A DNA stretch of 64,000 bases from Daejeonella sp. H1SJ63 (lineage in GTDB: Bacteria > Bacteroidota > Bacteroidia > Sphingobacteriales > Sphingobacteriaceae). Location: positions 1 to 64,000 of the forward strand of contig NZ_JARKMZ010000027.1 of the NCBI RefSeq assembly GCF_029360775.1, given 5' to 3'. The notes beneath the pieces are model-generated. The model searched no databases. It had not been told where the DNA came from and saw only the letters and a list, made by a program, of their open reading frames with translations. Shown here piece after piece: positions 1 through 64,000 of the stretch (position 1 is its first letter; each line of letters begins with the position of its first letter). The translations under genes were made by a program, and so were the position numbers.

Positions 1-96
1 GTTTGTAGAAAGTTACCAACTCTTATTTACATGCCCCTGTGTGTGCTAAAATCTCATGTTCGCTTCATATAAACAGATTAAAATTCTTTAATTAAA

Positions 97-1386
97 TTAT
101 TTGGAATATGCATTAGCAGACAGACCGTTGAGGTCCCATACTATTTTACCTCCTCTGACGGTCAGCTCTGCCTCAAACTTTTTATCCCCTTCGATCTTAT
201 TATTCCCGGAATCAACAAAGCCAAATTTTCCATTCACAATGCTCAAAACAGCAATATCAGCCACAGAACCCACAGAGAGGTTCCCAAGGTCCTGACGCTT
301 GATAGATTGTGCTGCTCTCCAGCTGCCCCTGTCAATAATATCAGGAATACTCATCCCCATATTCAGGTATTTAGACATTACATTCAGCATGGTTTTCATT
401 CCTGAATTCATACTTGTCCGGTGCTCATCAGTACCAAATGAATTTGGCCACAGGCCCTGCTTAAAAGCTGGCACCGCCTGATTAAACCAGAAACCTCCAC
501 CACCATGACCAACATCAAACAGCACACCTCTTTTTTGCGCTGCCAGTACAAAAGGCCTTACTTTACCCTGCTCATCAACAACAGTCATACGTTCTGAAAC
601 ATTTTCAAAGGCATGGGTAATGATATCGCCGGCACGCATACGTTTCAATTGATCCTCCAGAGAATACTCAGGAAGATGACATTCTACAAATAATGGCTTA
701 TTGACCAGTTTAGCAGCTTCAGATGCTCTTTCGAAAGGAGTCCACTCTTTTCCATCATATCTTCCGATACGAACTCCTACAAGTATATCAGGATTATTCT
801 TTAACGTTTCTACCGTTTTCTGAACATCCATCTCTTCAACATTCTCCTGAGCTTTATCAACAGAATATCCACCGGCTGCAATACTCAGAAATGCAAGTAC
901 ACGGGTAGTTGATTTATCGATAATCTTTGATTTAAAATCAGGAAATGTACGCCATCCGGATGTTCCGGCATCAACCACAGTTGTAATACCTGCGCGCGGA
1001 GCAAAAGCGTCAGGCAACTGGCTTGAGGTACCGTCAGTAAACCCCGCATTACTTCCGGCATAAACATGAGTATGCATATTGATCAGTCCCGGTGAAACAA
1101 TTAAGCCTGATACATCAACTACCTTCTTAGCCTCCGATGCCGGAATATCTGCTGCAACACGAATAACTTTTCCGGCTGCAATTGCCAGATCCATCTTTGC
1201 GTCAATTTTATTCTTTGGATCAATCAGGCGGCCTCCTTTAAGCAAAAGCTCAATTTCCTGCGCATCTGCTTGAATAGGGGTAATAAACAATGTTAGCCCG
1301 ATCAGTACAGGAATTGCAAAGACCAGCGGCAATACCTTTCTGTAATTAAACATCTTTTGCATATCGATATGATTTAATGATTTCAT
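97..1386 (-). CDS. exported amidohydrolase/deacetylase family protein, paralog 1 (divergent active site)
   Basis: Metal-dependent amidohydrolase of the dihydroorotase-like, COG3964-type deacetylase group, 429 aa. A hydrophobic N-terminal segment ending near PIQADAQ (residues 20-43) suggests export to the periplasm or a membrane anchor. The HxH metal motif is at H105/H107 (NMHTH), a further His at H258 (ITHAF) and the strand-8 Asp at D320 (GTDEH). The position holding the bridging lysine in the three other paralogs here (VGIK) is Arg in this one (VGVR, R206), and the next ligand region reads VECHLPE instead of VDFG. It is the last gene of the minus-strand run, 10 bp after the paralog at 1397-2722. 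It may have a different metal content or substrate. Family assignment is firm; the substrate is unknown. Confidence 0.85.
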   Translation of the reverse strand: MKSLNHIDMQKMFNYRKVLPLVFAIPVLIGLTLFITPIQADAQEIELLLKGGRLIDPKNKIDAKMDLAIAAGKVIRVAADIPASEAKKVVDVSGLIVSPGLINMHTHVYAGSNAGFTDGTSSQLPDAFAPRAGITTVVDAGTSGWRTFPDFKSKIIDKSTTRVLAFLSIAAGGYSVDKAQENVEEMDVQKTVETLKNNPDILVGVRIGRYDGKEWTPFERASEAAKLVNKPLFVECHLPEYSLEDQLKRMRAGDIITHAFENVSERMTVVDEQGKVRPFVLAAQKRGVLFDVGHGGGGFWFNQAVPAFKQGLWPNSFGTDEHRTSMNSGMKTMLNVMSKYLNMGMSIPDIIDRGSWRAAQSIKRQDLGNLSVGSVADIAVLSIVNGKFGFVDSGNNKIEGDKKFEAELTVRGGKIVWDLNGLSANAYSK

Positions 1387-1396
1387 TTACCATCGA

Positions 1397-2722
1397 TCAA
1401 TTGGTAGCTGAAGGCATTTGCCATTCAGGAACACTGATCCCATTCAAATCCCAAACAACACGCCCTGCACGGATAGTTAACTCTGCCTCCAGCTTTTCTT
1501 TGCCGCTGATTTTTGTCCGGCGAACATCCATATATCCGAAATTTCCTTTTTTCAAATTGAACACTGCGATATCAGCTTCAGTACCTACACTTAAATGTCC
1601 CAGATCAGTCCTTTTTATAACTTGTGCAGGGTTCCATGTTGTTCTTAATATAACATCGTTCAGACTCAAACCCATCGCAAGAAATTTAGACATCACATTA
1701 GTCATGTCTTTCATTGCAGCATTCATACTCAAATTGTAAAGATCTGTACTGATCGTATTTGGAAGGAAGCCCTGCTTTATGGCAGGAATAGCCTGATTAA
1801 AATTAAATGCCCCTGCTCCGTGACCAACATCGAATATGATCCCCCTTTTTTGAGCTTCAAATACAAATGGTTTTACTTTACGGGTTTTCTCATCAACAAT
1901 TGACTCTCTGCCTCCATTAATTTCAGAAAAAGTATGTGTGAAGATATCACCCGGACGAAAATGCTCCATAAATAAAGATTGTATGGGATTTGTGGGTGTA
2001 TGTTCTCCAAAATCTACAATTACCGGAACATTGGCGAGCTTACCTGATTCAACCGCCTTATCCACAGAGGTAAAATCACCCCAGTAATGTGCTGATTTTA
2101 TACCGACAATAATATCCGGATACAGTTTATTAATCATGTGAGCATTCATCACAGGATTCATATCTGTTACATCCTGCTGATCAAAACGAGAACGCATTCC
2201 GTGGCCAACAACATTCAGGAACGCCAGAACCCGGGTTTGGGCACGATCGATAGACTGAGCTTTAAAAAGCGGGAAATTCCTCCAACCGGAAGATCCTGCA
2301 TCAACTACTGTAGTTACTCCCGCACGAAAGGAAAAGGCATCAGCCTGCAATCCGCCGTAAGAGTTTGCTGTCATACTATTCGGGTCAGTGCCGTGAAAAA
2401 CATGGGTATGCATATCAATAAGGCCCGGAGTAATATATAAACCGCTTACATCTACCGTCTTTTTCGAAGTGTTTGCCGGAATATCTGCTGCAATGCGGGA
2501 TATTTTATTCCCAGTAATGGCAACATCCATTTTAGAATTGATATTATTCTTCGGATCAATTACATGTCCGCCCTTCAATAATAAATCTATTTCCTGTGCC
2601 CGGATATTTCCCGGAGCAGCAGATAAAATTAAAATCATTGCAGCTGCAGCTAACTTCCAACAGTTAACCGAATGGACATTAGAAAGCAACGAAGCCAGTT
2701 TGTTTTTAATCATCTTTTGCAT
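1397..2722 (-). CDS. exported amidohydrolase/deacetylase family protein, paralog 2
   Basis: 441 aa; second paralog of the amidohydrolase cluster. An N-terminal hydrophobic stretch ending around NIRAQ looks like a signal peptide. The start could instead be the Met at residue 4, which gives a more normal signal length. Visible motifs are IDMHTH (HxH), IVGIK (probable carboxylated bridging Lys), VIVDFG, FTHTF and ISTDLY (strand-8 Asp). Related COG3964 enzymes hydrolyse acyl or acetyl groups from hydroxy- or amino-acid derivatives; activity here is inferred only. It lies 40 bp downstream of the paralog at 2763-4058 and 10 bp upstream of the paralog at 97-1386, so probably one transcript. Confidence 0.87.
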   Translation of the reverse strand: MQKMIKNKLASLLSNVHSVNCWKLAAAAMILILSAAPGNIRAQEIDLLLKGGHVIDPKNNINSKMDVAITGNKISRIAADIPANTSKKTVDVSGLYITPGLIDMHTHVFHGTDPNSMTANSYGGLQADAFSFRAGVTTVVDAGSSGWRNFPLFKAQSIDRAQTRVLAFLNVVGHGMRSRFDQQDVTDMNPVMNAHMINKLYPDIIVGIKSAHYWGDFTSVDKAVESGKLANVPVIVDFGEHTPTNPIQSLFMEHFRPGDIFTHTFSEINGGRESIVDEKTRKVKPFVFEAQKRGIIFDVGHGAGAFNFNQAIPAIKQGFLPNTISTDLYNLSMNAAMKDMTNVMSKFLAMGLSLNDVILRTTWNPAQVIKRTDLGHLSVGTEADIAVFNLKKGNFGYMDVRRTKISGKEKLEAELTIRAGRVVWDLNGISVPEWQMPSATN

Positions 2723-2762
2723 AGAAATATATTTATGATTGTATCCATTATTTAATTGAGAA

Positions 2763-4058
2763 CTACTTTACGGCATCCCACTGCGGACCGGTAAGTCCGT
2801 TCAAATCCCAGGCAACTTTGCCTGCACGTAAAGTAAGCTCTGCTTCCAGTTTTTTGGTGCCATTCAGAACAGATCCTCTTGCATCCATATAACCAAACTT
2901 GCCTTCTCTGACATTGAACACCGCAACATCAGCTTCGGCACCAACACTCAAATGGCCCAGTTCAGTATGATTGATTACATTGGCAGGGTTCCAGGTAGAC
3001 CGCAGAATTACATCCTGAACAGACATTCCCATGTTAAGGAATTTAGACATTACATTAGCCATGTCCTTCATACCTGCGTTTCTGCTGTTTCTGTACAAGT
3101 CAGTGCTGATTGTGTTCGGAAGGAATCCCTGTTTAATGGAATTGATGGCTGTACTCCAAACAAAAGCACCGCCACCATGGCCAACATCAAAAATTCTTCC
3201 CTTCTTCTGAGCTTCAAATATGAATGGCTTAACCTTATTATTTTTGTCGATAACAGATTCGCGCCCACCCGGCATACCTTCAGAAGTTGCAGAACCTGAA
3301 TAAGTATGAGTAAAAATATCACCGGGACGGAAATGCTTTAGAAAAAGCTCTTCAATAGAAAGCTTTGGCGTGCTCGAGCCAAAGTCTACAATGATCGGCT
3401 TATTGGTGATCTTTCCTGCAGCAATTGCACGATCAACCGGAGTAAAATCATGGCCACGGTAATGATGTGCTTTAATTCCTACAATAGTTTCCGGATACTC
3501 ATTCATGACAAATGCGGTAGCCACCGGATTCATATCAGTGGTATCCTGAGCATGAACAGTACCCAGCATCCCATGGCCGGCAATACTGATGAAAGCAAGC
3601 ACACGGGTTTGGGAATTATCAATGATATTCTTCTTGAAGGTATAGAAATCTCTCCAGCCGGAAGAGCCTGCATCCACAACTGTGGTCACCCCTGAACGGA
3701 ATGTAAAATCATCAGGCACAACGCTGCCCAGTCCATCGGTTATTCCAAATCCGGTAAAGCCGGGATCCTTTGTACCAGCAAAAACGTGTACATGTAAATC
3801 AATAAAACCCGGAGAAACATACAAACCGCTTATATCAACAGTCTTTTTTGAACTGGAAGCAGGAATATCTGCTGCAACCCGGAATATTTTACCGTCTTTG
3901 ATTGCAACATCCATTTTAGAATCGATTTTATTCTTTGGATCAATTACATGTCCGCCTTTTAACAGCATATCTATTTCCTGAGCCTGAACAGCCGATAAAG
4001 ACATTAAACATGCTGTAAATAACAGCCCTGAAATCTTTTTGATTATATTTTTTTTCAT
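2763..4058 (-). CDS. exported amidohydrolase/deacetylase family protein, paralog 3
   Basis: The reading frame is open further upstream, but the Met at 4058 (MKKNIIKK...) begins a clean signal peptide ending at AVQAQ and leaves 46 bp after the preceding gene, so I place the start there (431 aa). Starting further upstream would overlap the PLP-enzyme gene. Motifs: IDLHVH (HxH), IVGIKAHHYRG (bridging Lys), IIVDFG, FTHTY and ISTDLY. It is the closest match to the paralog at 5854-7134, sharing the insertion TKDPGFTGF. The neighbouring gene encodes a SelA-fold PLP enzyme, a pairing also known for COG3964 proteins in other bacteria. Probably periplasmic; substrate unknown. Confidence 0.87.
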   Translation of the reverse strand: MKKNIIKKISGLLFTACLMSLSAVQAQEIDMLLKGGHVIDPKNKIDSKMDVAIKDGKIFRVAADIPASSSKKTVDISGLYVSPGFIDLHVHVFAGTKDPGFTGFGITDGLGSVVPDDFTFRSGVTTVVDAGSSGWRDFYTFKKNIIDNSQTRVLAFISIAGHGMLGTVHAQDTTDMNPVATAFVMNEYPETIVGIKAHHYRGHDFTPVDRAIAAGKITNKPIIVDFGSSTPKLSIEELFLKHFRPGDIFTHTYSGSATSEGMPGGRESVIDKNNKVKPFIFEAQKKGRIFDVGHGGGAFVWSTAINSIKQGFLPNTISTDLYRNSRNAGMKDMANVMSKFLNMGMSVQDVILRSTWNPANVINHTELGHLSVGAEADVAVFNVREGKFGYMDARGSVLNGTKKLEAELTLRAGKVAWDLNGLTGPQWDAVK

Positions 4059-4104
4059 TTTAAATTGTTTAAAATAGTATTCTCTTAATTTAATGACTTT
4101 TAAA

Positions 4105-5781
4105 TTAACTGGCAAGCGGAGCTCCTGAAGGGACAAATATTTTTTTCTTCGGTGCGGCCTCTGTATTTCGCAGGGCTGTAAATCTGGCGCTGCGATATTC
4201 TCCCATAAATATTTCACCGGAAAGCTGATTCCCTGATAAGGTACCGCTGAATGTATAAATCACTGAATCGCCGGTCAGCTTAATGGAACTTTGCAGTTTT
4301 ACCTCATTCCCCTCAATAGTTCCGGTCATATCATTCACTGCAAAACCACTTTGATGTGAGCCTTTGATCCAGTTTCCATCCTGTTCAATAAACAATTTAT
4401 GCTTACCCTGACTGCTGTAAAACTTAACATCCACATCCCAGGCGCCTGCAACATTCCCTGCCGGAGCCTTTAGTTCTTTAACCCTTGGGGCCCTCTTTGC
4501 TGTGAGGATAGAATAAATTTTATCTGCAGCAATCTTCTCCTCTCCGGCCTGCATTCCAATGGTAGTAACCGCAATTCCATTGATATTTGCATCTCTTCCG
4601 CGACCGCCACCGCTTGCAACAGCGACTCGTGGTTTGGTACGGGCCAGCTCATCTGCCATTTCTGCCCCTGTAATATTTAATACATCCGCATCCCAGGTAA
4701 TCACCACCTCAGGCGAAACATTTGATAATCCGGATTGTGTTGAAGGTACATGTACCATGGTTTCAACACTTTTAATTCCTTTTACTTTATTAATGACATG
4801 ATCGAGATAAGAATACCACTGCTTTCTGATTGCCTCGTGATCAATTTCTTTCCATGCCTTCACAGCAGCTACCATTCCAAACATTTCATCGCGGTCTACC
4901 TTATTATCGCGGCAAGGACCATGATGAGGGGAGCTGGCCTGCCAGGCAGACATCAGAATATCTTTATTACCCAGAATCAGACCGCATGATTGCGGTCCAC
5001 AGATAGCCTTCCCTCCGCTGTACGCAACAATTGTTGCACCACGTTTAAGATGTACAGGGGGAAATGTCAGTATCTCATTTGCCGCATCAAAAAGAACCGG
5101 AATATTTTTTTCTTTTGCCACTGCAACAATATTCTCCAGAGACATTGGTGCTCCGGTCCAGGACCTGTCGCCATTTACTACATAGATCATTGCAGTTTTA
5201 GGGTTAATTGCATTTTTCAATTCCTCCATTGACCCTACATTGACCATCGTTACCCCAATGTTCCTGATAGCATGATCATAGGCATTTCTGGATGTCCTTG
5301 GTACAATTACTTCAGTCTTCTCCAAACCTTCAAGATTTGGAATTCTGATTAGCTTCTCAGGATCGCCCCCGGCAACCACGGCAGCTGTAACCAGCTTCAA
5401 TCCTGCAGCGCAACCTGCCGAAACAACACCCCACTCTGCACCGGTCAGTTCAGCGAGCTTCCTGCCAATTCCATCACCAACCTCATCCATCTGTGCGAAA
5501 TTGCGTGAAGCTTCCTCCATTGCTGCTTTAACCTGCGGGCGCTTCAATGATCCGCCGATGATCGTAAAAATACCTCTGCAATTGATAACAGGTTCAATTC
5601 CATACGTTCTGTAGATATTAGTCGGAGACATAAACGATTCAAGCGTGATCTCAGCTGCAGGCCCCAGTGGATTAAATGGAGGAGCAACCTGGCTAACTAC
5701 TGCCGGAGATGCAAACACTGAATTTACCGACCCCGCCAGAGGCAGAAGCGACAGGGTTTTAAGAACATTTCTACGTTTCAT
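4105..5781 (-). CDS. SelA-like PLP-dependent enzyme with Tat-like signal and C-terminal beta domain
   Basis: 558 aa. The N-terminus MKRRNVLKTLSLLPLAG is a Tat-like signal (K-R-R-x-x-L-K), which would let the protein fold with its cofactor before export. Residues about 50-430 form a fold-type I PLP domain of the SelA / D-glucosaminate-6-phosphate ammonia-lyase (DgaE) group. The probable Schiff-base lysine is K258 in AYSGGKAI and the pyridine-binding Asp is D232 in LFDAAN. Residues about 440-558 form an extra beta-rich domain starting at GAWDVDV that ordinary SelA lacks. It is unlikely to be true selenocysteine synthase, because it is exported and sits among amidohydrolases. A lyase or racemase acting on an amino compound is the likeliest role (inference). 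Confidence 0.82.
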   Translation of the reverse strand: MKRRNVLKTLSLLPLAGSVNSVFASPAVVSQVAPPFNPLGPAAEITLESFMSPTNIYRTYGIEPVINCRGIFTIIGGSLKRPQVKAAMEEASRNFAQMDEVGDGIGRKLAELTGAEWGVVSAGCAAGLKLVTAAVVAGGDPEKLIRIPNLEGLEKTEVIVPRTSRNAYDHAIRNIGVTMVNVGSMEELKNAINPKTAMIYVVNGDRSWTGAPMSLENIVAVAKEKNIPVLFDAANEILTFPPVHLKRGATIVAYSGGKAICGPQSCGLILGNKDILMSAWQASSPHHGPCRDNKVDRDEMFGMVAAVKAWKEIDHEAIRKQWYSYLDHVINKVKGIKSVETMVHVPSTQSGLSNVSPEVVITWDADVLNITGAEMADELARTKPRVAVASGGGRGRDANINGIAVTTIGMQAGEEKIAADKIYSILTAKRAPRVKELKAPAGNVAGAWDVDVKFYSSQGKHKLFIEQDGNWIKGSHQSGFAVNDMTGTIEGNEVKLQSSIKLTGDSVIYTFSGTLSGNQLSGEIFMGEYRSARFTALRNTEAAPKKKIFVPSGAPLAS

Positions 5782-5853
5782 CTGTATTTATATTAATAGG
5801 TTAATACTTTGATTATCATTATTGAATTTACATTTTTCACTGATTCTTCACTA

Positions 5854-7134
5854 TTATTGTTTCACCTGATCCCAGATAGGCCCGCTGATACCATTTAAAT
5901 CCCATGCAATCTTTCCTGCCCTCAGCGTAAGCTCGGCTTCAAATTTTTTATTGCCTTTCATGGTTAAGCCTCTTGAATCCATAAATCCGAAATTTCCTTC
6001 ACGAACGTTAAAAACAGCCACATCAGCTTCCGCACCCACACTTAAATTCCCAAGTTCAGGTTTCTGAATTACCTGTGCTGGATTCCATGTTGAACGAAGA
6101 ATAATATCCTGAACAGATAAACCCAGTGCCAGGAATTTGGACATCACATTAGCCATATCCTTCATCCCTGCATTTCGGCTGGCCCGATACAGATCAGTAC
6201 TGATTGTATTAGGTAAAAAGCCTTGCTTCACCGAGGCGTTGGCCACATGCCATCTGAATGCGCCGCCGCCATGTCCCAGATCGAAAATCCGGCCGCTTTT
6301 CTGTGCAGCCAGAACAAAAGGTTTTAACTTGCTGTTCTCGTCAACAACAGACTCTCTGCCCGGCAATGAATAGGCATAAGTATGAGTAAATATATCACCA
6401 GGCCGCAAATGCTTCATAAACAGCTCTTCTATAGACAATCTCGGAGTACTTCCGCCAAAGTCTACAATAACCGGCTTCTTAGTAATATTTCCGGCCTGCA
6501 CAGCGCGGTCAACCGGTGTAAAATCATGCCCGCGGTAATGATGGGCTTTAATGCCCACAATCAGGTCAGGATACTCATTCATTACAAATGCGGTAGCAAC
6601 CGGATTCATATCTGTAAGATCCTGAGCATTAACGGTTCCCAGCATTCCATGACCTGCAATACTTAAAAATGCAAGCACACGGGTTTCTGAATGATCAATG
6701 ATGGTTTTTTTGAATTTATGAAAATCTCTCCAGCCCGAAGAACCCGCATCTACTAAAGTTGTTACTCCTGCGCGAAAACTGAAATCATCCGGTACCACAC
6801 TTCCTAATCCGTCAGCAATTTCAAATCCGGTAAACCCCGGATCCTTAGTTCCTGCAAAAACATGTGTATGAATATCGATCAAGCCCGGTGTAACATATAA
6901 TCCGCTAACATCAACAGTCTTTTTTGCGGTATTTGCAGGAATATCGGCGGCTACACGGAATATCTTGCCATCAGCAATAGCAACATCCATTTTAGAGTTG
7001 ATATTGTTCTTTGGGTCGATCACATGACCGCCCTTCAGGAGCAGATCAATTTGCTGAGCCTGAAGGTTTAAGGCCGGCAATAACAGTCCGGCAAACAGAA
7101 TCCGGCCAAATTGTTTAAGTAAAGTTCTGTTCAT
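5854..7134 (-). CDS. exported amidohydrolase/deacetylase family protein, paralog 4
   Basis: 426 aa. Signal peptide at residues 1-27, ending NLQAQ. HxH at H89/H91 (IDIHTH), bridging Lys K196 (VGIKAHHYRG), acidic residue D225 (VIVDFG) where many relatives have a metal-binding His, FTHTY and ISTDLY. It is very similar to the paralog at 2763-4058 throughout, including the TKDPGFTGF loop, so the two probably arose by a recent tandem duplication that now flanks the PLP-enzyme gene. It follows the dipeptidase gene by 53 bp. Likely periplasmic deacylase; substrate not known. Confidence 0.88.
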   Translation of the reverse strand: MNRTLLKQFGRILFAGLLLPALNLQAQQIDLLLKGGHVIDPKNNINSKMDVAIADGKIFRVAADIPANTAKKTVDVSGLYVTPGLIDIHTHVFAGTKDPGFTGFEIADGLGSVVPDDFSFRAGVTTLVDAGSSGWRDFHKFKKTIIDHSETRVLAFLSIAGHGMLGTVNAQDLTDMNPVATAFVMNEYPDLIVGIKAHHYRGHDFTPVDRAVQAGNITKKPVIVDFGGSTPRLSIEELFMKHLRPGDIFTHTYAYSLPGRESVVDENSKLKPFVLAAQKSGRIFDLGHGGGAFRWHVANASVKQGFLPNTISTDLYRASRNAGMKDMANVMSKFLALGLSVQDIILRSTWNPAQVIQKPELGNLSVGAEADVAVFNVREGNFGFMDSRGLTMKGNKKFEAELTLRAGKIAWDLNGISGPIWDQVKQ

Positions 7135-7187
7135 GTTTCCTGATTATGATTCTAAATTCTTTTATATTATATTGAAATAATTTCTTA

Positions 7188-8429
7188 CTACTTATCTGTA
7201 ACCTCTCTGATTACCCTCAACCAGTTTGTTCCTAAAATTTTGCGGATTCTTTGTTCTGAATAACCTAATTCCTGCATTGCTTTTGTCATTTGCGGATAAT
7301 CACTCACATCCTTAATCTGTCTTGGCAGAGGCGGTCCTCCATCAAAATCTGAGCCCAGAGCTATATGATCTTCACCGAGCAAACGAACACCATAATCGAT
7401 GACTTTAGCAAGCTGATCTGTACCCATCCAGTATTCATCAGGTATTTTAGTTTTATATACAAAAGGAAGATCCTTTGCAATCTCCCTGTCTATTTCTTCA
7501 ATTGATAGCTTCGTCAGATCTTTAGGTTCCTGCCGGGGAGCCGTAACAGATCTTTGAAGCGACTTTTGCCATGCGGCATATTTGGGATTATTAAAACTGC
7601 TGCCAAACTGAATCCCGATTACCCCGCCCTTTGCAGCAATCGCTTTGGCTCCCTGATCCGTGATACATCTCGGATTATCTACAATAGCTCTGAATCCGCC
7701 ATGACTGTAAATAATTGGGTCTTTACTGGCTGCTGCAGACTGCAATATAGCATCATCCGAAGCATGAGCTACATTGATCACCATTCCTAAACGGTTCATC
7801 TCGCTGATTACCGCCCGGCCATGGTCATTGATACCACCCCAACGCTTAATATCGCTGCATGCATCTATAAATCCATTGGTTTCATTATGAGCTGTAAGCT
7901 GAACAGAGCGTAAACCAAGTCTGTAAAGCGCTCTTAACAGATTAAGATCTCCGTCGAGATCAAATCCGCCTTCCAAATCAAGAAAAGCGGCAACTTTACC
8001 TTTCTTATTGACTGCTGTAATTTCTGATGCAGAACGGGCAAGTTCGATCAGATTATTATTCTTTTCGATCTGAGCCAAAGCCAGTTCAATTACCCGAAAA
8101 GTATTCTTGACTTCATGTCGTCCGGGATAATAAGGTTCAGGAGTATAAACAGAAAAAAACATGGCATCCAGTCCACCCCCGATAGCTCTGGGAAGATCAA
8201 CATGCCCGTCTGGATAACGCTGGCCTATATCCAAACCTTCGAGAAGCTGCCTTGTTATCACATGGATATGTCCATCCATTACAAATGCATCTTTATGCAG
8301 ATCAGCTGAGAAAAATGCCTCCGACGAAGAAGCGGTTCCTTCAGAAAAAAGCCTACCTAAATCGCCGATAACCGAATAATCTGTTAATGGCAACAGTGAT
8401 AAACCCTTAATTAAATCTCTGCGTTTCAA
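7188..8429 (-). CDS. membrane dipeptidase, peptidase family M19 (renal-dipeptidase-like), Tat-like signal
   Basis: 413 aa. Starts MKRRDLIKGLSLLPL, a Tat-like signal resembling that of the PLP enzyme downstream. The M19 barrel follows: MDGHIH (H54/H56), LDLEGG (Glu ligand), INVAHAS and YSHGG (His ligands) and LGSDFDGG (Asp). M19 enzymes cleave dipeptides, including ones with a C-terminal D-residue. The classical first motif is HxD and here it reads HxH, a ligand change worth noting. It is the first gene after the hairpin that separates it from susD. It probably supplies amino compounds to the enzymes that follow (inference). Confidence 0.88.
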   Translation of the reverse strand: MKRRDLIKGLSLLPLTDYSVIGDLGRLFSEGTASSSEAFFSADLHKDAFVMDGHIHVITRQLLEGLDIGQRYPDGHVDLPRAIGGGLDAMFFSVYTPEPYYPGRHEVKNTFRVIELALAQIEKNNNLIELARSASEITAVNKKGKVAAFLDLEGGFDLDGDLNLLRALYRLGLRSVQLTAHNETNGFIDACSDIKRWGGINDHGRAVISEMNRLGMVINVAHASDDAILQSAAASKDPIIYSHGGFRAIVDNPRCITDQGAKAIAAKGGVIGIQFGSSFNNPKYAAWQKSLQRSVTAPRQEPKDLTKLSIEEIDREIAKDLPFVYKTKIPDEYWMGTDQLAKVIDYGVRLLGEDHIALGSDFDGGPPLPRQIKDVSDYPQMTKAMQELGYSEQRIRKILGTNWLRVIREVTDK

Positions 8430-8570
8430 TTTATTTGTTTTTGAAAGAATTTTTATTCTATCAGAGAACTGAACCTCATACTGTTCCTTAAACTAAGGGC
8501 AATAGGTTTCAGGTACGGTTCATATCCTGGTCTCGTTATGAAGAGATCGAATTTCCCCGGAAATTTGAAT

Positions 8571-8604
8571 AAGGGATGTTGTGAAAATTTTCACAACATC
8601 CCTT
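8571..8604 (-). terminator. perfect 17-bp inverted repeat after susD
   Basis: A perfect palindrome with arms AAGGGATGTTGTGAAAA and its complement lies 28 bp past the susD stop codon, with A/T-rich sequence beyond. It probably ends or attenuates the SusCD transcript before the dipeptidase gene. Confidence 0.7.
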
Positions 8605-8631
8605 TTATTAAAAAAGAACTACTGAAGACTG

Positions 8632-10056
8632 TTACCAGCCCGGATTTTGTGTCAGTTTAGGATTAATATCCAGTTCAAGCTGAGGGATCGGGAATAAATT
8701 ATGTTTAGCCTGATATCCCAGTGGACCTAATACAGTTGGCGCCATTCCCCATCTTTTCAGATCCATAAAGCGCTGAAATTCGAACATCAGTTCAACCTGT
8801 CTTTCTTTAACAATTGCGTCAAACATAGTTTGTTTCGTTCCTGTATCTGCAGTTGTCAGTACAGGCATCATAACAGACGGACGCTGGCGAACCTGATTCA
8901 CCGCTGCACGAGCCTTATCGATCTGATTTAACTCATTAGCTGCTTCTGCATACATCAACAATACATCTGCATAACGAATCAGTGGGTAATTGATACCACT
9001 TCCGTTAACATACATGATAGGCCACATACCCTTCTTAACTGCATAACCACTTGCAGACCATGTAGGGTTAAATATTGCTAAAGCTGCACTTACATTTGGT
9101 GCGAAAGTATCACCGGCTTTGAATATAGACATACCTCTGCGTGGGTCACTCGGATCAAAAGCATCAAATGCCCTTTTGGTAGCCAAAGTAGAACCGGTAG
9201 CTCCATTTACTGCAGGAAGCATTGTACCGTTTTTATTATTCGCTCCACTTCCACCAATATCTGCAAACTGTACTTCAAAAACTGATTCCTTATTGTTCTC
9301 AAAAGAACGGTGCCATACTTCCTGGAAATTGTCCATCAGTCCATATTTGCCCGAAGCAATAACCAGACTAAAGTACTTCTCTGCATTAGTATAATCCTTA
9401 TTATACAAATAAACCTTTCCGAGCAGTGCCTGAGCTGCACCTTTGGTGGCTCTTCCTAAATTATTGCCGCTATAAGAAACAGGCAAACCTGCTTCAGCAG
9501 CCACAAGATCTGCAATAATTACTTTAGTAATATCAGCAACCGGAGTTCTTGCAACTAAAGCCGCATCTGTATTTGCTAAAGGCTCAGTAACCAATGGTAC
9601 TGCACCAAACAAATTGGTGAGGGTAAAATAATTCAGAGCTCTCAAAAATTTGGCTTCACCTAAATATTGATTCTTAAGTGCATCAGTCATATTGATTGAA
9701 GGTACATTTTTGATAACTGCATTAGACCTGATTATCCCCTGATACAATCCACTATAGGTAGAGTGGATTTGAGTCAGAGCAGGGTAATAAGTAAAATTAT
9801 TATACTCCAATGGTGTTGTATTGGATAACACAAGATCACCGGAAGGGACATCATTAATTCTTAAGAGGTTTTCACTCCAGGATGACTGAAGTGATACATA
9901 TATTGCATTTACTCCAAGTTGTGCCCGTTCTTCAGAATTGTAGAATCCATCTTCTGTCAATGCATCAGGTGGAGATTTTTCCAGAAATTCCTTACTACAA
10001 CCACTAAATAATAACAATACTATGAAGGTCGTTATTAGACTTTTTAGCTTTTTCAT
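8632..10056 (-). CDS. SusD/RagB family outer-membrane nutrient-binding lipoprotein
   Basis: 474 aa. Lipoprotein signal with lipobox LLFSGC; Cys20 is the lipidated residue. A SusD-like N-terminal region follows (FLEKSPPDALTEDGFYNSEERA), then TPR-type helices, and a C-terminal RagB/SusD part with the typical segment LIRYADVLLMYAEAANEL. SusD proteins form a lid on the SusC channel at the cell surface and bind the substrate. It lies 62 bp downstream of the susC-type gene on the same strand. The ligand cannot be read from the sequence; the downstream peptidase and amidohydrolases suggest a peptide or amino-sugar-like compound rather than a plain glycan. Confidence 0.93.
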   Translation of the reverse strand: MKKLKSLITTFIVLLLFSGCSKEFLEKSPPDALTEDGFYNSEERAQLGVNAIYVSLQSSWSENLLRINDVPSGDLVLSNTTPLEYNNFTYYPALTQIHSTYSGLYQGIIRSNAVIKNVPSINMTDALKNQYLGEAKFLRALNYFTLTNLFGAVPLVTEPLANTDAALVARTPVADITKVIIADLVAAEAGLPVSYSGNNLGRATKGAAQALLGKVYLYNKDYTNAEKYFSLVIASGKYGLMDNFQEVWHRSFENNKESVFEVQFADIGGSGANNKNGTMLPAVNGATGSTLATKRAFDAFDPSDPRRGMSIFKAGDTFAPNVSAALAIFNPTWSASGYAVKKGMWPIMYVNGSGINYPLIRYADVLLMYAEAANELNQIDKARAAVNQVRQRPSVMMPVLTTADTGTKQTMFDAIVKERQVELMFEFQRFMDLKRWGMAPTVLGPLGYQAKHNLFPIPQLELDINPKLTQNPGW

Positions 10057-10118
10057 TTTTTTATACTTTAAATTTCTTAATGACTTAATTATCAGAATAA
10101 ATTGAAGTTCTAATTACC

Positions 10119-13100
10119 TTAGAAGGTTAAATTAACTCCTAATGAATACACAGTTGGTATCGGAGTTGAACCTGTGTCTACTCCAAATCCCAGCGGACTC
10201 ATTGAATCGTCATTAAAGCCTAAACCACCCAGGGTATCCGCATTATAATTTGGATACTTTGTGATAGTAAATAGGTTCTGTCCATTAAAATAAATTCTTG
10301 CATTTCTGGCACCAATTCTCTTAATCATACTTTGCGGTATGGTGTAGCCAATCTGGAAATTCTGCATTCTAAGGAAATCTGCATCAAGAACATATCTTGA
10401 CTGACCACGGTTGTTTTGATTGGTATCACCACGAACTGCTCTTGGTAAAGTATTGGATGTACCAGGACCTTTCCAGCGATTCAATACAGTGGTCTTGTTA
10501 TTCCACTCACCTTGCATCGTCTCTAAATAAACTCCCTGAGCATCATAAAGCTGTTTACCTTGTGTACCATAAAAACTCATGTTGATATCAAAGCCTTTAA
10601 ATGTTGCATCTGCAGAGAATCCATAATCAAAATCAGCCCATGGATCGCCAATGTTTGTCCGGTCATTTGCATCAACCTTTCCATCTCCATTGATATCCCT
10701 GAATCTTACATCACCTGGTTTTGCTCCCGGCTGACTTGCATGAGCATTAATTTCAGCCTGAGTCTGGAAAATACCATCAGAAATATGTCCATAAAAATGC
10801 GACATAGGCATACCCGGCATAGTACGAACAAAAGTTCCTGAGTAATAAACGTTCTCAAGAAGATTAATGATACTGCTTCCAGCTCCAAGTGAAAGCACTT
10901 TGTTTCTCACAGTTGAAAGATTAGCAGAAACACCATACTTCAATTCACCTGCATTACCACGGTAAGCGGCAAGGAATTCAAATCCCTTGTTCTGTAGCTC
11001 AGCGGCATTTTGGTATGGTCCTGAATCACGTGCAAATCCTGTAACGGTAGATATAGGGGTACGAACGAGAATTCCATCGGTATTTTTAACCCAGTAATCA
11101 GCTGTAAAAGTGATTTTATTCTGAAGTAAACTTAAATCAACTCCAATGTTTGATTGGGTAGTTCTCTCCCAGCGTAAATTTGGATTACCAAGGGTATTTA
11201 CAACAGCAGCCGGAGCTAAAGCATCAGCTCCAAAGAAATAACGCGAGTTAGTTGAAACTACAGTCTGGTTACTATAATTACCTATGTCCTGGTTACCCAA
11301 TTGCCCCCAGCTTGTTCTTAGCTTCAATCCACTGATAAGCTTTGAATCTTTCAGGAAGTTTTCCTGATCCAGATTCCACCCAACTGCAATTGAAGGGAAA
11401 TTACCATATCTGTTGGTTGAACCAAACCTTGACGAGCCATCCCGGCGAATGGTTGCAGTAACAAGATATTTTTCAAAAAGGGTAATGTTAGCCCTTCCTA
11501 AAAATGACCTTAATGAGTTTTCTGCCTGATTTCCATCAATTGTAAAAGCTCCGGTTCCGGCACTTAATACCTGAATGTCATTACTTGGGAAATCCCTTCT
11601 GTTACCAGAAATAGTATTAAAGAAGAAATTTTGCTGAGTATAACCTGCCAATAAATTAACACGATAATTTTTAGCGATTACCTTATTGTAAGACAATGTG
11701 TTTTCAATCAGATACTCATAAGATTCTGACAATCTTTCTGTAAGCGACCTTATATTACTACCCCTGTTATTCATCTGGAATCGTGGAACATAGTTTTTGA
11801 AACGCCGGTTACCAAAGTTCAGACCTGCATTAATCTTGAATTCCAGATCAGGTATTATCTTATAAGCTGCATATGCACTTCCAATTAGCTTATTGTTCCA
11901 GGTATAGGCACGGTTCATATCACGACGGCCTAAGATATTATCCCTGTTATTAACACCGGTTACTGCCGGAGATGGACCTGCATAACCGCTATCATTATTA
12001 GGGTCGTATACAGGCATAGTAGGCGCTGCACCCATCATATAAGCTAAATCAAGGTTATTACCAAAATTCAGGTTCAGCCCCTGGTCCCTACTCGCTATTA
12101 ACGATTGACCAATAGTTAACTTGCCTATTTTAAACTCAGTTTTTACTCTGGAGTAATAACGCTTAAACGTACGGAAGGCCAAAACGCTTTCCTGATCAAA
12201 AACACCACCGGATATCGCATATTTAGCATTCGGATTTCCTCCGGAAACTGATATTGAATGATCCTGAATCGGGGCCGGATTAATCGCCTCATCCTGCCAG
12301 TCAGTACTGGTTTTAAGGTTATTCGGATCGTTCATGGCTGGCTGTAAAGGATAAAAATTACCATTTACGTGAGCCTCATTAATCACATCTGCCATTTGCT
12401 GAGAATTCAGCAATGGAATAAACTTGTTAAATGACTGAATACCGTAGTATGAATTAAAACTGATAGAAGGAACGCGATCTGCTCCACTCTTTGTGGTAAG
12501 CAGGATCACACCATTTGCAGATCTTGAACCATAAATAGCTGCAGCAGATCCGTCTTTCAGAACAGTTGTTGACTCGATATCATTAGGATTAATACTATTA
12601 ATATCTCCGGCCTCCATTGGCATACCGTCTACAACATATAAAGGGCCAGAACTACCAAATGTGTTTAGTCCTCTGATTCTGACATTGACTCCTTCTCCCG
12701 GATCTCCTGAAGTACTTGTAAAAGTAACCCCGGCAACCTTACCCTGAAGGGCCTGGTTAATATTGGAAAATGCCTGATCTTTAATATCCTTAGAGGTTAC
12801 TGAAACAACAGAACCGGTCAAATCACTTTTCTTTTGAGTTCCGTATCCTACCACAACCACTTCCTGTAAGGCTTCAGTGCTTTGGCTTAGCTGAACATTC
12901 AGAGAAGTACGACCGCCGATAGAAACTTCCTGCGTAGTATAACCAACATAGGTAAATACAAGAGTAGTTGAACCATCGGGTGCATTGATGGTAAAATTAC
13001 CATTAACATCAGTGCTTACACCAACAGCAGTTCCTTTCACTTTTACACTAACACCGATCAGTGCTTCGCCTTTAGTGTCAGTAACTTTACCTCTGATTTC

Positions 13101-13523
13101 TGCCGGAGGAGCTTTTTCAGTCAGTGTTTCAATACCGATAAGAGGAACAGCCACATTTTCAGCAGCTTTCTTCTGTACGATAATTGTATTATTACTAATT
13201 GTGTAAGTTAAAGACTGGTTAGAAAATGATCTTTCCAATACATCCCTCAGAGGAGCATTACTTACATGTATACTAACCGGCCTGGCCTCATTGATCAGGG
13301 GAGTAATATACACCAAATCATAACCCGTCTGGGTTCCAATTTCTTTCAGCACGGTTTCAAGTTTAGCGTTCTTAAACTTTAAACTCACCGTCTGAGAGTA
13401 CGTTTCAGCACTGCTTACCTGAAGCAGAACTGTGACCAATAAAACAAAAGTCAGTTTTATCATCAACAATAGCTTTATTATGTAGTCAGAGGGCCTACAT
13501 AATGTTAATGAATCGAATTTCAT
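10119..13523 (-). CDS. SusC/RagA family TonB-linked outer-membrane transporter with STN domain
   Basis: 1134 aa. A signal region at residues 20-43 is followed by a secretin/TonB short N-terminal (STN) domain (residues about 50-115), a carboxypeptidase-regulatory-like domain (about 143-218), the TonB box EVVVVGYGTQ, a plug domain (VRIRGLNTFG, YVVDGMP, LKDGSAAAIYGSRSANGVI) and a C-terminal beta barrel. The STN domain marks it as a trans-envelope signalling receptor that talks to the FecR anti-sigma factor encoded upstream. It forms the uptake pore with the SusD protein encoded next. Length is normal for the family. Confidence 0.95.
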   Translation of the reverse strand: MKFDSLTLCRPSDYIIKLLLMIKLTFVLLVTVLLQVSSAETYSQTVSLKFKNAKLETVLKEIGTQTGYDLVYITPLINEARPVSIHVSNAPLRDVLERSFSNQSLTYTISNNTIIVQKKAAENVAVPLIGIETLTEKAPPAEIRGKVTDTKGEALIGVSVKVKGTAVGVSTDVNGNFTINAPDGSTTLVFTYVGYTTQEVSIGGRTSLNVQLSQSTEALQEVVVVGYGTQKKSDLTGSVVSVTSKDIKDQAFSNINQALQGKVAGVTFTSTSGDPGEGVNVRIRGLNTFGSSGPLYVVDGMPMEAGDINSINPNDIESTTVLKDGSAAAIYGSRSANGVILLTTKSGADRVPSISFNSYYGIQSFNKFIPLLNSQQMADVINEAHVNGNFYPLQPAMNDPNNLKTSTDWQDEAINPAPIQDHSISVSGGNPNAKYAISGGVFDQESVLAFRTFKRYYSRVKTEFKIGKLTIGQSLIASRDQGLNLNFGNNLDLAYMMGAAPTMPVYDPNNDSGYAGPSPAVTGVNNRDNILGRRDMNRAYTWNNKLIGSAYAAYKIIPDLEFKINAGLNFGNRRFKNYVPRFQMNNRGSNIRSLTERLSESYEYLIENTLSYNKVIAKNYRVNLLAGYTQQNFFFNTISGNRRDFPSNDIQVLSAGTGAFTIDGNQAENSLRSFLGRANITLFEKYLVTATIRRDGSSRFGSTNRYGNFPSIAVGWNLDQENFLKDSKLISGLKLRTSWGQLGNQDIGNYSNQTVVSTNSRYFFGADALAPAAVVNTLGNPNLRWERTTQSNIGVDLSLLQNKITFTADYWVKNTDGILVRTPISTVTGFARDSGPYQNAAELQNKGFEFLAAYRGNAGELKYGVSANLSTVRNKVLSLGAGSSIINLLENVYYSGTFVRTMPGMPMSHFYGHISDGIFQTQAEINAHASQPGAKPGDVRFRDINGDGKVDANDRTNIGDPWADFDYGFSADATFKGFDINMSFYGTQGKQLYDAQGVYLETMQGEWNNKTTVLNRWKGPGTSNTLPRAVRGDTNQNNRGQSRYVLDADFLRMQNFQIGYTIPQSMIKRIGARNARIYFNGQNLFTITKYPNYNADTLGGLGFNDDSMSPLGFGVDTGSTPIPTVYSLGVNLTF

Positions 13524-13651
13524 ATATTTGCGTGTTTGGGTTTAGTTAATACTTGTTCACTACATGTTGTTTGGTAGCCCAACGTTTAGCCAGGAGCGTT
13601 GCAACCGCTTCTGGTTTTTTTGGATTACCATTTTCATTTACGAAGTCTGTT

Positions 13652-14857
13652 TCATCGCATAACGGTAATCCTCCTTCCTTCAACTTTAAAATGAACTGCA
13701 TTGGTAAGCTGTAATGCATCAAGCACCTCAGTGATATCCTTTGATCTGGAGATATTACCTCCAAAACCAACTTCAGGAATTTCACCGTTGTAGCTGACTT
13801 CTACATTATACCATCTCGACAATTTTCTCATGATACTGTGTATATCTTCATTCTTAAACAAAAAATACCCGTTCTTCCAGGCAATTACCTCTTCTGTATC
13901 TGCCTCAATTACCTTAGGTTTTAATTCATTTGGCTGAAACTGCTGACCTGGCGTAAGCAGAACCACCTTATCCTTATAAATAATCTTTACAGATCCCTCA
14001 ATCAGTGTCGTTTTAATAGTCTCTTCATCCCCATAAGAGTTAATATTAAACTGAGTGCCCAGGACTTCAACAATCTGATCTTTGGTAATTACCTTAAAAG
14101 GCTTATTCTTATTACTGGCAACATCAAAAAACGCTTCTCCACTCAACTCAACTTCTCTGGTATTTCCACTAAATAAAGCAGGAAAACGTAAGGAAGAGGC
14201 TGAGTTCAGCCATACTTTACTACCATCCGGAAGATTTACCTGATACTTGCCCCCTACAGGTGTTTCTATCTTATTATAAATTATGTCTTCAGTAATTTCC
14301 AGAGTCTCATCTCCATCAGAATGCGAAAATGTATAGAGTAATTCGCCATCAGATGTTTTCTGAATGCTTACACCTGCCTGATTAGCCAAAACACCATTTT
14401 TTGCATTATCCAGAATAATCCTTGAACCGTCTGAAAGTGTTAATACTGCCTTATCGCCTCCGGGTTCTATAACTACAGGTTTAGCAATCTTTTTCACTGC
14501 AACCACCGGCTGAATTTGAGTTTCTTTTGAATAAAAAAATAAACCAATTGCAAAAACTACAATGATACTTGCAGCAATCCCAATCTTATACCATAAGCTC
14601 CGGGTAGATTTTTCATTCCGGGAATCTTCTTCAGAAGGAATTGAGCTGATAATATTTTTATAGAGAAGTTCCTTCTCATCATCACTTAAATCTTCATAGC
14701 TCTTAATATTTCTGAAAACATAATCAACAGCATGATTCAACTCATCATCCTCGCCGGAGGTTGACCGTATATAATCAAAAAGCTGCTCGTATTCAGCTCT
14801 GCTGATCTTACCTTCAACAAAAAGTCTTAAAAGCTCTTCTAATTTTCTTTGACTCAT
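13652..14857 (-). CDS. FecR-family anti-sigma factor
   Basis: 401 aa. A cytoplasmic N-terminal segment (residues 1-75) precedes one membrane helix near residues 86-106 (IGIAASIIVVFAIGLFFY), a periplasmic FecR domain (about 185-280, IETPVGGKYQVNLPDG) and a C-terminal DUF4974 domain (about 320-400, IMRKLSRWYNVEVSY). It senses the loaded SusC receptor through its STN domain and controls the sigma factor encoded 91 bp upstream. The order sigma, FecR, SusC, SusD is the standard Bacteroidetes arrangement. The 128 bp between it and susC holds no convincing gene. Confidence 0.93.
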   Translation of the reverse strand: MSQRKLEELLRLFVEGKISRAEYEQLFDYIRSTSGEDDELNHAVDYVFRNIKSYEDLSDDEKELLYKNIISSIPSEEDSRNEKSTRSLWYKIGIAASIIVVFAIGLFFYSKETQIQPVVAVKKIAKPVVIEPGGDKAVLTLSDGSRIILDNAKNGVLANQAGVSIQKTSDGELLYTFSHSDGDETLEITEDIIYNKIETPVGGKYQVNLPDGSKVWLNSASSLRFPALFSGNTREVELSGEAFFDVASNKNKPFKVITKDQIVEVLGTQFNINSYGDEETIKTTLIEGSVKIIYKDKVVLLTPGQQFQPNELKPKVIEADTEEVIAWKNGYFLFKNEDIHSIMRKLSRWYNVEVSYNGEIPEVGFGGNISRSKDITEVLDALQLTNAVHFKVEGRRITVMR

Positions 14858-14948
14858 ATTTATATCCTGTCATGCAGAATGATCAACAATACTAATACAC
14901 GCGGGAATTCGATAAGGACTAGTCGGCAGGAAAATATTTGTCAGAAAA

Positions 14949-15539
14949 TTATGACAGAACAGAGTCCAGAAAAAATATAAAGGTGAAAACTTTAAATAAA
15001 TGAGTCCTCAGAGTCTTTAATGCCGCTACAAGATGATTCTTCACAGTATTTTTGGAAATATTTAACTCCTGTGCAATTTCTTCATAAGTCAGGTCCTGAT
15101 GTCTGCTCATTCTGTAAACAAGCTGCTGCTGTTTGGGTAACTGAGCCAAAACACCTGCAGCAAATCTCTCAAGATCATCCAAAAGGACTACCTCTTCTGT
15201 TTCATTGCTAACCTTTTGCGTGTTCAGCCACATTTTTTCAATAGCACATTGAGAATTGGCAACTTGTCTGATAACATTCAGTGTAAGCCGGCGGGTAATT
15301 GTATAAAGATAGGGGGCAATAGGAAATTGCGTATCGAGTTTTGAGCGATTAAGCCAAAGGCTCAGAAAGACTTCCTGAACAACTTCATGACATGGTTCCT
15401 TGTCTTTAAGAAAACGATAGCTGAAATTAAATAATTTTCCGGAGTATAAATTGAAAACAATACGGAAAGCAGATTCATCGCCCTCCTTTATTCTGGAGAT
15501 GAGCTCAAAATCAGATATTTGTCCCATTTTGTTTTGCAT
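14949..15539 (-). CDS. ECF-type RNA polymerase sigma-70 factor (FecI-like)
   Basis: 196 aa. Region 2 is at about residues 25-90 (FNLYSGKLFNFSYRFLKD, EVVQEVFLSLW) and region 4 at about 130-185 (LPKQQQLVYRMSR, LTYEEIAQELNISKNTVKNHL). It probably drives transcription of the FecR/SusC/SusD operon when substrate engages the receptor. It is the first gene of the minus-strand block. The C-terminal TFIFFLDSVLS tail is hydrophobic, as in many Bacteroidetes homologues. Confidence 0.93.
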   Translation of the reverse strand: MQNKMGQISDFELISRIKEGDESAFRIVFNLYSGKLFNFSYRFLKDKEPCHEVVQEVFLSLWLNRSKLDTQFPIAPYLYTITRRLTLNVIRQVANSQCAIEKMWLNTQKVSNETEEVVLLDDLERFAAGVLAQLPKQQQLVYRMSRHQDLTYEEIAQELNISKNTVKNHLVAALKTLRTHLFKVFTFIFFLDSVLS

Positions 15540-15773
15540 AGTTTTCAGTAGACATCCTAAATATAGGTGAAAAAAAACATTAAGCTGTGTAATAATCTTA
15601 TTGTTTTTAACCTTATCATTAAAAAATTATAATTTTTAGACTTTTTTTATAAAAGTTTCTACTCTAAGGTATTATAAAAATAAAACGTAATTATTTCACG
15701 AAAAACATTCTCTAAATAATAGCAAAAGGCAAATCCATTTCCGGAGGAAAGAGGAGACACATATCCAGGAGGA

Positions 15774-15953
15774 ATGTCACAATATTTGCCAGAAACTATT
15801 TTACATCGTTCAAAAGCTGAATATTTCAGAAAAAAAGCCCGGAGTACTCTGTTAAAATACAAAACAGAGCTGATCAAACTTCTCAATTCGGGAAGAGCAA
15901 AATGGAATGCCGATATCAGGAGAATTTATAATATTAGCTCAGAACTTTATTAA
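15774..15953 (+). CDS. possible small basic protein, 59 aa
   Basis: An open frame begins MSQYLPETILHRSKAEYF and ends IYNISSELY, rich in Lys and Arg. It sits alone in the 595-bp gap between the sigma factor and asd. AGGAGG lies directly in front of the ATG, only about one base away, which is too close for a normal ribosome binding site. The composition looks protein-like, but there is no recognisable family. The rest of the gap (15540-15773 and 15954-16100) shows only AT-rich sequence. Confidence 0.25.
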   Translation: MSQYLPETILHRSKAEYFRKKARSTLLKYKTELIKLLNSGRAKWNADIRRIYNISSELY

Positions 15954-16100
15954 TTCCAGCCATCGAATTAACTCTGCAGGGGCTATCTAAGAAAAAGAAA
16001 GGAAATATCTTTAGGAGGAAGAAAACCGGAGCTATACTTAATTAAAAATAATTCCTCCGTTGTTAAATACATTAAAATGGAGCGGTTTGCTCAATAACAA

Positions 16101-16129
16101 TAGAGCCCTGAAATAAATTCAGGGCTCTA
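16101..16129 (-). terminator. rho-independent terminator of asd
   Basis: Stem TAGAGCCCTGAA with a perfect complement and a 5-nt loop, flanked by A/T-rich runs, directly after the asd stop codon at 16135. Confidence 0.85.
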
Positions 16130-16134
16130 TTATT

Positions 16135-17124
16135 TTATATCAGCTTCTTTGCCATCAGATATTCTGCTATCTGAACTGCATTGGTAGCAGCACCTTTTCT
16201 AAGGTTATCAGCAACAACCCAAAGATTAAGAGTTTTAGGCTGCGACTCATCCCTGCGAATACGTCCGACAAAAACCTCATCTCTCTCATGTGCATCCATT
16301 GGCATAGGATACTTCTGGTTTGCAGGATCATCCACTACAATAACTCCTTCTTCATTCTCAAGAATTGAACGGACTTCTGCAAGATCAAACTCATTTTCAA
16401 ACTCAATATTTACAGATTCTGAGTGACCGCCCATAACCGGGATACGTACAGTTGTTGCAGTCACCTGAATTGAATCATCACCCATGATTTTCTTGGTCTC
16501 AAGAATCATTTTCATTTCTTCCTTAGTATAGCCATTACTCAGGAACACATCGATCTGAGGAATAACATTCAGATCGATAGGGTAAGCATAAGCCATTGGC
16601 CCTTCAATCCCTTTACGCTCATTCATCAGCTGTTCAACCGCTTTCACTCCGGTACCTGTTACCGACTGATAAGTTGAAACAACAACACGTTTGATCTTAT
16701 ATTTATCATGAAGTGGCTTTAACACCACTACCATTTGTATAGTTGAACAGTTTGGATTTGCAATGATCTTATCCTGAGCGCTAAGTTCATTTGCATTTAC
16801 TTCAGGAACGATAAGCTTCTTTCCCGGATCCATCCGCCATGCAGATGAATTATCAATAACTGTTGTTCCCGCCTCAGCAAAGCGTGGAGCATTTTCCAGA
16901 GAAGTGCTTCCACCGGCAGAAAATAATGCCACATCAGGCTTCATTGCAATGGCATCATCCATAGTCACAACAGTATACTTCTTTCCCTTGAACTCGATCT
17001 GTTTACCAGCACTCTTGGCAGAGGCTACGGGGATCAATTCACTAACCGGGAAATTGCGCTCTGCTAAAACTTTTAACATCACCGAACCTACAAGGCCGGT
17101 AGCGCCTACTACTGCAACTTTCAT
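16135..17124 (-). CDS. asd: aspartate-semialdehyde dehydrogenase
   Basis: 329 aa. Reduces aspartyl phosphate to aspartate semialdehyde in the lysine, threonine, methionine and diaminopimelate pathways; cytoplasmic. The N-terminal NADP-binding motif is VGATGLVGSVML. The catalytic Cys lies in NPNCSTIQMV, and the base His is in the GGHSESV segment. Normal family length. It stands alone with its own terminator and is transcribed away from the long plus-strand gene at 17366. Confidence 0.95.
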   Translation of the reverse strand: MKVAVVGATGLVGSVMLKVLAERNFPVSELIPVASAKSAGKQIEFKGKKYTVVTMDDAIAMKPDVALFSAGGSTSLENAPRFAEAGTTVIDNSSAWRMDPGKKLIVPEVNANELSAQDKIIANPNCSTIQMVVVLKPLHDKYKIKRVVVSTYQSVTGTGVKAVEQLMNERKGIEGPMAYAYPIDLNVIPQIDVFLSNGYTKEEMKMILETKKIMGDDSIQVTATTVRIPVMGGHSESVNIEFENEFDLAEVRSILENEEGVIVVDDPANQKYPMPMDAHERDEVFVGRIRRDESQPKTLNLWVVADNLRKGAATNAVQIAEYLMAKKLI

Positions 17125-17365
17125 TTCTTAATTGTGTTTTTGTTAAAAAAATTTGAATAAAAAATTAATATCTATACAAAGATGTGAAAAAGTTTGGGCA
17201 TTCTAAGATTTCATCCCTCTAAGTATCAAAGATTAACATCATTGATACCAAATCTATCCTGCATTCATAATTTTTACCGTTAAATCACAATTTGAAGGCG
17301 CTGACTCATTCTGTAGAAAAACCAATGATCCTAACATTAATTTAATTCTGCAAAACACGGCAGAA

Positions 17366-20300
17366 ATGAAAAATATCATCTTCTTCATGCTACTCCTGTT
17401 CAGCAATACTGTTTATTCTCAACTGAATGATGAATTCGCAGACGGAGATTTCAGCTCAAATCCTAACTGGACCGGCAGCAATTCGGGTGCCGACTTCTCA
17501 ATTATAAATAACCGCCTGAGATCAAATTCAAACACTGCCTCATCATCCTTTTATTTGAGTACTGCCAATAATCTGGCAATGAATGTAAAATGGGAGTTTT
17601 GGGTAAATATCCAGTTTAACCCTTCAGGCTCAAACTATGCAGATATCTATCTGATCTCGGACAAAGCTGATCTGAAAAATGCAGCAATCAACGGATACTT
17701 TATCAGGATTGGTGGCACAGATGATGAGATTAGCCTCTTTAAACGGTCGGGAGCTGCCTCAGGCAGTACCAAGCTCATTGACGGAGTTAACGGAATTCTG
17801 AACTCTTCTAACAACACCATAAAAGTAAAAGTATCCCGCAGCGATACAGGCATATTTATTCTGGAGCGGGAAACAGGAAGTACTAATTCAGGCTTTTATA
17901 CTGAAGGTACAATGACAGATATCAGCTTTACTAATTCAGGTCACTTTGGAATATTCATTCAGCAATCAAGCCCGACTTTTTTCCAGAAACATTTTTTTGA
18001 TGATTTCAAAATCCTGCCCTTGGTAGCAGATACCAGTCCGCCGGAACTAAACGGAATTTCTGTTCTGAATGCAGAAACTCTTGAACTAAGCTTCAATGAG
18101 ATAATGGACAGTATCAGCATAAAAAAACCGGCAAATTTTAACCTGAGTAATTACGATGGCAGCATCAGTTCGGTATCAACAAGCATTGATCCGGCAAAAT
18201 ACCGGCTTGGTTTATCAAAACCTTTAAATACCGGAAATTATACTTTAAAAATCAGCGGCGTCAAAGACCGGGCAGGTAATCTGATAAGCACAAAAGATAC
18301 TATCAGCTTCCCTTATGTTAAACCCTATTCTGCAATAGCCGGAGATATTATAATTAATGAAATATTTGCCGATCCTGGTCCTCAGATTGACCTGCCATCA
18401 GTAGAATTTGTGGAATTATACAACACAACAAAAGAAACTATCTCAATTAAAACATGGAAATTCAGCGACCAGTCAAGCATCTCCACCCTTGGGGAAATCA
18501 GCATGGACCCTGAATCCTTTCTGATCCTTTGTGCGAAATCAGACACTGCTGAATTTAAAAAATTTGGTAAGGTTCTTGGGATATCACCATGGCCATCACT
18601 AAATAACTCTGGTGATCAGATTGTTCTAAAAAACGTTCAGAATATCACCATAGACTCTCTAAGCTATTCCGATCAATGGCATCGGGATCCTGTCAAAAGG
18701 CAGGGAGGGTGGTCATTGGAAAGAGCTGACCCGAAATCAATATGTGCAGGTGCTTTCAACTGGTACAGCTCAAAAGACAGTACGGGTGGAAGTCCCGGTA
18801 AAATTAACTCCACCAATATTTCAGGGTATGATCTTATGGAACTAAAGGCCGACAGTCTGACGCGTACTTCCGATTCTACTTTAATCGTCTATTTCAATAA
18901 ACATCTGGCCAATCTCCCGGTCAAAAATGAAAGCTTTCAACTTATCCCTGACGATCCCCGGATCAAAGAAATACGAAATGACTCTGAATTCAAACAAACC
19001 ACTCTGATTTTCAATAAAAAATTTCTGCCCGGTACATCCTACCAATTAAAAATATCAGAGCTGAAAGACTGCAGCGGAGTCAATATCAATAATTCGAAAT
19101 CTTTAAGTTTTAAAATCCCGGATCTGCCTAAACCTGCCCCTGAAAGAACAGATACTGCCCATATATATATCACAGAAATCTTTGCCGATCCTTCGCCGGA
19201 AATAGGACTTCCATTAGCTGAATTTATTGAGATTTTTAATACGGGAACTGATACTGTAAATCTGGCAGAATGGTCATTAAGTGACATTCAGACAAAAGCA
19301 ATTATGAAAAAGTTATTACTCCCACCTAAACAATATTTGATACTTTGCCCGCTTTCAGATACTGTTCAATACAAAGATTTCGGAAAAGTTCTGGGGCTGA
19401 GCCCATGGCCCTCGCTAAATAACAATTCCGAACAGATCGTTTTAAAAAGTTTTAGAAACAGGCTTGTTGATTCTGTTTTTTATTCTGCAAGCTGGTACGG
19501 CGATGATGTAAAAAAACAAGGTGGCTGGACATTAGAGCGAATAGATCCGCTATCCGGATGCTCAGGTATTTTCAACTGGTCAGCTTCCACTGACAAATCA
19601 GGAGGAACACCGGGCAGATTAAATTCTGTTCATATAAGCCACTATGATATCCTGAACTTTAAGGCCGACAGTTTAAATAAGACGTCAGACTCAACTCTGA
19701 CTGTTTATTTCAACAAGGCTCCCGACACATCGGGTATAAACAAGGAGAATTTCAGGCTTAGCCCCGAGGCAGGATCTGATCTGAAAATTATGCATACTTC
19801 GGATCAAAAGAAATTGAAACTGATTTTCAGCGAAAAATTCAAACCCGGAACAAATTACCTTTTAAACCTCTCAAATCTGAAAGATTGCAACGGAAATTCA
19901 ATTCAAGTTCCGGAGCCATTAAAATTCAGCATACCGGAAATTCCAAAACCACCAGCTGAGCCGCTTAGAACTGATACAGTAAAATTGATCATTACTGAGA
20001 TTTTTGCCGACCCTTCACCGGAAATAGCTCTCCCTTTGGTTGAGTTTATTGAAGTATATAATCCGGGAAAAGATACCGCAGATCTCAGCGGGTGGAGCAT
20101 TTCCGATCTGCAAAGCAAAGCTATCTTTAAAAAATTCAAGCTTCCACCGCAGCAATATCTGATCATTTGTCCGGAAGCAGACAGTTCACAATATAAAGCT
20201 ATGGGGCGAACACTTGGAATAAATCCATGGCCATCTCTGAACAATAGTTCAGACCAGATCAGCCTTAAAAGTTTCAATGGCCGCAGTGTGGATTCCGTTT

Positions 20301-22405
20301 CTTATTCTTCAGTTTGGTATAAAGACCTCAAAAAGAAGGCAGGTGGATGGTCGCTGGAGAAGGCAGATTTGTCAGAAAATTCATGCAAAGGATTTTATAA
20401 CTGGGGTGCATCAGATGATCCCAAAGGAGGAACACCGGGGCAGCCAAACAGCCTTAGTGCTCCAATAAAGAACTTAAAAATTGATACGCTGAAATTAATA
20501 TCAGACAGTAGTTTCAGTATTTCATTTAGCAGTATACCTGATACAAATAATTTTAAGCTTTCAAATTTTACACTCAGCAATCAAATGGGGAATCCGGAGA
20601 AACTTACAGTTGATCCCGGATACCACACAATAGACTTGGTTTTCAAAGAAAAATTCAAAGAAGGGAACAGGTACGAGTTAAAAATCGACTCGCTGATCAG
20701 TTGTTCGGGACTTCATATTCAAGGATCAGATGCTCAAATCACTTTTGAAATACCAGCTATTGCTGAAAAAGATTACCCGCTTATAATCAGCGAGATTATG
20801 GCTGATCCTTCGCCGGTGAGGGGCCTGCCCGAAGCCGAATATGTAGAATTATTTAACCCTACTGAAAAGCCGGTAGAACTAGCCGGACTAAAATTCGGCA
20901 GTTCATTTACTTTCAGCAAAGGTGAATTAAAAGCCGGGGCCTTCCTGATTTTATGTGCAGTTGCAGACAGTGCAAGGTTTAAACAACATGGTAGTGTGCA
21001 GGGGATTCAGACATGGCCGGGACTGAAGAACAATGCCGATATGCTGACTTTAAGTAATAACAAAGGCAGGGAAATTCACAGAGTAGAATTTAAACAGGCC
21101 TGGTATAAAGATCCGGAAAAACAAAAAGGCGGCTACTCTCTGGAACTAATTGATCCCGGCTCAATATGCCCTGCCTTTCAAAACTGGGCAGCAAGCCGCG
21201 ACAGTCTGGGTGGAAGTCCGGGCAGGACAAATTCCCTGTTTCAGGTAAATAACACCCCCGAATCCTTAAAACTTACAGAAATTGAATTGCTCGACAGCCT
21301 GACACTGCTTCTTGGGTTCAATAAAAGTATCGACAGTCTGAGAGCATCAAATCCGGAGAATTACTCACTGAATAACGGTGCAGGAAAAGCGTCCCTGGCT
21401 CTTCCCCTTGGCCCTGAGTTTAATAAAGTAAGGATTAAATTCGATAAAAACTTAAGCCGCGGAATGAATTACAGCCTGGTAGTTGATAATGTCTGTGATT
21501 GCCGAAACACCCTGATCAAAGCTGAGTTTAACAAACTGGAATTCTTCTATCCAAAAAAAATAGAAAAAAACGATATACTGCTTACCGAAATTCTTTTTAA
21601 TCCAAGACCCGGCGGGGCAGATTTTGTTGAAATCTACAATAACACTGAATATCCTGTCGACTTAAAGGAAATTTCACTTGGCAAATCTTCAGGCGACAAC
21701 CTGAGTTCACTATTCCGGATAAGTACAAAGCAGACTCTTCTGGAACCCGGGAAATATCTTGCCTTAAGTCCGGATCCGGATAATATCCGAAAAGAATATC
21801 TTGCGAAACACCCGAATCAGATTCTGAAAATGTCAGCATTCCCTGCATTCAATGATGATTCAGGAACAGCAATTCTGATCAGCAATAATAAACAGGTTGA
21901 CAGGTTAAGCTATCAGGAGAAAATGCATTTCCCGCTTTTAAAAAATGTTGAGGGAACATCCCTTGAACGAAGAAAGCTTAATCAAGCTACAGATGAACCG
22001 GGTAATCTCAGATCTGCAACTACCGCTTCAGGAGGCGCAAGTCCGGGATATCAGAATTCACAGTATTCAGATGAACTGCCTGATACAGAATCATTTAAAC
22101 TTGTATCCAAAACATTCTCGCCAGACAACGACGGTTTTGAAGATTTTATTGAAATGAAATACCGTTTCGACGAGTCAGGAAGCATCGCCAATGTATCAGT
22201 ATTTAATGATCGGGGGCAAGCGGTTAAAAAAATACTGAAAAACTATACTCTGAATGCCGAAGGTTCATTTCAATGGGATGGATTTGATGAAAATTCACAA
22301 TTAGCCCCGGCCGGGATCTATATAATTCATGCTGAAGTATTTAATACAAAAGGAAATACAAAAATTTTCAAAAGAAGTTTTGCACTGGCCGGAAAATTCA
22401 AATGA
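17366..22405 (+). CDS. very large secreted lamin-tail-domain repeat protein
   Basis: 1679 aa. Signal peptide MKNIIFFMLLLFSNTVYSQ. An N-terminal laminin-G/lectin-like region (about 20-215) is followed by Ig-like segments alternating with five lamin-tail (LTD) domains that start near residues 327, 598, 872, 1137 and 1402. These begin INEIFADPGPQ, ITEIFADPSPEI (twice), ISEIMADPSP and LTEILFNPRPGG. Each repeat of about 270 aa ends with an SLERxDP...GxxNWxxS...GGxPG motif. The C-terminus (FSPDNDGFEDFIEMKY...GIYIIHAEV) is an FlgD/gliding-motility-type Ig fold. Expected at the cell surface; function unknown. It is monocistronic, with a 241-bp upstream gap. Confidence 0.85.
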   Translation: MKNIIFFMLLLFSNTVYSQLNDEFADGDFSSNPNWTGSNSGADFSIINNRLRSNSNTASSSFYLSTANNLAMNVKWEFWVNIQFNPSGSNYADIYLISDKADLKNAAINGYFIRIGGTDDEISLFKRSGAASGSTKLIDGVNGILNSSNNTIKVKVSRSDTGIFILERETGSTNSGFYTEGTMTDISFTNSGHFGIFIQQSSPTFFQKHFFDDFKILPLVADTSPPELNGISVLNAETLELSFNEIMDSISIKKPANFNLSNYDGSISSVSTSIDPAKYRLGLSKPLNTGNYTLKISGVKDRAGNLISTKDTISFPYVKPYSAIAGDIIINEIFADPGPQIDLPSVEFVELYNTTKETISIKTWKFSDQSSISTLGEISMDPESFLILCAKSDTAEFKKFGKVLGISPWPSLNNSGDQIVLKNVQNITIDSLSYSDQWHRDPVKRQGGWSLERADPKSICAGAFNWYSSKDSTGGSPGKINSTNISGYDLMELKADSLTRTSDSTLIVYFNKHLANLPVKNESFQLIPDDPRIKEIRNDSEFKQTTLIFNKKFLPGTSYQLKISELKDCSGVNINNSKSLSFKIPDLPKPAPERTDTAHIYITEIFADPSPEIGLPLAEFIEIFNTGTDTVNLAEWSLSDIQTKAIMKKLLLPPKQYLILCPLSDTVQYKDFGKVLGLSPWPSLNNNSEQIVLKSFRNRLVDSVFYSASWYGDDVKKQGGWTLERIDPLSGCSGIFNWSASTDKSGGTPGRLNSVHISHYDILNFKADSLNKTSDSTLTVYFNKAPDTSGINKENFRLSPEAGSDLKIMHTSDQKKLKLIFSEKFKPGTNYLLNLSNLKDCNGNSIQVPEPLKFSIPEIPKPPAEPLRTDTVKLIITEIFADPSPEIALPLVEFIEVYNPGKDTADLSGWSISDLQSKAIFKKFKLPPQQYLIICPEADSSQYKAMGRTLGINPWPSLNNSSDQISLKSFNGRSVDSVSYSSVWYKDLKKKAGGWSLEKADLSENSCKGFYNWGASDDPKGGTPGQPNSLSAPIKNLKIDTLKLISDSSFSISFSSIPDTNNFKLSNFTLSNQMGNPEKLTVDPGYHTIDLVFKEKFKEGNRYELKIDSLISCSGLHIQGSDAQITFEIPAIAEKDYPLIISEIMADPSPVRGLPEAEYVELFNPTEKPVELAGLKFGSSFTFSKGELKAGAFLILCAVADSARFKQHGSVQGIQTWPGLKNNADMLTLSNNKGREIHRVEFKQAWYKDPEKQKGGYSLELIDPGSICPAFQNWAASRDSLGGSPGRTNSLFQVNNTPESLKLTEIELLDSLTLLLGFNKSIDSLRASNPENYSLNNGAGKASLALPLGPEFNKVRIKFDKNLSRGMNYSLVVDNVCDCRNTLIKAEFNKLEFFYPKKIEKNDILLTEILFNPRPGGADFVEIYNNTEYPVDLKEISLGKSSGDNLSSLFRISTKQTLLEPGKYLALSPDPDNIRKEYLAKHPNQILKMSAFPAFNDDSGTAILISNNKQVDRLSYQEKMHFPLLKNVEGTSLERRKLNQATDEPGNLRSATTASGGASPGYQNSQYSDELPDTESFKLVSKTFSPDNDGFEDFIEMKYRFDESGSIANVSVFNDRGQAVKKILKNYTLNAEGSFQWDGFDENSQLAPAGIYIIHAEVFNTKGNTKIFKRSFALAGKFK

Positions 22406-22470
22406 GTTATTCCCCTAATAATTAAATCTGCCCTACAGATTTTTTATAACTTTGGTCAAAACCAATTATT

Positions 22471-23415
22471 ATGCATGAAAAGATTGTGGTTATTGGCTCA
22501 AACGGGCAAATAGGAACAGAATTAGTAAGCGAATTAAGGAAAAGCTATGGTGATGGGAATGTCATAGCCTGTGATATCAGAAGACCTGATTATGATATAA
22601 AAAATGCAGGTCCGTTTGAGTTCGTAAACGTTCTGGAAAAAGAAATCCTGAACCAGCTATTTAAAAAATACAAACCTACACAGGTTTACCTTCTTGCGGC
22701 ATTATTATCAGCAACAGGAGAACAGAATCCTAAATTAGCCTGGGATCTGAATATGAATGGATTACTCAATGTGCTGGATCTTGCACTTGAATACAATACC
22801 GCCAGAGTTTACTGGCCAAGCTCAATAGCTGCATTCGGGCCAAATTCTCCGAAAGATCATACTCCGCAATATTGTATTATGGATCCGAATACCGTTTATG
22901 GGATAAGTAAGCTTGCGGGAGAAAGGTGGTGTGAGTATTATTTCCAGCGTTACGGACTTGATGTGAGAAGCATCCGTTATCCTGGATTGATCAGCTGGAA
23001 AGCCGCGCCTGGAGGTGGAACAACCGATTATGCGATACATATATTTCATGATGCATTGAAGAAGCAGGCTTATCAGAGTTTTCTGTCAGCCGAAACCGAA
23101 TTACCCATGATGTATATGGATGATGCAATTCGTGGAACAATTGAATTGATGGATGCACCTGCAGAAAAAATCAGCATACGCTCTTCATACAATTTTACCG
23201 GAATGAGTTTCACCCCAGAGACACTGGCTAATGAAATAAAAAAACATATCCCCGGCTTCAAACTTGGTTATACAGAATATGATCAGCGCCAGGCGATTGC
23301 AGATAGCTGGCCACGATCAATCGATGACGGTATTGCAGAACGCGACTGGGGCTGGAAACCAGATTTTGATCTTACAAAGATGACAGCGGAAATGCTGAAC
23401 AACCTGAGAAAATAA
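22471..23415 (+). CDS. tdh: L-threonine 3-dehydrogenase, NAD-dependent epimerase type
   Basis: 314 aa. Extended SDR fold with the NAD motif GSNGQIGTEL at the N-terminus and the catalytic pair YGISK (Tyr-x3-Lys) near residue 150. Overall it matches the epimerase-like threonine dehydrogenases of Bacteroidetes, not the zinc-alcohol-dehydrogenase type. It oxidises threonine to 2-amino-3-ketobutyrate, which the kbl product (30120-31316) would cleave to glycine and acetyl-CoA. A TAACTTTG box at 22447-22454 just upstream fits a Bacteroidetes -7 element. Confidence 0.85.
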   Translation: MHEKIVVIGSNGQIGTELVSELRKSYGDGNVIACDIRRPDYDIKNAGPFEFVNVLEKEILNQLFKKYKPTQVYLLAALLSATGEQNPKLAWDLNMNGLLNVLDLALEYNTARVYWPSSIAAFGPNSPKDHTPQYCIMDPNTVYGISKLAGERWCEYYFQRYGLDVRSIRYPGLISWKAAPGGGTTDYAIHIFHDALKKQAYQSFLSAETELPMMYMDDAIRGTIELMDAPAEKISIRSSYNFTGMSFTPETLANEIKKHIPGFKLGYTEYDQRQAIADSWPRSIDDGIAERDWGWKPDFDLTKMTAEMLNNLRK

Positions 23416-23550
23416 TTCTGTTTGTTTTTAGTTTAGAAATTGCAATGAATTTGTGCTCTGCAAACAGAAAAATTACAGCAGTATTAGTGAAAAATAAAGA
23501 ATAAATGAGCAATTTCGGTTGCTGAAATTTTAAATACAATTAGGACAATA

Positions 23551-24276
23551 ATGGGAAGAGCATTCGAATTCAGAAAAGAAAGAAAATTCAAACGCTGGGC
23601 CAAAATGGCTGTGCAGTTCACACGTCTCGGGAAAGAGATTGTTATGGCGGTGAAGGATGGCGGATCAAACCCTGATGCAAATTCGAGACTCAGAACTGCA
23701 ATTCAGAATGCCAAGGCGGTAAATATGCCGAAGCATACCGTTGAAGCTGCAATAAAAAGAGCAACAAATAAGGACGAAAGTAATTACGAAGAGATCGTTT
23801 ATGAAGGTTATGCTCCGCATGGAGTTGCCGTTCTTATCGAAACTGCAACTGATAATACCAACAGAACAGTGGCTAATGTTCGCAGTTATTTCAATAAAAC
23901 CAATGGCGCACTCGGAAAGACCGGATCGCTTGATTTTATTTTCACACGTAAATCAGTATTCCGCTTTGACCCCGGAGAAATGGAATTAGACGAACTGGAA
24001 TTTGAACTGATTGATGCCGGGTTGGAGGATCTTTACGTTGAAGTAGATGAGACCGGTAAAGACATCGGCGTGATTCATACCTCATTTGAAGATTTTGGGA
24101 AAATGCAGAAAGCATTGGAAGAAAAAGGTATTCCTGTAATCAGTGCAAAACTTGAACGAATTGCCCAATCAACTACCGAAGTAACTGAAGAGCAGGCTGC
24201 AGATGTTCTCAAGCTTATCGATAAACTTGAGGAAGATGATGATGTACAGGCTGTTTATCACAATATGGCTGAATAG
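23551..24276 (+). CDS. YebC/PmpR family regulator
   Basis: 241 aa, normal length. Starts MGRAFEFRKERKFKRWAKMAVQFTRLGKEI, the Bacteroidetes form of the YebC N-terminus. Typical internal segments are NMPKHTVEAAIKRA, YEGYAPHGVAVLIE and GSLDFIF. The family is described as DNA-binding regulators and, more recently, as helping ribosomes translate difficult peptides. It lies 11 bp upstream of the next small gene, so the two are probably co-transcribed. Confidence 0.92.
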   Translation: MGRAFEFRKERKFKRWAKMAVQFTRLGKEIVMAVKDGGSNPDANSRLRTAIQNAKAVNMPKHTVEAAIKRATNKDESNYEEIVYEGYAPHGVAVLIETATDNTNRTVANVRSYFNKTNGALGKTGSLDFIFTRKSVFRFDPGEMELDELEFELIDAGLEDLYVEVDETGKDIGVIHTSFEDFGKMQKALEEKGIPVISAKLERIAQSTTEVTEEQAADVLKLIDKLEEDDDVQAVYHNMAE

Positions 24277-24287
24277 TCTGAATTAAA

Positions 24288-24947
24288 ATGACTTTCGAAG
24301 AATTTCTAAAAAAGAAAAAAATTGATCCTGTTCAGTTAATGATGGCTGAGCGGGATCTTTTTTTTGAATTCGAAAGTCATTTCAATCAAATGGGCGATAA
24401 AAGCTTCGAATACAGTAAGAAATTCTGGTTCAATAAACTCCGGCGGGCTCATCCCTTAAAAGAAGAACCCAAGCCGGTTAAACCTGAAGAAGCAAGCACT
24501 GCTGCCTCATCTCCAATAGCCGCAGAATCTGGAAAACCCTCAGAAGCAAGCCTGGAAACGAGCACAGCAAAACCGGCATTTAAGCCAAGGTTCAAAGCTC
24601 AATTACCCGCAGCGAAAGCTGAAGAAAGTACTGAAAGCAGCGAAAGCACAAGCCCGGCTCCTGTTCAAAAAGAAAGTGAGATTAAACAGGAAATCGCGGC
24701 AAAGCCTGCCGGTTTCAAACCCAGATTTAAAGCTTCATTAAACCCTGTTGCGGCAAAATCAGAGTCTGCAGAAATTATTAAGGCACTTTCTGAAGGCGAC
24801 AAAAAAGAAATCACGGAAGGTCAAGCTGAAGCCGCAAGTGTTGCTTCTGCTCCATCTGAAACAAAACCTGCAGAAGAACAAGCAGTTAAACCGGCATACA
24901 AGCCCCGGTTTAAGCCCTCAATGGTTAAAAAAAATCCCGAAGAATAG
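24288..24947 (+). CDS. uncharacterised protein with three KPRFK motifs in a Pro/Ala/Glu-rich tail
   Basis: 219 aa. A folded-looking N-terminal helical part (residues 1-60, MTFEEFLKKKKIDPVQLMMA...) precedes a low-complexity tail rich in Ala, Glu, Ser and Pro. The tail carries a short linear motif three times: FKPRFKAQLPA, FKPRFKASLNP and YKPRFKPSM. No signal peptide, so probably cytoplasmic. It follows yebC by 11 bp. Its stop codon directly abuts the stop codon of the convergent esterase gene (TAG then CTA at 24945-24950). I do not recognise a named family. The repeated basic motif suggests binding to nucleic acid or a partner protein (inference). Confidence 0.75.
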   Translation: MTFEEFLKKKKIDPVQLMMAERDLFFEFESHFNQMGDKSFEYSKKFWFNKLRRAHPLKEEPKPVKPEEASTAASSPIAAESGKPSEASLETSTAKPAFKPRFKAQLPAAKAEESTESSESTSPAPVQKESEIKQEIAAKPAGFKPRFKASLNPVAAKSESAEIIKALSEGDKKEITEGQAEAASVASAPSETKPAEEQAVKPAYKPRFKPSMVKKNPEE

Positions 24948-25727
24948 CTATTTCCGGTGCGAAAATATCCAGGCAAGAAAATCAGGTTCTGCAAAAGCAG
25001 AATCCCAGCTGTTATGATTTGCTTCAGGATAAACGGTAAACTTCACTTCAGCATTCAGACGCTTTAATTCATTAACTACAATTTCTGATTTTTCAAGAGG
25101 CACAACCGTGTCTTTTCCGCCATGGAATACCCATAAGGGAACTTTTCTATACTTCCTTACATTCTCTGTATGATCGCCTCCGCAGATTGAAAAAGCAGCC
25201 GCAAAAACCTTTGGTTTATGTCTTAACAATTCAAAAGTACCCATTCCTCCCATCGACAGGCCGCCCACATAAAACTGTTGCTTATCTGCGTATTTTTGTG
25301 ATCTGATTTCTGAAACCAGTCCGATCAGAAGTTTCATAGCCTTGCCTGGTTTACCATCTTTCTGAAAACCAAAACGCTCGGAAGTTTTACCATCGCCTCT
25401 CTTTAAATTTGCCCAGAAGTCATCTTTGGAGCATTGAGGAAAAATAATGATCGCAGGAAAATTTTTCCTGTTCTGTGCCTGCAGAAAAAGTTTACCTCCA
25501 TGAAATAACTGTGCTTCATTATCATTGCCGCGCTCTCCTGAACCGTGTAAGAAAAACAAAACCGGATACTTTTTCTGAGGATCAAAATTCTCAGGAAGAA
25601 GCATACGATATAATAAAGTATCCTCTCCGCTGATAAACTGTTCTCTGGAATACATGGATTTATCCTGAGCAAAAGATTGCTGGATAATTGATGCCGCTAA
25701 GAAGGCAATGAGTAAGAATCTTTTCAT
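24948..25727 (-). CDS. secreted alpha/beta-hydrolase (esterase / dienelactone-hydrolase-like)
   Basis: 259 aa. Signal peptide ending QQSFAQ. Visible hydrolase features are the oxyanion-region motif FLHGSGERG, the nucleophile elbow GLSMGGMG, the acid GKDTVVP and the base His in EANHNSWD. It resembles the phospholipase/carboxylesterase and prolyl-oligopeptidase-like esterases that Bacteroidetes export to the periplasm. Substrate unknown. It converges on the gene at 24288-24947 with no spacing. Confidence 0.83.
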   Translation of the reverse strand: MKRFLLIAFLAASIIQQSFAQDKSMYSREQFISGEDTLLYRMLLPENFDPQKKYPVLFFLHGSGERGNDNEAQLFHGGKLFLQAQNRKNFPAIIIFPQCSKDDFWANLKRGDGKTSERFGFQKDGKPGKAMKLLIGLVSEIRSQKYADKQQFYVGGLSMGGMGTFELLRHKPKVFAAAFSICGGDHTENVRKYRKVPLWVFHGGKDTVVPLEKSEIVVNELKRLNAEVKFTVYPEANHNSWDSAFAEPDFLAWIFSHRK

Positions 25728-25784
25728 AAAATCAATTTACCGAAAATACGATTTTTCGGATTTATTAATCATCTTCAGGCGAAT

Positions 25785-26156
25785 CTACTTTTTTAGAAAT
25801 ACAAAATATACCGCCAGAACCAGAAAGCCAAAGCCAACCAGATGATTCCAGGCTATCTTTTCATTCTTGAAGAAGAAAAGTGTGAAAATCAGGAAGATAC
25901 CGATTGACAGAGCTTCCTGTATCATTTTAAGCTCGAGCAAACTGAATGGTCCGCCATTTCCTTTAAACCCAAATTTATTGGCCGGAACCTGAAACATATA
26001 TTCGAACATTGCTATTCCCCAGCTGATCAGTATAATCGCAAAGAGTCCTAAACCTTTGCTCCATTCCATCTCTCTGAACTTGAGATGGCCATACCAGGCA
26101 AGAGTCATGAAAATATTGGAAATACAAAGCAGTGAAATAGTCAGTAAAACTCTCAA
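25785..26156 (-). CDS. DMT family / DUF486 small membrane protein
   Basis: 123 aa with four predicted membrane helices (about residues 4-22, 34-53, 76-97 and 103-121). It carries the conserved stretch FEYMFQVPANKFG typical of DUF486, a relative of small multidrug-resistance-type transporters. Inner membrane; transport activity not established. It ends the minus-strand pair with trhO, 4 bp downstream of that gene. Confidence 0.85.
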   Translation of the reverse strand: MRVLLTISLLCISNIFMTLAWYGHLKFREMEWSKGLGLFAIILISWGIAMFEYMFQVPANKFGFKGNGGPFSLLELKMIQEALSIGIFLIFTLFFFKNEKIAWNHLVGFGFLVLAVYFVFLKK

Positions 26157-26160
26157 AATC

Positions 26161-27114
26161 TCAGACTTTGCTAAGCTTTAATTTTTCAGTATTAACCGGC
26201 TGCGGAACTTTTACATAATAGCCTGTTCCGTCATAAACACGCTTTCGCGGATGTGCCATACACTCTTCTGAACATGCTCCCTCCAGTCTTTCACCACAGG
26301 CATCGCATTGTGTGAAATGCTCATTACACTCAGGGTTTGCGCAGTTAATCATTTTTGTTGTATGGGTTCCGCAATTCCGGCAGGTTGATATCACCACAGG
26401 ATTTACAGAGTTCACATCAACAGCAACCCTGTTATCAAACACATAACACTTACCTTCAAAATCTTCACCTCCTGCTTCCTTGCCATATTTAATGATTCCA
26501 CCATGCAACTGGTAAACATTTTCAAAGCCTTCATGCAATAATAAAGCAGATGCCTTTTCGCACTTAATCCCACCTGTACAATAAGTAATGATCTTCTTGT
26601 CTTTGTATTGAGCCAGTTCATTTATCATGGAAGGAAAATCCCTGAAATTTTCAATATCGAAAGTGATAGCATTTTTGAAGCGGCCAATAGAGTGCTCGTA
26701 ATTAGACCGGACATCCACGATAACCACATCCTCTTCATCTTTCAATTTTACAAAATCAGCAGGAGCAAGATGTATACCTGTTTTCTCTTCAGGATTAATG
26801 ATCCGCGGATCTCTGAGTCCTGAATGCACAATTTCAGCCTTATAACGGCAATGCATTTTTATGAAAGATGGCTCTTCCACATCATCAATCTTAAAATCTG
26901 TTTTGGCAAAACGCGGATCAGCATGAACCGCATCCATGTAAATTTTACATGATTCCACTGTTCCAGAAACGGTGCCGTTCAAGCCTTCATCAGCAACGAT
27001 GATCCTTCCAACGAGATTTAAAGATTTACAAAACTTAAGGTGATCGGATGCGAATTGTTCAGCATCCTCTATTCTACTATAACAATAGTAAAGAAGTGTC
27101 TGGTATTTTATCAT
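26161..27114 (-). CDS. trhO: tRNA uridine(34) hydroxylase, rhodanese-family TrhO
   Basis: 317 aa. The N-terminal acylphosphatase-like domain has the GRIIVADEGLNGTVSG motif. A rhodanese domain follows (about 125-215) with the catalytic loop YCTGGIKCEKA. A C-terminal Cys/His-rich region (CRNC, CANPEC, CDACGE, CSEEC) probably binds zinc. The enzyme makes 5-hydroxyuridine in the wobble position of some tRNAs using oxygen. Long known as the UPF0176/YceA family. It sits 4 bp before the DUF486 gene. Confidence 0.92.
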   Translation of the reverse strand: MIKYQTLLYYCYSRIEDAEQFASDHLKFCKSLNLVGRIIVADEGLNGTVSGTVESCKIYMDAVHADPRFAKTDFKIDDVEEPSFIKMHCRYKAEIVHSGLRDPRIINPEEKTGIHLAPADFVKLKDEEDVVIVDVRSNYEHSIGRFKNAITFDIENFRDFPSMINELAQYKDKKIITYCTGGIKCEKASALLLHEGFENVYQLHGGIIKYGKEAGGEDFEGKCYVFDNRVAVDVNSVNPVVISTCRNCGTHTTKMINCANPECNEHFTQCDACGERLEGACSEECMAHPRKRVYDGTGYYVKVPQPVNTEKLKLSKV

Positions 27115-27211
27115 AATTCATTGATACTGTTGCAAACAGCGTTTAATGCGGTGCAAAGATAAACATTTCTGCAAAAGATTCAACCAGCTATGGATACCAG
27201 AAATCAGGAGC

Positions 27212-29665
27212 TTAAAAGCTGTAAGCGATTCTGAATCCCCTGTCCATTCTTTCCCCTTCAATGAATGACATCCCAAACAAAGCCCTTAATGTCAGATATT
27301 TCAAACCGAAATAAAATTCAGAATACTGATTAAACGCAGGGGTATTCAAATAATTGAACCCTCCGATCTCAGTCAGTTTCAGTTTTTTAAGCAGTGGAAT
27401 TTTATTCATAAAAAAGCCGGAGAAATTATGCTCAATATGAGATTCATAATAACGATCAGACGTACTGAAAACATAATAATCCAGAAATAAAAAGCTGTTA
27501 ATTCCAGGTAGATAGGTGAGTGTTTTATTGCCTCTGAAATGTTTATAATCCGGATAATATAAACTCTCCGCATTCAGGAATTTTCCGGCTCCAAGCCAGA
27601 TTGATGACTTACCAAACATCCCCAGCCTGATATCTGATTTTGAAAGATCAAAAGTCAGCAGATCATAATTTACGTCAGAGCCCAAAATCCCGTTGATTCC
27701 TTTGGTATAATTAATGTTTAGCCTGGGATATTTCGAGGAACGATAATACTTCCCTGAAGGATGACTTTCATATTCATTACTAAATGCATATGAAAGTCCC
27801 ATACTAACCTTCAGCGACTGATTTTCAGGGAATAATAGCGCATCACTTAATGGCAAAAATGGATTATTCGATGTAAATTGTCTTCTGCCCAGATCCCTGA
27901 TCATATAGTCTGCATTATTCTGAAGTGATCGCCGGTTCGACCATGAAGCGTTCCAGCTAGTTTGCAAACTACCAAATGGCTTTGAAAACGACAGATTCAC
28001 AAATTTCTCCTCGTATAGTTTCAGCAGATTTCTTTCATAGAACAAAGAATTAATGGAATTGCCCAGAAGGGTAACGCTCCCCCTATCATTGAGATCCATT
28101 ACATCAGAGCCCAGGCCGAATTTTAATCTGGCTGAATTCAGAGGGATTAATCCAGAAAAACTTGCATAGAGTTTATCCGATGAGAGTCCATATCTCAGCT
28201 TTCCTGAATAATTTAAATACTTATTACTGATTGAATCAATACGCTTTGTATAGCTAACCTGATAATTAATCCCGAAACCCTCAACTGTATTATAGAAAAC
28301 TGAATTCAGAAGAGAACTGAAGTTATAATTTTCCTTCTTATACCTGTTACGAAGATTATAACCGGAGCCGATCAGAAAACTCAGCGGTTTGAACTTATTG
28401 CTCACTTTATCCAGCGAGTCGAGATAGGATTCAGACTCCCGCTTTTTTGCCAGAATTTCCTTCTTAATATAATCCCTCTGCTCTTCGTTCGTCAACGGAA
28501 CAGGTCTGGCCTGTTCCCAGTAAACTGTATCTTTTTTATTAACACCGGAAGTAATTTTGAGCACTTCATCGAAATTCTTTTTATTCAAACCCGGATTTAA
28601 AACATAATTCTTGAACAAGGCTATAAAGTAACCATCAAAACCAAAACCCAATACCTTCCCTCTAAACTCATAGCCGGTTAAAGCGGGCATCCAGATATTT
28701 GCATCAACCCTGAGAAACTCCTGCTTAATCGTCAAAGTATCAACAAAATTAATGTTGGCCTCTTTCGTTACAGTCAGATCTGCACTATGAATTCTCCAGC
28801 TATCTTCAAGTATATAAATCTGACCTCTGAAAACCGGATCTGAGGATCTTCTAGGAATGACCTCTATTTTATTGATCATTTCACCGTTTTCTAAACTAGT
28901 CCCAACCAGTTTATAGTGATAATAAAATAAAGCATTATCTGCAATAGGCGAAACAAAAGGGCGATTGCTTATGCCTTCCAGATCGAGCAGATTCTCATAA
29001 AAATTAGTTCGTATATCTGAAGCACGGTTAAGGCTGAAAGCGCGGTTACTACCCGATACTCTGGAAGAAATCATTTCTTCCTTTAGTTTGCCGGGTTGAA
29101 GAAAACTGATTTTTGATTCAGATTCAGACAGATACAAAATACCTGCGCGATTAGAATCCAGCCCGATCTGCCTCCCAAGATCATCAATATTTTTTCCGAG
29201 AAATTTCCGGGGTGCCGACAGCAGTTTCTGCATTCCTTTGATATATACCTCAGCCGTGTATTGTTCAGGCTCTGCCAAATGCTGCTTCCGCTTTTTGATT
29301 GCATTTCTGATCACTGCATAGGCAGGATCTTCAGCTCCGGCCCTGACAACTACATCGCTAAGCTGATAAACTGTCCTTTGTAAAACAACATGCATACTTT
29401 GATCAGAGTTGAGATCCATTTCCCTGAGTTCCTGACTAAAGCCAATGGCCTTAAATACCAAAAAATGTTTGCCGGACTTTAATTTAAGATGATATTCACC
29501 CTCACTGTTTGCTGAAGTTCCGTTGCTTGTGCCTTGCTCAAAAACACTGGCAAAGGGAACCGGATTCCCGAATGTATCTAAGACTTTTCCTCTCAGATTC
29601 AGCGACTGGGCGAAAATACTGTAAGGCAGATTAAGAAATACAATCAGATAAAAGATGAATCGCAT
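27212..29665 (-). CDS. DUF5686 outer-membrane protein with carboxypeptidase-like regulatory domain
   Basis: The frame is open upstream to 29752, but the Met at 29665 (MRFIFYLIVFLNLPYSIFAQ) gives a clean signal peptide. The Met at 29671 is an equally possible start. About 817 aa. A carboxypeptidase-regulatory-like beta domain (about residues 20-105, LRGKVLDTFGNPVPFASV) precedes a long DUF5686 region with beta-barrel character and many aromatic strands, ending RGFRIAYSF. The terminal Phe is typical of outer-membrane barrels. Function unknown; widespread in Bacteroidetes. It is monocistronic. Confidence 0.85.
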   Translation of the reverse strand: MRFIFYLIVFLNLPYSIFAQSLNLRGKVLDTFGNPVPFASVFEQGTSNGTSANSEGEYHLKLKSGKHFLVFKAIGFSQELREMDLNSDQSMHVVLQRTVYQLSDVVVRAGAEDPAYAVIRNAIKKRKQHLAEPEQYTAEVYIKGMQKLLSAPRKFLGKNIDDLGRQIGLDSNRAGILYLSESESKISFLQPGKLKEEMISSRVSGSNRAFSLNRASDIRTNFYENLLDLEGISNRPFVSPIADNALFYYHYKLVGTSLENGEMINKIEVIPRRSSDPVFRGQIYILEDSWRIHSADLTVTKEANINFVDTLTIKQEFLRVDANIWMPALTGYEFRGKVLGFGFDGYFIALFKNYVLNPGLNKKNFDEVLKITSGVNKKDTVYWEQARPVPLTNEEQRDYIKKEILAKKRESESYLDSLDKVSNKFKPLSFLIGSGYNLRNRYKKENYNFSSLLNSVFYNTVEGFGINYQVSYTKRIDSISNKYLNYSGKLRYGLSSDKLYASFSGLIPLNSARLKFGLGSDVMDLNDRGSVTLLGNSINSLFYERNLLKLYEEKFVNLSFSKPFGSLQTSWNASWSNRRSLQNNADYMIRDLGRRQFTSNNPFLPLSDALLFPENQSLKVSMGLSYAFSNEYESHPSGKYYRSSKYPRLNINYTKGINGILGSDVNYDLLTFDLSKSDIRLGMFGKSSIWLGAGKFLNAESLYYPDYKHFRGNKTLTYLPGINSFLFLDYYVFSTSDRYYESHIEHNFSGFFMNKIPLLKKLKLTEIGGFNYLNTPAFNQYSEFYFGLKYLTLRALFGMSFIEGERMDRGFRIAYSF

Positions 29666-29866
29666 GTACATTTTTTTGTAAAGATGAACATCTGTAGAGA
29701 TAATGAGAAATATGTTTGGGAAATGGGGATTTGAAAATGAGAAAATTAGCAAATGAGCAAATTGGGATTAGGAGTTAGGCTGGAATGATCATAATATCAC
29801 GTCTTTTCGAGTAATAAAATTTAAGAAATTCTGAAGGAGAAAATGACATAGCGGGATAGATAATCA

Positions 29867-29948
29867 CGCAAAGACACAGAGACGCTTCATTTATGAAATA
29901 AATGAATGTTGGAATTAGTCTTTGATTTGGCGTCTTAGCGTCTTGGCG
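29867..29948. repeat. structured intergenic repeat (CGCAAAGAC...GCGTCTTGGCG type)
   Basis: Imperfect outer arms at 29867-29885 and 29930-29948 enclose a perfect inner hairpin, TTCATTTAT / ATAAATGAA with a 3-nt loop (29886-29906). This type of AAGACxCAGAGACGC / GCGTCTTAGCGTC sequence occurs as a dispersed repeat in Bacteroidetes genomes. It sits in the 454-bp gap between the DUF5686 gene and kbl; the rest of that gap is AT-rich with no gene. Confidence 0.6.
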
Positions 29949-30119
29949 AGCAAAAAAACATAAAACAGTGAATAGAAAATAACATGTCATGGGTAACGAG
30001 CGAACGGATTTTTTATGTTCAGGAATAAGTTTGACGTGAGGAGAAATCTCTTGCTCTAAACCTTATTGTTACCATGAAGTCTGCAAAATTCGTAATTTTA
30101 CAAATTCATATTCATTATC

Positions 30120-31316
30120 ATGTATAAAACCCTTCAACCTGTACTGGAAAAGGAGCTGGAAGAAATTGAAAAAGCCGGCTTATATAAACGTGAAAGGATT
30201 ATTATCACCCCTCAGGGAGCTGATATCAAAATACAGGGCGGACAGGAAGTCATTAATTTCTGTGCGAACAATTACCTCGGGTTGGCTTCTCATCCCCGTG
30301 TGATAGACGCTGCAAAAAAAGCAATGGACAGCCATGGATTTGGTCTGGCTTCTGTTCGTTTCATCTGCGGAACCCAGGATATCCATAAAGAACTGGAAGC
30401 GAAAATCTCCAGATTTCTGGGCACTGAGGATACCATTTTGTATGCCGCTGCTTTTGATGCCAATGGCGGTGTGTTTGAACCTCTCTTTGATGAGCAGGAT
30501 GCTATTATTTCTGATGCATTAAACCATGCTTCAATTATTGATGGGGTTAGATTATGTAAAGCCCAGCGCTACAGATATAACCATGATGATATGGCTGATC
30601 TGGAAGAAAAACTGAAAGAAACACAACATCTTCGCCACCGCATCATTGTGACAGATGGTTCATTCTCCATGGATGGAACCATAGCACAATTAGACAAAAT
30701 TTGTGATCTGGCTGATCAGTACAAAGCTTTGGTTATGATTGATGAATGTCATTCTTCCGGGTTTTTAGGCAAAACAGGACGTGGTACACATGAGCATCAT
30801 AATGTTATTGGCCGCGTAGACATCATTACCGGCACCTTAGGCAAGGCATTGGGCGGCGCATCAGGCGGATTTACTTCCGGGCCTAAAGAAGTAATCAACA
30901 TGCTGCGTCAGCGTTCAAGGCCATATCTTTTCTCAAATACCCTGGCACCTTCCATAGTTGGAGCTTCCATAGAAGTATTGAACATGCTGAGTGAAACAAC
31001 TGAACTCAGAGATAAACTGGAGCGTAACACCAGATACTTCAGAGAAAAAATGACTGCTGCCGGTTTCGACATTAAGCCGGGAACACATCCAATTGTTCCG
31101 ATAATGCTTTATGATGCGCGCCTGGCTCAGGATTTTGCTTCAGAATTATTGAAAGAAGGAATTTATGTCATCGGCTTTTATTTTCCGGTAGTTCCAAAAG
31201 GTAAAGCACGTATCAGGGTTCAGTTATCCGCAGCACACGAAATTGAGCATCTTGATAAGGCCATTGCAGCTTTCATCAAAACAGGAACCAAACTTGGTGT
31301 ATTAAAACAGAATTAA
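30120..31316 (+). CDS. kbl: glycine C-acetyltransferase (2-amino-3-ketobutyrate CoA ligase)
   Basis: 398 aa, full length. Alpha-oxoamine synthase family, PLP-dependent. Motifs: NNYLGLASHP, GFGLASVRFICGT, DECHSSGFLG (Asp binding the cofactor ring) and the Schiff-base lysine in TGTLGKALGGASGG. It cleaves 2-amino-3-ketobutyrate with CoA to glycine and acetyl-CoA, completing threonine degradation begun by Tdh (22471-23415). pheS follows 36 bp later and may be co-transcribed. Confidence 0.94.
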   Translation: MYKTLQPVLEKELEEIEKAGLYKRERIIITPQGADIKIQGGQEVINFCANNYLGLASHPRVIDAAKKAMDSHGFGLASVRFICGTQDIHKELEAKISRFLGTEDTILYAAAFDANGGVFEPLFDEQDAIISDALNHASIIDGVRLCKAQRYRYNHDDMADLEEKLKETQHLRHRIIVTDGSFSMDGTIAQLDKICDLADQYKALVMIDECHSSGFLGKTGRGTHEHHNVIGRVDIITGTLGKALGGASGGFTSGPKEVINMLRQRSRPYLFSNTLAPSIVGASIEVLNMLSETTELRDKLERNTRYFREKMTAAGFDIKPGTHPIVPIMLYDARLAQDFASELLKEGIYVIGFYFPVVPKGKARIRVQLSAAHEIEHLDKAIAAFIKTGTKLGVLKQN

Positions 31317-31352
31317 AAAACGGGCCTTCAGCCCTCGAATATAAAATAAATC

Positions 31353-32387
31353 ATGCAGGAAAAAATTAATCAGTATACCGCTGAGATAAACTCTTTTCAA
31401 CCAAAAGATGCCGCTGAACTGGAAACCTTCAGAATTCGCTTTTTAGGTACAAAGGGAATTATAAAAGATCTTTTTGAAGAATTCAAAACCGTTACTCCTG
31501 AAGAGAAAAGAGTACTTGGTAAAGTATTGAATGAGTTTAAGCAAAATGCTGAAGCAAAATATCAGGCTCTGAAAGAAAGTTCAGAAACAGCAGAAGGCAA
31601 TTCCACTTCTGATGCCGATCTGACCCTGCCCGGTGAAGGTTATGAACTTGGTGCCCGGCACCCGCTGTCTTTGGTTAGGAAAGAGATCATTGAGATCTTT
31701 AAAAAACTGGGGTTCAATGTTGCTGAAGGACCGGAAATTGAAGACGACTGGCATAATTTCTCAGCACTGAACTTCCCTGAAGAACATCCGGCCCGCGATA
31801 TGCAGGATACTTTCTTCATCAAAAAGGGTGGAGAAAAAGGAGACATCGCTTTACGTACGCATACATCATCAGTACAGGTCAGAATGATGGAGGCAGGCAA
31901 ACCTCCTTTCCGTGCTATTATGCCAGGCAGAGTCTATCGTAATGAGGCTATTTCTGCCAGAGCACATTGCTTTTTTCATCAGGTAGAAGGATTATATATC
32001 GATGAGAATGTTTCATTTGCCGATTTAAAGCAAACCCTTTTCTATTTTGTACAGGAACTTTACGGTGAAGGAACCAAAGTTCGCTTCCGTCCGAGTTATT
32101 TCCCGTTTACAGAACCTTCTGCTGAAATGGATATCTCCTGTACAATCTGTAAAGGAGAGGGATGCCAGCTTTGTAAACATAGCGGATGGGTGGAGATACT
32201 GGGCTGCGGCATGGTTGACCCTAATGTTCTTGAGAACTGTAATATCGACAGTAAGAAATATACCGGTTATGCTTTTGGAATGGGTATCGAGAGAATCACT
32301 AACCTGAAATACCAGATCAAGGATCTGAGATTGTTCTCTGAAAATGATGTTCGCTTCCTGAAACAATTCAAGTCGGAAATGATCTGA
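31353..32387 (+). CDS. pheS: phenylalanine-tRNA ligase alpha subunit
   Basis: 344 aa. An N-terminal coiled-coil arm (about 1-85) is followed by the class II catalytic core: motif 2 region ([20 protein letters not shown]), [28 protein letters not shown] and motif 3 ([16 protein letters not shown]). It carries the extra Cys-containing insert [16 protein letters not shown] seen in Bacteroidetes. The pheT partner is not in this window. The TGA stop overlaps the ATG of the next gene. Confidence 0.96.
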
Positions 32388-32806
32388 TGCAATTGCGTTT
32401 CCTTGCAATATCCATAATCTTCCTGTCTCTGATGTCCTGCAGAAAAGACAGCTCAGACAGAATTCCTGAAGCTTATGTCAGTTACCGTATTACATTACAG
32501 GAATTTGGCATAAAAAATCAGAATGGATTATTGCTGGTCAACAAACAGGAAAATGCAGGAGTTGCCGGACTGATTATTTACAGAAGAGCCGATGGAGCAT
32601 ACGTAGCCTACGATCGCTGCAGCTCTGTAAATCCCCAGCAAAGATGTGCCGTTGTTCCGGATGATCCGAACCTCACAGCAACCGATCCCTGCAGTGGCGC
32701 CAAGTTTTCTTTATATGACGGATCGCCTGTAAAAGCACCTGCAAAAAGACCACTGAAGGAATATAGAGTAATTATTACTAATTTTGACCTGACGGTAGTT
32801 AACTGA
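32387..32806 (+). CDS. putative lipoprotein with a degenerate Rieske-like domain
   Basis: 139 aa. Lipoprotein signal with lipobox SLMSC. The C-terminal half has the outline of a Rieske [2Fe-2S] domain: a first cysteine loop YDRCSSVNPQQRC and a second DPCSGAKFSLYDGSPVKAPAKRPL, the latter matching the family's C-x-G-x-x-F-x-x-x-DG...GPA-x-x-PL pattern. The two His ligands expected after the cysteines are missing, so it probably does not bind a normal Rieske cluster. It starts inside the pheS stop codon (ATGA-type overlap) and ends 1 bp before the TetR gene, so it is translationally coupled. Envelope-located, function unknown. Confidence 0.7.
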   Translation: MQLRFLAISIIFLSLMSCRKDSSDRIPEAYVSYRITLQEFGIKNQNGLLLVNKQENAGVAGLIIYRRADGAYVAYDRCSSVNPQQRCAVVPDDPNLTATDPCSGAKFSLYDGSPVKAPAKRPLKEYRVIITNFDLTVVN

Positions 32807-32807
32807 A

Positions 32808-33383
32808 ATGGAAGTAGATAAGATCAAGGAAAGTATTAAGAAGTCAGCTCAGGATTTGTTCCGTAAATACGGCTATCACAAAACCAGTGTTAATGAAATT
32901 GCCAAGCGTGCTAAAATCGCAAAAGCTACCATTTACAAATACTTTGAAAGCAAGGAACTTCTGCTGCAGGCCATTATCATGGAATATATCCATCATAGTG
33001 TTCAGGAAATTATTGATAACCCTTCAGAAGACCTTGATGAAGAAGCTTACCTGAGTATGATCATCCTGAAAACCAGCCGGCTTTCCTATACCGTTTGTAA
33101 TGAGTTTATTGGCTGGGAATTTATCCGCGAATCAGCCAATTCGCAGGAATTTCTGAAAACCCTATCAGATGATCTTGAAAACCTCCTGATCAAGTCATTT
33201 AATCAAACTCCGCTCTTTAAAGCAGATGACTATATCGAAAGGCTTCGTTTTTTGATCAAAGCAAGTAAAAATATTGTCTTCTCCTTTGCTTTCACATCCG
33301 TAAGTGATTCGGATGTACGTAAGAATTTCATTTCTTTCCAGAAGGAGATCCTTCCCTATCTGGTCAAAGCAGCAGTAAAATAA
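32808..33383 (+). CDS. TetR/AcrR family transcriptional regulator
   Basis: 191 aa. N-terminal helix-turn-helix at about residues 9-58 (YHKTSVNEIAKRAKIAKATIYKYFESKE), which is the standard TetR DNA-binding domain; the rest is a helical ligand-binding region. The regulated genes are not obvious. It is last in the pheS-lipoprotein-tetR unit, with only 1 bp after the preceding stop. A mobile-element-like repeat begins 27 bp after its stop codon. Confidence 0.88.
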   Translation: MEVDKIKESIKKSAQDLFRKYGYHKTSVNEIAKRAKIAKATIYKYFESKELLLQAIIMEYIHHSVQEIIDNPSEDLDEEAYLSMIILKTSRLSYTVCNEFIGWEFIRESANSQEFLKTLSDDLENLLIKSFNQTPLFKADDYIERLRFLIKASKNIVFSFAFTSVSDSDVRKNFISFQKEILPYLVKAAVK

Positions 33384-33409
33384 GTTTACATTAAGGAATT
33401 ATAAAGATT

Positions 33410-34294
33410 CACTGTTGTCCGGTTAATTTCAAAAGCAACAAGAAATCTTCACTTAGGTCTTTAAATCAGGGACATTATTTCATGTTTTAAAGGTAAGTCC
33501 ACCTCCTTAACCTTTCATCCCTCTATCGCCGGGAGGGCTCGGTGTTATTCACCCTTTGGTTATTGTTTTTAAAGGTGTTCATGCTTTCGCCGCTGAAGGG
33601 CGGCTCAGGTTTGACGGCCAAAAGTACCCATCCCGACTTATCGGGACAATCCCTGGGTGCCTTTGGCCACAAACCAACCACACATCAAAAAACAGTCCCG
33701 AAGATTCGGGACTGACTTTGGGGGGTATTGTCTCATGAAAGCATACCGCATATGATCCCAAAGCCTAATGCTCGGTTTTGCTTTTTGATTGAATCTGCCC
33801 CTGTTTTTTGATCTTGATGGCATAGGTCCCGGTTTAACACCGGGAGAAACGTCCTTCGGTAGCTCCTGTATGATATGAATGTTGTTTGGAATCGTGCTTC
33901 GGGTGACAGTCATTCATCTACTACAGGTATTGAGTCTTGCAGGGATCGGCCTTCCGGGATTTGGCAGTAAAGGCGCGTTTTATCCTTTGTGATAACAATC
34001 ATATAGCACAGGCATCAAGCAATCCGGAGAAGTGTTGAATAAACGTTCATATCTCTCTTCCATACGCACGGCTTGGATTGCACTAACAGGATAAAATGTG
34101 GATTTACAACAAATACCGGACAGCCGCGGCGTTACTCAAGTTTTTTATGTCTTTTAATTGCTTTCGTGGACTCGCCGCTGAGGGTGGCTCGGCATTGTTT
34201 CCTTTTCCAGCTGAAGGGAAAAGGAAATGCCCAGCGGCATGAGCGAAAGATTTTCTGTCAGATTAAATCATTTGGATTTAACCTGACAGTATTG
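33410..34294 (-). mobile_element. TIR-bounded structured non-coding element, copy 1 (degenerate ends)
   Basis: About 885 bp with no intact gene. It is the reverse complement of the copy at 40035-40749, with a shared core from about 33531 to 34262 that is close to 90% identical by eye outside two insertions. Left end ACTGTTGTCCGGTTAA and right end TTAACCTGACAG are decayed versions of the perfect ends in copy 2. Hairpins: TCCCGA/TCGGGA near 33632, a 10-bp stem CAGTCCCGAA at 33693-33714, TCCCGGT/ACCGGGA near 33828, and a long stem GGCATT...AATGCC at 34191-34231. A 91-aa minus-strand frame across 33638-33913 is frameshifted in copy 2. Confidence 0.7.
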
Positions 34295-34551
34295 TTAAGA
34301 AATTATTAAGATTTTATACCAATTTGGTTTTGGGTATATTTTATTGTATTTTGGTGGAAATCAAAACCTAACCAGTTATGAGTCGTGAAATTTTTGAGCT
34401 TTCTATACTAATTGATGAGTTGTTCGAATTCTAAGGCAATTCATTAATTTTTAATACAAAAAACTTGTAATTCTTACAGGATTGGATCTCTTTTGCCCTT
34501 ATCCCGCACCCGACTGCTTTCCTAAAATAAAAATCTTTAATTTTGCGGCTC
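34295..34551 (+). other. intergenic leader region of rlmD with an 18-codon micro-ORF
   Basis: AT-rich. It holds a promoter-like run (TTTGGTTTTGGG followed by TATTTTGG) and then a very short frame at 34378-34434 reading MSREIFELSILIDELFEF. A TAATTTTG box close to 34540 fits a -7 element, but would leave a very short rlmD leader. No other gene is visible here. Confidence 0.3.
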
Positions 34552-35979
34552 ATGAAAAAAATTCCCGCCGACAAAAAGTTTTTGAATAACATTCAGATAA
34601 TAGATATTGCTGAAGAGGGTAAAGGTGTAGGTAAATCAGACGACCTGGTTATCTTCATAGACAAGGCCGTTCCGGGCGACATTGTGGATGTGGAGCTGAT
34701 GAGAAAGAAGAAGAAATTCTTTGAAGGAAGAATCCACAATCTGGTAAAAGCTTCAGAACATCGTACCGATCCATTTTGCGGGCATTTCGGAGTATGCGGA
34801 GGTTGTAAATGGCAGCACCTGAATTACGATGCCCAGCTGCAGTTCAAACAGAAAAGCGTGAGTGATGCCCTACAAAGACTTGCAAAAGTTGATGTATCAG
34901 GTATGGAACCTATTCTGGGCTCCAAAGAATCGCGCTATTACAGAAATAAGCTGGAATATACTTTCTCAGATAAGCGCTGGCTTACGGATGAAGATATGAA
35001 GGGTGATGCAGAAGGCAGAGAGATGAATGCTTTGGGTTACCACATCCCAGGAAGGTTTGATAAGATTCTCGACATCGACCATTGCTATTTACAAGCCGAC
35101 CCTTCTAACGAAATCAGGAATAAAGTGCGTGACTATGCTCTTGAAAATAAGCTCTCCTTTTACAACCTGAAGAACCACGAAGGTGCACTCAGAAATCTGA
35201 TTATCCGAACTGCAAGTACCGGCGAACTGATGCTGATCGTAGTATTTGCTTACGCAGATGAGGATCAGATTTCAGCATTGATGGAATATCTGTCAGGTGA
35301 ATTCCCGGCTATAAATTCACTTCTGTATATTATCAACCAAAAGAGGAACGATACCATTTTCGATCAGGATATTCATGTATTCAAAGGAGAAGATCATATT
35401 TTCGAAAATATGGACGGACTGAAATTCAAGATCGGTCCGAAATCATTCTACCAGACCAATTCGGAGCAGGCATTCGAATTATATAAGATCGCCAGAGATT
35501 TTGCAGATTTTAAAGGAGACGAACTCGTTTACGACCTTTATACCGGCGCCGGAACAATAGCTAATTTCGTAGCGGGGAAAGTTAAAAAGGTTGTAGGGAT
35601 TGAATATGTACCTACCGCAATTGAAGATGCAAAAATCAATTCAGCAATAAACGGCATCAATAATACCGTCTTTTTTGCCGGTGATATGAAGGACATTCTG
35701 AATTCAGAGTTCATCAGTACCCATGGCAAACCCGATGTGGTGATTACCGATCCTCCGAGAGCAGGAATGCACCAGGATGTGGTTGAACGTTTACTGGAAA
35801 TGGAAGCAGAAAAGATTGTGTATGTCAGTTGTAATGCCGCAACCCAGGCACGCGATATTGCCTTGCTGAAAGAGAAATATGAAATCGTACGCATCCGTCC
35901 GGTAGATATGTTCCCGCATACCCAGCATGTAGAAAACGTGGTTTTACTGAAACTGAACAAAACACAATCAGAAGAATAA
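34552..35979 (+). CDS. rlmD: 23S rRNA (uracil-5-)-methyltransferase, RlmD/TrmA family
   Basis: 475 aa from the ATG at 34552; the frame is open 9 bp upstream from a TTG, but ATG is preferred. A TRAM-like N-terminal domain (about 10-65) is followed by the iron-sulfur cysteines CGHFGVCGGCKW, then the SAM-dependent methyltransferase fold with DLYTGAGTIANFVA, ITDPPRAGMH and the catalytic Cys in YVSCNAATQARD. The family makes m5U in 23S rRNA using SAM. Exact site specificity (1939 or 747) cannot be told by eye. It is followed 18 bp later by a small conserved gene. Confidence 0.88.
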   Translation: MKKIPADKKFLNNIQIIDIAEEGKGVGKSDDLVIFIDKAVPGDIVDVELMRKKKKFFEGRIHNLVKASEHRTDPFCGHFGVCGGCKWQHLNYDAQLQFKQKSVSDALQRLAKVDVSGMEPILGSKESRYYRNKLEYTFSDKRWLTDEDMKGDAEGREMNALGYHIPGRFDKILDIDHCYLQADPSNEIRNKVRDYALENKLSFYNLKNHEGALRNLIIRTASTGELMLIVVFAYADEDQISALMEYLSGEFPAINSLLYIINQKRNDTIFDQDIHVFKGEDHIFENMDGLKFKIGPKSFYQTNSEQAFELYKIARDFADFKGDELVYDLYTGAGTIANFVAGKVKKVVGIEYVPTAIEDAKINSAINGINNTVFFAGDMKDILNSEFISTHGKPDVVITDPPRAGMHQDVVERLLEMEAEKIVYVSCNAATQARDIALLKEKYEIVRIRPVDMFPHTQHVENVVLLKLNKTQSEE

Positions 35980-35997
35980 TAATTCAATACCGGCAAA

Positions 35998-36399
35998 ATG
36001 GAAATTAAAGATCTTCTCAATCCTGAAGGCAGTGATGGGGAAAATAAAAAGGAAAAGGTAAGTCCGCTGAAAAGCCTTGAATCTGATCTCAAATTCTACA
36101 GCGAATCCATTAAAGAAGTAGCAACCGAGATCATGTTAGAGGGTATTTCCGAATACCCGATATTTGTTGCCCATCAGCATGAAGTCAAACTCGGAGAACC
36201 TATTCTCGACCGGATTGAGTTAAATACAGAATGGAGCATTCATGCATCTACCATAGAGGAATTTTCAGAAAAAGGCATTATTCAGGAGAATAAAAAGGAC
36301 AGATTCATTGCTCAGTACAAAGATCCTCAGCACTTTATGTGTCTGTTTGTAATCGTACCGGAAGGCGCTAATTTCGTTTTCTACCCCTATCAGGAATAA
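35998..36399 (+). CDS. conserved hypothetical protein, 133 aa
   Basis: An acidic, soluble-looking protein without signal peptide. The N-terminal 30 residues are charged (SDGENKKEKVSP). A compact domain with IFVAHQHEVKLGEPILDRIELNTEWSIHAST and ending FVIVPEGANFVFYPY follows. I recognise it only as a conserved Bacteroidetes protein of unknown function. It lies 18 bp after rlmD and 69 bp before the phosphoribosyltransferase gene, on the same strand, so the three probably form an operon. Confidence 0.75.
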   Translation: MEIKDLLNPEGSDGENKKEKVSPLKSLESDLKFYSESIKEVATEIMLEGISEYPIFVAHQHEVKLGEPILDRIELNTEWSIHASTIEEFSEKGIIQENKKDRFIAQYKDPQHFMCLFVIVPEGANFVFYPYQE

Positions 36400-36468
36400 C
36401 AAATAAATAATCAGGGAATTACATCAATTCAGCAGGAATATGTAATTTCAAATGAAATTTGAGAAGCA

Positions 36469-36978
36469 ATGCCAGACAAGAAATTACTGATACTTAATCA
36501 GAAGCAAATTCAGCAAAGGATAGATCGTATGGCCTACCAGATATTGGAGGATAATCTTGAGGAAAAGGAGCTGATTGTTGCCGGAATTATTGACAAAGGA
36601 TACATTATTGCAAAACGGCTGAAAAAAGTTCTCGAAACCATCTCTGACATCAAAATTACCCTGATCAAAGTGGAGATCAATAAAAACATCTCCCACCTTG
36701 AAGCCAGTTCGGATATTGATATCAAACAGGTATCCAACAAGGTGGTGATATTGGTTGATGATGTTTTAAACAGCGGCCGAACCCTTGCCTATGGCCTCGG
36801 CGTATTTTTTGATATCCCTCTGAAAAAGCTCCGCACTCTGGTCTTAATCGACCGAAGTCACCGTAATTTCCCTGTATCCCCCGACTTTACCGGTCTGGAA
36901 TTAGCCACCATCCTCAAAGAACATGTTGATGTGGTGATGGATGATCCATCAACGGAAGATGCAGTGTATTTGAGTTAG
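36469..36978 (+). CDS. phosphoribosyltransferase family protein (PyrR-like)
   Basis: 169 aa. Type I PRTase fold with the PRPP-binding signature VVILVDDVLNSGRTLAYGL (about residues 92-110) and the PyrR-like N-terminus LILNQKQIQQRIDRMAYQILEDN. PyrR proteins are uracil phosphoribosyltransferases and, in some bacteria, attenuate pyr operons. No pyr genes are nearby, so a regulatory role is not supported. It is the last core gene before the accessory island. Confidence 0.82.
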   Translation: MPDKKLLILNQKQIQQRIDRMAYQILEDNLEEKELIVAGIIDKGYIIAKRLKKVLETISDIKITLIKVEINKNISHLEASSDIDIKQVSNKVVILVDDVLNSGRTLAYGLGVFFDIPLKKLRTLVLIDRSHRNFPVSPDFTGLELATILKEHVDVVMDDPSTEDAVYLS

Positions 36979-37209
36979 AATTAGGCTAGTGTGTATTAAG
37001 GGGCTGATTAAATACAGTTTTACCCTTTCCTCAGGTTTCAATTCTTTAAAAACACAACCTTCTACTCCAATAGGTGGCAGCCTCAATTCAGATGATAATT
37101 CACAGGCCTTAGCCGATCTATGGCAAGTGCTTTAATAGGGTTTAAGTATCCTAAACAGCAATTTTAACCAGTATCCACGTTTTGCTCTATTATAAGTTAT
37201 GTTCGATTT

Positions 37210-37280
37210 AAACTGGCATATTCGTTTATAAGCGGATGAAGTTGGAAGGTGCAGCAATAAATAAGTTAGTTGCAAGCTTA
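37210..37280 (+). repeat. imperfect direct repeat, unit A
   Basis: About 71 bp containing the core ATATTCGTTTATAAG followed by GTTGGAA and ATAAGTTA. It is repeated 131 bp downstream (37341-37411) with roughly three quarters identity. It lies in the 449-bp gap between the PRTase and the HEPN-like gene. The remainder of the gap (36979-37209 and 37281-37340) shows nothing I can assign. Confidence 0.6.
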
Positions 37281-37340
37281 GGACGACCCAGCATACTAGC
37301 ATCATTGTTATATTATATTTATTCTATTTCCGGTCAAAAT

Positions 37341-37411
37341 AAACGGTTATATTCGTTTATAAGTGGCCGGTGTTGGAAAATTCGGCGATAAGTTATTCAG
37401 TTGCTACTTTA
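37341..37411 (+). repeat. imperfect direct repeat, unit B
   Basis: Second unit (TATATTCGTTTATAAGTGG...GGCGATAAGTTATTCAG). It ends 16 bp before the start codon of the HEPN-like gene. It probably marks the left junction of the accessory segment. Confidence 0.6.
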
Positions 37412-37427
37412 CCGAGACCGCAAAACA

Positions 37428-38360
37428 ATGTCAAACAGTAGAAAAAAAGACATAATTAAATCAAAACCTCTGAATTTTACGTCTGAAGAGGCTGTTAAGA
37501 ATAAAATTCCAATTCAGAATTTTATTTTCAAAACAGATGAAACTCATTTAAAGTGGATAGAAAATACTACAATCAGAATTGCAGAATGGAGACAAATATT
37601 TTTAAGCACATATGCAAGATGGGCTTTGTCTATAAACGGACTAAATCTTGCAAATGAAAAATATACTTCACCTGATTTTTATACTAAAAAACAATTTATT
37701 GTAACTTCTATTAGGCCTTCCAAAACAGATAATAGAATTCCCGAAAGACAGACAATTATTACTTGGGATGGAATAACAGCAGGAAAGCAGCATTTAAAGT
37801 CAGTAAACTATATAAGTGAATTTGGCATAATAGACCTTTATTCAGCTTTAGAGGAATTTGTATTTGACATTTACAAAATCTTTCTAAATAGCAACCCGGA
37901 TAATCTTATAAAAGGAAGCGAGTTTAAAGACTTAAGAAAACTATTTAGAGAAAGAAACAATAGTGAGGATTTAAAAAAACAGTGGGAAAGCGAATGGGAA
38001 AAACGACTAAGTAGTTGGCATAGGAAAAGACTTTATGACGGTTTGTCTAAAGTATTCCTTTCATATTGCAAAGAAGCAAATCTTAAAACACCGAGCCACT
38101 ATAAAGAATCTAGTCCTTCCACTTGGGGTGATAATATTGAATTTGTTGCATTAATTAGAAATCACTTAGTTCACGGTGCGTCAAAGGTTGACAAAGTATT
38201 GGGAGAATTCGCAACTAATCGACCTTGGATACCTAATTCATTTAAAGAAGGCGATGATTTGAACTTGTCATTACGACATTTAGAAAGTATTGAACTCTTT
38301 ACGGCACAAATTTGTGACGCAGTAAATTTTTCACTAATTGAATACACTTCAAAAAAATAA
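37428..38360 (+). CDS. HEPN-domain-like protein (putative ribonuclease), accessory gene
   Basis: 310 aa from ATG 37428; the frame is open to a TTG 27 bp earlier. All-helical in appearance. The stretch IIDLYSALEEFVFDIYKIF resembles the first HEPN helix, and the motif R244-N-H-L-V-H249 in LIRNHLVHGASKVD fits the catalytic R-x4-6-H of HEPN RNases. The end, NLSLRHLESIELFTAQI, matches the last helix of RiboL-PSP/MAE-type HEPN proteins. Such proteins are often toxins or anti-phage effectors. No partner antitoxin is visible next to it. Base composition is clearly more AT-rich than the core genes. Confidence 0.55.
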   Translation: MSNSRKKDIIKSKPLNFTSEEAVKNKIPIQNFIFKTDETHLKWIENTTIRIAEWRQIFLSTYARWALSINGLNLANEKYTSPDFYTKKQFIVTSIRPSKTDNRIPERQTIITWDGITAGKQHLKSVNYISEFGIIDLYSALEEFVFDIYKIFLNSNPDNLIKGSEFKDLRKLFRERNNSEDLKKQWESEWEKRLSSWHRKRLYDGLSKVFLSYCKEANLKTPSHYKESSPSTWGDNIEFVALIRNHLVHGASKVDKVLGEFATNRPWIPNSFKEGDDLNLSLRHLESIELFTAQICDAVNFSLIEYTSKK

Positions 38361-38366
38361 AAGCAG

Positions 38367-38501
38367 CAGCTAACAGGGTATTTGCAATAGTTCGGCTTAA
38401 CGTTGAATGCTCAACATCAGTAATTCTATTTAACTTTGGCGCAAAACTCAGCTGAAGATATACTATTTCCGCACCATCACAAATACCTAATCCGTTAGCT
38501 G
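38367..38501 (+). repeat. attC-like imperfect inverted repeat between accessory genes
   Basis: The left arm CAGCTAACAGGGTATTTG (38367-38384) and right arm CAAATACCTAATCCGTTAGCTG (38480-38501, given here only as its two ends CAAATACC and GTTAGCTG) pair with a small bulge. The region begins 7 bp after a stop codon and ends 7 bp before the next ATG. Terminal AGCTAAC / GTTAGCT resembles, but does not exactly match, the RYYYAAC / GTTRRRY core sites of integron attC. Confidence 0.45.
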
Positions 38502-38508
38502 TTATAAT

Positions 38509-38958
38509 ATGAACGACACTACAAAAAACAAGATCAACAGCAATGAAAGATTTGTTCGGTGGCAGAATATTTTAAGAGAACACGTTAGCTTCTTAAATAA
38601 TTTGCTTTTGACCATCTCCTTTGGAATATTAGGGTTTATATTTTCACTTCTAAACAACAAAAATTTCAATCCAAATTGTTGTCAAAAGATATTTTTCACA
38701 TTTGGCCTTTTAACTTTATTATTTTCGATAATCTTTGGAACAGGTACAATTTTTAGTCGACTTTTTGATTTTCGGACAACACTAAATAAAATTAAAAGTG
38801 AGCTAAATAATAAAAGTGTAACAGACTATAAAACACTAATGAAAGTGTACCAAAAAACGACATGGTGCCTTCTTTATTTACAAATATTGACACTTTTAAT
38901 CTCAACAGTCAGCATTACAATTTCACTAATATCAATTTTCAATGAAAAGCTATTTTAA
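38509..38958 (+). CDS. small multi-pass membrane protein, accessory cassette gene 1
   Basis: 149 aa with three clear hydrophobic segments: about residues 27-47 (FLNNLLLTISFGILGFIFSLL), 61-84 and 117-143. The charged N-terminus is NERFVRWQNILREH. I do not recognise a named family; similar short 3-4 helix proteins are common in accessory regions of Bacteroidetes. Its end overlaps the start of the next gene by 17 bp, so the two are co-translated. AT-rich codon use unlike the core genes. Confidence 0.65.
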   Translation: MNDTTKNKINSNERFVRWQNILREHVSFLNNLLLTISFGILGFIFSLLNNKNFNPNCCQKIFFTFGLLTLLFSIIFGTGTIFSRLFDFRTTLNKIKSELNNKSVTDYKTLMKVYQKTTWCLLYLQILTLLISTVSITISLISIFNEKLF

Positions 38959-39379
38959 TTTAAAAAGGAATTTACTATTTGTACTTTTTATCTTGTTTCA
39001 ATCTTATAGTTTTGCTCAAAGTGGTCTAAACAAAAGCAAAGACGAATTAATTTCTTTTATTAGACGACCTGCTTTTGCTTCGCTATACCCTGAAGTTACA
39101 ATTGACGACAATTCAATTATTGTTTTTTCTAAAGACCTTAAAAAAGGTGTTTTTTATAACTTCAATTCATTTAATAGATGTAATGGAGAAGTAATGTCAG
39201 AGCGACTAAACTCAAATAACTTCGAAAGCACTCTTAGTTTTCTTAAAGCTTACCTAAAATTATTAAATTACGAAAAGGATTATAACACTGAAAACGTTTA
39301 CAGGAATGCAAGTGAAAGAATAACGGCATCTATAGAGAAAAATGACGGATGGTTGAATATAGTTTTTAAAAAATATTAG
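38942..39379 (+). CDS. small exported protein, accessory cassette gene 2
   Basis: 145 aa. N-terminal signal peptide ending QSYSFAQ. The mature part of about 120 residues has no recognised domain; it contains FIRRPAFASLYPEVTIDD and ends DGWLNIVFKKY. Overlaps the upstream membrane-protein gene by 17 bp, and its stop codon directly touches the next ATG. Location probably periplasm. Unknown function; tight coupling implies it works with its two neighbours. Confidence 0.65.
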   Translation: MKSYFNLKRNLLFVLFILFQSYSFAQSGLNKSKDELISFIRRPAFASLYPEVTIDDNSIIVFSKDLKKGVFYNFNSFNRCNGEVMSERLNSNNFESTLSFLKAYLKLLNYEKDYNTENVYRNASERITASIEKNDGWLNIVFKKY

Positions 39380-39952
39380 ATGAAAAAGAAACACCTAATT
39401 ACTTTGTTACTAATTGCAATTAGTGCTACAAACTGCTTTTCCCAAATAACAAATATCAAATCAAAAATTAATGATATATTTTTCAATTTTCCAAAAAGTA
39501 GTGAAAAATTCGATATTAAATTGATCGTAAATAGTTCAGAAAATTTTTATGACTATTGGGAAAGTAAAACTTCAAATGGTAGTATGTCAGTGAGTTTCGA
39601 GCAGAATCCATTAATGTCGTTTTTAGGATCTAAGAATAACATCATGTTAATTTTAAAAGAAAACCATAAATACGACCAGCTAGCATTGACTAGTGAATAT
39701 AGTTCAAATGAGGCTTCCAAATGTCAAAAACAATTGGAGGAAGTACTAAATATTTTCGATCCAATTTCATATAAAACTTTTAAAAGCGTTTCTGAAAATG
39801 AGAATAACGATTTAATTGGACGTGGGTATTCTTTTTATTCTTCTTCAAGTAGCCTTTTAAAAAAGAAAGCGTATTTATCTTTAAGTATCATTGAAAATTA
39901 CAAAGGCAACTATGTATTTGATATTCATTATTTTCCATCAAATCTGTATTAA
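39380..39952 (+). CDS. small exported protein, accessory cassette gene 3
   Basis: 190 aa. Signal peptide MKKKHLITLLLIAISATNCFSQ; the Cys at residue 19 could make it a lipoprotein, but Q after S fits normal Sec cleavage better. The mature region is rich in Ser, Asn and Lys and matches no family I know. It starts on the base after the preceding stop codon. Downstream, CCGCTAACAACAAATTTGTG (39973-39992) looks like the left arm of a second attC-like repeat, whose right arm is missing before the mobile element at 40035. Confidence 0.65.
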   Translation: MKKKHLITLLLIAISATNCFSQITNIKSKINDIFFNFPKSSEKFDIKLIVNSSENFYDYWESKTSNGSMSVSFEQNPLMSFLGSKNNIMLILKENHKYDQLALTSEYSSNEASKCQKQLEEVLNIFDPISYKTFKSVSENENNDLIGRGYSFYSSSSSLLKKKAYLSLSIIENYKGNYVFDIHYFPSNLY

Positions 39953-40034
39953 TTTAAAATGAAAAATTACAACCGCTAACAACAAATTTGTGTAAAAATG
40001 GCTGACGGTGGTTAAAGTCAATTTATCAGTTAAT

Positions 40035-40749
40035 CACTAGTGTCCGGTTAAAATGATTTGCTCACACTGAAAATCTTTCGCTCATGCCGCTGGGCACTTC
40101 CTTTTCCTTCAGCTGGAAAAGGAAGTGCCTTACTTAAGGCATTGTAAATCCACATTTTATCCTATTAACGCACTCCAAGCCGTGCGTAAGGAAGAGAGAT
40201 ATGAACGTTACTACAACACTTCTCCAGATTGCTTGAAGCCTGTGCTATATGATTGTTATCACAAAGGATAAAACGCGCTTTTACTGCCAAATCCCGGAAG
40301 GCCGATCCCTGCATGACTCAATACCTGTAGTAGATGAATGACTGTCACCCGAAGCACGATTCCAACAAACGATCATATTATACAGGAGCTACCGAAGAAC
40401 GTTTCAATCCCCAGTGCCTGCAAGATCAAAAAACAGAGACAGATTCAATCAAAAAGTAATACCGAGCATTAGGCTTTGGGATCATATGCGGTATGCTTTC
40501 ATGAAACAATATCCCCCAAAGACAGCGATCGCTGCTTTTTGATGTGTGGTTGGTTTGTGGCTAAAGGCACCTAGGGATTGAAAGAGGCTTTTGGGTACTT
40601 TTGGCCTTCAAAAGTACCGAGCCCTCCCGGCGATAGAGGGAGGAATGGTTATAGAGGAGGGCTTACATTGAAATCCTAAAATAATATCCATGTTTTAAAG
40701 GCCAAAACAAAGTTTTTTTATTCGTTCTAAATTTAACCGGACACTAGTG
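40035..40749 (+). mobile_element. TIR-bounded structured non-coding element, copy 2 (perfect ends)
   Basis: 715 bp bounded by perfect inverted ends: CACTAGTGTCCGGTTAAA at 40035-40052 and its complement at 40732-40749, extending 3 bp outward on both sides to 21 bp. No transposase is encoded. Inside, near the left end, is a perfect 15-bp stem GGCACTTCCTTTTCC (40093-40107 with 40115-40129, 7-nt loop). Further in is the palindrome CAGCGATCGCTG (40523-40534). It is a MITE-like or structured-RNA-carrying element, the inverse of copy 1 at 33410-34294. I see no clear target-site duplication. Confidence 0.75.
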
Positions 40750-40750
40750 A

Positions 40751-41017
40751 TTCGGGAATGTCACCATGAAAAAAGGCATTTTAACAAATGACCAAACCTC
40801 CTGGGATTGGGTTTCAGAAATTAAAATGAATTTACCGGTAAGAAGAACAATAACTATATGGCTCCTGGATGAAGCAGGTAATAGAACAATAGAATGGCAA
40901 CTAATTAATGCCTGGCCAACAAAAATTACCGGCACCGATCTAAAATCAGATAGAAATGAGATCGCTGTTGAATTGGTAGAGCTTGTTTATGAAAATCTCA
41001 AAATAAGTATGAAATAA
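40751..41017 (+). pseudogene. 5'-truncated phage-tail / contractile-injection tube protein (T4 gp19 family)
   Basis: The surviving frame gives about 88 residues; the first ATG is at 40766. It carries the C-terminal part of the gp19-like tail tube family: MKKGILTNDQTSWDW, then ITIWLLDEAGNR, WQLINAWPTKITGTDLKS and a final VELVELVYENLKI. Complete members are about 140-150 aa, so the N-terminal half is missing. In-frame stops TAG and TGA lie in the terminal repeat of the mobile element immediately upstream, so insertion or deletion at the element end removed the 5' part. No other tail or injection-system genes are present. Confidence 0.6.
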
Positions 41018-41053
41018 GGTTCTGTAAAACCGCCTGCGTCAGTCTGCAACTCT

Positions 41054-41194
41054 GCGTCATCCTGACGAGCCGTACCTGTTTTGAATTCACCAGGATTGTG
41101 ATGGCGAGGAAGGATCTCATCCGAAGTAAGCAGAATTGATCATTGGAGTAATCAAAGCGAACCAATACGAAGATCCCTCCTGCGTCAGGATGAC
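41054..41194. repeat. REP-like intergenic inverted repeat
   Basis: Perfect 12-bp outer arms GTCATCCTGACG (41056-41067) and CGTCAGGATGAC (41183-41194), with a nested AAGGATCT / AGATCC pair. This resembles the dispersed 'GTCATCCTGA...TCAGGATGAC' repeats found between genes in many Bacteroidetes. Confidence 0.6.
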
Positions 41195-41210
41195 ATTAAT
41201 CTACCCCCCT

Positions 41211-41313
41211 CACTCTACCTAAACTTCCTTCAGATTCAGATAAAAAGCCAAACGCTCGGCCGTCAGGTCAGAAGCACTGACTACATATTTAGCCTTAGAA
41301 TAAAACGGTTCAC
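41211..41313 (-). pseudogene. duplicated 3' end of aroK
   Basis: 103 bp nearly identical (6 differences counted) to the end of the intact aroK gene at 42531-42633, same orientation, offset by exactly 1320 bp. Its translation keeps FYSKAKYVVSA and LTAERLAFYLNLKEV and the stop codon at 41219. The remaining aroK sequence is absent. The rest of the gap to the SDR gene (41314-41563) holds a GC-rich stretch (CCGGCGCGAGCCCGG) and a doubtful minus-strand frame. Confidence 0.75.
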
Positions 41314-41563
41314 CCAACCGGCGCGAGCCCGGCTAGCCTTTCTGGTTGAATCTTTCAAGCCTTTGCTTTAAAGATAAAGGCCTGCCATTTTCGGTTTCTA
41401 TTAGGTAATTATACTTAGAATAAGGATATTTAATAAAGGATGATAAAAGAGCCGCAAGACTACAAAATTTAGCGGGCTTGCGGCAGTTTATCATCGTTGT
41501 AGACGAGTTACCGGTCATTGTATTAAGACAACATATTAACATAAACAATTTAAAATCAATAAA

Positions 41564-42319
41564 ATGGAAAATCAATTTAAAGAAAAAGTAGCTATTGTGA
41601 CAGGTGGCTCATTTGGAATAGGCAGAGCTACTGCCATTGCCTTTGCAAAAAAAGGCGCAAAAGTTGCCGTTGTGGACTGGGTAGAAGACAGCGAAACGCT
41701 CAATGTTATCAAGTCACTTGGAGGGGAAACAATATTTATTAAATGCGATATATCAAAACCAGAAGATGTAAAAGCAATGGTAGAAAAAACCATTGCAACG
41801 TTCGGTCGTTTAGACTATGCTTTTAACAATGCAGGAATTGAAGGTAATAATGGGTCTGTACATGAGTGTACAGAGGAAAATTGGGATAAAACAATTGGTA
41901 TTAACCTAAAAGGCATATGGCTCTCCATGAAATATGAAATCCCTGAAATGCTTAAGCAAGGTAAAGGAGTAATTGTTAACTGCGCTTCTATTGCCGGACT
42001 GGTGGGTTTTCCGGGTTTACCTGCTTATGTAGCATCAAAACACGGTGTTATAGGATTGACGAAGACATCTGCATTAGAATGTGCTAAACTTGGAATTAGA
42101 GTGAATGCTGTTTGTCCAGGAGCAATTAAAACCCCAATGATTGACAGGATTACTGGTAACAAAAAAGAGGTGGAAGAACAGTTTGCCGCTATGGAACCCA
42201 TTGGACGATTGGGCCAACCGGAAGAAGTTGCTAATTCTGTGCTGTGGCTTTGCTCTGATGATGCATCATTTATAACCGGACATGCAATGGCAGTTGATGG
42301 CGGCTGGGTTGCACAATAA
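41564..42319 (+). CDS. SDR family NAD(P)-dependent oxidoreductase
   Basis: 251 aa, classical short-chain dehydrogenase. Cofactor motif TGGSFGIGRA (residues about 12-21), NNAG, the catalytic Ser in NCASIAG, Tyr/Lys in YVASK, and the C-terminal DDASFITGHAMAVDGGW. Close to glucose-1-dehydrogenase / 3-oxoacyl-reductase-like SDRs; substrate unknown. It lies between the two copies of the aroK 3' end, so it was probably gained with that duplication. Confidence 0.88.
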   Translation: MENQFKEKVAIVTGGSFGIGRATAIAFAKKGAKVAVVDWVEDSETLNVIKSLGGETIFIKCDISKPEDVKAMVEKTIATFGRLDYAFNNAGIEGNNGSVHECTEENWDKTIGINLKGIWLSMKYEIPEMLKQGKGVIVNCASIAGLVGFPGLPAYVASKHGVIGLTKTSALECAKLGIRVNAVCPGAIKTPMIDRITGNKKEVEEQFAAMEPIGRLGQPEEVANSVLWLCSDDASFITGHAMAVDGGWVAQ

Positions 42320-42395
42320 TAGTGTGATTTTAATGGTTAATTTTAATATACGATGGAGTGTACTGCCGGAATATGCGGAATCAAAAAGCTTTTAG

Positions 42396-42518
42396 AAATT
42401 AATAAAAGCTTTTACAGCAGAGGCTAACAAACATGATATTAATGGCAATGTACACCCACCTGTTGCTGACAATACCAACAGGGGCATGAGATTAGGAAGG
42501 TTGTTACAAAAAACTTAG
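42396..42518 (+). pseudogene. possible decayed coding remnant
   Basis: A frame without start codon reads ...AFTAEANKHDINGNVH and ends GMRLGRLLQKT before a TAG. A second frame just upstream (MECTAGICGIKKLLEINK) stops shortly before. The composition looks protein-like, which suggests a frameshifted leftover behind the SDR gene. I cannot name the family. Confidence 0.25.
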
Positions 42519-42538
42519 GGTTCTAAGCCTCACTCAAC

Positions 42539-43048
42539 CTACACTTCCTTCAGATTCAGATAAAAAGCCAAACGCTCAGCCGTCAGATCAGCAGCACTGA
42601 CTACATATTTAGCCTTAGAATAAAACTGTTCACGATCTTTCAGCTTTTCAGCAATAAAATTAACCAGATCCTCATTTTTAAGATGTTTGATGAGTGGCCT
42701 GTCGGCTGTGGAGTGTTCCAAACGACTGGCAAGGCCTCTCGGACTCATAGAAAGATAAGCCACAGTCCCATTCTCATTCATCCAATCCATATTATCTGAA
42801 AAACACGGAGCTCCTCCGCCTGTGGCAATAATTACATTTTCAGGATAGTCGGTTTTTTGCAGAACCTCTCTTTCAAGATCCCTGAACTGCTGCTCTCCAT
42901 GAGCCGCAAAATAATCCACAATACTCATTCCTGCCCTTGATTCTATTAACTTATCCAGGTCAATAAAATCATACTTCAGATAGTTTGCAAGCTTTTTCCC
43001 AATGGTAGTTTTGCCGCTACCCATAAACCCAACCAGAAATACTTTCAT
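42539..43048 (-). CDS. aroK: shikimate kinase
   Basis: 169 aa. P-loop GFMGSGKTTIGKKL (residues about 6-19), DLDKLIE (shikimate/Mg), FRDLEREVL, ATGGGAPC and the lid region STADRPLIKH. Phosphorylates shikimate in aromatic amino acid synthesis. Full length. Third gene of the minus-strand unit after the DUF1599 and BT_3928-type genes (28 bp spacing). Its 3' end is duplicated at 41211-41313. Confidence 0.95.
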   Translation of the reverse strand: MKVFLVGFMGSGKTTIGKKLANYLKYDFIDLDKLIESRAGMSIVDYFAAHGEQQFRDLEREVLQKTDYPENVIIATGGGAPCFSDNMDWMNENGTVAYLSMSPRGLASRLEHSTADRPLIKHLKNEDLVNFIAEKLKDREQFYSKAKYVVSAADLTAERLAFYLNLKEV

Positions 43049-43076
43049 ATTATATTTAAATACCGCTTTTGAATAA

Positions 43077-44228
43077 TCATTTATTAAAATACTCAGATGT
43101 CAGACGCTCATACGATGGCAGATTATTATAATGCCATTTATTAATCACATTCCCTCCCTTAAGCAGCATCAAACCCGGATTAGATCGTACCATACTTTTC
43201 AATGGAATGGCATCTGCAAAAAATACTTCCATTACCAGTTTATTCTTTTTGCTGAACAGCTCAGCATCCTGAACTGAATTTGAAGTCAGAAAAACGGTAC
43301 GGATATTGAAATTCTCAGCAGCATTGATGGCCAGTGCATTCAAATCACCAATAGCCTGCTGATCTGCATTTGAAAGATCGTAAGCCACGATAACCAGATT
43401 GTAAAATGGGTTTTCAAGCAGTTCGGCATTATAATCTGTCCCCTGACTGTCTGTGATCTTCAGATCTTTGATCTTCAGGTCAAAACCTTTTTTAATCAGT
43501 TTAGACTCGGGCTCTCCAACGATTTCCCAGTTCTTATCTTTCCATATTTCAGTTTTCAGATACTCCTTGTCGGTCATCTTTTTGGTTTCGGCACTCTGTT
43601 TATTCTTCAGGGTATAAGTTATTTCGTACTCATCCTGAGGTGCTCCCGGAGGAACAATCATGAGCTGAGGTATATTATTACCAACTTTATACGGCAGAAA
43701 ATCCAGAACCGGAAGAAAATTAGTGGTGTATAAGCCAAAGCCCAGGGAAGCTAAAACTACCAGCACTGCGACCAGCTTTTGAGCAGATTCTTTCCTGATC
43801 AGGGGATGAATCTGCTCTCTTTTAATGAAAATAAGAAGAATCATGGCAAGCAGGACCAGATCCTTGCTAAACGATTGCCATGGAGTTAAAGGAATGGCAT
43901 CTCCAAAGCATCCGCAGGAGGTAACTACCTTAAAAAATGCAGAGTAGAAAGTCAGAAAGGTAAAGAAAATAATGATGAGCAGCAGTCCCCATGCCACTCT
44001 CGCCGACCATAAACCCAATAAGAGCAATGCTCCTAAAATGATTTCGAGTGTACAAAGTAAAATGGCAATGGCTGTGGCATAATCATGCAGAAAAGCGATG
44101 TGAAATACTTCGAAATACTCCTGCAGTTTATAGCCAAAACCCATCGGATCATTGGCCTTGATGAGTCCTGAAAAAATAAATAACAGCCCTACAATGACTC
44201 TGGTAATTTGCAACCCAATATTCTTCAT
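43077..44228 (-). CDS. BT_3928-type protein: DoxX-like membrane domain plus thioredoxin-fold tail
   Basis: 383 aa. The N-terminal 150 residues have four membrane helices of the DoxX/MauE type (IVGLLFIFSGLIKANDPMGFGYKLQEYF). After a second hydrophobic segment near residues 150-172, a periplasmic region ends in a thioredoxin-like fold (FYNLVIVAYDLSNAD..., NIRTVFLTSNS) that lacks a CxxC pair. Widespread in Bacteroidetes next to DUF1599 and folP-type genes. Exact role unknown; possibly redox or quinone related. Confidence 0.85.
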   Translation of the reverse strand: MKNIGLQITRVIVGLLFIFSGLIKANDPMGFGYKLQEYFEVFHIAFLHDYATAIAILLCTLEIILGALLLLGLWSARVAWGLLLIIIFFTFLTFYSAFFKVVTSCGCFGDAIPLTPWQSFSKDLVLLAMILLIFIKREQIHPLIRKESAQKLVAVLVVLASLGFGLYTTNFLPVLDFLPYKVGNNIPQLMIVPPGAPQDEYEITYTLKNKQSAETKKMTDKEYLKTEIWKDKNWEIVGEPESKLIKKGFDLKIKDLKITDSQGTDYNAELLENPFYNLVIVAYDLSNADQQAIGDLNALAINAAENFNIRTVFLTSNSVQDAELFSKKNKLVMEVFFADAIPLKSMVRSNPGLMLLKGGNVINKWHYNNLPSYERLTSEYFNK

Positions 44229-44276
44229 GAGGATAAGATTTCTAAAGAAGTTTATAAAAACAAATGCTGAAGCGGA

Positions 44277-44819
44277 TTATTTAAGTCCGAGTTTGATCAA
44301 CGCAAAGACTGAATAATTCAGCATATCCTGATAGTTCGCCCTGACACCTTCTGAAGCCAGCGTTTGTCCGGCATTATCTTCAATCTGCTTCACCCTGAGT
44401 ATTTTCATTAAGATCAGATCCGTCAGTGAGCTGATTCGCATATCCCTCCAGGCCTCGCCATAATCGTGATTTTTCGCAAACATTAATTCCTTGGTTTCGG
44501 AAACTTTCTTGTCGAAATTGGTTTCTACCTCATCAACAGGAAGTTCTGTTCGCTGATCTCCTTCCATGTCCAGCTGCATCATGGCAATGATACAATAATT
44601 TACAATACCGATATATTCTGAAGTGATATCCTCACCTACCTTAGAAATCTTTTTCTCTTCAAGAGTACGGATTCTCTGAGCTTTAATAAAGATCTGATCG
44701 GTTATGGATGAAATCCGGAGTATACGCCAGGCAGTACCATAATCTCTGGTCTTTTTCAGGAATAATTCCCTGCACACCCGTATTACGGCATCGTATTCAA
44801 TAGAAGTTTTATTTATCAA
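44277..44819 (-). CDS. DUF1599 domain protein (two tandem copies)
   Basis: 180 aa made of two related halves: LFLKKTRDYGTAWRILRISSITDQIFIKAQRI and MFAKNHDYGEAWRDMRISSLTDLILMKILRV. The shared K-x-x-DYG-x-AWR-x-x-RISS-x-TD core marks DUF1599, a domain linked by others to nucleotide modification. Cytoplasmic. It begins the minus-strand unit and is divergent from folP with 44 bp between start codons. Confidence 0.87.
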   Translation of the reverse strand: MINKTSIEYDAVIRVCRELFLKKTRDYGTAWRILRISSITDQIFIKAQRIRTLEEKKISKVGEDITSEYIGIVNYCIIAMMQLDMEGDQRTELPVDEVETNFDKKVSETKELMFAKNHDYGEAWRDMRISSLTDLILMKILRVKQIEDNAGQTLASEGVRANYQDMLNYSVFALIKLGLK

Positions 44820-44863
44820 AGCCTTTATATTTTATTTGTCAGAACGATGAATTAATCGGTATT

Positions 44864-45733
44864 TTGCCTGATATGGCGGATAAAAATACAGTTTTTCAGC
44901 AAAAATCAACGTTAAATGTTCGGGGTACTCTGCTCGACCTGTCCAGTCCGAAGATAATGGGAATTCTGAACCTTACTCCCGACTCTTTTTACGATGGAGG
45001 AAGAAACAATACCCTGACTGCTGCATTAAAAAAAACTGAACAGTTGCTGACTGAAGGAGCTGACATGATTGATGTGGGAGCTTATTCATCCCGCCCTGGA
45101 GCAGTACATATTTCTGAGGAGGAGGAACATGAAAGAATGATTCCGGTAATCAGGGCTATCATCAGGGAATTTCCGGGAACAATTCTTTCTATTGATACCT
45201 TCCGGTCGGGAATTGCACGGGCTTCAGTACAGGAGGGAGCCGGAATGATCAATGATATTTCCGCAGGATCTCTGGACGAGAATATGTTCAAAACCATAGC
45301 AGAAATTAAAGTCCCCTATATTCTTATGCATATGAAAGGTACTCCGCAAAATATGGCTCAGAATACCGATTATGAAAATATTACTGCAGACGTATGCCGC
45401 TATTTTTCTGAGAAAATATCTCAATTAAAGGAAATGGGAGTTTATGATCTGATCATTGACCCGGGCTTTGGATTCGCCAAAACACTGGAGCAAAACTATG
45501 AACTGCTGTCAAATCTTGAAGCTCTGAAGATTTGCGGGCATCCTGTCCTTGCGGCAGTCTCGCGTAAATCTATGGTCTATAAACTGCTGGATAGCGATGC
45601 AGAACATGCACTGAACGGAACAACGGCAGTGAATACCATTGCATTGATGAAGGGAGCCAATATCCTGAGGGTTCATGATGTTAAAGAAGCAAAAGAGGTG
45701 ATCAGGATAGTCAATCAGCTTAAAAATTCATAA
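44864..45733 (+). CDS. folP: dihydropteroate synthase
   Basis: 289 aa from 44864; a second in-frame ATG at 44873 is an equally possible start. TIM-barrel pterin-binding family: GILNLTPDSFYDGG, DVGAYSSRPGA, SIDTFRS, INDISAG, DPGFGFAKTLEQNY and SRKS. Joins p-aminobenzoate to the pterin in folate synthesis and is the sulfonamide target. cdaA follows 9 bp later and is probably co-transcribed. Confidence 0.95.
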   Translation: MPDMADKNTVFQQKSTLNVRGTLLDLSSPKIMGILNLTPDSFYDGGRNNTLTAALKKTEQLLTEGADMIDVGAYSSRPGAVHISEEEEHERMIPVIRAIIREFPGTILSIDTFRSGIARASVQEGAGMINDISAGSLDENMFKTIAEIKVPYILMHMKGTPQNMAQNTDYENITADVCRYFSEKISQLKEMGVYDLIIDPGFGFAKTLEQNYELLSNLEALKICGHPVLAAVSRKSMVYKLLDSDAEHALNGTTAVNTIALMKGANILRVHDVKEAKEVIRIVNQLKNS

Positions 45734-45742
45734 ATTAGTCAG

Positions 45743-46534
45743 ATGGAAGGATTTGATTTCAGTTTCCTCAATTTACGCGTTCTCGACATCGTAGACATCC
45801 TGTTTGTGGCAATGATTATCTACTATATCTATAATCTGATCAGGGGGACGATTGCGCTTAACATCTTACTCGGACTGATTATCATTTATGCCGTATTCCG
45901 GGTCGTTAAACAGGCGGAAATGCGCCTGCTTACTGAGCTGCTTGGCGGATTTGTCAGCGTTGGTTTCATCGCATTGATTGTGGTATTCCAGCAGGAGATC
46001 AGACGTTTTTTGCTTCTGATTGGCCGCAATGCATCCCTTCAAAAAAATAAAGCCTGGTGGTCATTCCTTTTTGGACGTAAGGATATCGTTAAAAATAATT
46101 CAGTACGTATAAAACCAATAATAGATGCCTGCAAAAGCATGCAGAAAAGCAGGACCGGTGCTTTGATTGTATTTGCCAAATACTACGATGAACAATTCTT
46201 TCAGAACAGCGGTGAAATTATAGAAGCTAAAATTTCAAAACGTCTGCTGGAAAGTATCTTTCAAAAATCCAGTCCGCTGCATGACGGCGCAGTGATCATT
46301 TCCGAAAATCGCATCAAATGTGCCAGCAGCATACTCCCGCTAACAGAAAACGATAAGTTGCCACCGCAGTTCGGGCTCAGGCACAGAGCCGGTATAGGAA
46401 TAACTGAAACGAGTGATGCGGTAGCGGTTATTGTTTCTGAAGAAACCGGCGAGATCTCTTATGCCAAGCAGGGCCGTGTTAAAATGAAGGTAGGTTTTGC
46501 TGAATTGGAAAAATTATTAAACAAAGACTTTTAG
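45743..46534 (+). CDS. cdaA: diadenylate cyclase CdaA
   Basis: 263 aa. Three N-terminal membrane helices (about residues 12-90) and a DAC domain with LHDGAVII (DGA motif) and GLRHRAGIGITE (RHR motif). Makes the second messenger c-di-AMP from two ATP at the inner membrane, with roles in osmolyte and cell-wall control. It follows folP by 9 bp, the usual Bacteroidetes arrangement. Confidence 0.94.
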   Translation: MEGFDFSFLNLRVLDIVDILFVAMIIYYIYNLIRGTIALNILLGLIIIYAVFRVVKQAEMRLLTELLGGFVSVGFIALIVVFQQEIRRFLLLIGRNASLQKNKAWWSFLFGRKDIVKNNSVRIKPIIDACKSMQKSRTGALIVFAKYYDEQFFQNSGEIIEAKISKRLLESIFQKSSPLHDGAVIISENRIKCASSILPLTENDKLPPQFGLRHRAGIGITETSDAVAVIVSEETGEISYAKQGRVKMKVGFAELEKLLNKDF

Positions 46535-46562
46535 GAAAAACCCATAAAAGGCTTAAACAAAA

Positions 46563-46582
46563 AATCCGGCTGATGCCGGATT
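46563..46582. terminator. terminator between cdaA and the bacilliredoxin gene
   Basis: Stem AATCCGGC with a TGAT loop and perfect complement; A-run on the left and TTAAATTTTT on the right. It could serve both convergent genes. Confidence 0.75.
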
Positions 46583-46601
46583 AAATTTTTATTGATTAAG
46601 A

Positions 46602-47012
46602 TTAGCAGTACTGCTCATAAGCCTGCTGAAGGTTATCAGCAATCATCTGTGCCGGACGGCCTTCAATCATATGACGTTCTATCATATGTACCAGTTTACC
46701 GTCTTTGAACAATGCAATTGCCGGAGAAGACGGAGGATAAGGAAGCATATGTTGTCTTGCTCTGTCAACCGCATCTTTTTCCATTCCTGCAAAAACGGTT
46801 ACAAACTTATCCGGATGTTTTTCATACTGAGTAGAGATTCTTGCTGCAGGACGTGCATTGGCAGCAGCACAGCCACAAACTGAATTAACCATAACCAGCA
46901 CCGTTCCTTCTGATTTTATAGCCTGATCAACTTCTTCAGATGTTCTTAGATCCTCGAAACCGGCATTAGTCAGTTCCTGGCGCATTGGTGCAACTAAATA
47001 TTCTGGATACAT
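46602..47012 (-). CDS. BrxA/BrxB family bacilliredoxin
   Basis: 136 aa, thioredoxin-like fold with the CGC motif in NSVCGCAAANARPA, typical of the YphP/YqiW family. These proteins act in removal of bacillithiol from oxidised protein thiols, and Bacteroidetes make bacillithiol or similar thiols. Normal length, complete. A TAACTTTG box read on the minus strand at 47044-47051 may be its -7 element. Confidence 0.9.
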   Translation of the reverse strand: MYPEYLVAPMRQELTNAGFEDLRTSEEVDQAIKSEGTVLVMVNSVCGCAAANARPAARISTQYEKHPDKFVTVFAGMEKDAVDRARQHMLPYPPSSPAIALFKDGKLVHMIERHMIEGRPAQMIADNLQQAYEQYC

Positions 47013-47191
47013 ATCGTTTTGTATTAAAATTTAAAATCAAACACAAAGTTAAGTAAATGAAATGTATAGGCCCTATAGATCCATACTTTTGACACGGAAA
47101 TTATACTTATTGTCTGTTCCTTACTGAAAATGAGTAAAATACCATCGCATTGTAATAAAACAATTTTCCTTTAATGCTTTATGCTGAGGCT

Positions 47192-47221
47192 TTTGAATTG
47201 AAAGAAAATGAAGTACTTTTG
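47192..47221 (+). promoter_or_regulatory. Bacteroidetes-type promoter of ahcY
   Basis: TTTG (47192-47195), an 18-bp spacer, then TACTTTTG (47214-47221), which matches the TTTG-N17-23-TANNTTTG consensus. It leaves a leader of about 110 nt before the ahcY ATG. I see no SAM or SAH riboswitch fold in the 328-bp gap. Confidence 0.6.
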
Positions 47222-47340
47222 TCGAAAGTTTTTCAGGCATTTGATACAGCGGGCAAGCGTTCAGCAAAACCCAATATCAAGCTAAAAAGCAGTCAATTAA
47301 TTATTTATCAATACGTTAACCCGTATTTAAACAAAAAACT

Positions 47341-48657
47341 ATGTCATCAGTAGAGACAAATTACGTTCCTTACAAAGTTAAGGACATTTCATTAGCAGAA
47401 TGGGGCCGCAAAGAGATCGGCCTTGCTGAAGCCGAAATGCCGGGATTAATGGCACTTCGCGAAGAATTCGGTGCTTCAAAGCCTCTTAAAGGTGCGCGCA
47501 TCGCAGGATGTTTACACATGACCATTCAAACAGCGGTTCTGATCGAAACGCTTGTTGAATTAGGTGCAGAAGTTACCTGGTCTTCCTGTAACATCTTTTC
47601 AACTCAGGACCATGCTGCTGCTGCCATCGCGGCTGCAGGAATTCAGGTTTATGCCTGGAAAGGTCTGAATGAAGAAGAATTCGACTGGTGTATTGAACAA
47701 ACTTTACACTTCGGCCCTGATCGCAAACCATTAAACATGATTCTTGATGATGGTGGCGATTTAACCAATATGGTATTCGACAGATTCCCTGAACTGATTG
47801 CGGAAATCAAAGGTCTTTCTGAAGAAACTACAACCGGAGTTCATCGTCTATATGAGCGAATGAAAAACGGAACTTTGCACTTACCTGCAATTAACGTAAA
47901 CGACTCTGTAACCAAATCTAAATTTGATAATAAATACGGATGCCGTGAATCATTGGTTGATGCGATCCGTCGTGCAACTGACTTAATGCTTGCAGGTAAA
48001 GTTGCTGTTGTTTGCGGATTTGGGGATGTGGGTAAAGGTTCTGCAGAATCTTTAAGCTCTCAGGGAGTTCGCGTTATCGTAACTGAAATCGATCCGATCT
48101 GTGCTTTACAGGCTGCAATGGAGGGTTATGAAGTAAAGAAACTTTCTACTGCTGTTAAAGAAGCTGATATCATCGTAACAACTACAGGTAACTGTGATAT
48201 TGTTCGTGGCGAGCATTTCCTTGCTATGAAAGATAAAGCTGTTGTGTGTAACATCGGCCACTTCGATAACGAAATCGACATGGCATGGTTAAACAAAAAC
48301 TACGGAAATACTAAAATTGAGATCAAACCACAGGTTGATAAATACACCCTCAACGGAAAAGATATCATTGTACTTGCAGAAGGCCGCCTGGTAAATCTTG
48401 GATGTGCTACAGGTCACCCTTCATTCGTAATGTCTAACTCATTTACCAATCAGACTCTTGCTCAATTAGAGCTTTGGACAAATTCTGATAAATATGAGAA
48501 CAAGGTTTACGTTCTTCCTAAATATCTTGATGAGAAAGTAGCCCGTCTACACCTGGCAAAAATCGGTGTTGAGCTTGAAACACTTGATCAGCATCAGGCA
48601 GATTATATCGGAGTTCCTGTTGAAGGTCCGTTCAAATCTGATTCATACAGATACTAA
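47341..48657 (+). CDS. ahcY: adenosylhomocysteinase
   Basis: 438 aa. Hydrolyses S-adenosylhomocysteine to adenosine and homocysteine, clearing methyltransferase product inhibition. Motifs: [50 protein letters not shown], the NAD-binding [13 protein letters not shown] and the C-terminal DSYRY. Full length, cytoplasmic. Own promoter and own terminator, so monocistronic. Confidence 0.96.
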
Positions 48658-48743
48658 TTGAAGCAGATAGCTGTCTTTTGTCAGTTGCCTGTTGCCAGTT
48701 AGCTGACAAATCCGACAGAATAAACACAAATTTGATTCATTTT

Positions 48744-48779
48744 AAACAGAATGCTTACTTCAGGGTAAGCATTCTGTTT
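48744..48779 (+). terminator. strong terminator of ahcY
   Basis: Perfect 15-bp stem AAACAGAATGCTTAC with a 6-nt loop, followed by TTTTTAT, 86 bp after the ahcY stop codon. Confidence 0.85.
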
Positions 48780-48858
48780 TTATACCCCTTCCTGCCGGCC
48801 TGAGATTTATCAGTTTTCATTTCAGATAACAGGTAACTGATAAGCCTGATTCAATACT

Positions 48859-50781
48859 CTAAACAGTTCTCTTAAAATGCAGTACAAACTCCGTCCCCTT
48901 CTGCTCCTCGCTGCAAACCTCAATTCCAATTCCATTTTCATCTGCAAATTGCTTTACCAGCAATAATCCGATACCGGTCCCCTTTTCATTATCAGTTCCA
49001 TGGGTGCTGATCTCTTTTCCGGCTGCTTTAAACAGCCATCTGATCTTTTCTGAAGACATCCCGACTCCGGAATCCTTAATATGAATTGATAAACTGCCTG
49101 CACCTGATGAATAAGAAATTGATATGCTGCCTCCGGCTGGAGTGAACTTTATCGCATTGACGAGAAGATTACGAATTATGATCAATACATGATCGGGATC
49201 TCCATATACGTGCGTATCGGCAATCCCTGTATGAATCAGTTTAATCCTCTTTTCCTTTATCTGACTTTTAAACATTTTGAGCAAGGGCTCAACCTGATCA
49301 TAAAGTATAATATTTACTGGTCTTGGCTTTATACCCTGCTGCTGGCTGCCTGCCCAGGAAACCAGATTATCAAGCATATAAGACATATCACTGACTTTCT
49401 CATAGAAATCATCCAGAAAGCCCCTCAACTCCTCTTCAGAAATTATGCCGCTGCGCATAAGATCCATCAGTTGCAGCATATTTCCGAAAGGGCTCCTGAG
49501 ATCATGGCCAATGATAGAAAATAACTGATCTTTAGTCTTATTCAGATGCCCCAACTGCATATTCTGATCTCGGATCAGTTCATTCTGGATTTCCATTTGT
49601 TCAGATTTCTCCACAAGTATCATGTTCAGCTTACTCTTTTGCCTGTAATATCTGAATACCAAAATAGTAAGGATCAACAGAAATACCGCTAAACCGGCAA
49701 CAATCCTGATTATTAATTCATTGATACGGATCTGCTCTTTATTTTGATCAATCAGCTTCAGAAGCTTTCTATTCTCAGCAATCTTTTGCTCAAGATTTAA
49801 TCTGTTGATCTCTTTCTCTTTGGCCTCGTTAAAAAGGCTGTCTCTATACAACTTTTCAAGCTCCAGAGATTCAAATGCATTTTTGTAATCTCCGGCTTCA
49901 GCATATGCTGCATAGAGGATCTGAAGAGAACGTGAAATATCATATTTAGCATTTACAAGTTTGGCATAATGTAAAGCTTTCTTTGCATGCCCGATTGAAA
50001 CAGCCGAATTTCCCCTTTCAAGTTCAATCCGGGCAATTCCTGAATATGCAAAGCTATGCTCCCAGTCGCTACGGAAATCCTGATAGCTTAATACATACTG
50101 ATAATATTCTATAGCCTTCTCAAATTGTTTAATCTTATAATAATTCTCAGCCAGCCGGTTCAGTATCATTACAGCATAGGTATGTAATTTATGCTTTTTG
50201 CTATGATCAAGACCAATCTCTAAATATTTTAAAGCTATAGCATGCTGTTTAATCTCGGCATATGCAATCCCCAGATTTAAATAAACAGCGGCCTGAATGT
50301 TAATATTTTTTGAATCTATCGCCAGATTCAGTGCTGTTAGCAGAACTTTAATCCCGTCCCGCACCTTATTCTGTGTCAGGTGGATCAGGCCAATATTATT
50401 GTATACGAAAGCCAATCCAAACTTATCATTGATCTTTTCACTGATACTTTTTGCCCGAAGTGTATAACTGAGCGAAAGATCATAAGAACCCTTTACATAA
50501 TATGCTTTGGCTAAATTGGCAATTGCCCTGACTTCCCCCAGTGAAAAATTTATGCTATGGGCAATCTGCCTTGACTTGCCTGCAAAATAGATCGTACTGT
50601 CAGGCTTAACAAACGTGTATTCCGTGGAAAGTGAATTCAGTATGTTTACTAAACCTGTATCTGAAGTACCCGGGTAATTATTGAACTCTGCTCTTAATTT
50701 AGCTATTATTGAACTCTGGGGGAACCCAGAGTAAATAAAACCCAGATTAAGTAATAAGAAGCAAAATAATCTTTCAAGCAT
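48859..50781 (-). CDS. TPR-containing membrane sensor histidine kinase
   Basis: 640 aa. Signal-like N-terminus, then about six TPR-type helical pairs (about residues 80-300, AFVYNNIGLIHLTQN, AVYLNLGIAYAEIKQ, RLAENYYKIKQFEKAIEYY). A coiled coil and one membrane helix (about 354-374) follow, then a HisKA domain with the phospho-acceptor in IIGHDLRSPFGN (His near 425) and a C-terminal HATPase (VNAIKFTP, DSGVGMS, GTGIGLLL). No receiver domain and no response-regulator gene beside it. The sensed signal is unknown. Confidence 0.9.
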   Translation of the reverse strand: MLERLFCFLLLNLGFIYSGFPQSSIIAKLRAEFNNYPGTSDTGLVNILNSLSTEYTFVKPDSTIYFAGKSRQIAHSINFSLGEVRAIANLAKAYYVKGSYDLSLSYTLRAKSISEKINDKFGLAFVYNNIGLIHLTQNKVRDGIKVLLTALNLAIDSKNINIQAAVYLNLGIAYAEIKQHAIALKYLEIGLDHSKKHKLHTYAVMILNRLAENYYKIKQFEKAIEYYQYVLSYQDFRSDWEHSFAYSGIARIELERGNSAVSIGHAKKALHYAKLVNAKYDISRSLQILYAAYAEAGDYKNAFESLELEKLYRDSLFNEAKEKEINRLNLEQKIAENRKLLKLIDQNKEQIRINELIIRIVAGLAVFLLILTILVFRYYRQKSKLNMILVEKSEQMEIQNELIRDQNMQLGHLNKTKDQLFSIIGHDLRSPFGNMLQLMDLMRSGIISEEELRGFLDDFYEKVSDMSYMLDNLVSWAGSQQQGIKPRPVNIILYDQVEPLLKMFKSQIKEKRIKLIHTGIADTHVYGDPDHVLIIIRNLLVNAIKFTPAGGSISISYSSGAGSLSIHIKDSGVGMSSEKIRWLFKAAGKEISTHGTDNEKGTGIGLLLVKQFADENGIGIEVCSEEQKGTEFVLHFKRTV

Positions 50782-50881
50782 AATAATTTAGTAAAACTAA
50801 AAAAAATTAATTCATTAATTAAATCCGGGTTATTCCATTTTTTTAAGAAAAAAAATTTAGGCAATAGCGTACCTTTACATC

Positions 50882-51604
50882 ATGGCCAAACTCTCAGTTA
50901 ACATCAATAAAATAGCTACGCTTCGTAATTCAAGAGGTGGTAACAACCCTGATCTTGTCAGAGTAGCACTGGATGCAGAACGCTTTGGTGCAGAAGGGAT
51001 TACAGTCCATCCGCGCCCCGATGAAAGACATATCCGGTATCAGGATGTATTCGATCTGAAAAAGGTAATCAGCACTGAATTCAATATTGAGGGTAATCCT
51101 AAGGAACAAAAGTTTGTTGACCTTGTTCTGGCAAACACACCTGCACAGGTAACTTTGGTTCCGGATGCTGAAGGGCAGTTAACTTCAAACCATGGTTGGG
51201 ATACCATGAAGCATCAGTCCTATTTAAAAGATATTATTGCAGAATTTAAAGCTGCCGGTATCAGAGTATCCATCTTTGTAGATCCTTCTGCCGATATGGT
51301 TGAAGCAGCAAAAACCACCGGAACCGACCGGATAGAACTCTATACAGAAGCCTATGCAAGCGGCTATCATCATAACAGGGAAACTGCTATTAAACCCTAC
51401 ATAGATGCTGCCATTGTTGCAAATAAGTTAGGTCTGGGCATCAATGCCGGGCATGATCTGGATCTGCATAATCTGAATTATTTCTCTAAAAATATTCCGG
51501 GTCTTCTCGAAGTCAGTATCGGCCATGCACTGATCTGCGATGCCTTGTATTTAGGTCTCGAAAATACTATTCAGATGTACCTCAGAGAATTGAAAAACAT
51601 CTGA
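50882..51604 (+). CDS. pdxJ: pyridoxine 5'-phosphate synthase
   Basis: 240 aa. Starts [20 protein letters not shown], the typical PdxJ N-terminus. Further motifs: [25 protein letters not shown] and [12 protein letters not shown], ending with [13 protein letters not shown]. Forms pyridoxine 5'-phosphate from deoxyxylulose 5-phosphate and aminoacetone phosphate in vitamin B6 synthesis. Full length. The mnmH gene follows 24 bp later. Confidence 0.95.
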
Positions 51605-51628
51605 TATTCTCAGCTGAAATAAAAAAAC

Positions 51629-52672
51629 ATGATTCATACCCTGGATATTCATCATTTTCTGGAATTGGCCGAAACTATACCGGTGATAGATGTCAGGACG
51701 CCTCTTGAATTTGATCATGCAAGAATACCCGGTGCCTTTAATATCCCTATCTTTTCAAATGAGGAAAGAGTACAGGTAGGCACAACATACAAGCAAAAAA
51801 GTCGTGAAGCGGCAATTCTTTTAGGATTTGATCTTACCGGTCCGAAGTGGTCGGATTTTATTAAACAGGCCCTTAAGATTGCCCCTGAAAAAAAGATCAT
51901 GGTACATTGCTGGCGCGGAGGAATGCGCAGCGGTGCAATGGCCTGGGCACTGAACCTTTATGGTTTCGAGGTATATCTTCTGGAAGGTGGTTATAAACGA
52001 TTCAGAAACTGGGTTCTTGATAAATTTGAGGAACAATACCCAATCATCGTTCTTGGTGGGATGACCGGCTCTGGTAAAACCCAAATCCTGCATAAACTGA
52101 AAGAAAAAGGACAGCAGATTATAGACCTGGAAGGGCTTGCACAACATCAGGGTTCTTCATACGGATCTATGGGCCATCTGATCCAGCCAAGTCAGGAGCA
52201 TTTTGAAAATCTGCTCGCAATAGCCCTGAAAAAAATTGATAAAAAATTCCCGGTCTGGCTTGAGGATGAAAGCCTGTCGATAGGCCGATGCTTTATCCCT
52301 AATCCGATCTTTAAACAGATGAGAGAAAATACTGTTTTCAAAGTGATGGTTCCTCCTGATAAAAGGATTGATTTCCTGGTTGAAGAATATGGGAAATTAG
52401 ATAAAGAATTTCTGATTGAAAGCACTGAAAGAATCGGAAGACGTTTGGGTCCTGAGCAAACCCGCGATGCAACGACTGCAATCAGGGAAGGCAGAATGGC
52501 CGACTTTATCAGAATCGTACTTCACTATTACGACAAAACTTATGCAAACGGACAGGGGAAAAGGGATCCCGAAAGTATTGAAATTATTCCCTGCAGGGAG
52601 ACCAATGCCGGAGAAAATGCCTCAATTATCCTGGAGCGCCTCAAACAAAAACAGTTTCCGGCATTTCAATAA
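51629..52672 (+). CDS. mnmH: tRNA 2-selenouridine synthase
   Basis: 347 aa. N-terminal rhodanese domain (about 5-130) with the catalytic loop [10 protein letters not shown], followed by a P-loop domain with [12 protein letters not shown] (about 140-151). Replaces sulfur by selenium at the wobble uridine of some tRNAs using selenophosphate. selD follows 11 bp later, providing the donor, so the pair forms a complete selenouridine unit. Confidence 0.93.
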
Positions 52673-52683
52673 TTATTAAAAAA

Positions 52684-53742
52684 ATGAACACAGAAGAAAT
52701 AAAATTAACTCAATATTCGCATGGGGCCGGCTGCGGATGCAAAATCAGTCCTGCAGTACTCGATATCATTCTGCACAGCCCCATTAGCCATACTGCCGAC
52801 CCTAACTTGCTGGTTGGCAATAATACCCGGGATGATGCAGCTGTACTCGATCTGGGGAACGGATCAGCCCTGATATCCACAACCGATTTCTTCATGCCTA
52901 TTGTAGATGATCCTTACGATTTTGGGAGAATTGCTTCTGCTAATGCCATAAGCGACGTATATGCCATGGGCGGTAAGCCGGTTCTGGCCATTGCTATCCT
53001 TGGATGGCCGATCGACAAATTATCGCCGGAAGTGGCACAAAAAGTTCTGGAGGGTTCAAGAGCAATCTGTGCTGAAGCCGGCATTACTCTTGCAGGCGGT
53101 CATAGTATTGACTGCCCTGAGCCTGTTTTTGGCCTTTCGGTAAACGGCATGGTAGATATCCGCAATCTTAAGCAGAACTCAACCGCAACAAAAGGTTGTA
53201 AACTATACCTGACAAAAGCCCTTGGCGTAGGCATTCTGACAACTGCACAGAAAAAAGGAATACTTAAACCTGAACATTCAGATATTGCCCCTAAAAGCAT
53301 GGCTACCCTGAACAAGATTGGTGAAACATTAGGGAAACTGGATTATGTAAAGGCAATGACCGATGTCACTGGCTTTGGGCTACTTGGCCACCTCTCTGAA
53401 ATGTGTGAGGGAAGTAATCTGAAAGCTGTCATTGAATTTGACAAAGTACCTAAGATCGGGGTGATTCACGAATATCTGGATCAGAATTCTGTGCCAGGCG
53501 GAACTGTCCGTAACTGGAAAAGTTATGGTCATAAAATTGCAGGATCAGAACACAAACTGAACAGAAAAACTACGATTCTTGCTGATCCTCAGACCAGCGG
53601 AGGATTATTAGTAGCTGTTGAAGCGTCTGAATCGGAAGATTTTGAAGCAGTTTTAAGGGCAAATGGAATTCCTGAAAAAAATATCATCAGCTTTGGAACG
53701 TTAGAAGAAAAAAACGAAGCACATCTGATTGAAATTATCTGA
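52684..53742 (+). CDS. selD: selenide, water dikinase (selenophosphate synthetase)
   Basis: 352 aa. The N-terminus HGAGCGCKI places Cys17 and Lys20 at the same numbers as the E. coli catalytic residues. Asp-rich Mg/ATP sites DDAAVLDLG and STTDFFMP follow, then GGHSID and a C-terminal glycine loop [10 protein letters not shown]. Cys rather than selenocysteine is used at the active site, so it can be made without the Sec system. Directly follows mnmH. Confidence 0.95.
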
Positions 53743-53811
53743 CGGACAAAACCTTTTGTATCTTTAAGCATAATCAGTCAAATAAAGCTATGTTTCCATA
53801 ATCCCAAAAAT

Positions 53812-54381
53812 ATGAAAAGACCGATCCTTTTATATCTGGCAATCTGCATCAATATATTCTTTGCTGCATGCGGTGGCAATACCTCACTCAACGAGAGTGA
53901 AGCATTATCGGTAATTGCTGATTATCTGGAAGCAAAGCCGGAATACAAAACAATCAGTTTCAAATTCGGAGAGATTAAATTCAAAGGCGAAAAAGATCAG
54001 GACGACCTGAAGAAATACACGACATTGGAAGAGTCAGGTATGATCAGCATGAGTTTACTGGAAGAAAAGAAAAGGTTTCTGTCAAAAGACAGCAATTATG
54101 TTTACCGGATTACCTTAACTGAAAAATCTGCGCCGCTTGTCATAAGTCAAAGCGGTGATAAGGCTAAAGTTAAAGCGGTCAATTATATTCTTGATGATGA
54201 AAAACCGGTCAACTTTATTAAAATGCATGAAAAATCAGTTAAGATTACCGTCACACTTAAGAGGGAAGAAACTGAGTTTTATCCATTTGATAAAGACAAA
54301 ACATCCAACAGTGAGTTTATCACTAAAACTTACAGGCTGAAACTCAAAAAAGACGATGGATGGATTGTTGCTTCTGAGTAA
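53812..54381 (+). CDS. putative lipoprotein, unknown function
   Basis: 189 aa. Signal with lipobox FFAAC (Cys20) followed by GGN. The mature part is Lys- and Glu-rich with two possible beta-rich repeats (ISFKFGEIKFKGEKD; YRITLTEKSAPLV; KITVTLKREETEF; YRLKLKKDDGWIV). No recognised domain. Stands alone between selD and gcvP, with 69 and 155 bp on either side. Confidence 0.75.
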   Translation: MKRPILLYLAICINIFFAACGGNTSLNESEALSVIADYLEAKPEYKTISFKFGEIKFKGEKDQDDLKKYTTLEESGMISMSLLEEKKRFLSKDSNYVYRITLTEKSAPLVISQSGDKAKVKAVNYILDDEKPVNFIKMHEKSVKITVTLKREETEFYPFDKDKTSNSEFITKTYRLKLKKDDGWIVASE

Positions 54382-54536
54382 TTCCCCAATATTTCAGAGC
54401 TTAAATTCATCGCCTGTTGAACCTCTTTCATATTCAGTTATTTCCTTCACTGATTCAGGAGATTTCAATATAATTCAGCGTTAAAAAATGTCGGGAAAAT
54501 CCTTATTTTTACCGCACGAAAACTCCCTCCATTTTA

Positions 54537-57419
54537 ATGAAATTAAATATAGATTATCAGGAAAAATTTGAGCAGCGTCATATTGCTCCAAATGAGCAGG
54601 ATACTGCTAAAATGCTCGAAACAATCAGTGCAGATTCTGTTGATCAACTGATCGAACAAACTGTTCCGGCAAACATCAGGTTAAAAAAAGTTCTGGATCT
54701 GCCCCGGGCAAAAAGCGAAGCAGATTACCTGAATGACCTTAAACAGGTAGCTTCTAAGAACAAAGTATTCAAATCATATATCGGACAAGGTTATCATGAT
54801 GTAATTGTTCCGGGAGTTATTCAGAGGAACATACTTGAAAACCCGGGATGGTACACTCAGTATACCCCTTATCAGGCTGAGATTTCTCAGGGCCGTTTAC
54901 AGGCACTTTTGAATTTCCAGACGATGGTAGCAGACCTGACCGGAATGGAAATTGCCAATGCCTCACTTCTTGACGAAGGAACTGCAGCAGCAGAAGCCAT
55001 GTTCATGCAATACAGTCTTCGCAAAAATGAAAACGCAAAAATTTTCTTTGTTTCTGAAGAGGTACTTCCTCAAACCATAGATATTCTAAAAACCCGTTCA
55101 GCTCCTTACGGAATTGAGATCCTTATTGGTAATCATCGTAAAGCAGAGTTAAACGAAGACATGTTCGGTGCAATCGTTCAATACCCTGCCGGAACCGGGG
55201 AGGTTTATAACTATTCTGATTTTGCGTTGAAGGCACATGAGAAAGGTATTAAACTAACTGTAATTGCCGATATCATGTCACTGGCTTTATTAAGCCCTCC
55301 GGGAGAGTGGGGTGCGGATATCGTGCTTGGATCAAGCCAACGTTTCGGTGTGCCGATGGGCTTTGGTGGTCCGCATGCTGCATTCTTTGCTACTAAAGAA
55401 GAATATAAACGTTCATTACCCGGCAGAATTATTGGCGTAACCATCGACAGTGCCGGAAATTATGCGCTGAGAATGGCTTTGCAGACACGTGAACAGCATA
55501 TTCGCAGAGACAAGGCCACATCGAATATCTGTACCGCCCAGGCATTACTGGCAATCATGTCGGGTATGTATGCTGTGTACCACGGGCCGAAAGGTATTAA
55601 ACTTATTGCAGAACGTATTCACGGATTAACAGTATTTCTGGCATCTGCACTTGAGAATCTGGGCTATAAACAGGAAAACAAAAATTTCTTTGATACAGTA
55701 AAACTTGAATTGGGAGATCTGATCGATCCAATACATGCAGAGGCCTTAAATAATGAAGTAAATCTGCATTATATTGGATCTTCAGTAAGTATCACAATTG
55801 ATGAAACTACCTCAACTGAGGATGTGATGACCCTGATCCGCTTTTTCGCCAAAGTGAAAGGTAAAACCATTCATGATCTGGATATCGATAATTTAAAATC
55901 AATAGTCAGGTCACAGATCCCGGAAGAACTTAAAAGAAAATCTGCCTTTTTAACCCATCCGATTTTCAATTCACATCATTCAGAGCATGAAATGCTCAGA
56001 TATATCAAATCTCTGGAAGCAAAAGACCTTTCCCTTTGCCACTCCATGATTGCTTTAGGTTCATGTACAATGAAGCTGAATGCAACAACTGAAATGGTTC
56101 CGGTTACCTGGGCTGAATTCAGCAAAATTCACCCGTTTGCTCCTGCTGACCAGGTTGGCGGATATATGCAGATCTTTGATGAGCTAAATAAATGGTTAAG
56201 TGAAATCACCGGTTTTGCCGCAATGAGTTTACAGCCTAACTCAGGTGCTCAGGGCGAATATGCCGGATTAATGGTTATCCGTGCTTATCATTCAGACAGA
56301 GGTGATGCTCAGAGAAATGTAGCACTTATCCCTTCTTCAGCACATGGAACAAATCCTGCATCTGCAGCAATGGCGGGCATGAAAATCGTGATTGTTAAAT
56401 GTGATGAACGCGGTAATATCGATGTAGCAGACCTGAAAGCAAAAGCCGAAGAGCATGCATCCGATCTTTCCTGTTTAATGGTTACCTATCCTTCAACACA
56501 TGGAGTGTTTGAAGAATCAATCGTTGAGATCTGTGAGATCATACATCATAACGGAGGTCAGGTTTACATGGATGGTGCCAACATGAATGCTCAGGTAGGT
56601 TTAACCAGTCCTGCAACAATTGGTGCCGATGTATGTCATCTGAATTTACATAAGACATTCTGCATCCCTCACGGTGGTGGTGGTCCGGGTATGGGTCCTA
56701 TCGGTGTTGCAAAGCATCTTGTTCCTTATTTACCGGGACATGCGGTGGTTAACATCGGCAACAGTAAATCCATTTCTGCTGTTTCTTCTGCTCCATGGGG
56801 CTCAGCATCCATCCTTCTGATCTCGCATGCATACATTGCCATGATGGGTGCCGAAGGATTAACAAATGCAACAAAATATGCTATCCTGAATGCAAACTAT
56901 ATCAAATCACGTTTAGAAAGTTCATATCCTGTACTTTATTCAGGAAGTCAGGGACGTTGCGCACATGAAATGATCCTGGATTGCCGTGCATTCAAAAATT
57001 TCGGAATTGAAGTCACTGATATTGCCAAGCGACTAATGGATTATGGTTTCCATGCTCCAACTGTTTCATTCCCTGTTGCCGGAACTGTGATGATTGAGCC
57101 TACAGAATCAGAGCCAAAGCATGAGCTTGATCGTTTCTGCGATGCCATGATAGCTATCAGAGAAGAGATTGCAGAGGTGGAAAGCGGGCAGATTGACAAA
57201 ACAGACAATCCTTTAAAAAATGCACCACACACCTCATCTGTGGTAACTTCAGATGCATGGGGACATCCATACTCACGTAAAAAAGCGGCATTCCCATTGC
57301 CATATGTCAGCGCATATAAATTCTGGCCTTCAGTAGGAAGGGTTAATGATACTTACGGTGACCGGACTCTGGTATGTTCATGTCCTCCGGTAGAATCTTA
57401 TGCTGAAGAAACCGTATAG
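54537..57419 (+). CDS. gcvP: glycine dehydrogenase (aminomethyl-transferring), P-protein
   Basis: 960 aa, single-chain form with both halves fused. N-terminal half with RHIAPNEQD and [14 protein letters not shown]-terminal half with the PLP lysine K706 in [24 protein letters not shown]. Decarboxylates glycine and passes the aminomethyl group to the lipoyl H-protein of the glycine cleavage system; gcvT and gcvH are not in the window. I saw no glycine-riboswitch fold in the 155-bp leader. Confidence 0.97.
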
Positions 57420-57453
57420 AAAGAACTCCGGGAATTTATTTTATTTTTATTTG

Positions 57454-57485
57454 AAAATACCCTGTCATTATTGACAGGGTATTTT
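57454..57485 (+). terminator. terminator of gcvP
   Basis: Perfect 14-bp stem AAAATACCCTGTCA with a 4-nt loop and a T-rich tail (ATTTTTATTTT), 35 bp after the gcvP stop codon. Confidence 0.88.
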
Positions 57486-57603
57486 TATTTTAGAGTATTC
57501 AAAACCAATAGTCTAACAAGTAATTTCAAAGTACAATATATTAGGATCGGTTGTTTGGCAAACATCATGAACCTTACTATCCTGATTAAACACAATATAA
57601 AGC

Positions 57604-57625
57604 AGCCCAAAATCAAATTTGGGCT
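57604..57625 (+). promoter_or_regulatory. leader hairpin upstream of the NMT1-kinase gene
   Basis: AGCCCAAA and its complement TTTGGGCT with a 6-nt loop, ending 32 bp before the ATG. It may stabilise or attenuate the leader. It lacks the conserved elements of a TPP riboswitch. Confidence 0.3.
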
Positions 57626-57657
57626 TATATCTAAAATTTGAGGTGAAAAGATTTAAA

Positions 57658-59886
57658 ATGGATCAATACACGAATAATAATTTTCACCGTAAACTCTTCT
57701 GCTTATTATTTCTGACATTGTTCTTTTCGGATACCCTTAACCTTAAGGCTCAGAATCTGAATCCTGTAAAACTGCAGCTTAAGTGGCATCATCAGTTCCA
57801 GTTTGCAGGCTATTACGCTGCACAAATTAAAGGCTTTTATAAAAATGAAGGTCTTGATGTAGAGCTGATTGAGGGTAATGCCAAGCGCAAAGTAATAAAT
57901 GAGGTAATTTCAGGAAATGCGGATTTTGGTGTAACTGCATCGGATATAATTCAGGACTATATTGACGGTAAACCGGTTGTTGTTGTATCGGTCATTTTCC
58001 AACATAATCCTTATGTGATTATCAGTCTTGAAAAAAGCGGGATAAATACACCTTCCGACCTGGCAGGCAAAAAGATTATGGCTGCAGAAGATCAGGGCTG
58101 GCCTATTCTAAAGGCCTTATTTCTAAAAGAAGGCATCAGAGAAGAAAAAATGAATGTGCTGCAGCACAGCTGGGATATCAGGGACCTGACTTCAGGGAAA
58201 GTTGATGCAATTTCAGGATATATCAATGTAGAACCGCAGTATATCCGGGAGATGGGCTATCCTGTAACAATCATTAATCCGGTTGATTATGGTATTGACT
58301 TCTATGGTGATCTTCTTTTTACATCAAAAGAAATGGCCGATAAGTATCCTGAGAAAGTTGAAAGCTTTAACAGAGCAACAATTCAGGGATGGGATTATGC
58401 CATGAAGCATCCTGAAGAAATAGCAGACTATATTCTTAGTCTGCCAGGCACAAAAGAAAGAGGAATAACACGCAGTTCTTTACTTTATGAGGCTAAAGAA
58501 ATGCAAAAACTCATTATGCCTGAATTCGTTGATATTGGCCATATAAACCGGGGGCGATGGGAAACAATGTTTGCTATTTACAAACAATTGGGACTTGTAA
58601 AAACGAATTCTACAATTGACAATTTACTATATATTTCAAAAAGCGAAAGGAAGGCGGGCCATTTTGACAATCTTCTGATTGCAATCGGAATCGGAGCATT
58701 ATTATTTGTTATTGCACTGGCCGGGAACTGGAGGCTTCGAAGCCTCGTGAAAAAACGAACACAAGACCTGGTAAATGAAATAAATAACAGAACTGAAGCC
58801 GAACAAAGACTGGAGCTGGCGATAGAAGCTGCAGGAATGGGGATATGGGATAGAAATCTGGATTTAGAAGAAGTTCAGTTTGACGAAAAGTGGTTCAGAA
58901 ATATCGGTGTCGATCCTGAATTATTTCTTAGTCATCATAGTTGGTTAGATAACATTCATCCTGACGATCAGCCAAGTATAAGAGATTCAGTTACAGCACT
59001 TAGAAGTGGTAAAAGTAATTATAATAATTTGACATACAGGATAAAGACCAGGCAGGGCTACTGGAAATGGATGTTATCCTTCAGTAAATTATTTTACACT
59101 AAAACAGGCAGGCATGTAGTTGGTGTTATCCTTGATATCGATATCCTGAAAAGTAAAGAAATTGAGCTGGAAGAACTTACTAAAGCACTTACTAAAACAA
59201 ATAATGAACTTGAGAAGTTCGCCTATATCACATCACATAATCTTCGTGCCCCGGTTGTCAATCTATTGAGTCTAACCGAAATGCAAAGAGAGGAGAATCT
59301 TCCGGAAGACCTTAGAATAGAAATTGAAGAGAAAATTCATGAAAGTGTAAAACGCCTCGATTCAACTTTAAACGACCTCATAGAAATCGTAGCAAGCAAA
59401 GCAACTGAGGATATAAAAAGCGAGACGCTTGACCTGCAAAATGAGCTTAATCATGTATTAAAGAGTATTGAAAAACAAATTAAAGACTCTGGAGCCCAAA
59501 TAGATACAAATTTTTCTGAATGCAGTACTATCACCTATCCAAAGCGTTATCTGAATAGTATTCTGCTGAACCTGCTAACCAATGCGATCAAGTACCATTC
59601 GCCAGATCGACAACTGGTCATCAATTTAAAAACGCGTACAGAACATGATTATATTGTGCTTTACTTCAGTGATAATGGAGTAGGAATTGACATGGAACGC
59701 TTTGGCAGGAAGATGTTCGGGCTCTATCAAAGATTTCATACAAAAATTGAGGGAAAAGGACTGGGCTTATACATTATTAAATCTCAGATTGAAGCGATGG
59801 ATGGAAAAATTGAAGTAGACAGTACGCCTGGTGTTGGTACCACATTCCGTATTTATTTCCGCAAAGAAAAAGGCTTGTCTGCTTAA
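57658..59886 (+). CDS. NMT1/THI5-like substrate-binding domain fused to PAS and histidine kinase
   Basis: 742 aa from the ATG at 57658; the frame is open to a TTG 39 bp upstream. Signal peptide ending LNLKAQ. A periplasmic solute-binding domain of the NMT1/THI5 type (about 36-300) follows (LQLKWHHQFQFAGYYAAQIKG, ADFGVTASDIIQDY). Next come a membrane helix (about 338-358), a PAS domain (about 384-510, AIEAAGMGIWDRN), the DHp segment with phospho-acceptor His near 528 (ITSHNLRAPV) and a HATPase (about 635-737, LTNAIKYHS, DNGVGIDM, GKGLGLYI). It would sense a small molecule such as a thiamine-pyrimidine precursor (inference). The response regulator is not adjacent. Confidence 0.88.
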   Translation: MDQYTNNNFHRKLFCLLFLTLFFSDTLNLKAQNLNPVKLQLKWHHQFQFAGYYAAQIKGFYKNEGLDVELIEGNAKRKVINEVISGNADFGVTASDIIQDYIDGKPVVVVSVIFQHNPYVIISLEKSGINTPSDLAGKKIMAAEDQGWPILKALFLKEGIREEKMNVLQHSWDIRDLTSGKVDAISGYINVEPQYIREMGYPVTIINPVDYGIDFYGDLLFTSKEMADKYPEKVESFNRATIQGWDYAMKHPEEIADYILSLPGTKERGITRSSLLYEAKEMQKLIMPEFVDIGHINRGRWETMFAIYKQLGLVKTNSTIDNLLYISKSERKAGHFDNLLIAIGIGALLFVIALAGNWRLRSLVKKRTQDLVNEINNRTEAEQRLELAIEAAGMGIWDRNLDLEEVQFDEKWFRNIGVDPELFLSHHSWLDNIHPDDQPSIRDSVTALRSGKSNYNNLTYRIKTRQGYWKWMLSFSKLFYTKTGRHVVGVILDIDILKSKEIELEELTKALTKTNNELEKFAYITSHNLRAPVVNLLSLTEMQREENLPEDLRIEIEEKIHESVKRLDSTLNDLIEIVASKATEDIKSETLDLQNELNHVLKSIEKQIKDSGAQIDTNFSECSTITYPKRYLNSILLNLLTNAIKYHSPDRQLVINLKTRTEHDYIVLYFSDNGVGIDMERFGRKMFGLYQRFHTKIEGKGLGLYIIKSQIEAMDGKIEVDSTPGVGTTFRIYFRKEKGLSA

Positions 59887-59969
59887 TGTCAGCAATTGGT
59901 AATAAAGCAGTGACTTTAGGAAATACTATTTCACCAAAGTTTAAATTGGATAAAACTAATTAAACAAGA

Positions 59970-60551
59970 ATGAAAAAGTACATTTTAACGCTATGCCTGA
60001 TAAACGGCTTATTTATACTATTTGCATTTACTCCTGCAAAAGATGACTTATTCAAAGTTGACACAGAAAGATCAACGATAAGCTGGTCTGCCAAAAAAGT
60101 TGGAGGTGGTCATACCGGAACAGTTAAAATTACAGAAGGTAATCTTATTTACGCAGGTAAGGTATTAAAAGGCGGAAGCTTTCTGATGGATATGTCGAGT
60201 ATTACATCCGACAATGCCCGTGTAACTAATCACCTGAAATCAGATGATTTCTTTTCTTCTGTAAAAAATCCTGCCTCAAAATTCGAAATAACCAAAGTTA
60301 GCACTGCCGGCAAAGATCGTTTAAACATAAGCGGCAATCTGAGTATTAAAGGAATTACTCATCCGCTAACTTTTCAGGCCACTGTAAAACAGCAAAAAGA
60401 TGTAGTGGTTGCGGTTGCCGGTGGTATCCGCATCGATCGCACGAAATACGATATCAAGTTCAGATCTAAAACTTTCTTCGGAGATATTGGCGACAAAGCC
60501 ATTGATGATGAGTTTGAACTGAATATTAATCTGACCGCTAAGAAAAGCTAA
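59970..60551 (+). CDS. YceI family periplasmic protein
   Basis: 193 aa. Signal peptide, then the YceI lipocalin-like barrel: FKVDTERSTISWSAKKVGGGHTGTVK, GSFLMDMSSI, HLKSDDFFSSVKNPASKFE and ending DDEFELNINLTAKK. Family members bind isoprenoid or amide-type lipids in the periplasm. Role here unknown. Own transcription unit, convergent with the metallo-hydrolase gene. Confidence 0.92.
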   Translation: MKKYILTLCLINGLFILFAFTPAKDDLFKVDTERSTISWSAKKVGGGHTGTVKITEGNLIYAGKVLKGGSFLMDMSSITSDNARVTNHLKSDDFFSSVKNPASKFEITKVSTAGKDRLNISGNLSIKGITHPLTFQATVKQQKDVVVAVAGGIRIDRTKYDIKFRSKTFFGDIGDKAIDDEFELNINLTAKKS

Positions 60552-60567
60552 GTCCGGAGCAAAGAAT

Positions 60568-60634
60568 AAAGATTAAGGAATAAAGACAGCTTAGGGTTTA
60601 AGGATTAACTGCCTGTTTTTATTCCTTAATCTTT
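60568..60634. terminator. long bidirectional terminator between YceI and MBL genes
   Basis: The arms AAAGATTAAGGAATAAAGAC (60568-60587) and CTGTTTTTATTCCTTAATCT (60613-60632) are almost complementary. The hairpin is placed between two convergent genes and is symmetric in A/T content on both sides. Confidence 0.7.
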
Positions 60635-60636
60635 TA

Positions 60637-61401
60637 TTATAATATCCTGAACGCTTCATCCTCCCAGGCCACATGGGCAATGGCTTTACTTTTTGCATGA
60701 TAAAACAGGCATTCCCAATGTTCTTCAGCAGCCCTTCTACCATACTCCTGCCTTAATTCCATGGCCTTTCTGCCATCAAAATCGTATTTGGCAATAAATT
60801 TTCTGAGTAATTGCTCGGGTTCCGGAAGAATGTCGGCTCCAAAGAATATTGTTCGATCATCTTCTCTGATCAGAAATACCTGATGATTCTCGCAATGCCC
60901 ACCGGTCAGTTCAAAAGCGATCTCTCTGTTAAACTGACCACTGCCTTCAATAAAATGAACCGATCCGCTTCTTTGCAAAAAATCAAAGATCTCAGTTTTG
61001 TACGATCTTGAGGGCTTACTGTATGCAGCTTCCCATTCGCCACGCTGAATAACATATTCGGCATTAGGAAAACTCAATGAAACTTTGCCATCAGATTTAT
61101 TGATCATTCCTCCTGCATGATCAAAGTGCAGGTGCGACATCAAAACCAGACTTACATCCTCAGGATCATACCCGGCATTACGAATATTTTCATGAATGAT
61201 CATCTCCCCCTTTTCATTGTGAAAGCCAAGTCCGGTATCCAATACGATCAGATCATTGCCTGTTTCGACCAGAAATGGCTGAACGTAAATAAAGAGAGAT
61301 GCCGGCCGGTCTTTAGGATCGTGAATGGAAGGATCGAAAGGTATAAATGTTTTGGTGGCGTCTACTGAAAATGATCCTTCGTATAAGGCTAAAGCTTTCA
61401 A
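60637..61401 (-). CDS. MBL-fold metallo-hydrolase (AHL-lactonase-like)
   Basis: 254 aa. The dinuclear-zinc motif HLHFDHAGG is near residue 98, with further ligands in GGHCENHQ and GADILP, and a C-terminal His. No signal peptide, so cytoplasmic. Layout resembles the N-acyl-homoserine-lactonase / quorum-quenching branch of the superfamily, but many members have other substrates. It is divergent from recJ with 57 bp between the two start codons. Confidence 0.87.
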   Translation of the reverse strand: MKALALYEGSFSVDATKTFIPFDPSIHDPKDRPASLFIYVQPFLVETGNDLIVLDTGLGFHNEKGEMIIHENIRNAGYDPEDVSLVLMSHLHFDHAGGMINKSDGKVSLSFPNAEYVIQRGEWEAAYSKPSRSYKTEIFDFLQRSGSVHFIEGSGQFNREIAFELTGGHCENHQVFLIREDDRTIFFGADILPEPEQLLRKFIAKYDFDGRKAMELRQEYGRRAAEEHWECLFYHAKSKAIAHVAWEDEAFRIL

Positions 61402-61406
61402 GGTTC

Positions 61407-61438
61407 TTTGTATATTATAAGGTTAAATTCTATTTTTA
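61407..61438 (+). promoter_or_regulatory. candidate promoter of recJ
   Basis: TTTG (61407-61410), a 20-bp spacer, then TATTTTTA (61431-61438), one base from the TANNTTTG consensus, 20 bp before the ATG. Confidence 0.35.
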
Positions 61439-61458
61439 CAGTTTACTTAGGCAAAGAT

Positions 61459-63177
61459 ATGCAAAAAAGGTGGGTGGAACGGGAGGTTGAAAACCTTGCT
61501 GCAATTACAGAATTGCAGGAATCTCTTCATATTGATGGTGTACTTGCAGATCTTCTGGTAAAAAGAAACATCTTCAATTATGAAGACGCCAGAAAATTCT
61601 TCAGACCTGATCTGAAGCAGCTGCACAACCCCTTCCTGATGCGCGACATGGATCGGGCAATTCTAAGAATCGGGCAGGCTATCAAAAGCGGGGAAAAAAT
61701 ACTCATATACGGCGATTATGATGTTGATGGGACTACCTCTGTAGCTCTGGTTTACAGTTTTCTCAGAAAATATCATTCAGCTATAGATTTTTATATCCCC
61801 GACCGGTATCGTGAGGGTTATGGTATCTCTACACAGGGGATCGACTATGCACTTGAAAATGGATTTTCTCTGATTATTGCACTCGACTGCGGAATAAAAT
61901 CGGTAGATAAAATTGCCTATGCCAATGAAAAAAATATCGATTTCATCATTTGCGACCATCATCTCCCCGGAGAAATACTACCCAATGCCATTGCAGTGCT
62001 CGATCCTAAGAGAAACGATTGCGATTATCCGTACAAAGAACTTTCAGGCTGCGGCATCGGATTCAAACTGATTCAGGCATATGCAGCAAAAAATGATATC
62101 CCGGCCGGAGATGTCAATGAATACCTCGACCTTGTAGCTGTTAGTATTGCATCAGATATCGTTCCAATTACAGGAGAAAACAGAGTTCTGGCATGGTTTG
62201 GATTACAAAAGCTGAATACCAGTCCCTGCAAAGGTCTTTCAGCACTGATGAACCTTTCGGGAAAGAAAGATGATCTGACAATAACAGATGTGGTGTTTAC
62301 AATAGGTCCGAGAATAAATGCCGCAGGCAGGATCGATGATGCCAAACATGCTGTAAATCTGCTGATTGCTGACAATGAGAGTTTTGCCTATGAAAAAGGA
62401 CAGATCATCAACGATAAAAATACTGAACGTAAAGAGCATGATAGTAATATTACAGAACAGGCTCTGGCAATGATCGATACAGACCCCGCTCTCATCAATA
62501 GAAAAACTACGGTTGTTTATAATGAAGAGTGGCATAAAGGTGTTATCGGCATTGTTGCATCCAGACTTACTGAAAAGTATTACCGGCCAACCATTGTCAT
62601 GACCAATTCTAACGGATACGCTGCAGGTTCAGCAAGGTCTGTACTTGGTTTCGATCTTTACGAGGCTTTAAATGAGTGCAGCGACTTGCTCGAACAATTC
62701 GGGGGGCATAAATATGCAGCCGGTCTGACCATGAAAACAGAGAACATCCCGGCATTCAGGCAAAGATTTGAAGAGGTGGTTTCAAGAACGATAAGTGACG
62801 ACCTGCTGATTCAGGCCATATATATCGATGCCGAAATGGACCTGAGCCATATTGATGCCAGGTTCTTCAGAATATTGAAACAGTTTGAGCCATTCGGTCC
62901 GCAGAATATGGCCCCGATATTTCTGAGCAGAAATGTTTATACTTACGGTGGAGCATCTGTTGTTGGAAGCAAGCATTTAAAAATGTCTGTGCATCAGGAC
63001 AATTTAACTTATTATAATTGTATCGGATTTGGACTGGCGGAATATTTGCCGCTTATCAACTCCGGAGAAGCTTTTGATATTTGTTATACCATTGAAGAGA
63101 ATATATGGAAAGAGAAACGATCGATCCAGTTGAATATTAAGGGAATACGACCATCTCTTCCAAACCTGCAGAAATGA
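61459..63177 (+). CDS. recJ: single-stranded-DNA-specific exonuclease RecJ
   Basis: 572 aa from the ATG at 61459; an upstream TTG at 61408 keeps the frame open but is less likely. DHH phosphoesterase motifs: [44 protein letters not shown], and a DHHA1 segment with [11 protein letters not shown]. Degrades single-stranded DNA 5' to 3' in recombination and repair. Its stop codon overlaps the lptB start (ATGA), so the two are coupled. Confidence 0.94.
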
Positions 63178-63908
63178 TACTAAGAGCCGAAAATCTTGTA
63201 AAAAAATATAAACAGCGAACTGTTGTGAACAATGTGTCTTTCCATGTTTCACAAGGCGAAATTGTTGGATTACTTGGACCCAATGGTGCGGGAAAAACTA
63301 CATCATTCTACATGATCGTGGGCCTGATCAAGCCAAACGAAGGTCATGTTTTTTTAGATGAAGAGGATATTACTGAAGACCCTATGTACCGACGTGCACA
63401 GAAAGGTATAGGTTATCTCGCACAGGAAGCATCCGTATTCAGGAAGCTGACGGTTGAAGACAATATCAAAGCCGTTCTGGAAATGACCAGATTGAGTAAG
63501 GAGGAGCAAAGAGATAAGCTTGAACAGCTGATCGATGAATTCAGCCTGCATAAAGTTCGCAAAAACCGGGGGGACCTGCTTTCGGGTGGAGAACGTCGTC
63601 GTACAGAAATTTCAAGAGCTCTGGCTGCTGACCCAAATTTCATTCTTCTCGATGAACCCTTTGCGGGCGTTGATCCTATTGCCGTTGAAGAAATTCAGAG
63701 CATTGTAGCTAAACTCAAACTCAGAAATATCGGAATTCTGATCACCGACCATAACGTTCAGGAAACCCTTTCCATTACCGACAGGGCTTATCTGCTTGCA
63801 GAAGGAAAGATCATGCTGACCGGTACTCCACAGGAGATCGCAGATAATGAAATGGCCAAAAAATTCTATCTTGGCCAAAATTTCGAGTTACGGAAGAAGA
63901 AACTATAA
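63174..63908 (+). CDS. lptB: LPS export ABC transporter ATP-binding protein LptB
   Basis: 244 aa. Walker [12 protein letters not shown], signature [16 protein letters not shown], Walker [14 protein letters not shown] and the switch His in [10 protein letters not shown]. The [16 protein letters not shown] stretch is typical of LptB. Powers extraction of lipopolysaccharide from the inner membrane with LptFG. Starts inside the recJ stop codon, an arrangement that links their translation although the functions are unrelated. Confidence 0.94.
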
Positions 63909-63932
63909 ATCCGGCAGAAATCATTATAAATC

Positions 63933-64000
63933 ATGACAATTGTAAATTCCATTTTTACCTGGATTATGAAAAAGCGGATGCATCAGATCGAGCTTTTCAT
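63933..64000 (+). CDS. start of a probable GH3 (auxin-responsive promoter) family protein, cut by the window edge
   Basis: Only 22 codons are present: MTIVNSIFTWIMKKRMHQIE... The segment KKRMHQIELF is typical of the N-terminus of Bacteroidetes GH3-family acyl-adenylate-type enzymes. It follows lptB by 24 bp. Assignment from so short a piece is tentative. Confidence 0.5.
   Translation, partial: MTIVNSIFTWIMKKRMHQIELF

Follow-up and report, generated by a model that had tools for sequence, protein, structure and literature searches.

Why does the end of a housekeeping gene stand twice on the same contig, with another gene between its two copies? In the stretch of DNA analysed here (64,000 nucleotides of a contig of Daejeonella sp. 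H1SJ63, henceforth the window), the complete shikimate kinase gene aroK occupies positions 42539-43048 of the minus strand, as an open reading frame (ORF) with a Pfam match to SKI at 7e-43. Its end, together with the 11 bp that follow the stop, forms one copy of a direct repeat (42528-42633, minus strand), while the other copy, at 41208-41313 on the same strand, is a displaced aroK end with a stop of its own. The original prediction had noticed this duplication, and comparison of the copies bears it out: same orientation, exactly 1320 bp from start to start, 94% identity and the stop codon present in both, over a length of 106 bp and not 103. With six differences in 106 positions, and no other ungapped match above 60/106 on either strand of the window, the likeness is far beyond chance. 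Its borders are abrupt, divergence setting in immediately after the 11 bp beyond the stop and, at the other end, after 41313 and 42633. Across the junction at 41312-41318 the eye also picks out ACCCAAC, a candidate attC-type core.

Leaving aside the junction codon, five codons differ between the copies, three synonymously and two not (Q/P and A/S); most amino acids had been said to be unchanged, which is correct, though only five codons are compared. The identity of aroK to its nearest named relatives (Daejeonella; Bacteroidota, Sphingobacteriaceae) is 77-78%, and the two copies are nearer to each other than either is to any relative. This mutual closeness favours a duplication of the gene end within the lineage itself, later split by DNA carrying a hairpin and an SDR family oxidoreductase gene, the distal tail being a dead copy: an account that needs no foreign donor, and that we regard as rather doubtful. 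A dead copy is expected to be more decayed, yet its stop is kept and three of the five codon changes are synonymous. Besides, the distal copy is no less often in agreement with relatives than the live one: of the six differing sites, three show it sharing the base of 6, 7 and 5 of the 12 nearest relatives, against 2, 5 and 0 for the proximal copy (small counts, from few sites in related sequences aligned and read by eye), and at a fourth site neither copy agrees with them. The displaced copy is therefore not like a decaying remnant; no more decayed than the live copy, it would suit, on this thin evidence, an original end that has been pushed aside.

To all appearances the repeat is unique to this genome. 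A whole-genome search gave a single aroK match in each of the 17 congeners where the gene was found, and two here; the remaining two of the 19 other congeneric genomes (68% and 87% complete) gave no match. No second tail was seen at 48 aroK loci within the sequence examined around each of them (at least two genomes are represented twice, tail positions outside the genus are approximate, and a 21-bp piece on the opposite strand at locus L023 was discounted). In all 17 congeneric loci the convergent neighbour of aroK is a phosphoribosyltransferase (PRTase) gene, here an ORF at 36469-36978 on the plus strand, named by eye. The ends of the aroK and PRTase matches lie 5-2242 bp apart in these loci; in the window the two genes are separated by 5560 bp. 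At seven of the loci (L060, L062-L064, L066, L072 and L074) the gap holds DNA, ORFs included, that differs between congeners. A gap so variable, with no second tails in relatives, points to a permissive convergent junction and gives no hint that the place serves repeatedly for attachment. The original prediction had named a lack of islands at this place in relatives as evidence against it, and this is half the case: in several relatives DNA of other kinds separates aroK from the PRTase gene, but none has the aroK duplication.

The hairpin in the insert and its counterparts

Reading from the distal copy, the insert begins with a stretch (41314-41386) that has no match at this place in 301 genomes of the family at E 1e-5. 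There follows, on the plus strand, a left flank (41387-41421) shared with other copies of the site described next, since matches on contig C35 of this genome and at two places in a congener, G015, begin here. The site itself is an attI-like unit at 41422-41519 of the plus strand, composed of a palindrome (41422-41503) and a core, GTTACC, at 41507; it is an orphan, in the sense that no recombinase gene adjoins it. As DNA the palindrome folds at -17.5 kcal/mol (z -4.0). The unit scores 91.2 bits with R1, a model of the attI-like hairpin trained on six copies with varying hairpins, of which this genome supplied four and G015 two, a score to be read with the fact that the window's own sequence is among the six. 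A "decayed frame" had been placed between the aroK copies, next to the SDR gene. The SDR gene is there; the frame, an ORF at 41333-41575 on the minus strand, has no Pfam match and passes through the palindrome, and thus shows no sign of being a gene relic. A search of 36900-43100 against Rfam returned one sub-threshold CRISPR-repeat match and nothing else.

R1 finds six places in this genome: the window, C30, C35, C12 and two on C21. The copy on C30 lies between two tyrosine recombinase genes, beside a gene for an IS91-type transposase. At C12 and at both places on C21 an accessory gene follows the site; compared with the candidate defence families of PADLOC, two of these match strongly (PDC-S06, 9e-182; PDC-M48B, 2e-141) and the third weakly. 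In 60 other genomes of the family R1 had no match at E 0.001. Two places, one on C21 (L112, at 447 kb) and one on C55 of G015 (L100), have a similar gene (MAILNGG..) upstream of the hairpin and different genes downstream, as would be expected if one docking site accepted different cargo. A 62-nt repeat was considered as a common right border of the orphan units and dropped, because, of the sequences compared, only L101 and L112 contained it.

A tyrosine recombinase with integron-like surroundings

The link between this hairpin and a recombinase is made on C30. Between 73000 and 79400 of that contig (locus L082), a single strand bears a gene for a 350-residue tyrosine recombinase, the hairpin site, a second recombinase gene with the IS91-type transposase gene, two ORFs and an attC-like site (73115-73251); to judge from this order, it looks as if an IS91-type element had inserted itself behind attI, ahead of the first cassette. 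Counting shorter and remoter proteins too, the 350-residue one has relatives in 63 of 201 genomes of the family at E 1e-50. Among 30 recombinase loci, 17 have an R1 match at E 1, always near the 3' end of the recombinase gene. Twenty flanks were chosen for reading by eye (those of 19 relatives and of the contig of L122), leaving aside this genome's own copy, three strong loci (L130, L136 and L137) and six weaker ones without an R1 match (L138-L143). They display very different hairpins, then a similar core that ends in AGTT in 19 of them, one of which (L146) deviates, while the remaining flank stops at a contig end. As in integrons, then, an attI-like site adjoins the recombinase gene on C30 and in its relatives.

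Cassettes begin at the base after the G of the AGTT core, and the reverse complement of their first 9-10 bases recurs downstream at 16 of 22 sites, versus 10 of 456 mismatched pairs. In an earlier run with automatically picked cores the figures were 13/21 and 13/483; the cores were reset by hand because some of the automatic picks fell inside the hairpin. This hand-set comparison excludes C35 and G015_C55, which have no GTT core, and L149, L152, L153 and L163, which offer too little sequence; the sites where no inverse copy was found are those of the window, C30, G015_C27, L145, L146 and L162. The stretch that precedes the next cassette start is attC-like and 133-139 nt long in 20 cases from eight loci. 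These 20 sequences, minus one duplicate, were used to build a second model, R2, and the 19 of them (eight loci) have compensatory changes in 15 of 16 predicted pairs. Cassettes are chained, two or more in a row, at 8 of 22 loci, one of which has eight. As for their content, the longest ORF of the first cassette begins 30-81 nt past the core in 10 of 16 cases and later in four, while two have none of 50 aa.

What does the recombinase itself look like? Aligned with IntI4 (2a3v), that of C30 gives two blocks separated by 14 residues, as opposed to 56 in IntI4, and the short spacing is general: the whole stretch measures 59-65 residues in the 29 loci, of 30, that could be scored, versus about 102 in IntI4 by alignment. 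Its score with TIGR02249, the NCBIfam model of integron integrases, is 199.7, below the cut-off of 265, and it falls slightly below that of NF040815. The domain by which integron integrases are set apart, stated to be necessary for activity (PMC9668308), is thus not found in it. To be sure, one survey has the IntI insertion not fully conserved in an "integron-like" subgroup (PMC8138268). In the recombinase of L082 (7885-8937) the N-terminal 75 or so residues (1-75) have no Pfam match.

The comparison with integrons of the IntI kind is therefore one of balance. Shared are the tyrosine recombinase gene beside an attI-like site, the tandem arrays, the inverse copies of cassette start and attC end, and the covarying attC hairpins; even the location of attI downstream of the integrase gene has a precedent, in archaeal integrons (PMC9668308). 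By contrast, the C30 recombinase has no counterpart of the IntI4 insertion, the attI-like site is a hairpin, and orphan copies of that site stand elsewhere, each with its own cargo. Judged from sequence, the architecture of the recombinase loci is that of integrons, and it looks as if the C30 system worked like one yet fell outside the class as the IntI domain delimits it. We consider it likely that the hairpin near aroK is part of a class of integrons, hitherto unrecognised and spread over the phylum Bacteroidota, which would combine a tyrosine recombinase of about 350 residues devoid of the IntI-specific domain, a hairpin attI 3' of its gene, attC sites of some 136 nt, and orphan chromosomal copies of attI that would act as extra docking points, some of them followed by defence-like genes.

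How far does the SDR gene of the insert conform to this scheme? It lies at 41564-42319 on the plus strand (Pfam; NCBIfam NF004818 above cut-off), and its ATG comes 57 nt after the core, inside the range given above for most first cassettes. No attC-like end was found in the intergenic region between it and aroK (42320-42527): over 41500-42640 R2 gives nothing better than a fragment at E 0.21, and no inverse copy of the start, GTTACCGGT, exists downstream. Without an attC-like end the gene is a truncated cassette at most; it may be that, or something else. Its protein has no match among the PADLOC defence families. At E 1e-70, relatives were detected in only 3 of the 19 other congeneric genomes, and the best of them lies elsewhere; G015 has one of 83% identity, not at this place. 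At two loci around congeners' relatives of the gene, no attC- or attI-like site appeared at E 0.1. A search of plasmids with the segment yielded 11 records, with remote SDR matches.

Sites of the R2 type are by no means restricted to this genus. They are present in 61 of 101 genomes of the family at E 1e-4 and, at the stricter E 1e-6, in 104 of 198 genomes of Bacteroidota, which amounts to 63 of 102 genera; three Pedobacter genomes gave no match. As a control outside the phylum, 13 of 14 genomes had none at E 1e-6 and one, of the Chlorobiota, had two. The attC-like matches of that genome (G493, of L024) have E values of 5.5e-10 and 6.5e-9. Close homologues of the recombinase are scarcer, with 19 of 198 genomes at E 1e-100. 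Around the 19 recombinase loci outside this genome, the flanks examined contain attC-like sites in 10 cases, of which nine lie 3' of the gene and one, at L185, lies 5' of it; outside the family, R1 matches 5 of 19 recombinase loci and the core pattern is seen in 12 of 19. As attC-like sites far outnumber close recombinases, many of the sites may be relics or be served by remoter recombinases.

For Bacteroidota, integrons of the IntI type have been recorded (PMC8618304, PMC2426708, PMC9668308, PMC9024848), but the IntegronFinder 2.0 article mentions a single complete one within Bacteroidetes proper, that of Salinibacter (PMC9024848). Among the matches listed in a search of open-licence papers (titles and starts of abstracts, preprints not included) the present system is not described, and three taxon stems had no match in PMC8352920. 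Finders that require the IntI domain would miss the recombinase of such a system. If this recombinase indeed moves these cassettes, integron function would be independent of a domain held to be necessary for it, and a large pool of cassettes may have escaped counting.

The probable arrival of the segment

The aroK repeat itself is an insertion scar of an ordinary type, and the site inside it matters more. Even so, how was it made? The second aroK end was probably left by a single arrival of about 1.3 kb of DNA. As to the manner of that arrival, a one-off, one-sided homologous acquisition from a relative has, in our estimate, an even chance of being the explanation for the segment at the convergent junction of aroK and the PRTase gene. 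The incoming DNA would have come from a close relative with the SDR gene just downstream of its aroK; one of its ends would have paired with the recipient's aroK by homology, while the other would have been joined within the tail of the recipient's gene, near 41313, with no long stretch of homology. The product would be what is seen: a complete aroK that ends in donor sequence, the SDR segment behind it and, last, the old tail of the recipient. The repeat and its absence in relatives' genomes, the abrupt borders, the variable contents of the gap and a displaced tail that matches relatives no worse than the live one are all observed, and all are in favour of this acquisition, as is the scarcity of SDR relatives among the congeners.

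A process of this kind, homology-facilitated illegitimate recombination, has been described (PMC3240628), and it has been put forward, short of proof, to explain series of orphaned 3' gene regions at T6SS and Rhs loci (PMC5361080). The parallel is that new DNA, anchored by homology, displaces an old gene end (PMC5361080, PMC3240628); the difference is that here just 106 bp of a housekeeping gene have been displaced and that the donor, the direction of transfer and the one-sidedness of the homology are what we infer. The borders would fit such recombination; no donor came out of the searches made with aroK or with the SDR gene, or of the 301 genomes of the family. Nor is composition a sign of foreign origin, the G+C content of the segment (39%) being that of the window (40%). 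Besides the missing donor and this composition, three points count against the acquisition: the sites at which the displaced copy looks original are few, the process is described as rare (PMC5361080), and the stretch at 41314-41386 is left unexplained by it.

The presence of a recombinase-linked site inside the insert invites another account. Genomic islands are known at the 3' ends of genes, of the icd or tRNA type, and when phages e14 and 21 integrate at icd, their attP bears a replacement for the gene tail. A tyrosine recombinase could likewise have integrated an element at the 3' end of aroK, with attP carrying the replacement tail and the integrase gene since lost, and the map, with its complete gene, its insert and its displaced tail, is as expected from such an event; a direct repeat of a gene end flanking an insert is, after all, what genomic islands show. 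We nevertheless hold it to be improbable. The seven ORFs of at least 80 aa in the gap, where the original prediction advised looking for an integrase, include no recombinase; the 17 congeners have no repeat of the aroK tail, hence no recurrent use of the place as in islands; and the known site has its core GTTA at 41507, away from the aroK junction. Of the earlier view, the footprint of an insertion survives, the repeat being absent in relatives, and a site-specific island at aroK does not. Integration anchored on a tRNA was rejected, as the window contains none.

Other copies of the site speak in the same direction, for they have no bracketing repeats of a gene end. At the six other orphan loci, and at the recombinase-linked one, the attI-like unit is not enclosed by any direct repeat of at least 30 bp, the repeats found at these seven loci being all to one side of the site. 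The repeat at aroK is thus not a routine product of the integron-like system, and that machinery was probably not its maker. A last variant would make use of a circle of about 1320 bp, composed of the aroK tail, the hairpin and the SDR gene, that entered through a single crossover in the tail. Integron cassettes are excised as circles and such a crossover would produce the borders equally well, but the genome has no second copy of the segment, and a circle that combines an aroK tail with an attI-like site, yet lacks an attC-like end, has the form of no cassette known to us; we rate this the least probable of the accounts. The acquisition from a relative remains our preferred one.

Cassettes between the PRTase gene and aroK

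The hairpin is not the sole trace of the system in the gap. Nearer to the PRTase gene, read by eye on the plus strand, cassette 1 (37265-38493) starts with GTTAGTTGC and has the inverse copy of that start, GCAGCTAAC, at 38366, with one mismatch; its ORF runs from 37401 to 38360. The attC-like site that ends it (38366-38502, plus strand) scores 75.7 bits with R2 (E 8.5e-14) and is outside the training set of that model; cassette 1 has, then, an attC-like end complementary to its own start. Cassette 2 follows (38494-40031, plus strand), with the start GTTAGCTGTT and its inverse copy AACCGCTAAC at 39971, again with one mismatch; the attC-like end of this second cassette is truncated, and R2 does not report the cut site. 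Inside that end sits an element of 721 bp with perfect 21-bp inverted ends (40032-40752, from the repeat search), which has no ORF of at least 80 aa and resembles a non-autonomous transposon. Beyond it comes the C-terminal piece of a gene for a gp19-like tail tube protein (40766-41017, plus strand; PF06841, 7.9e-22), cut at its N-terminus and covering positions 55-134 of 134.

Near the aroK genes of the congeners (17 loci), no attC- or attI-like site was seen at E 0.1. With their attC-like ends and no adjoining recombinase gene, the cassettes at 37265-40031 resemble a CALIN; they differ in that the window has one whole attC-like site, where the default of IntegronFinder 2.0 needs two (PMC9024848), and in that this site belongs to the attC-like family defined here by R2. 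The cassettes are AT-rich: their G+C content is 30%, that of the window 40%. Two leader units stand in tandem at 37190-37430, ahead of cassette 1 and at its start, about 74% alike over 65 bp and 131 bp apart; both end close to AAGTTA and may represent a further type of attI-like site.
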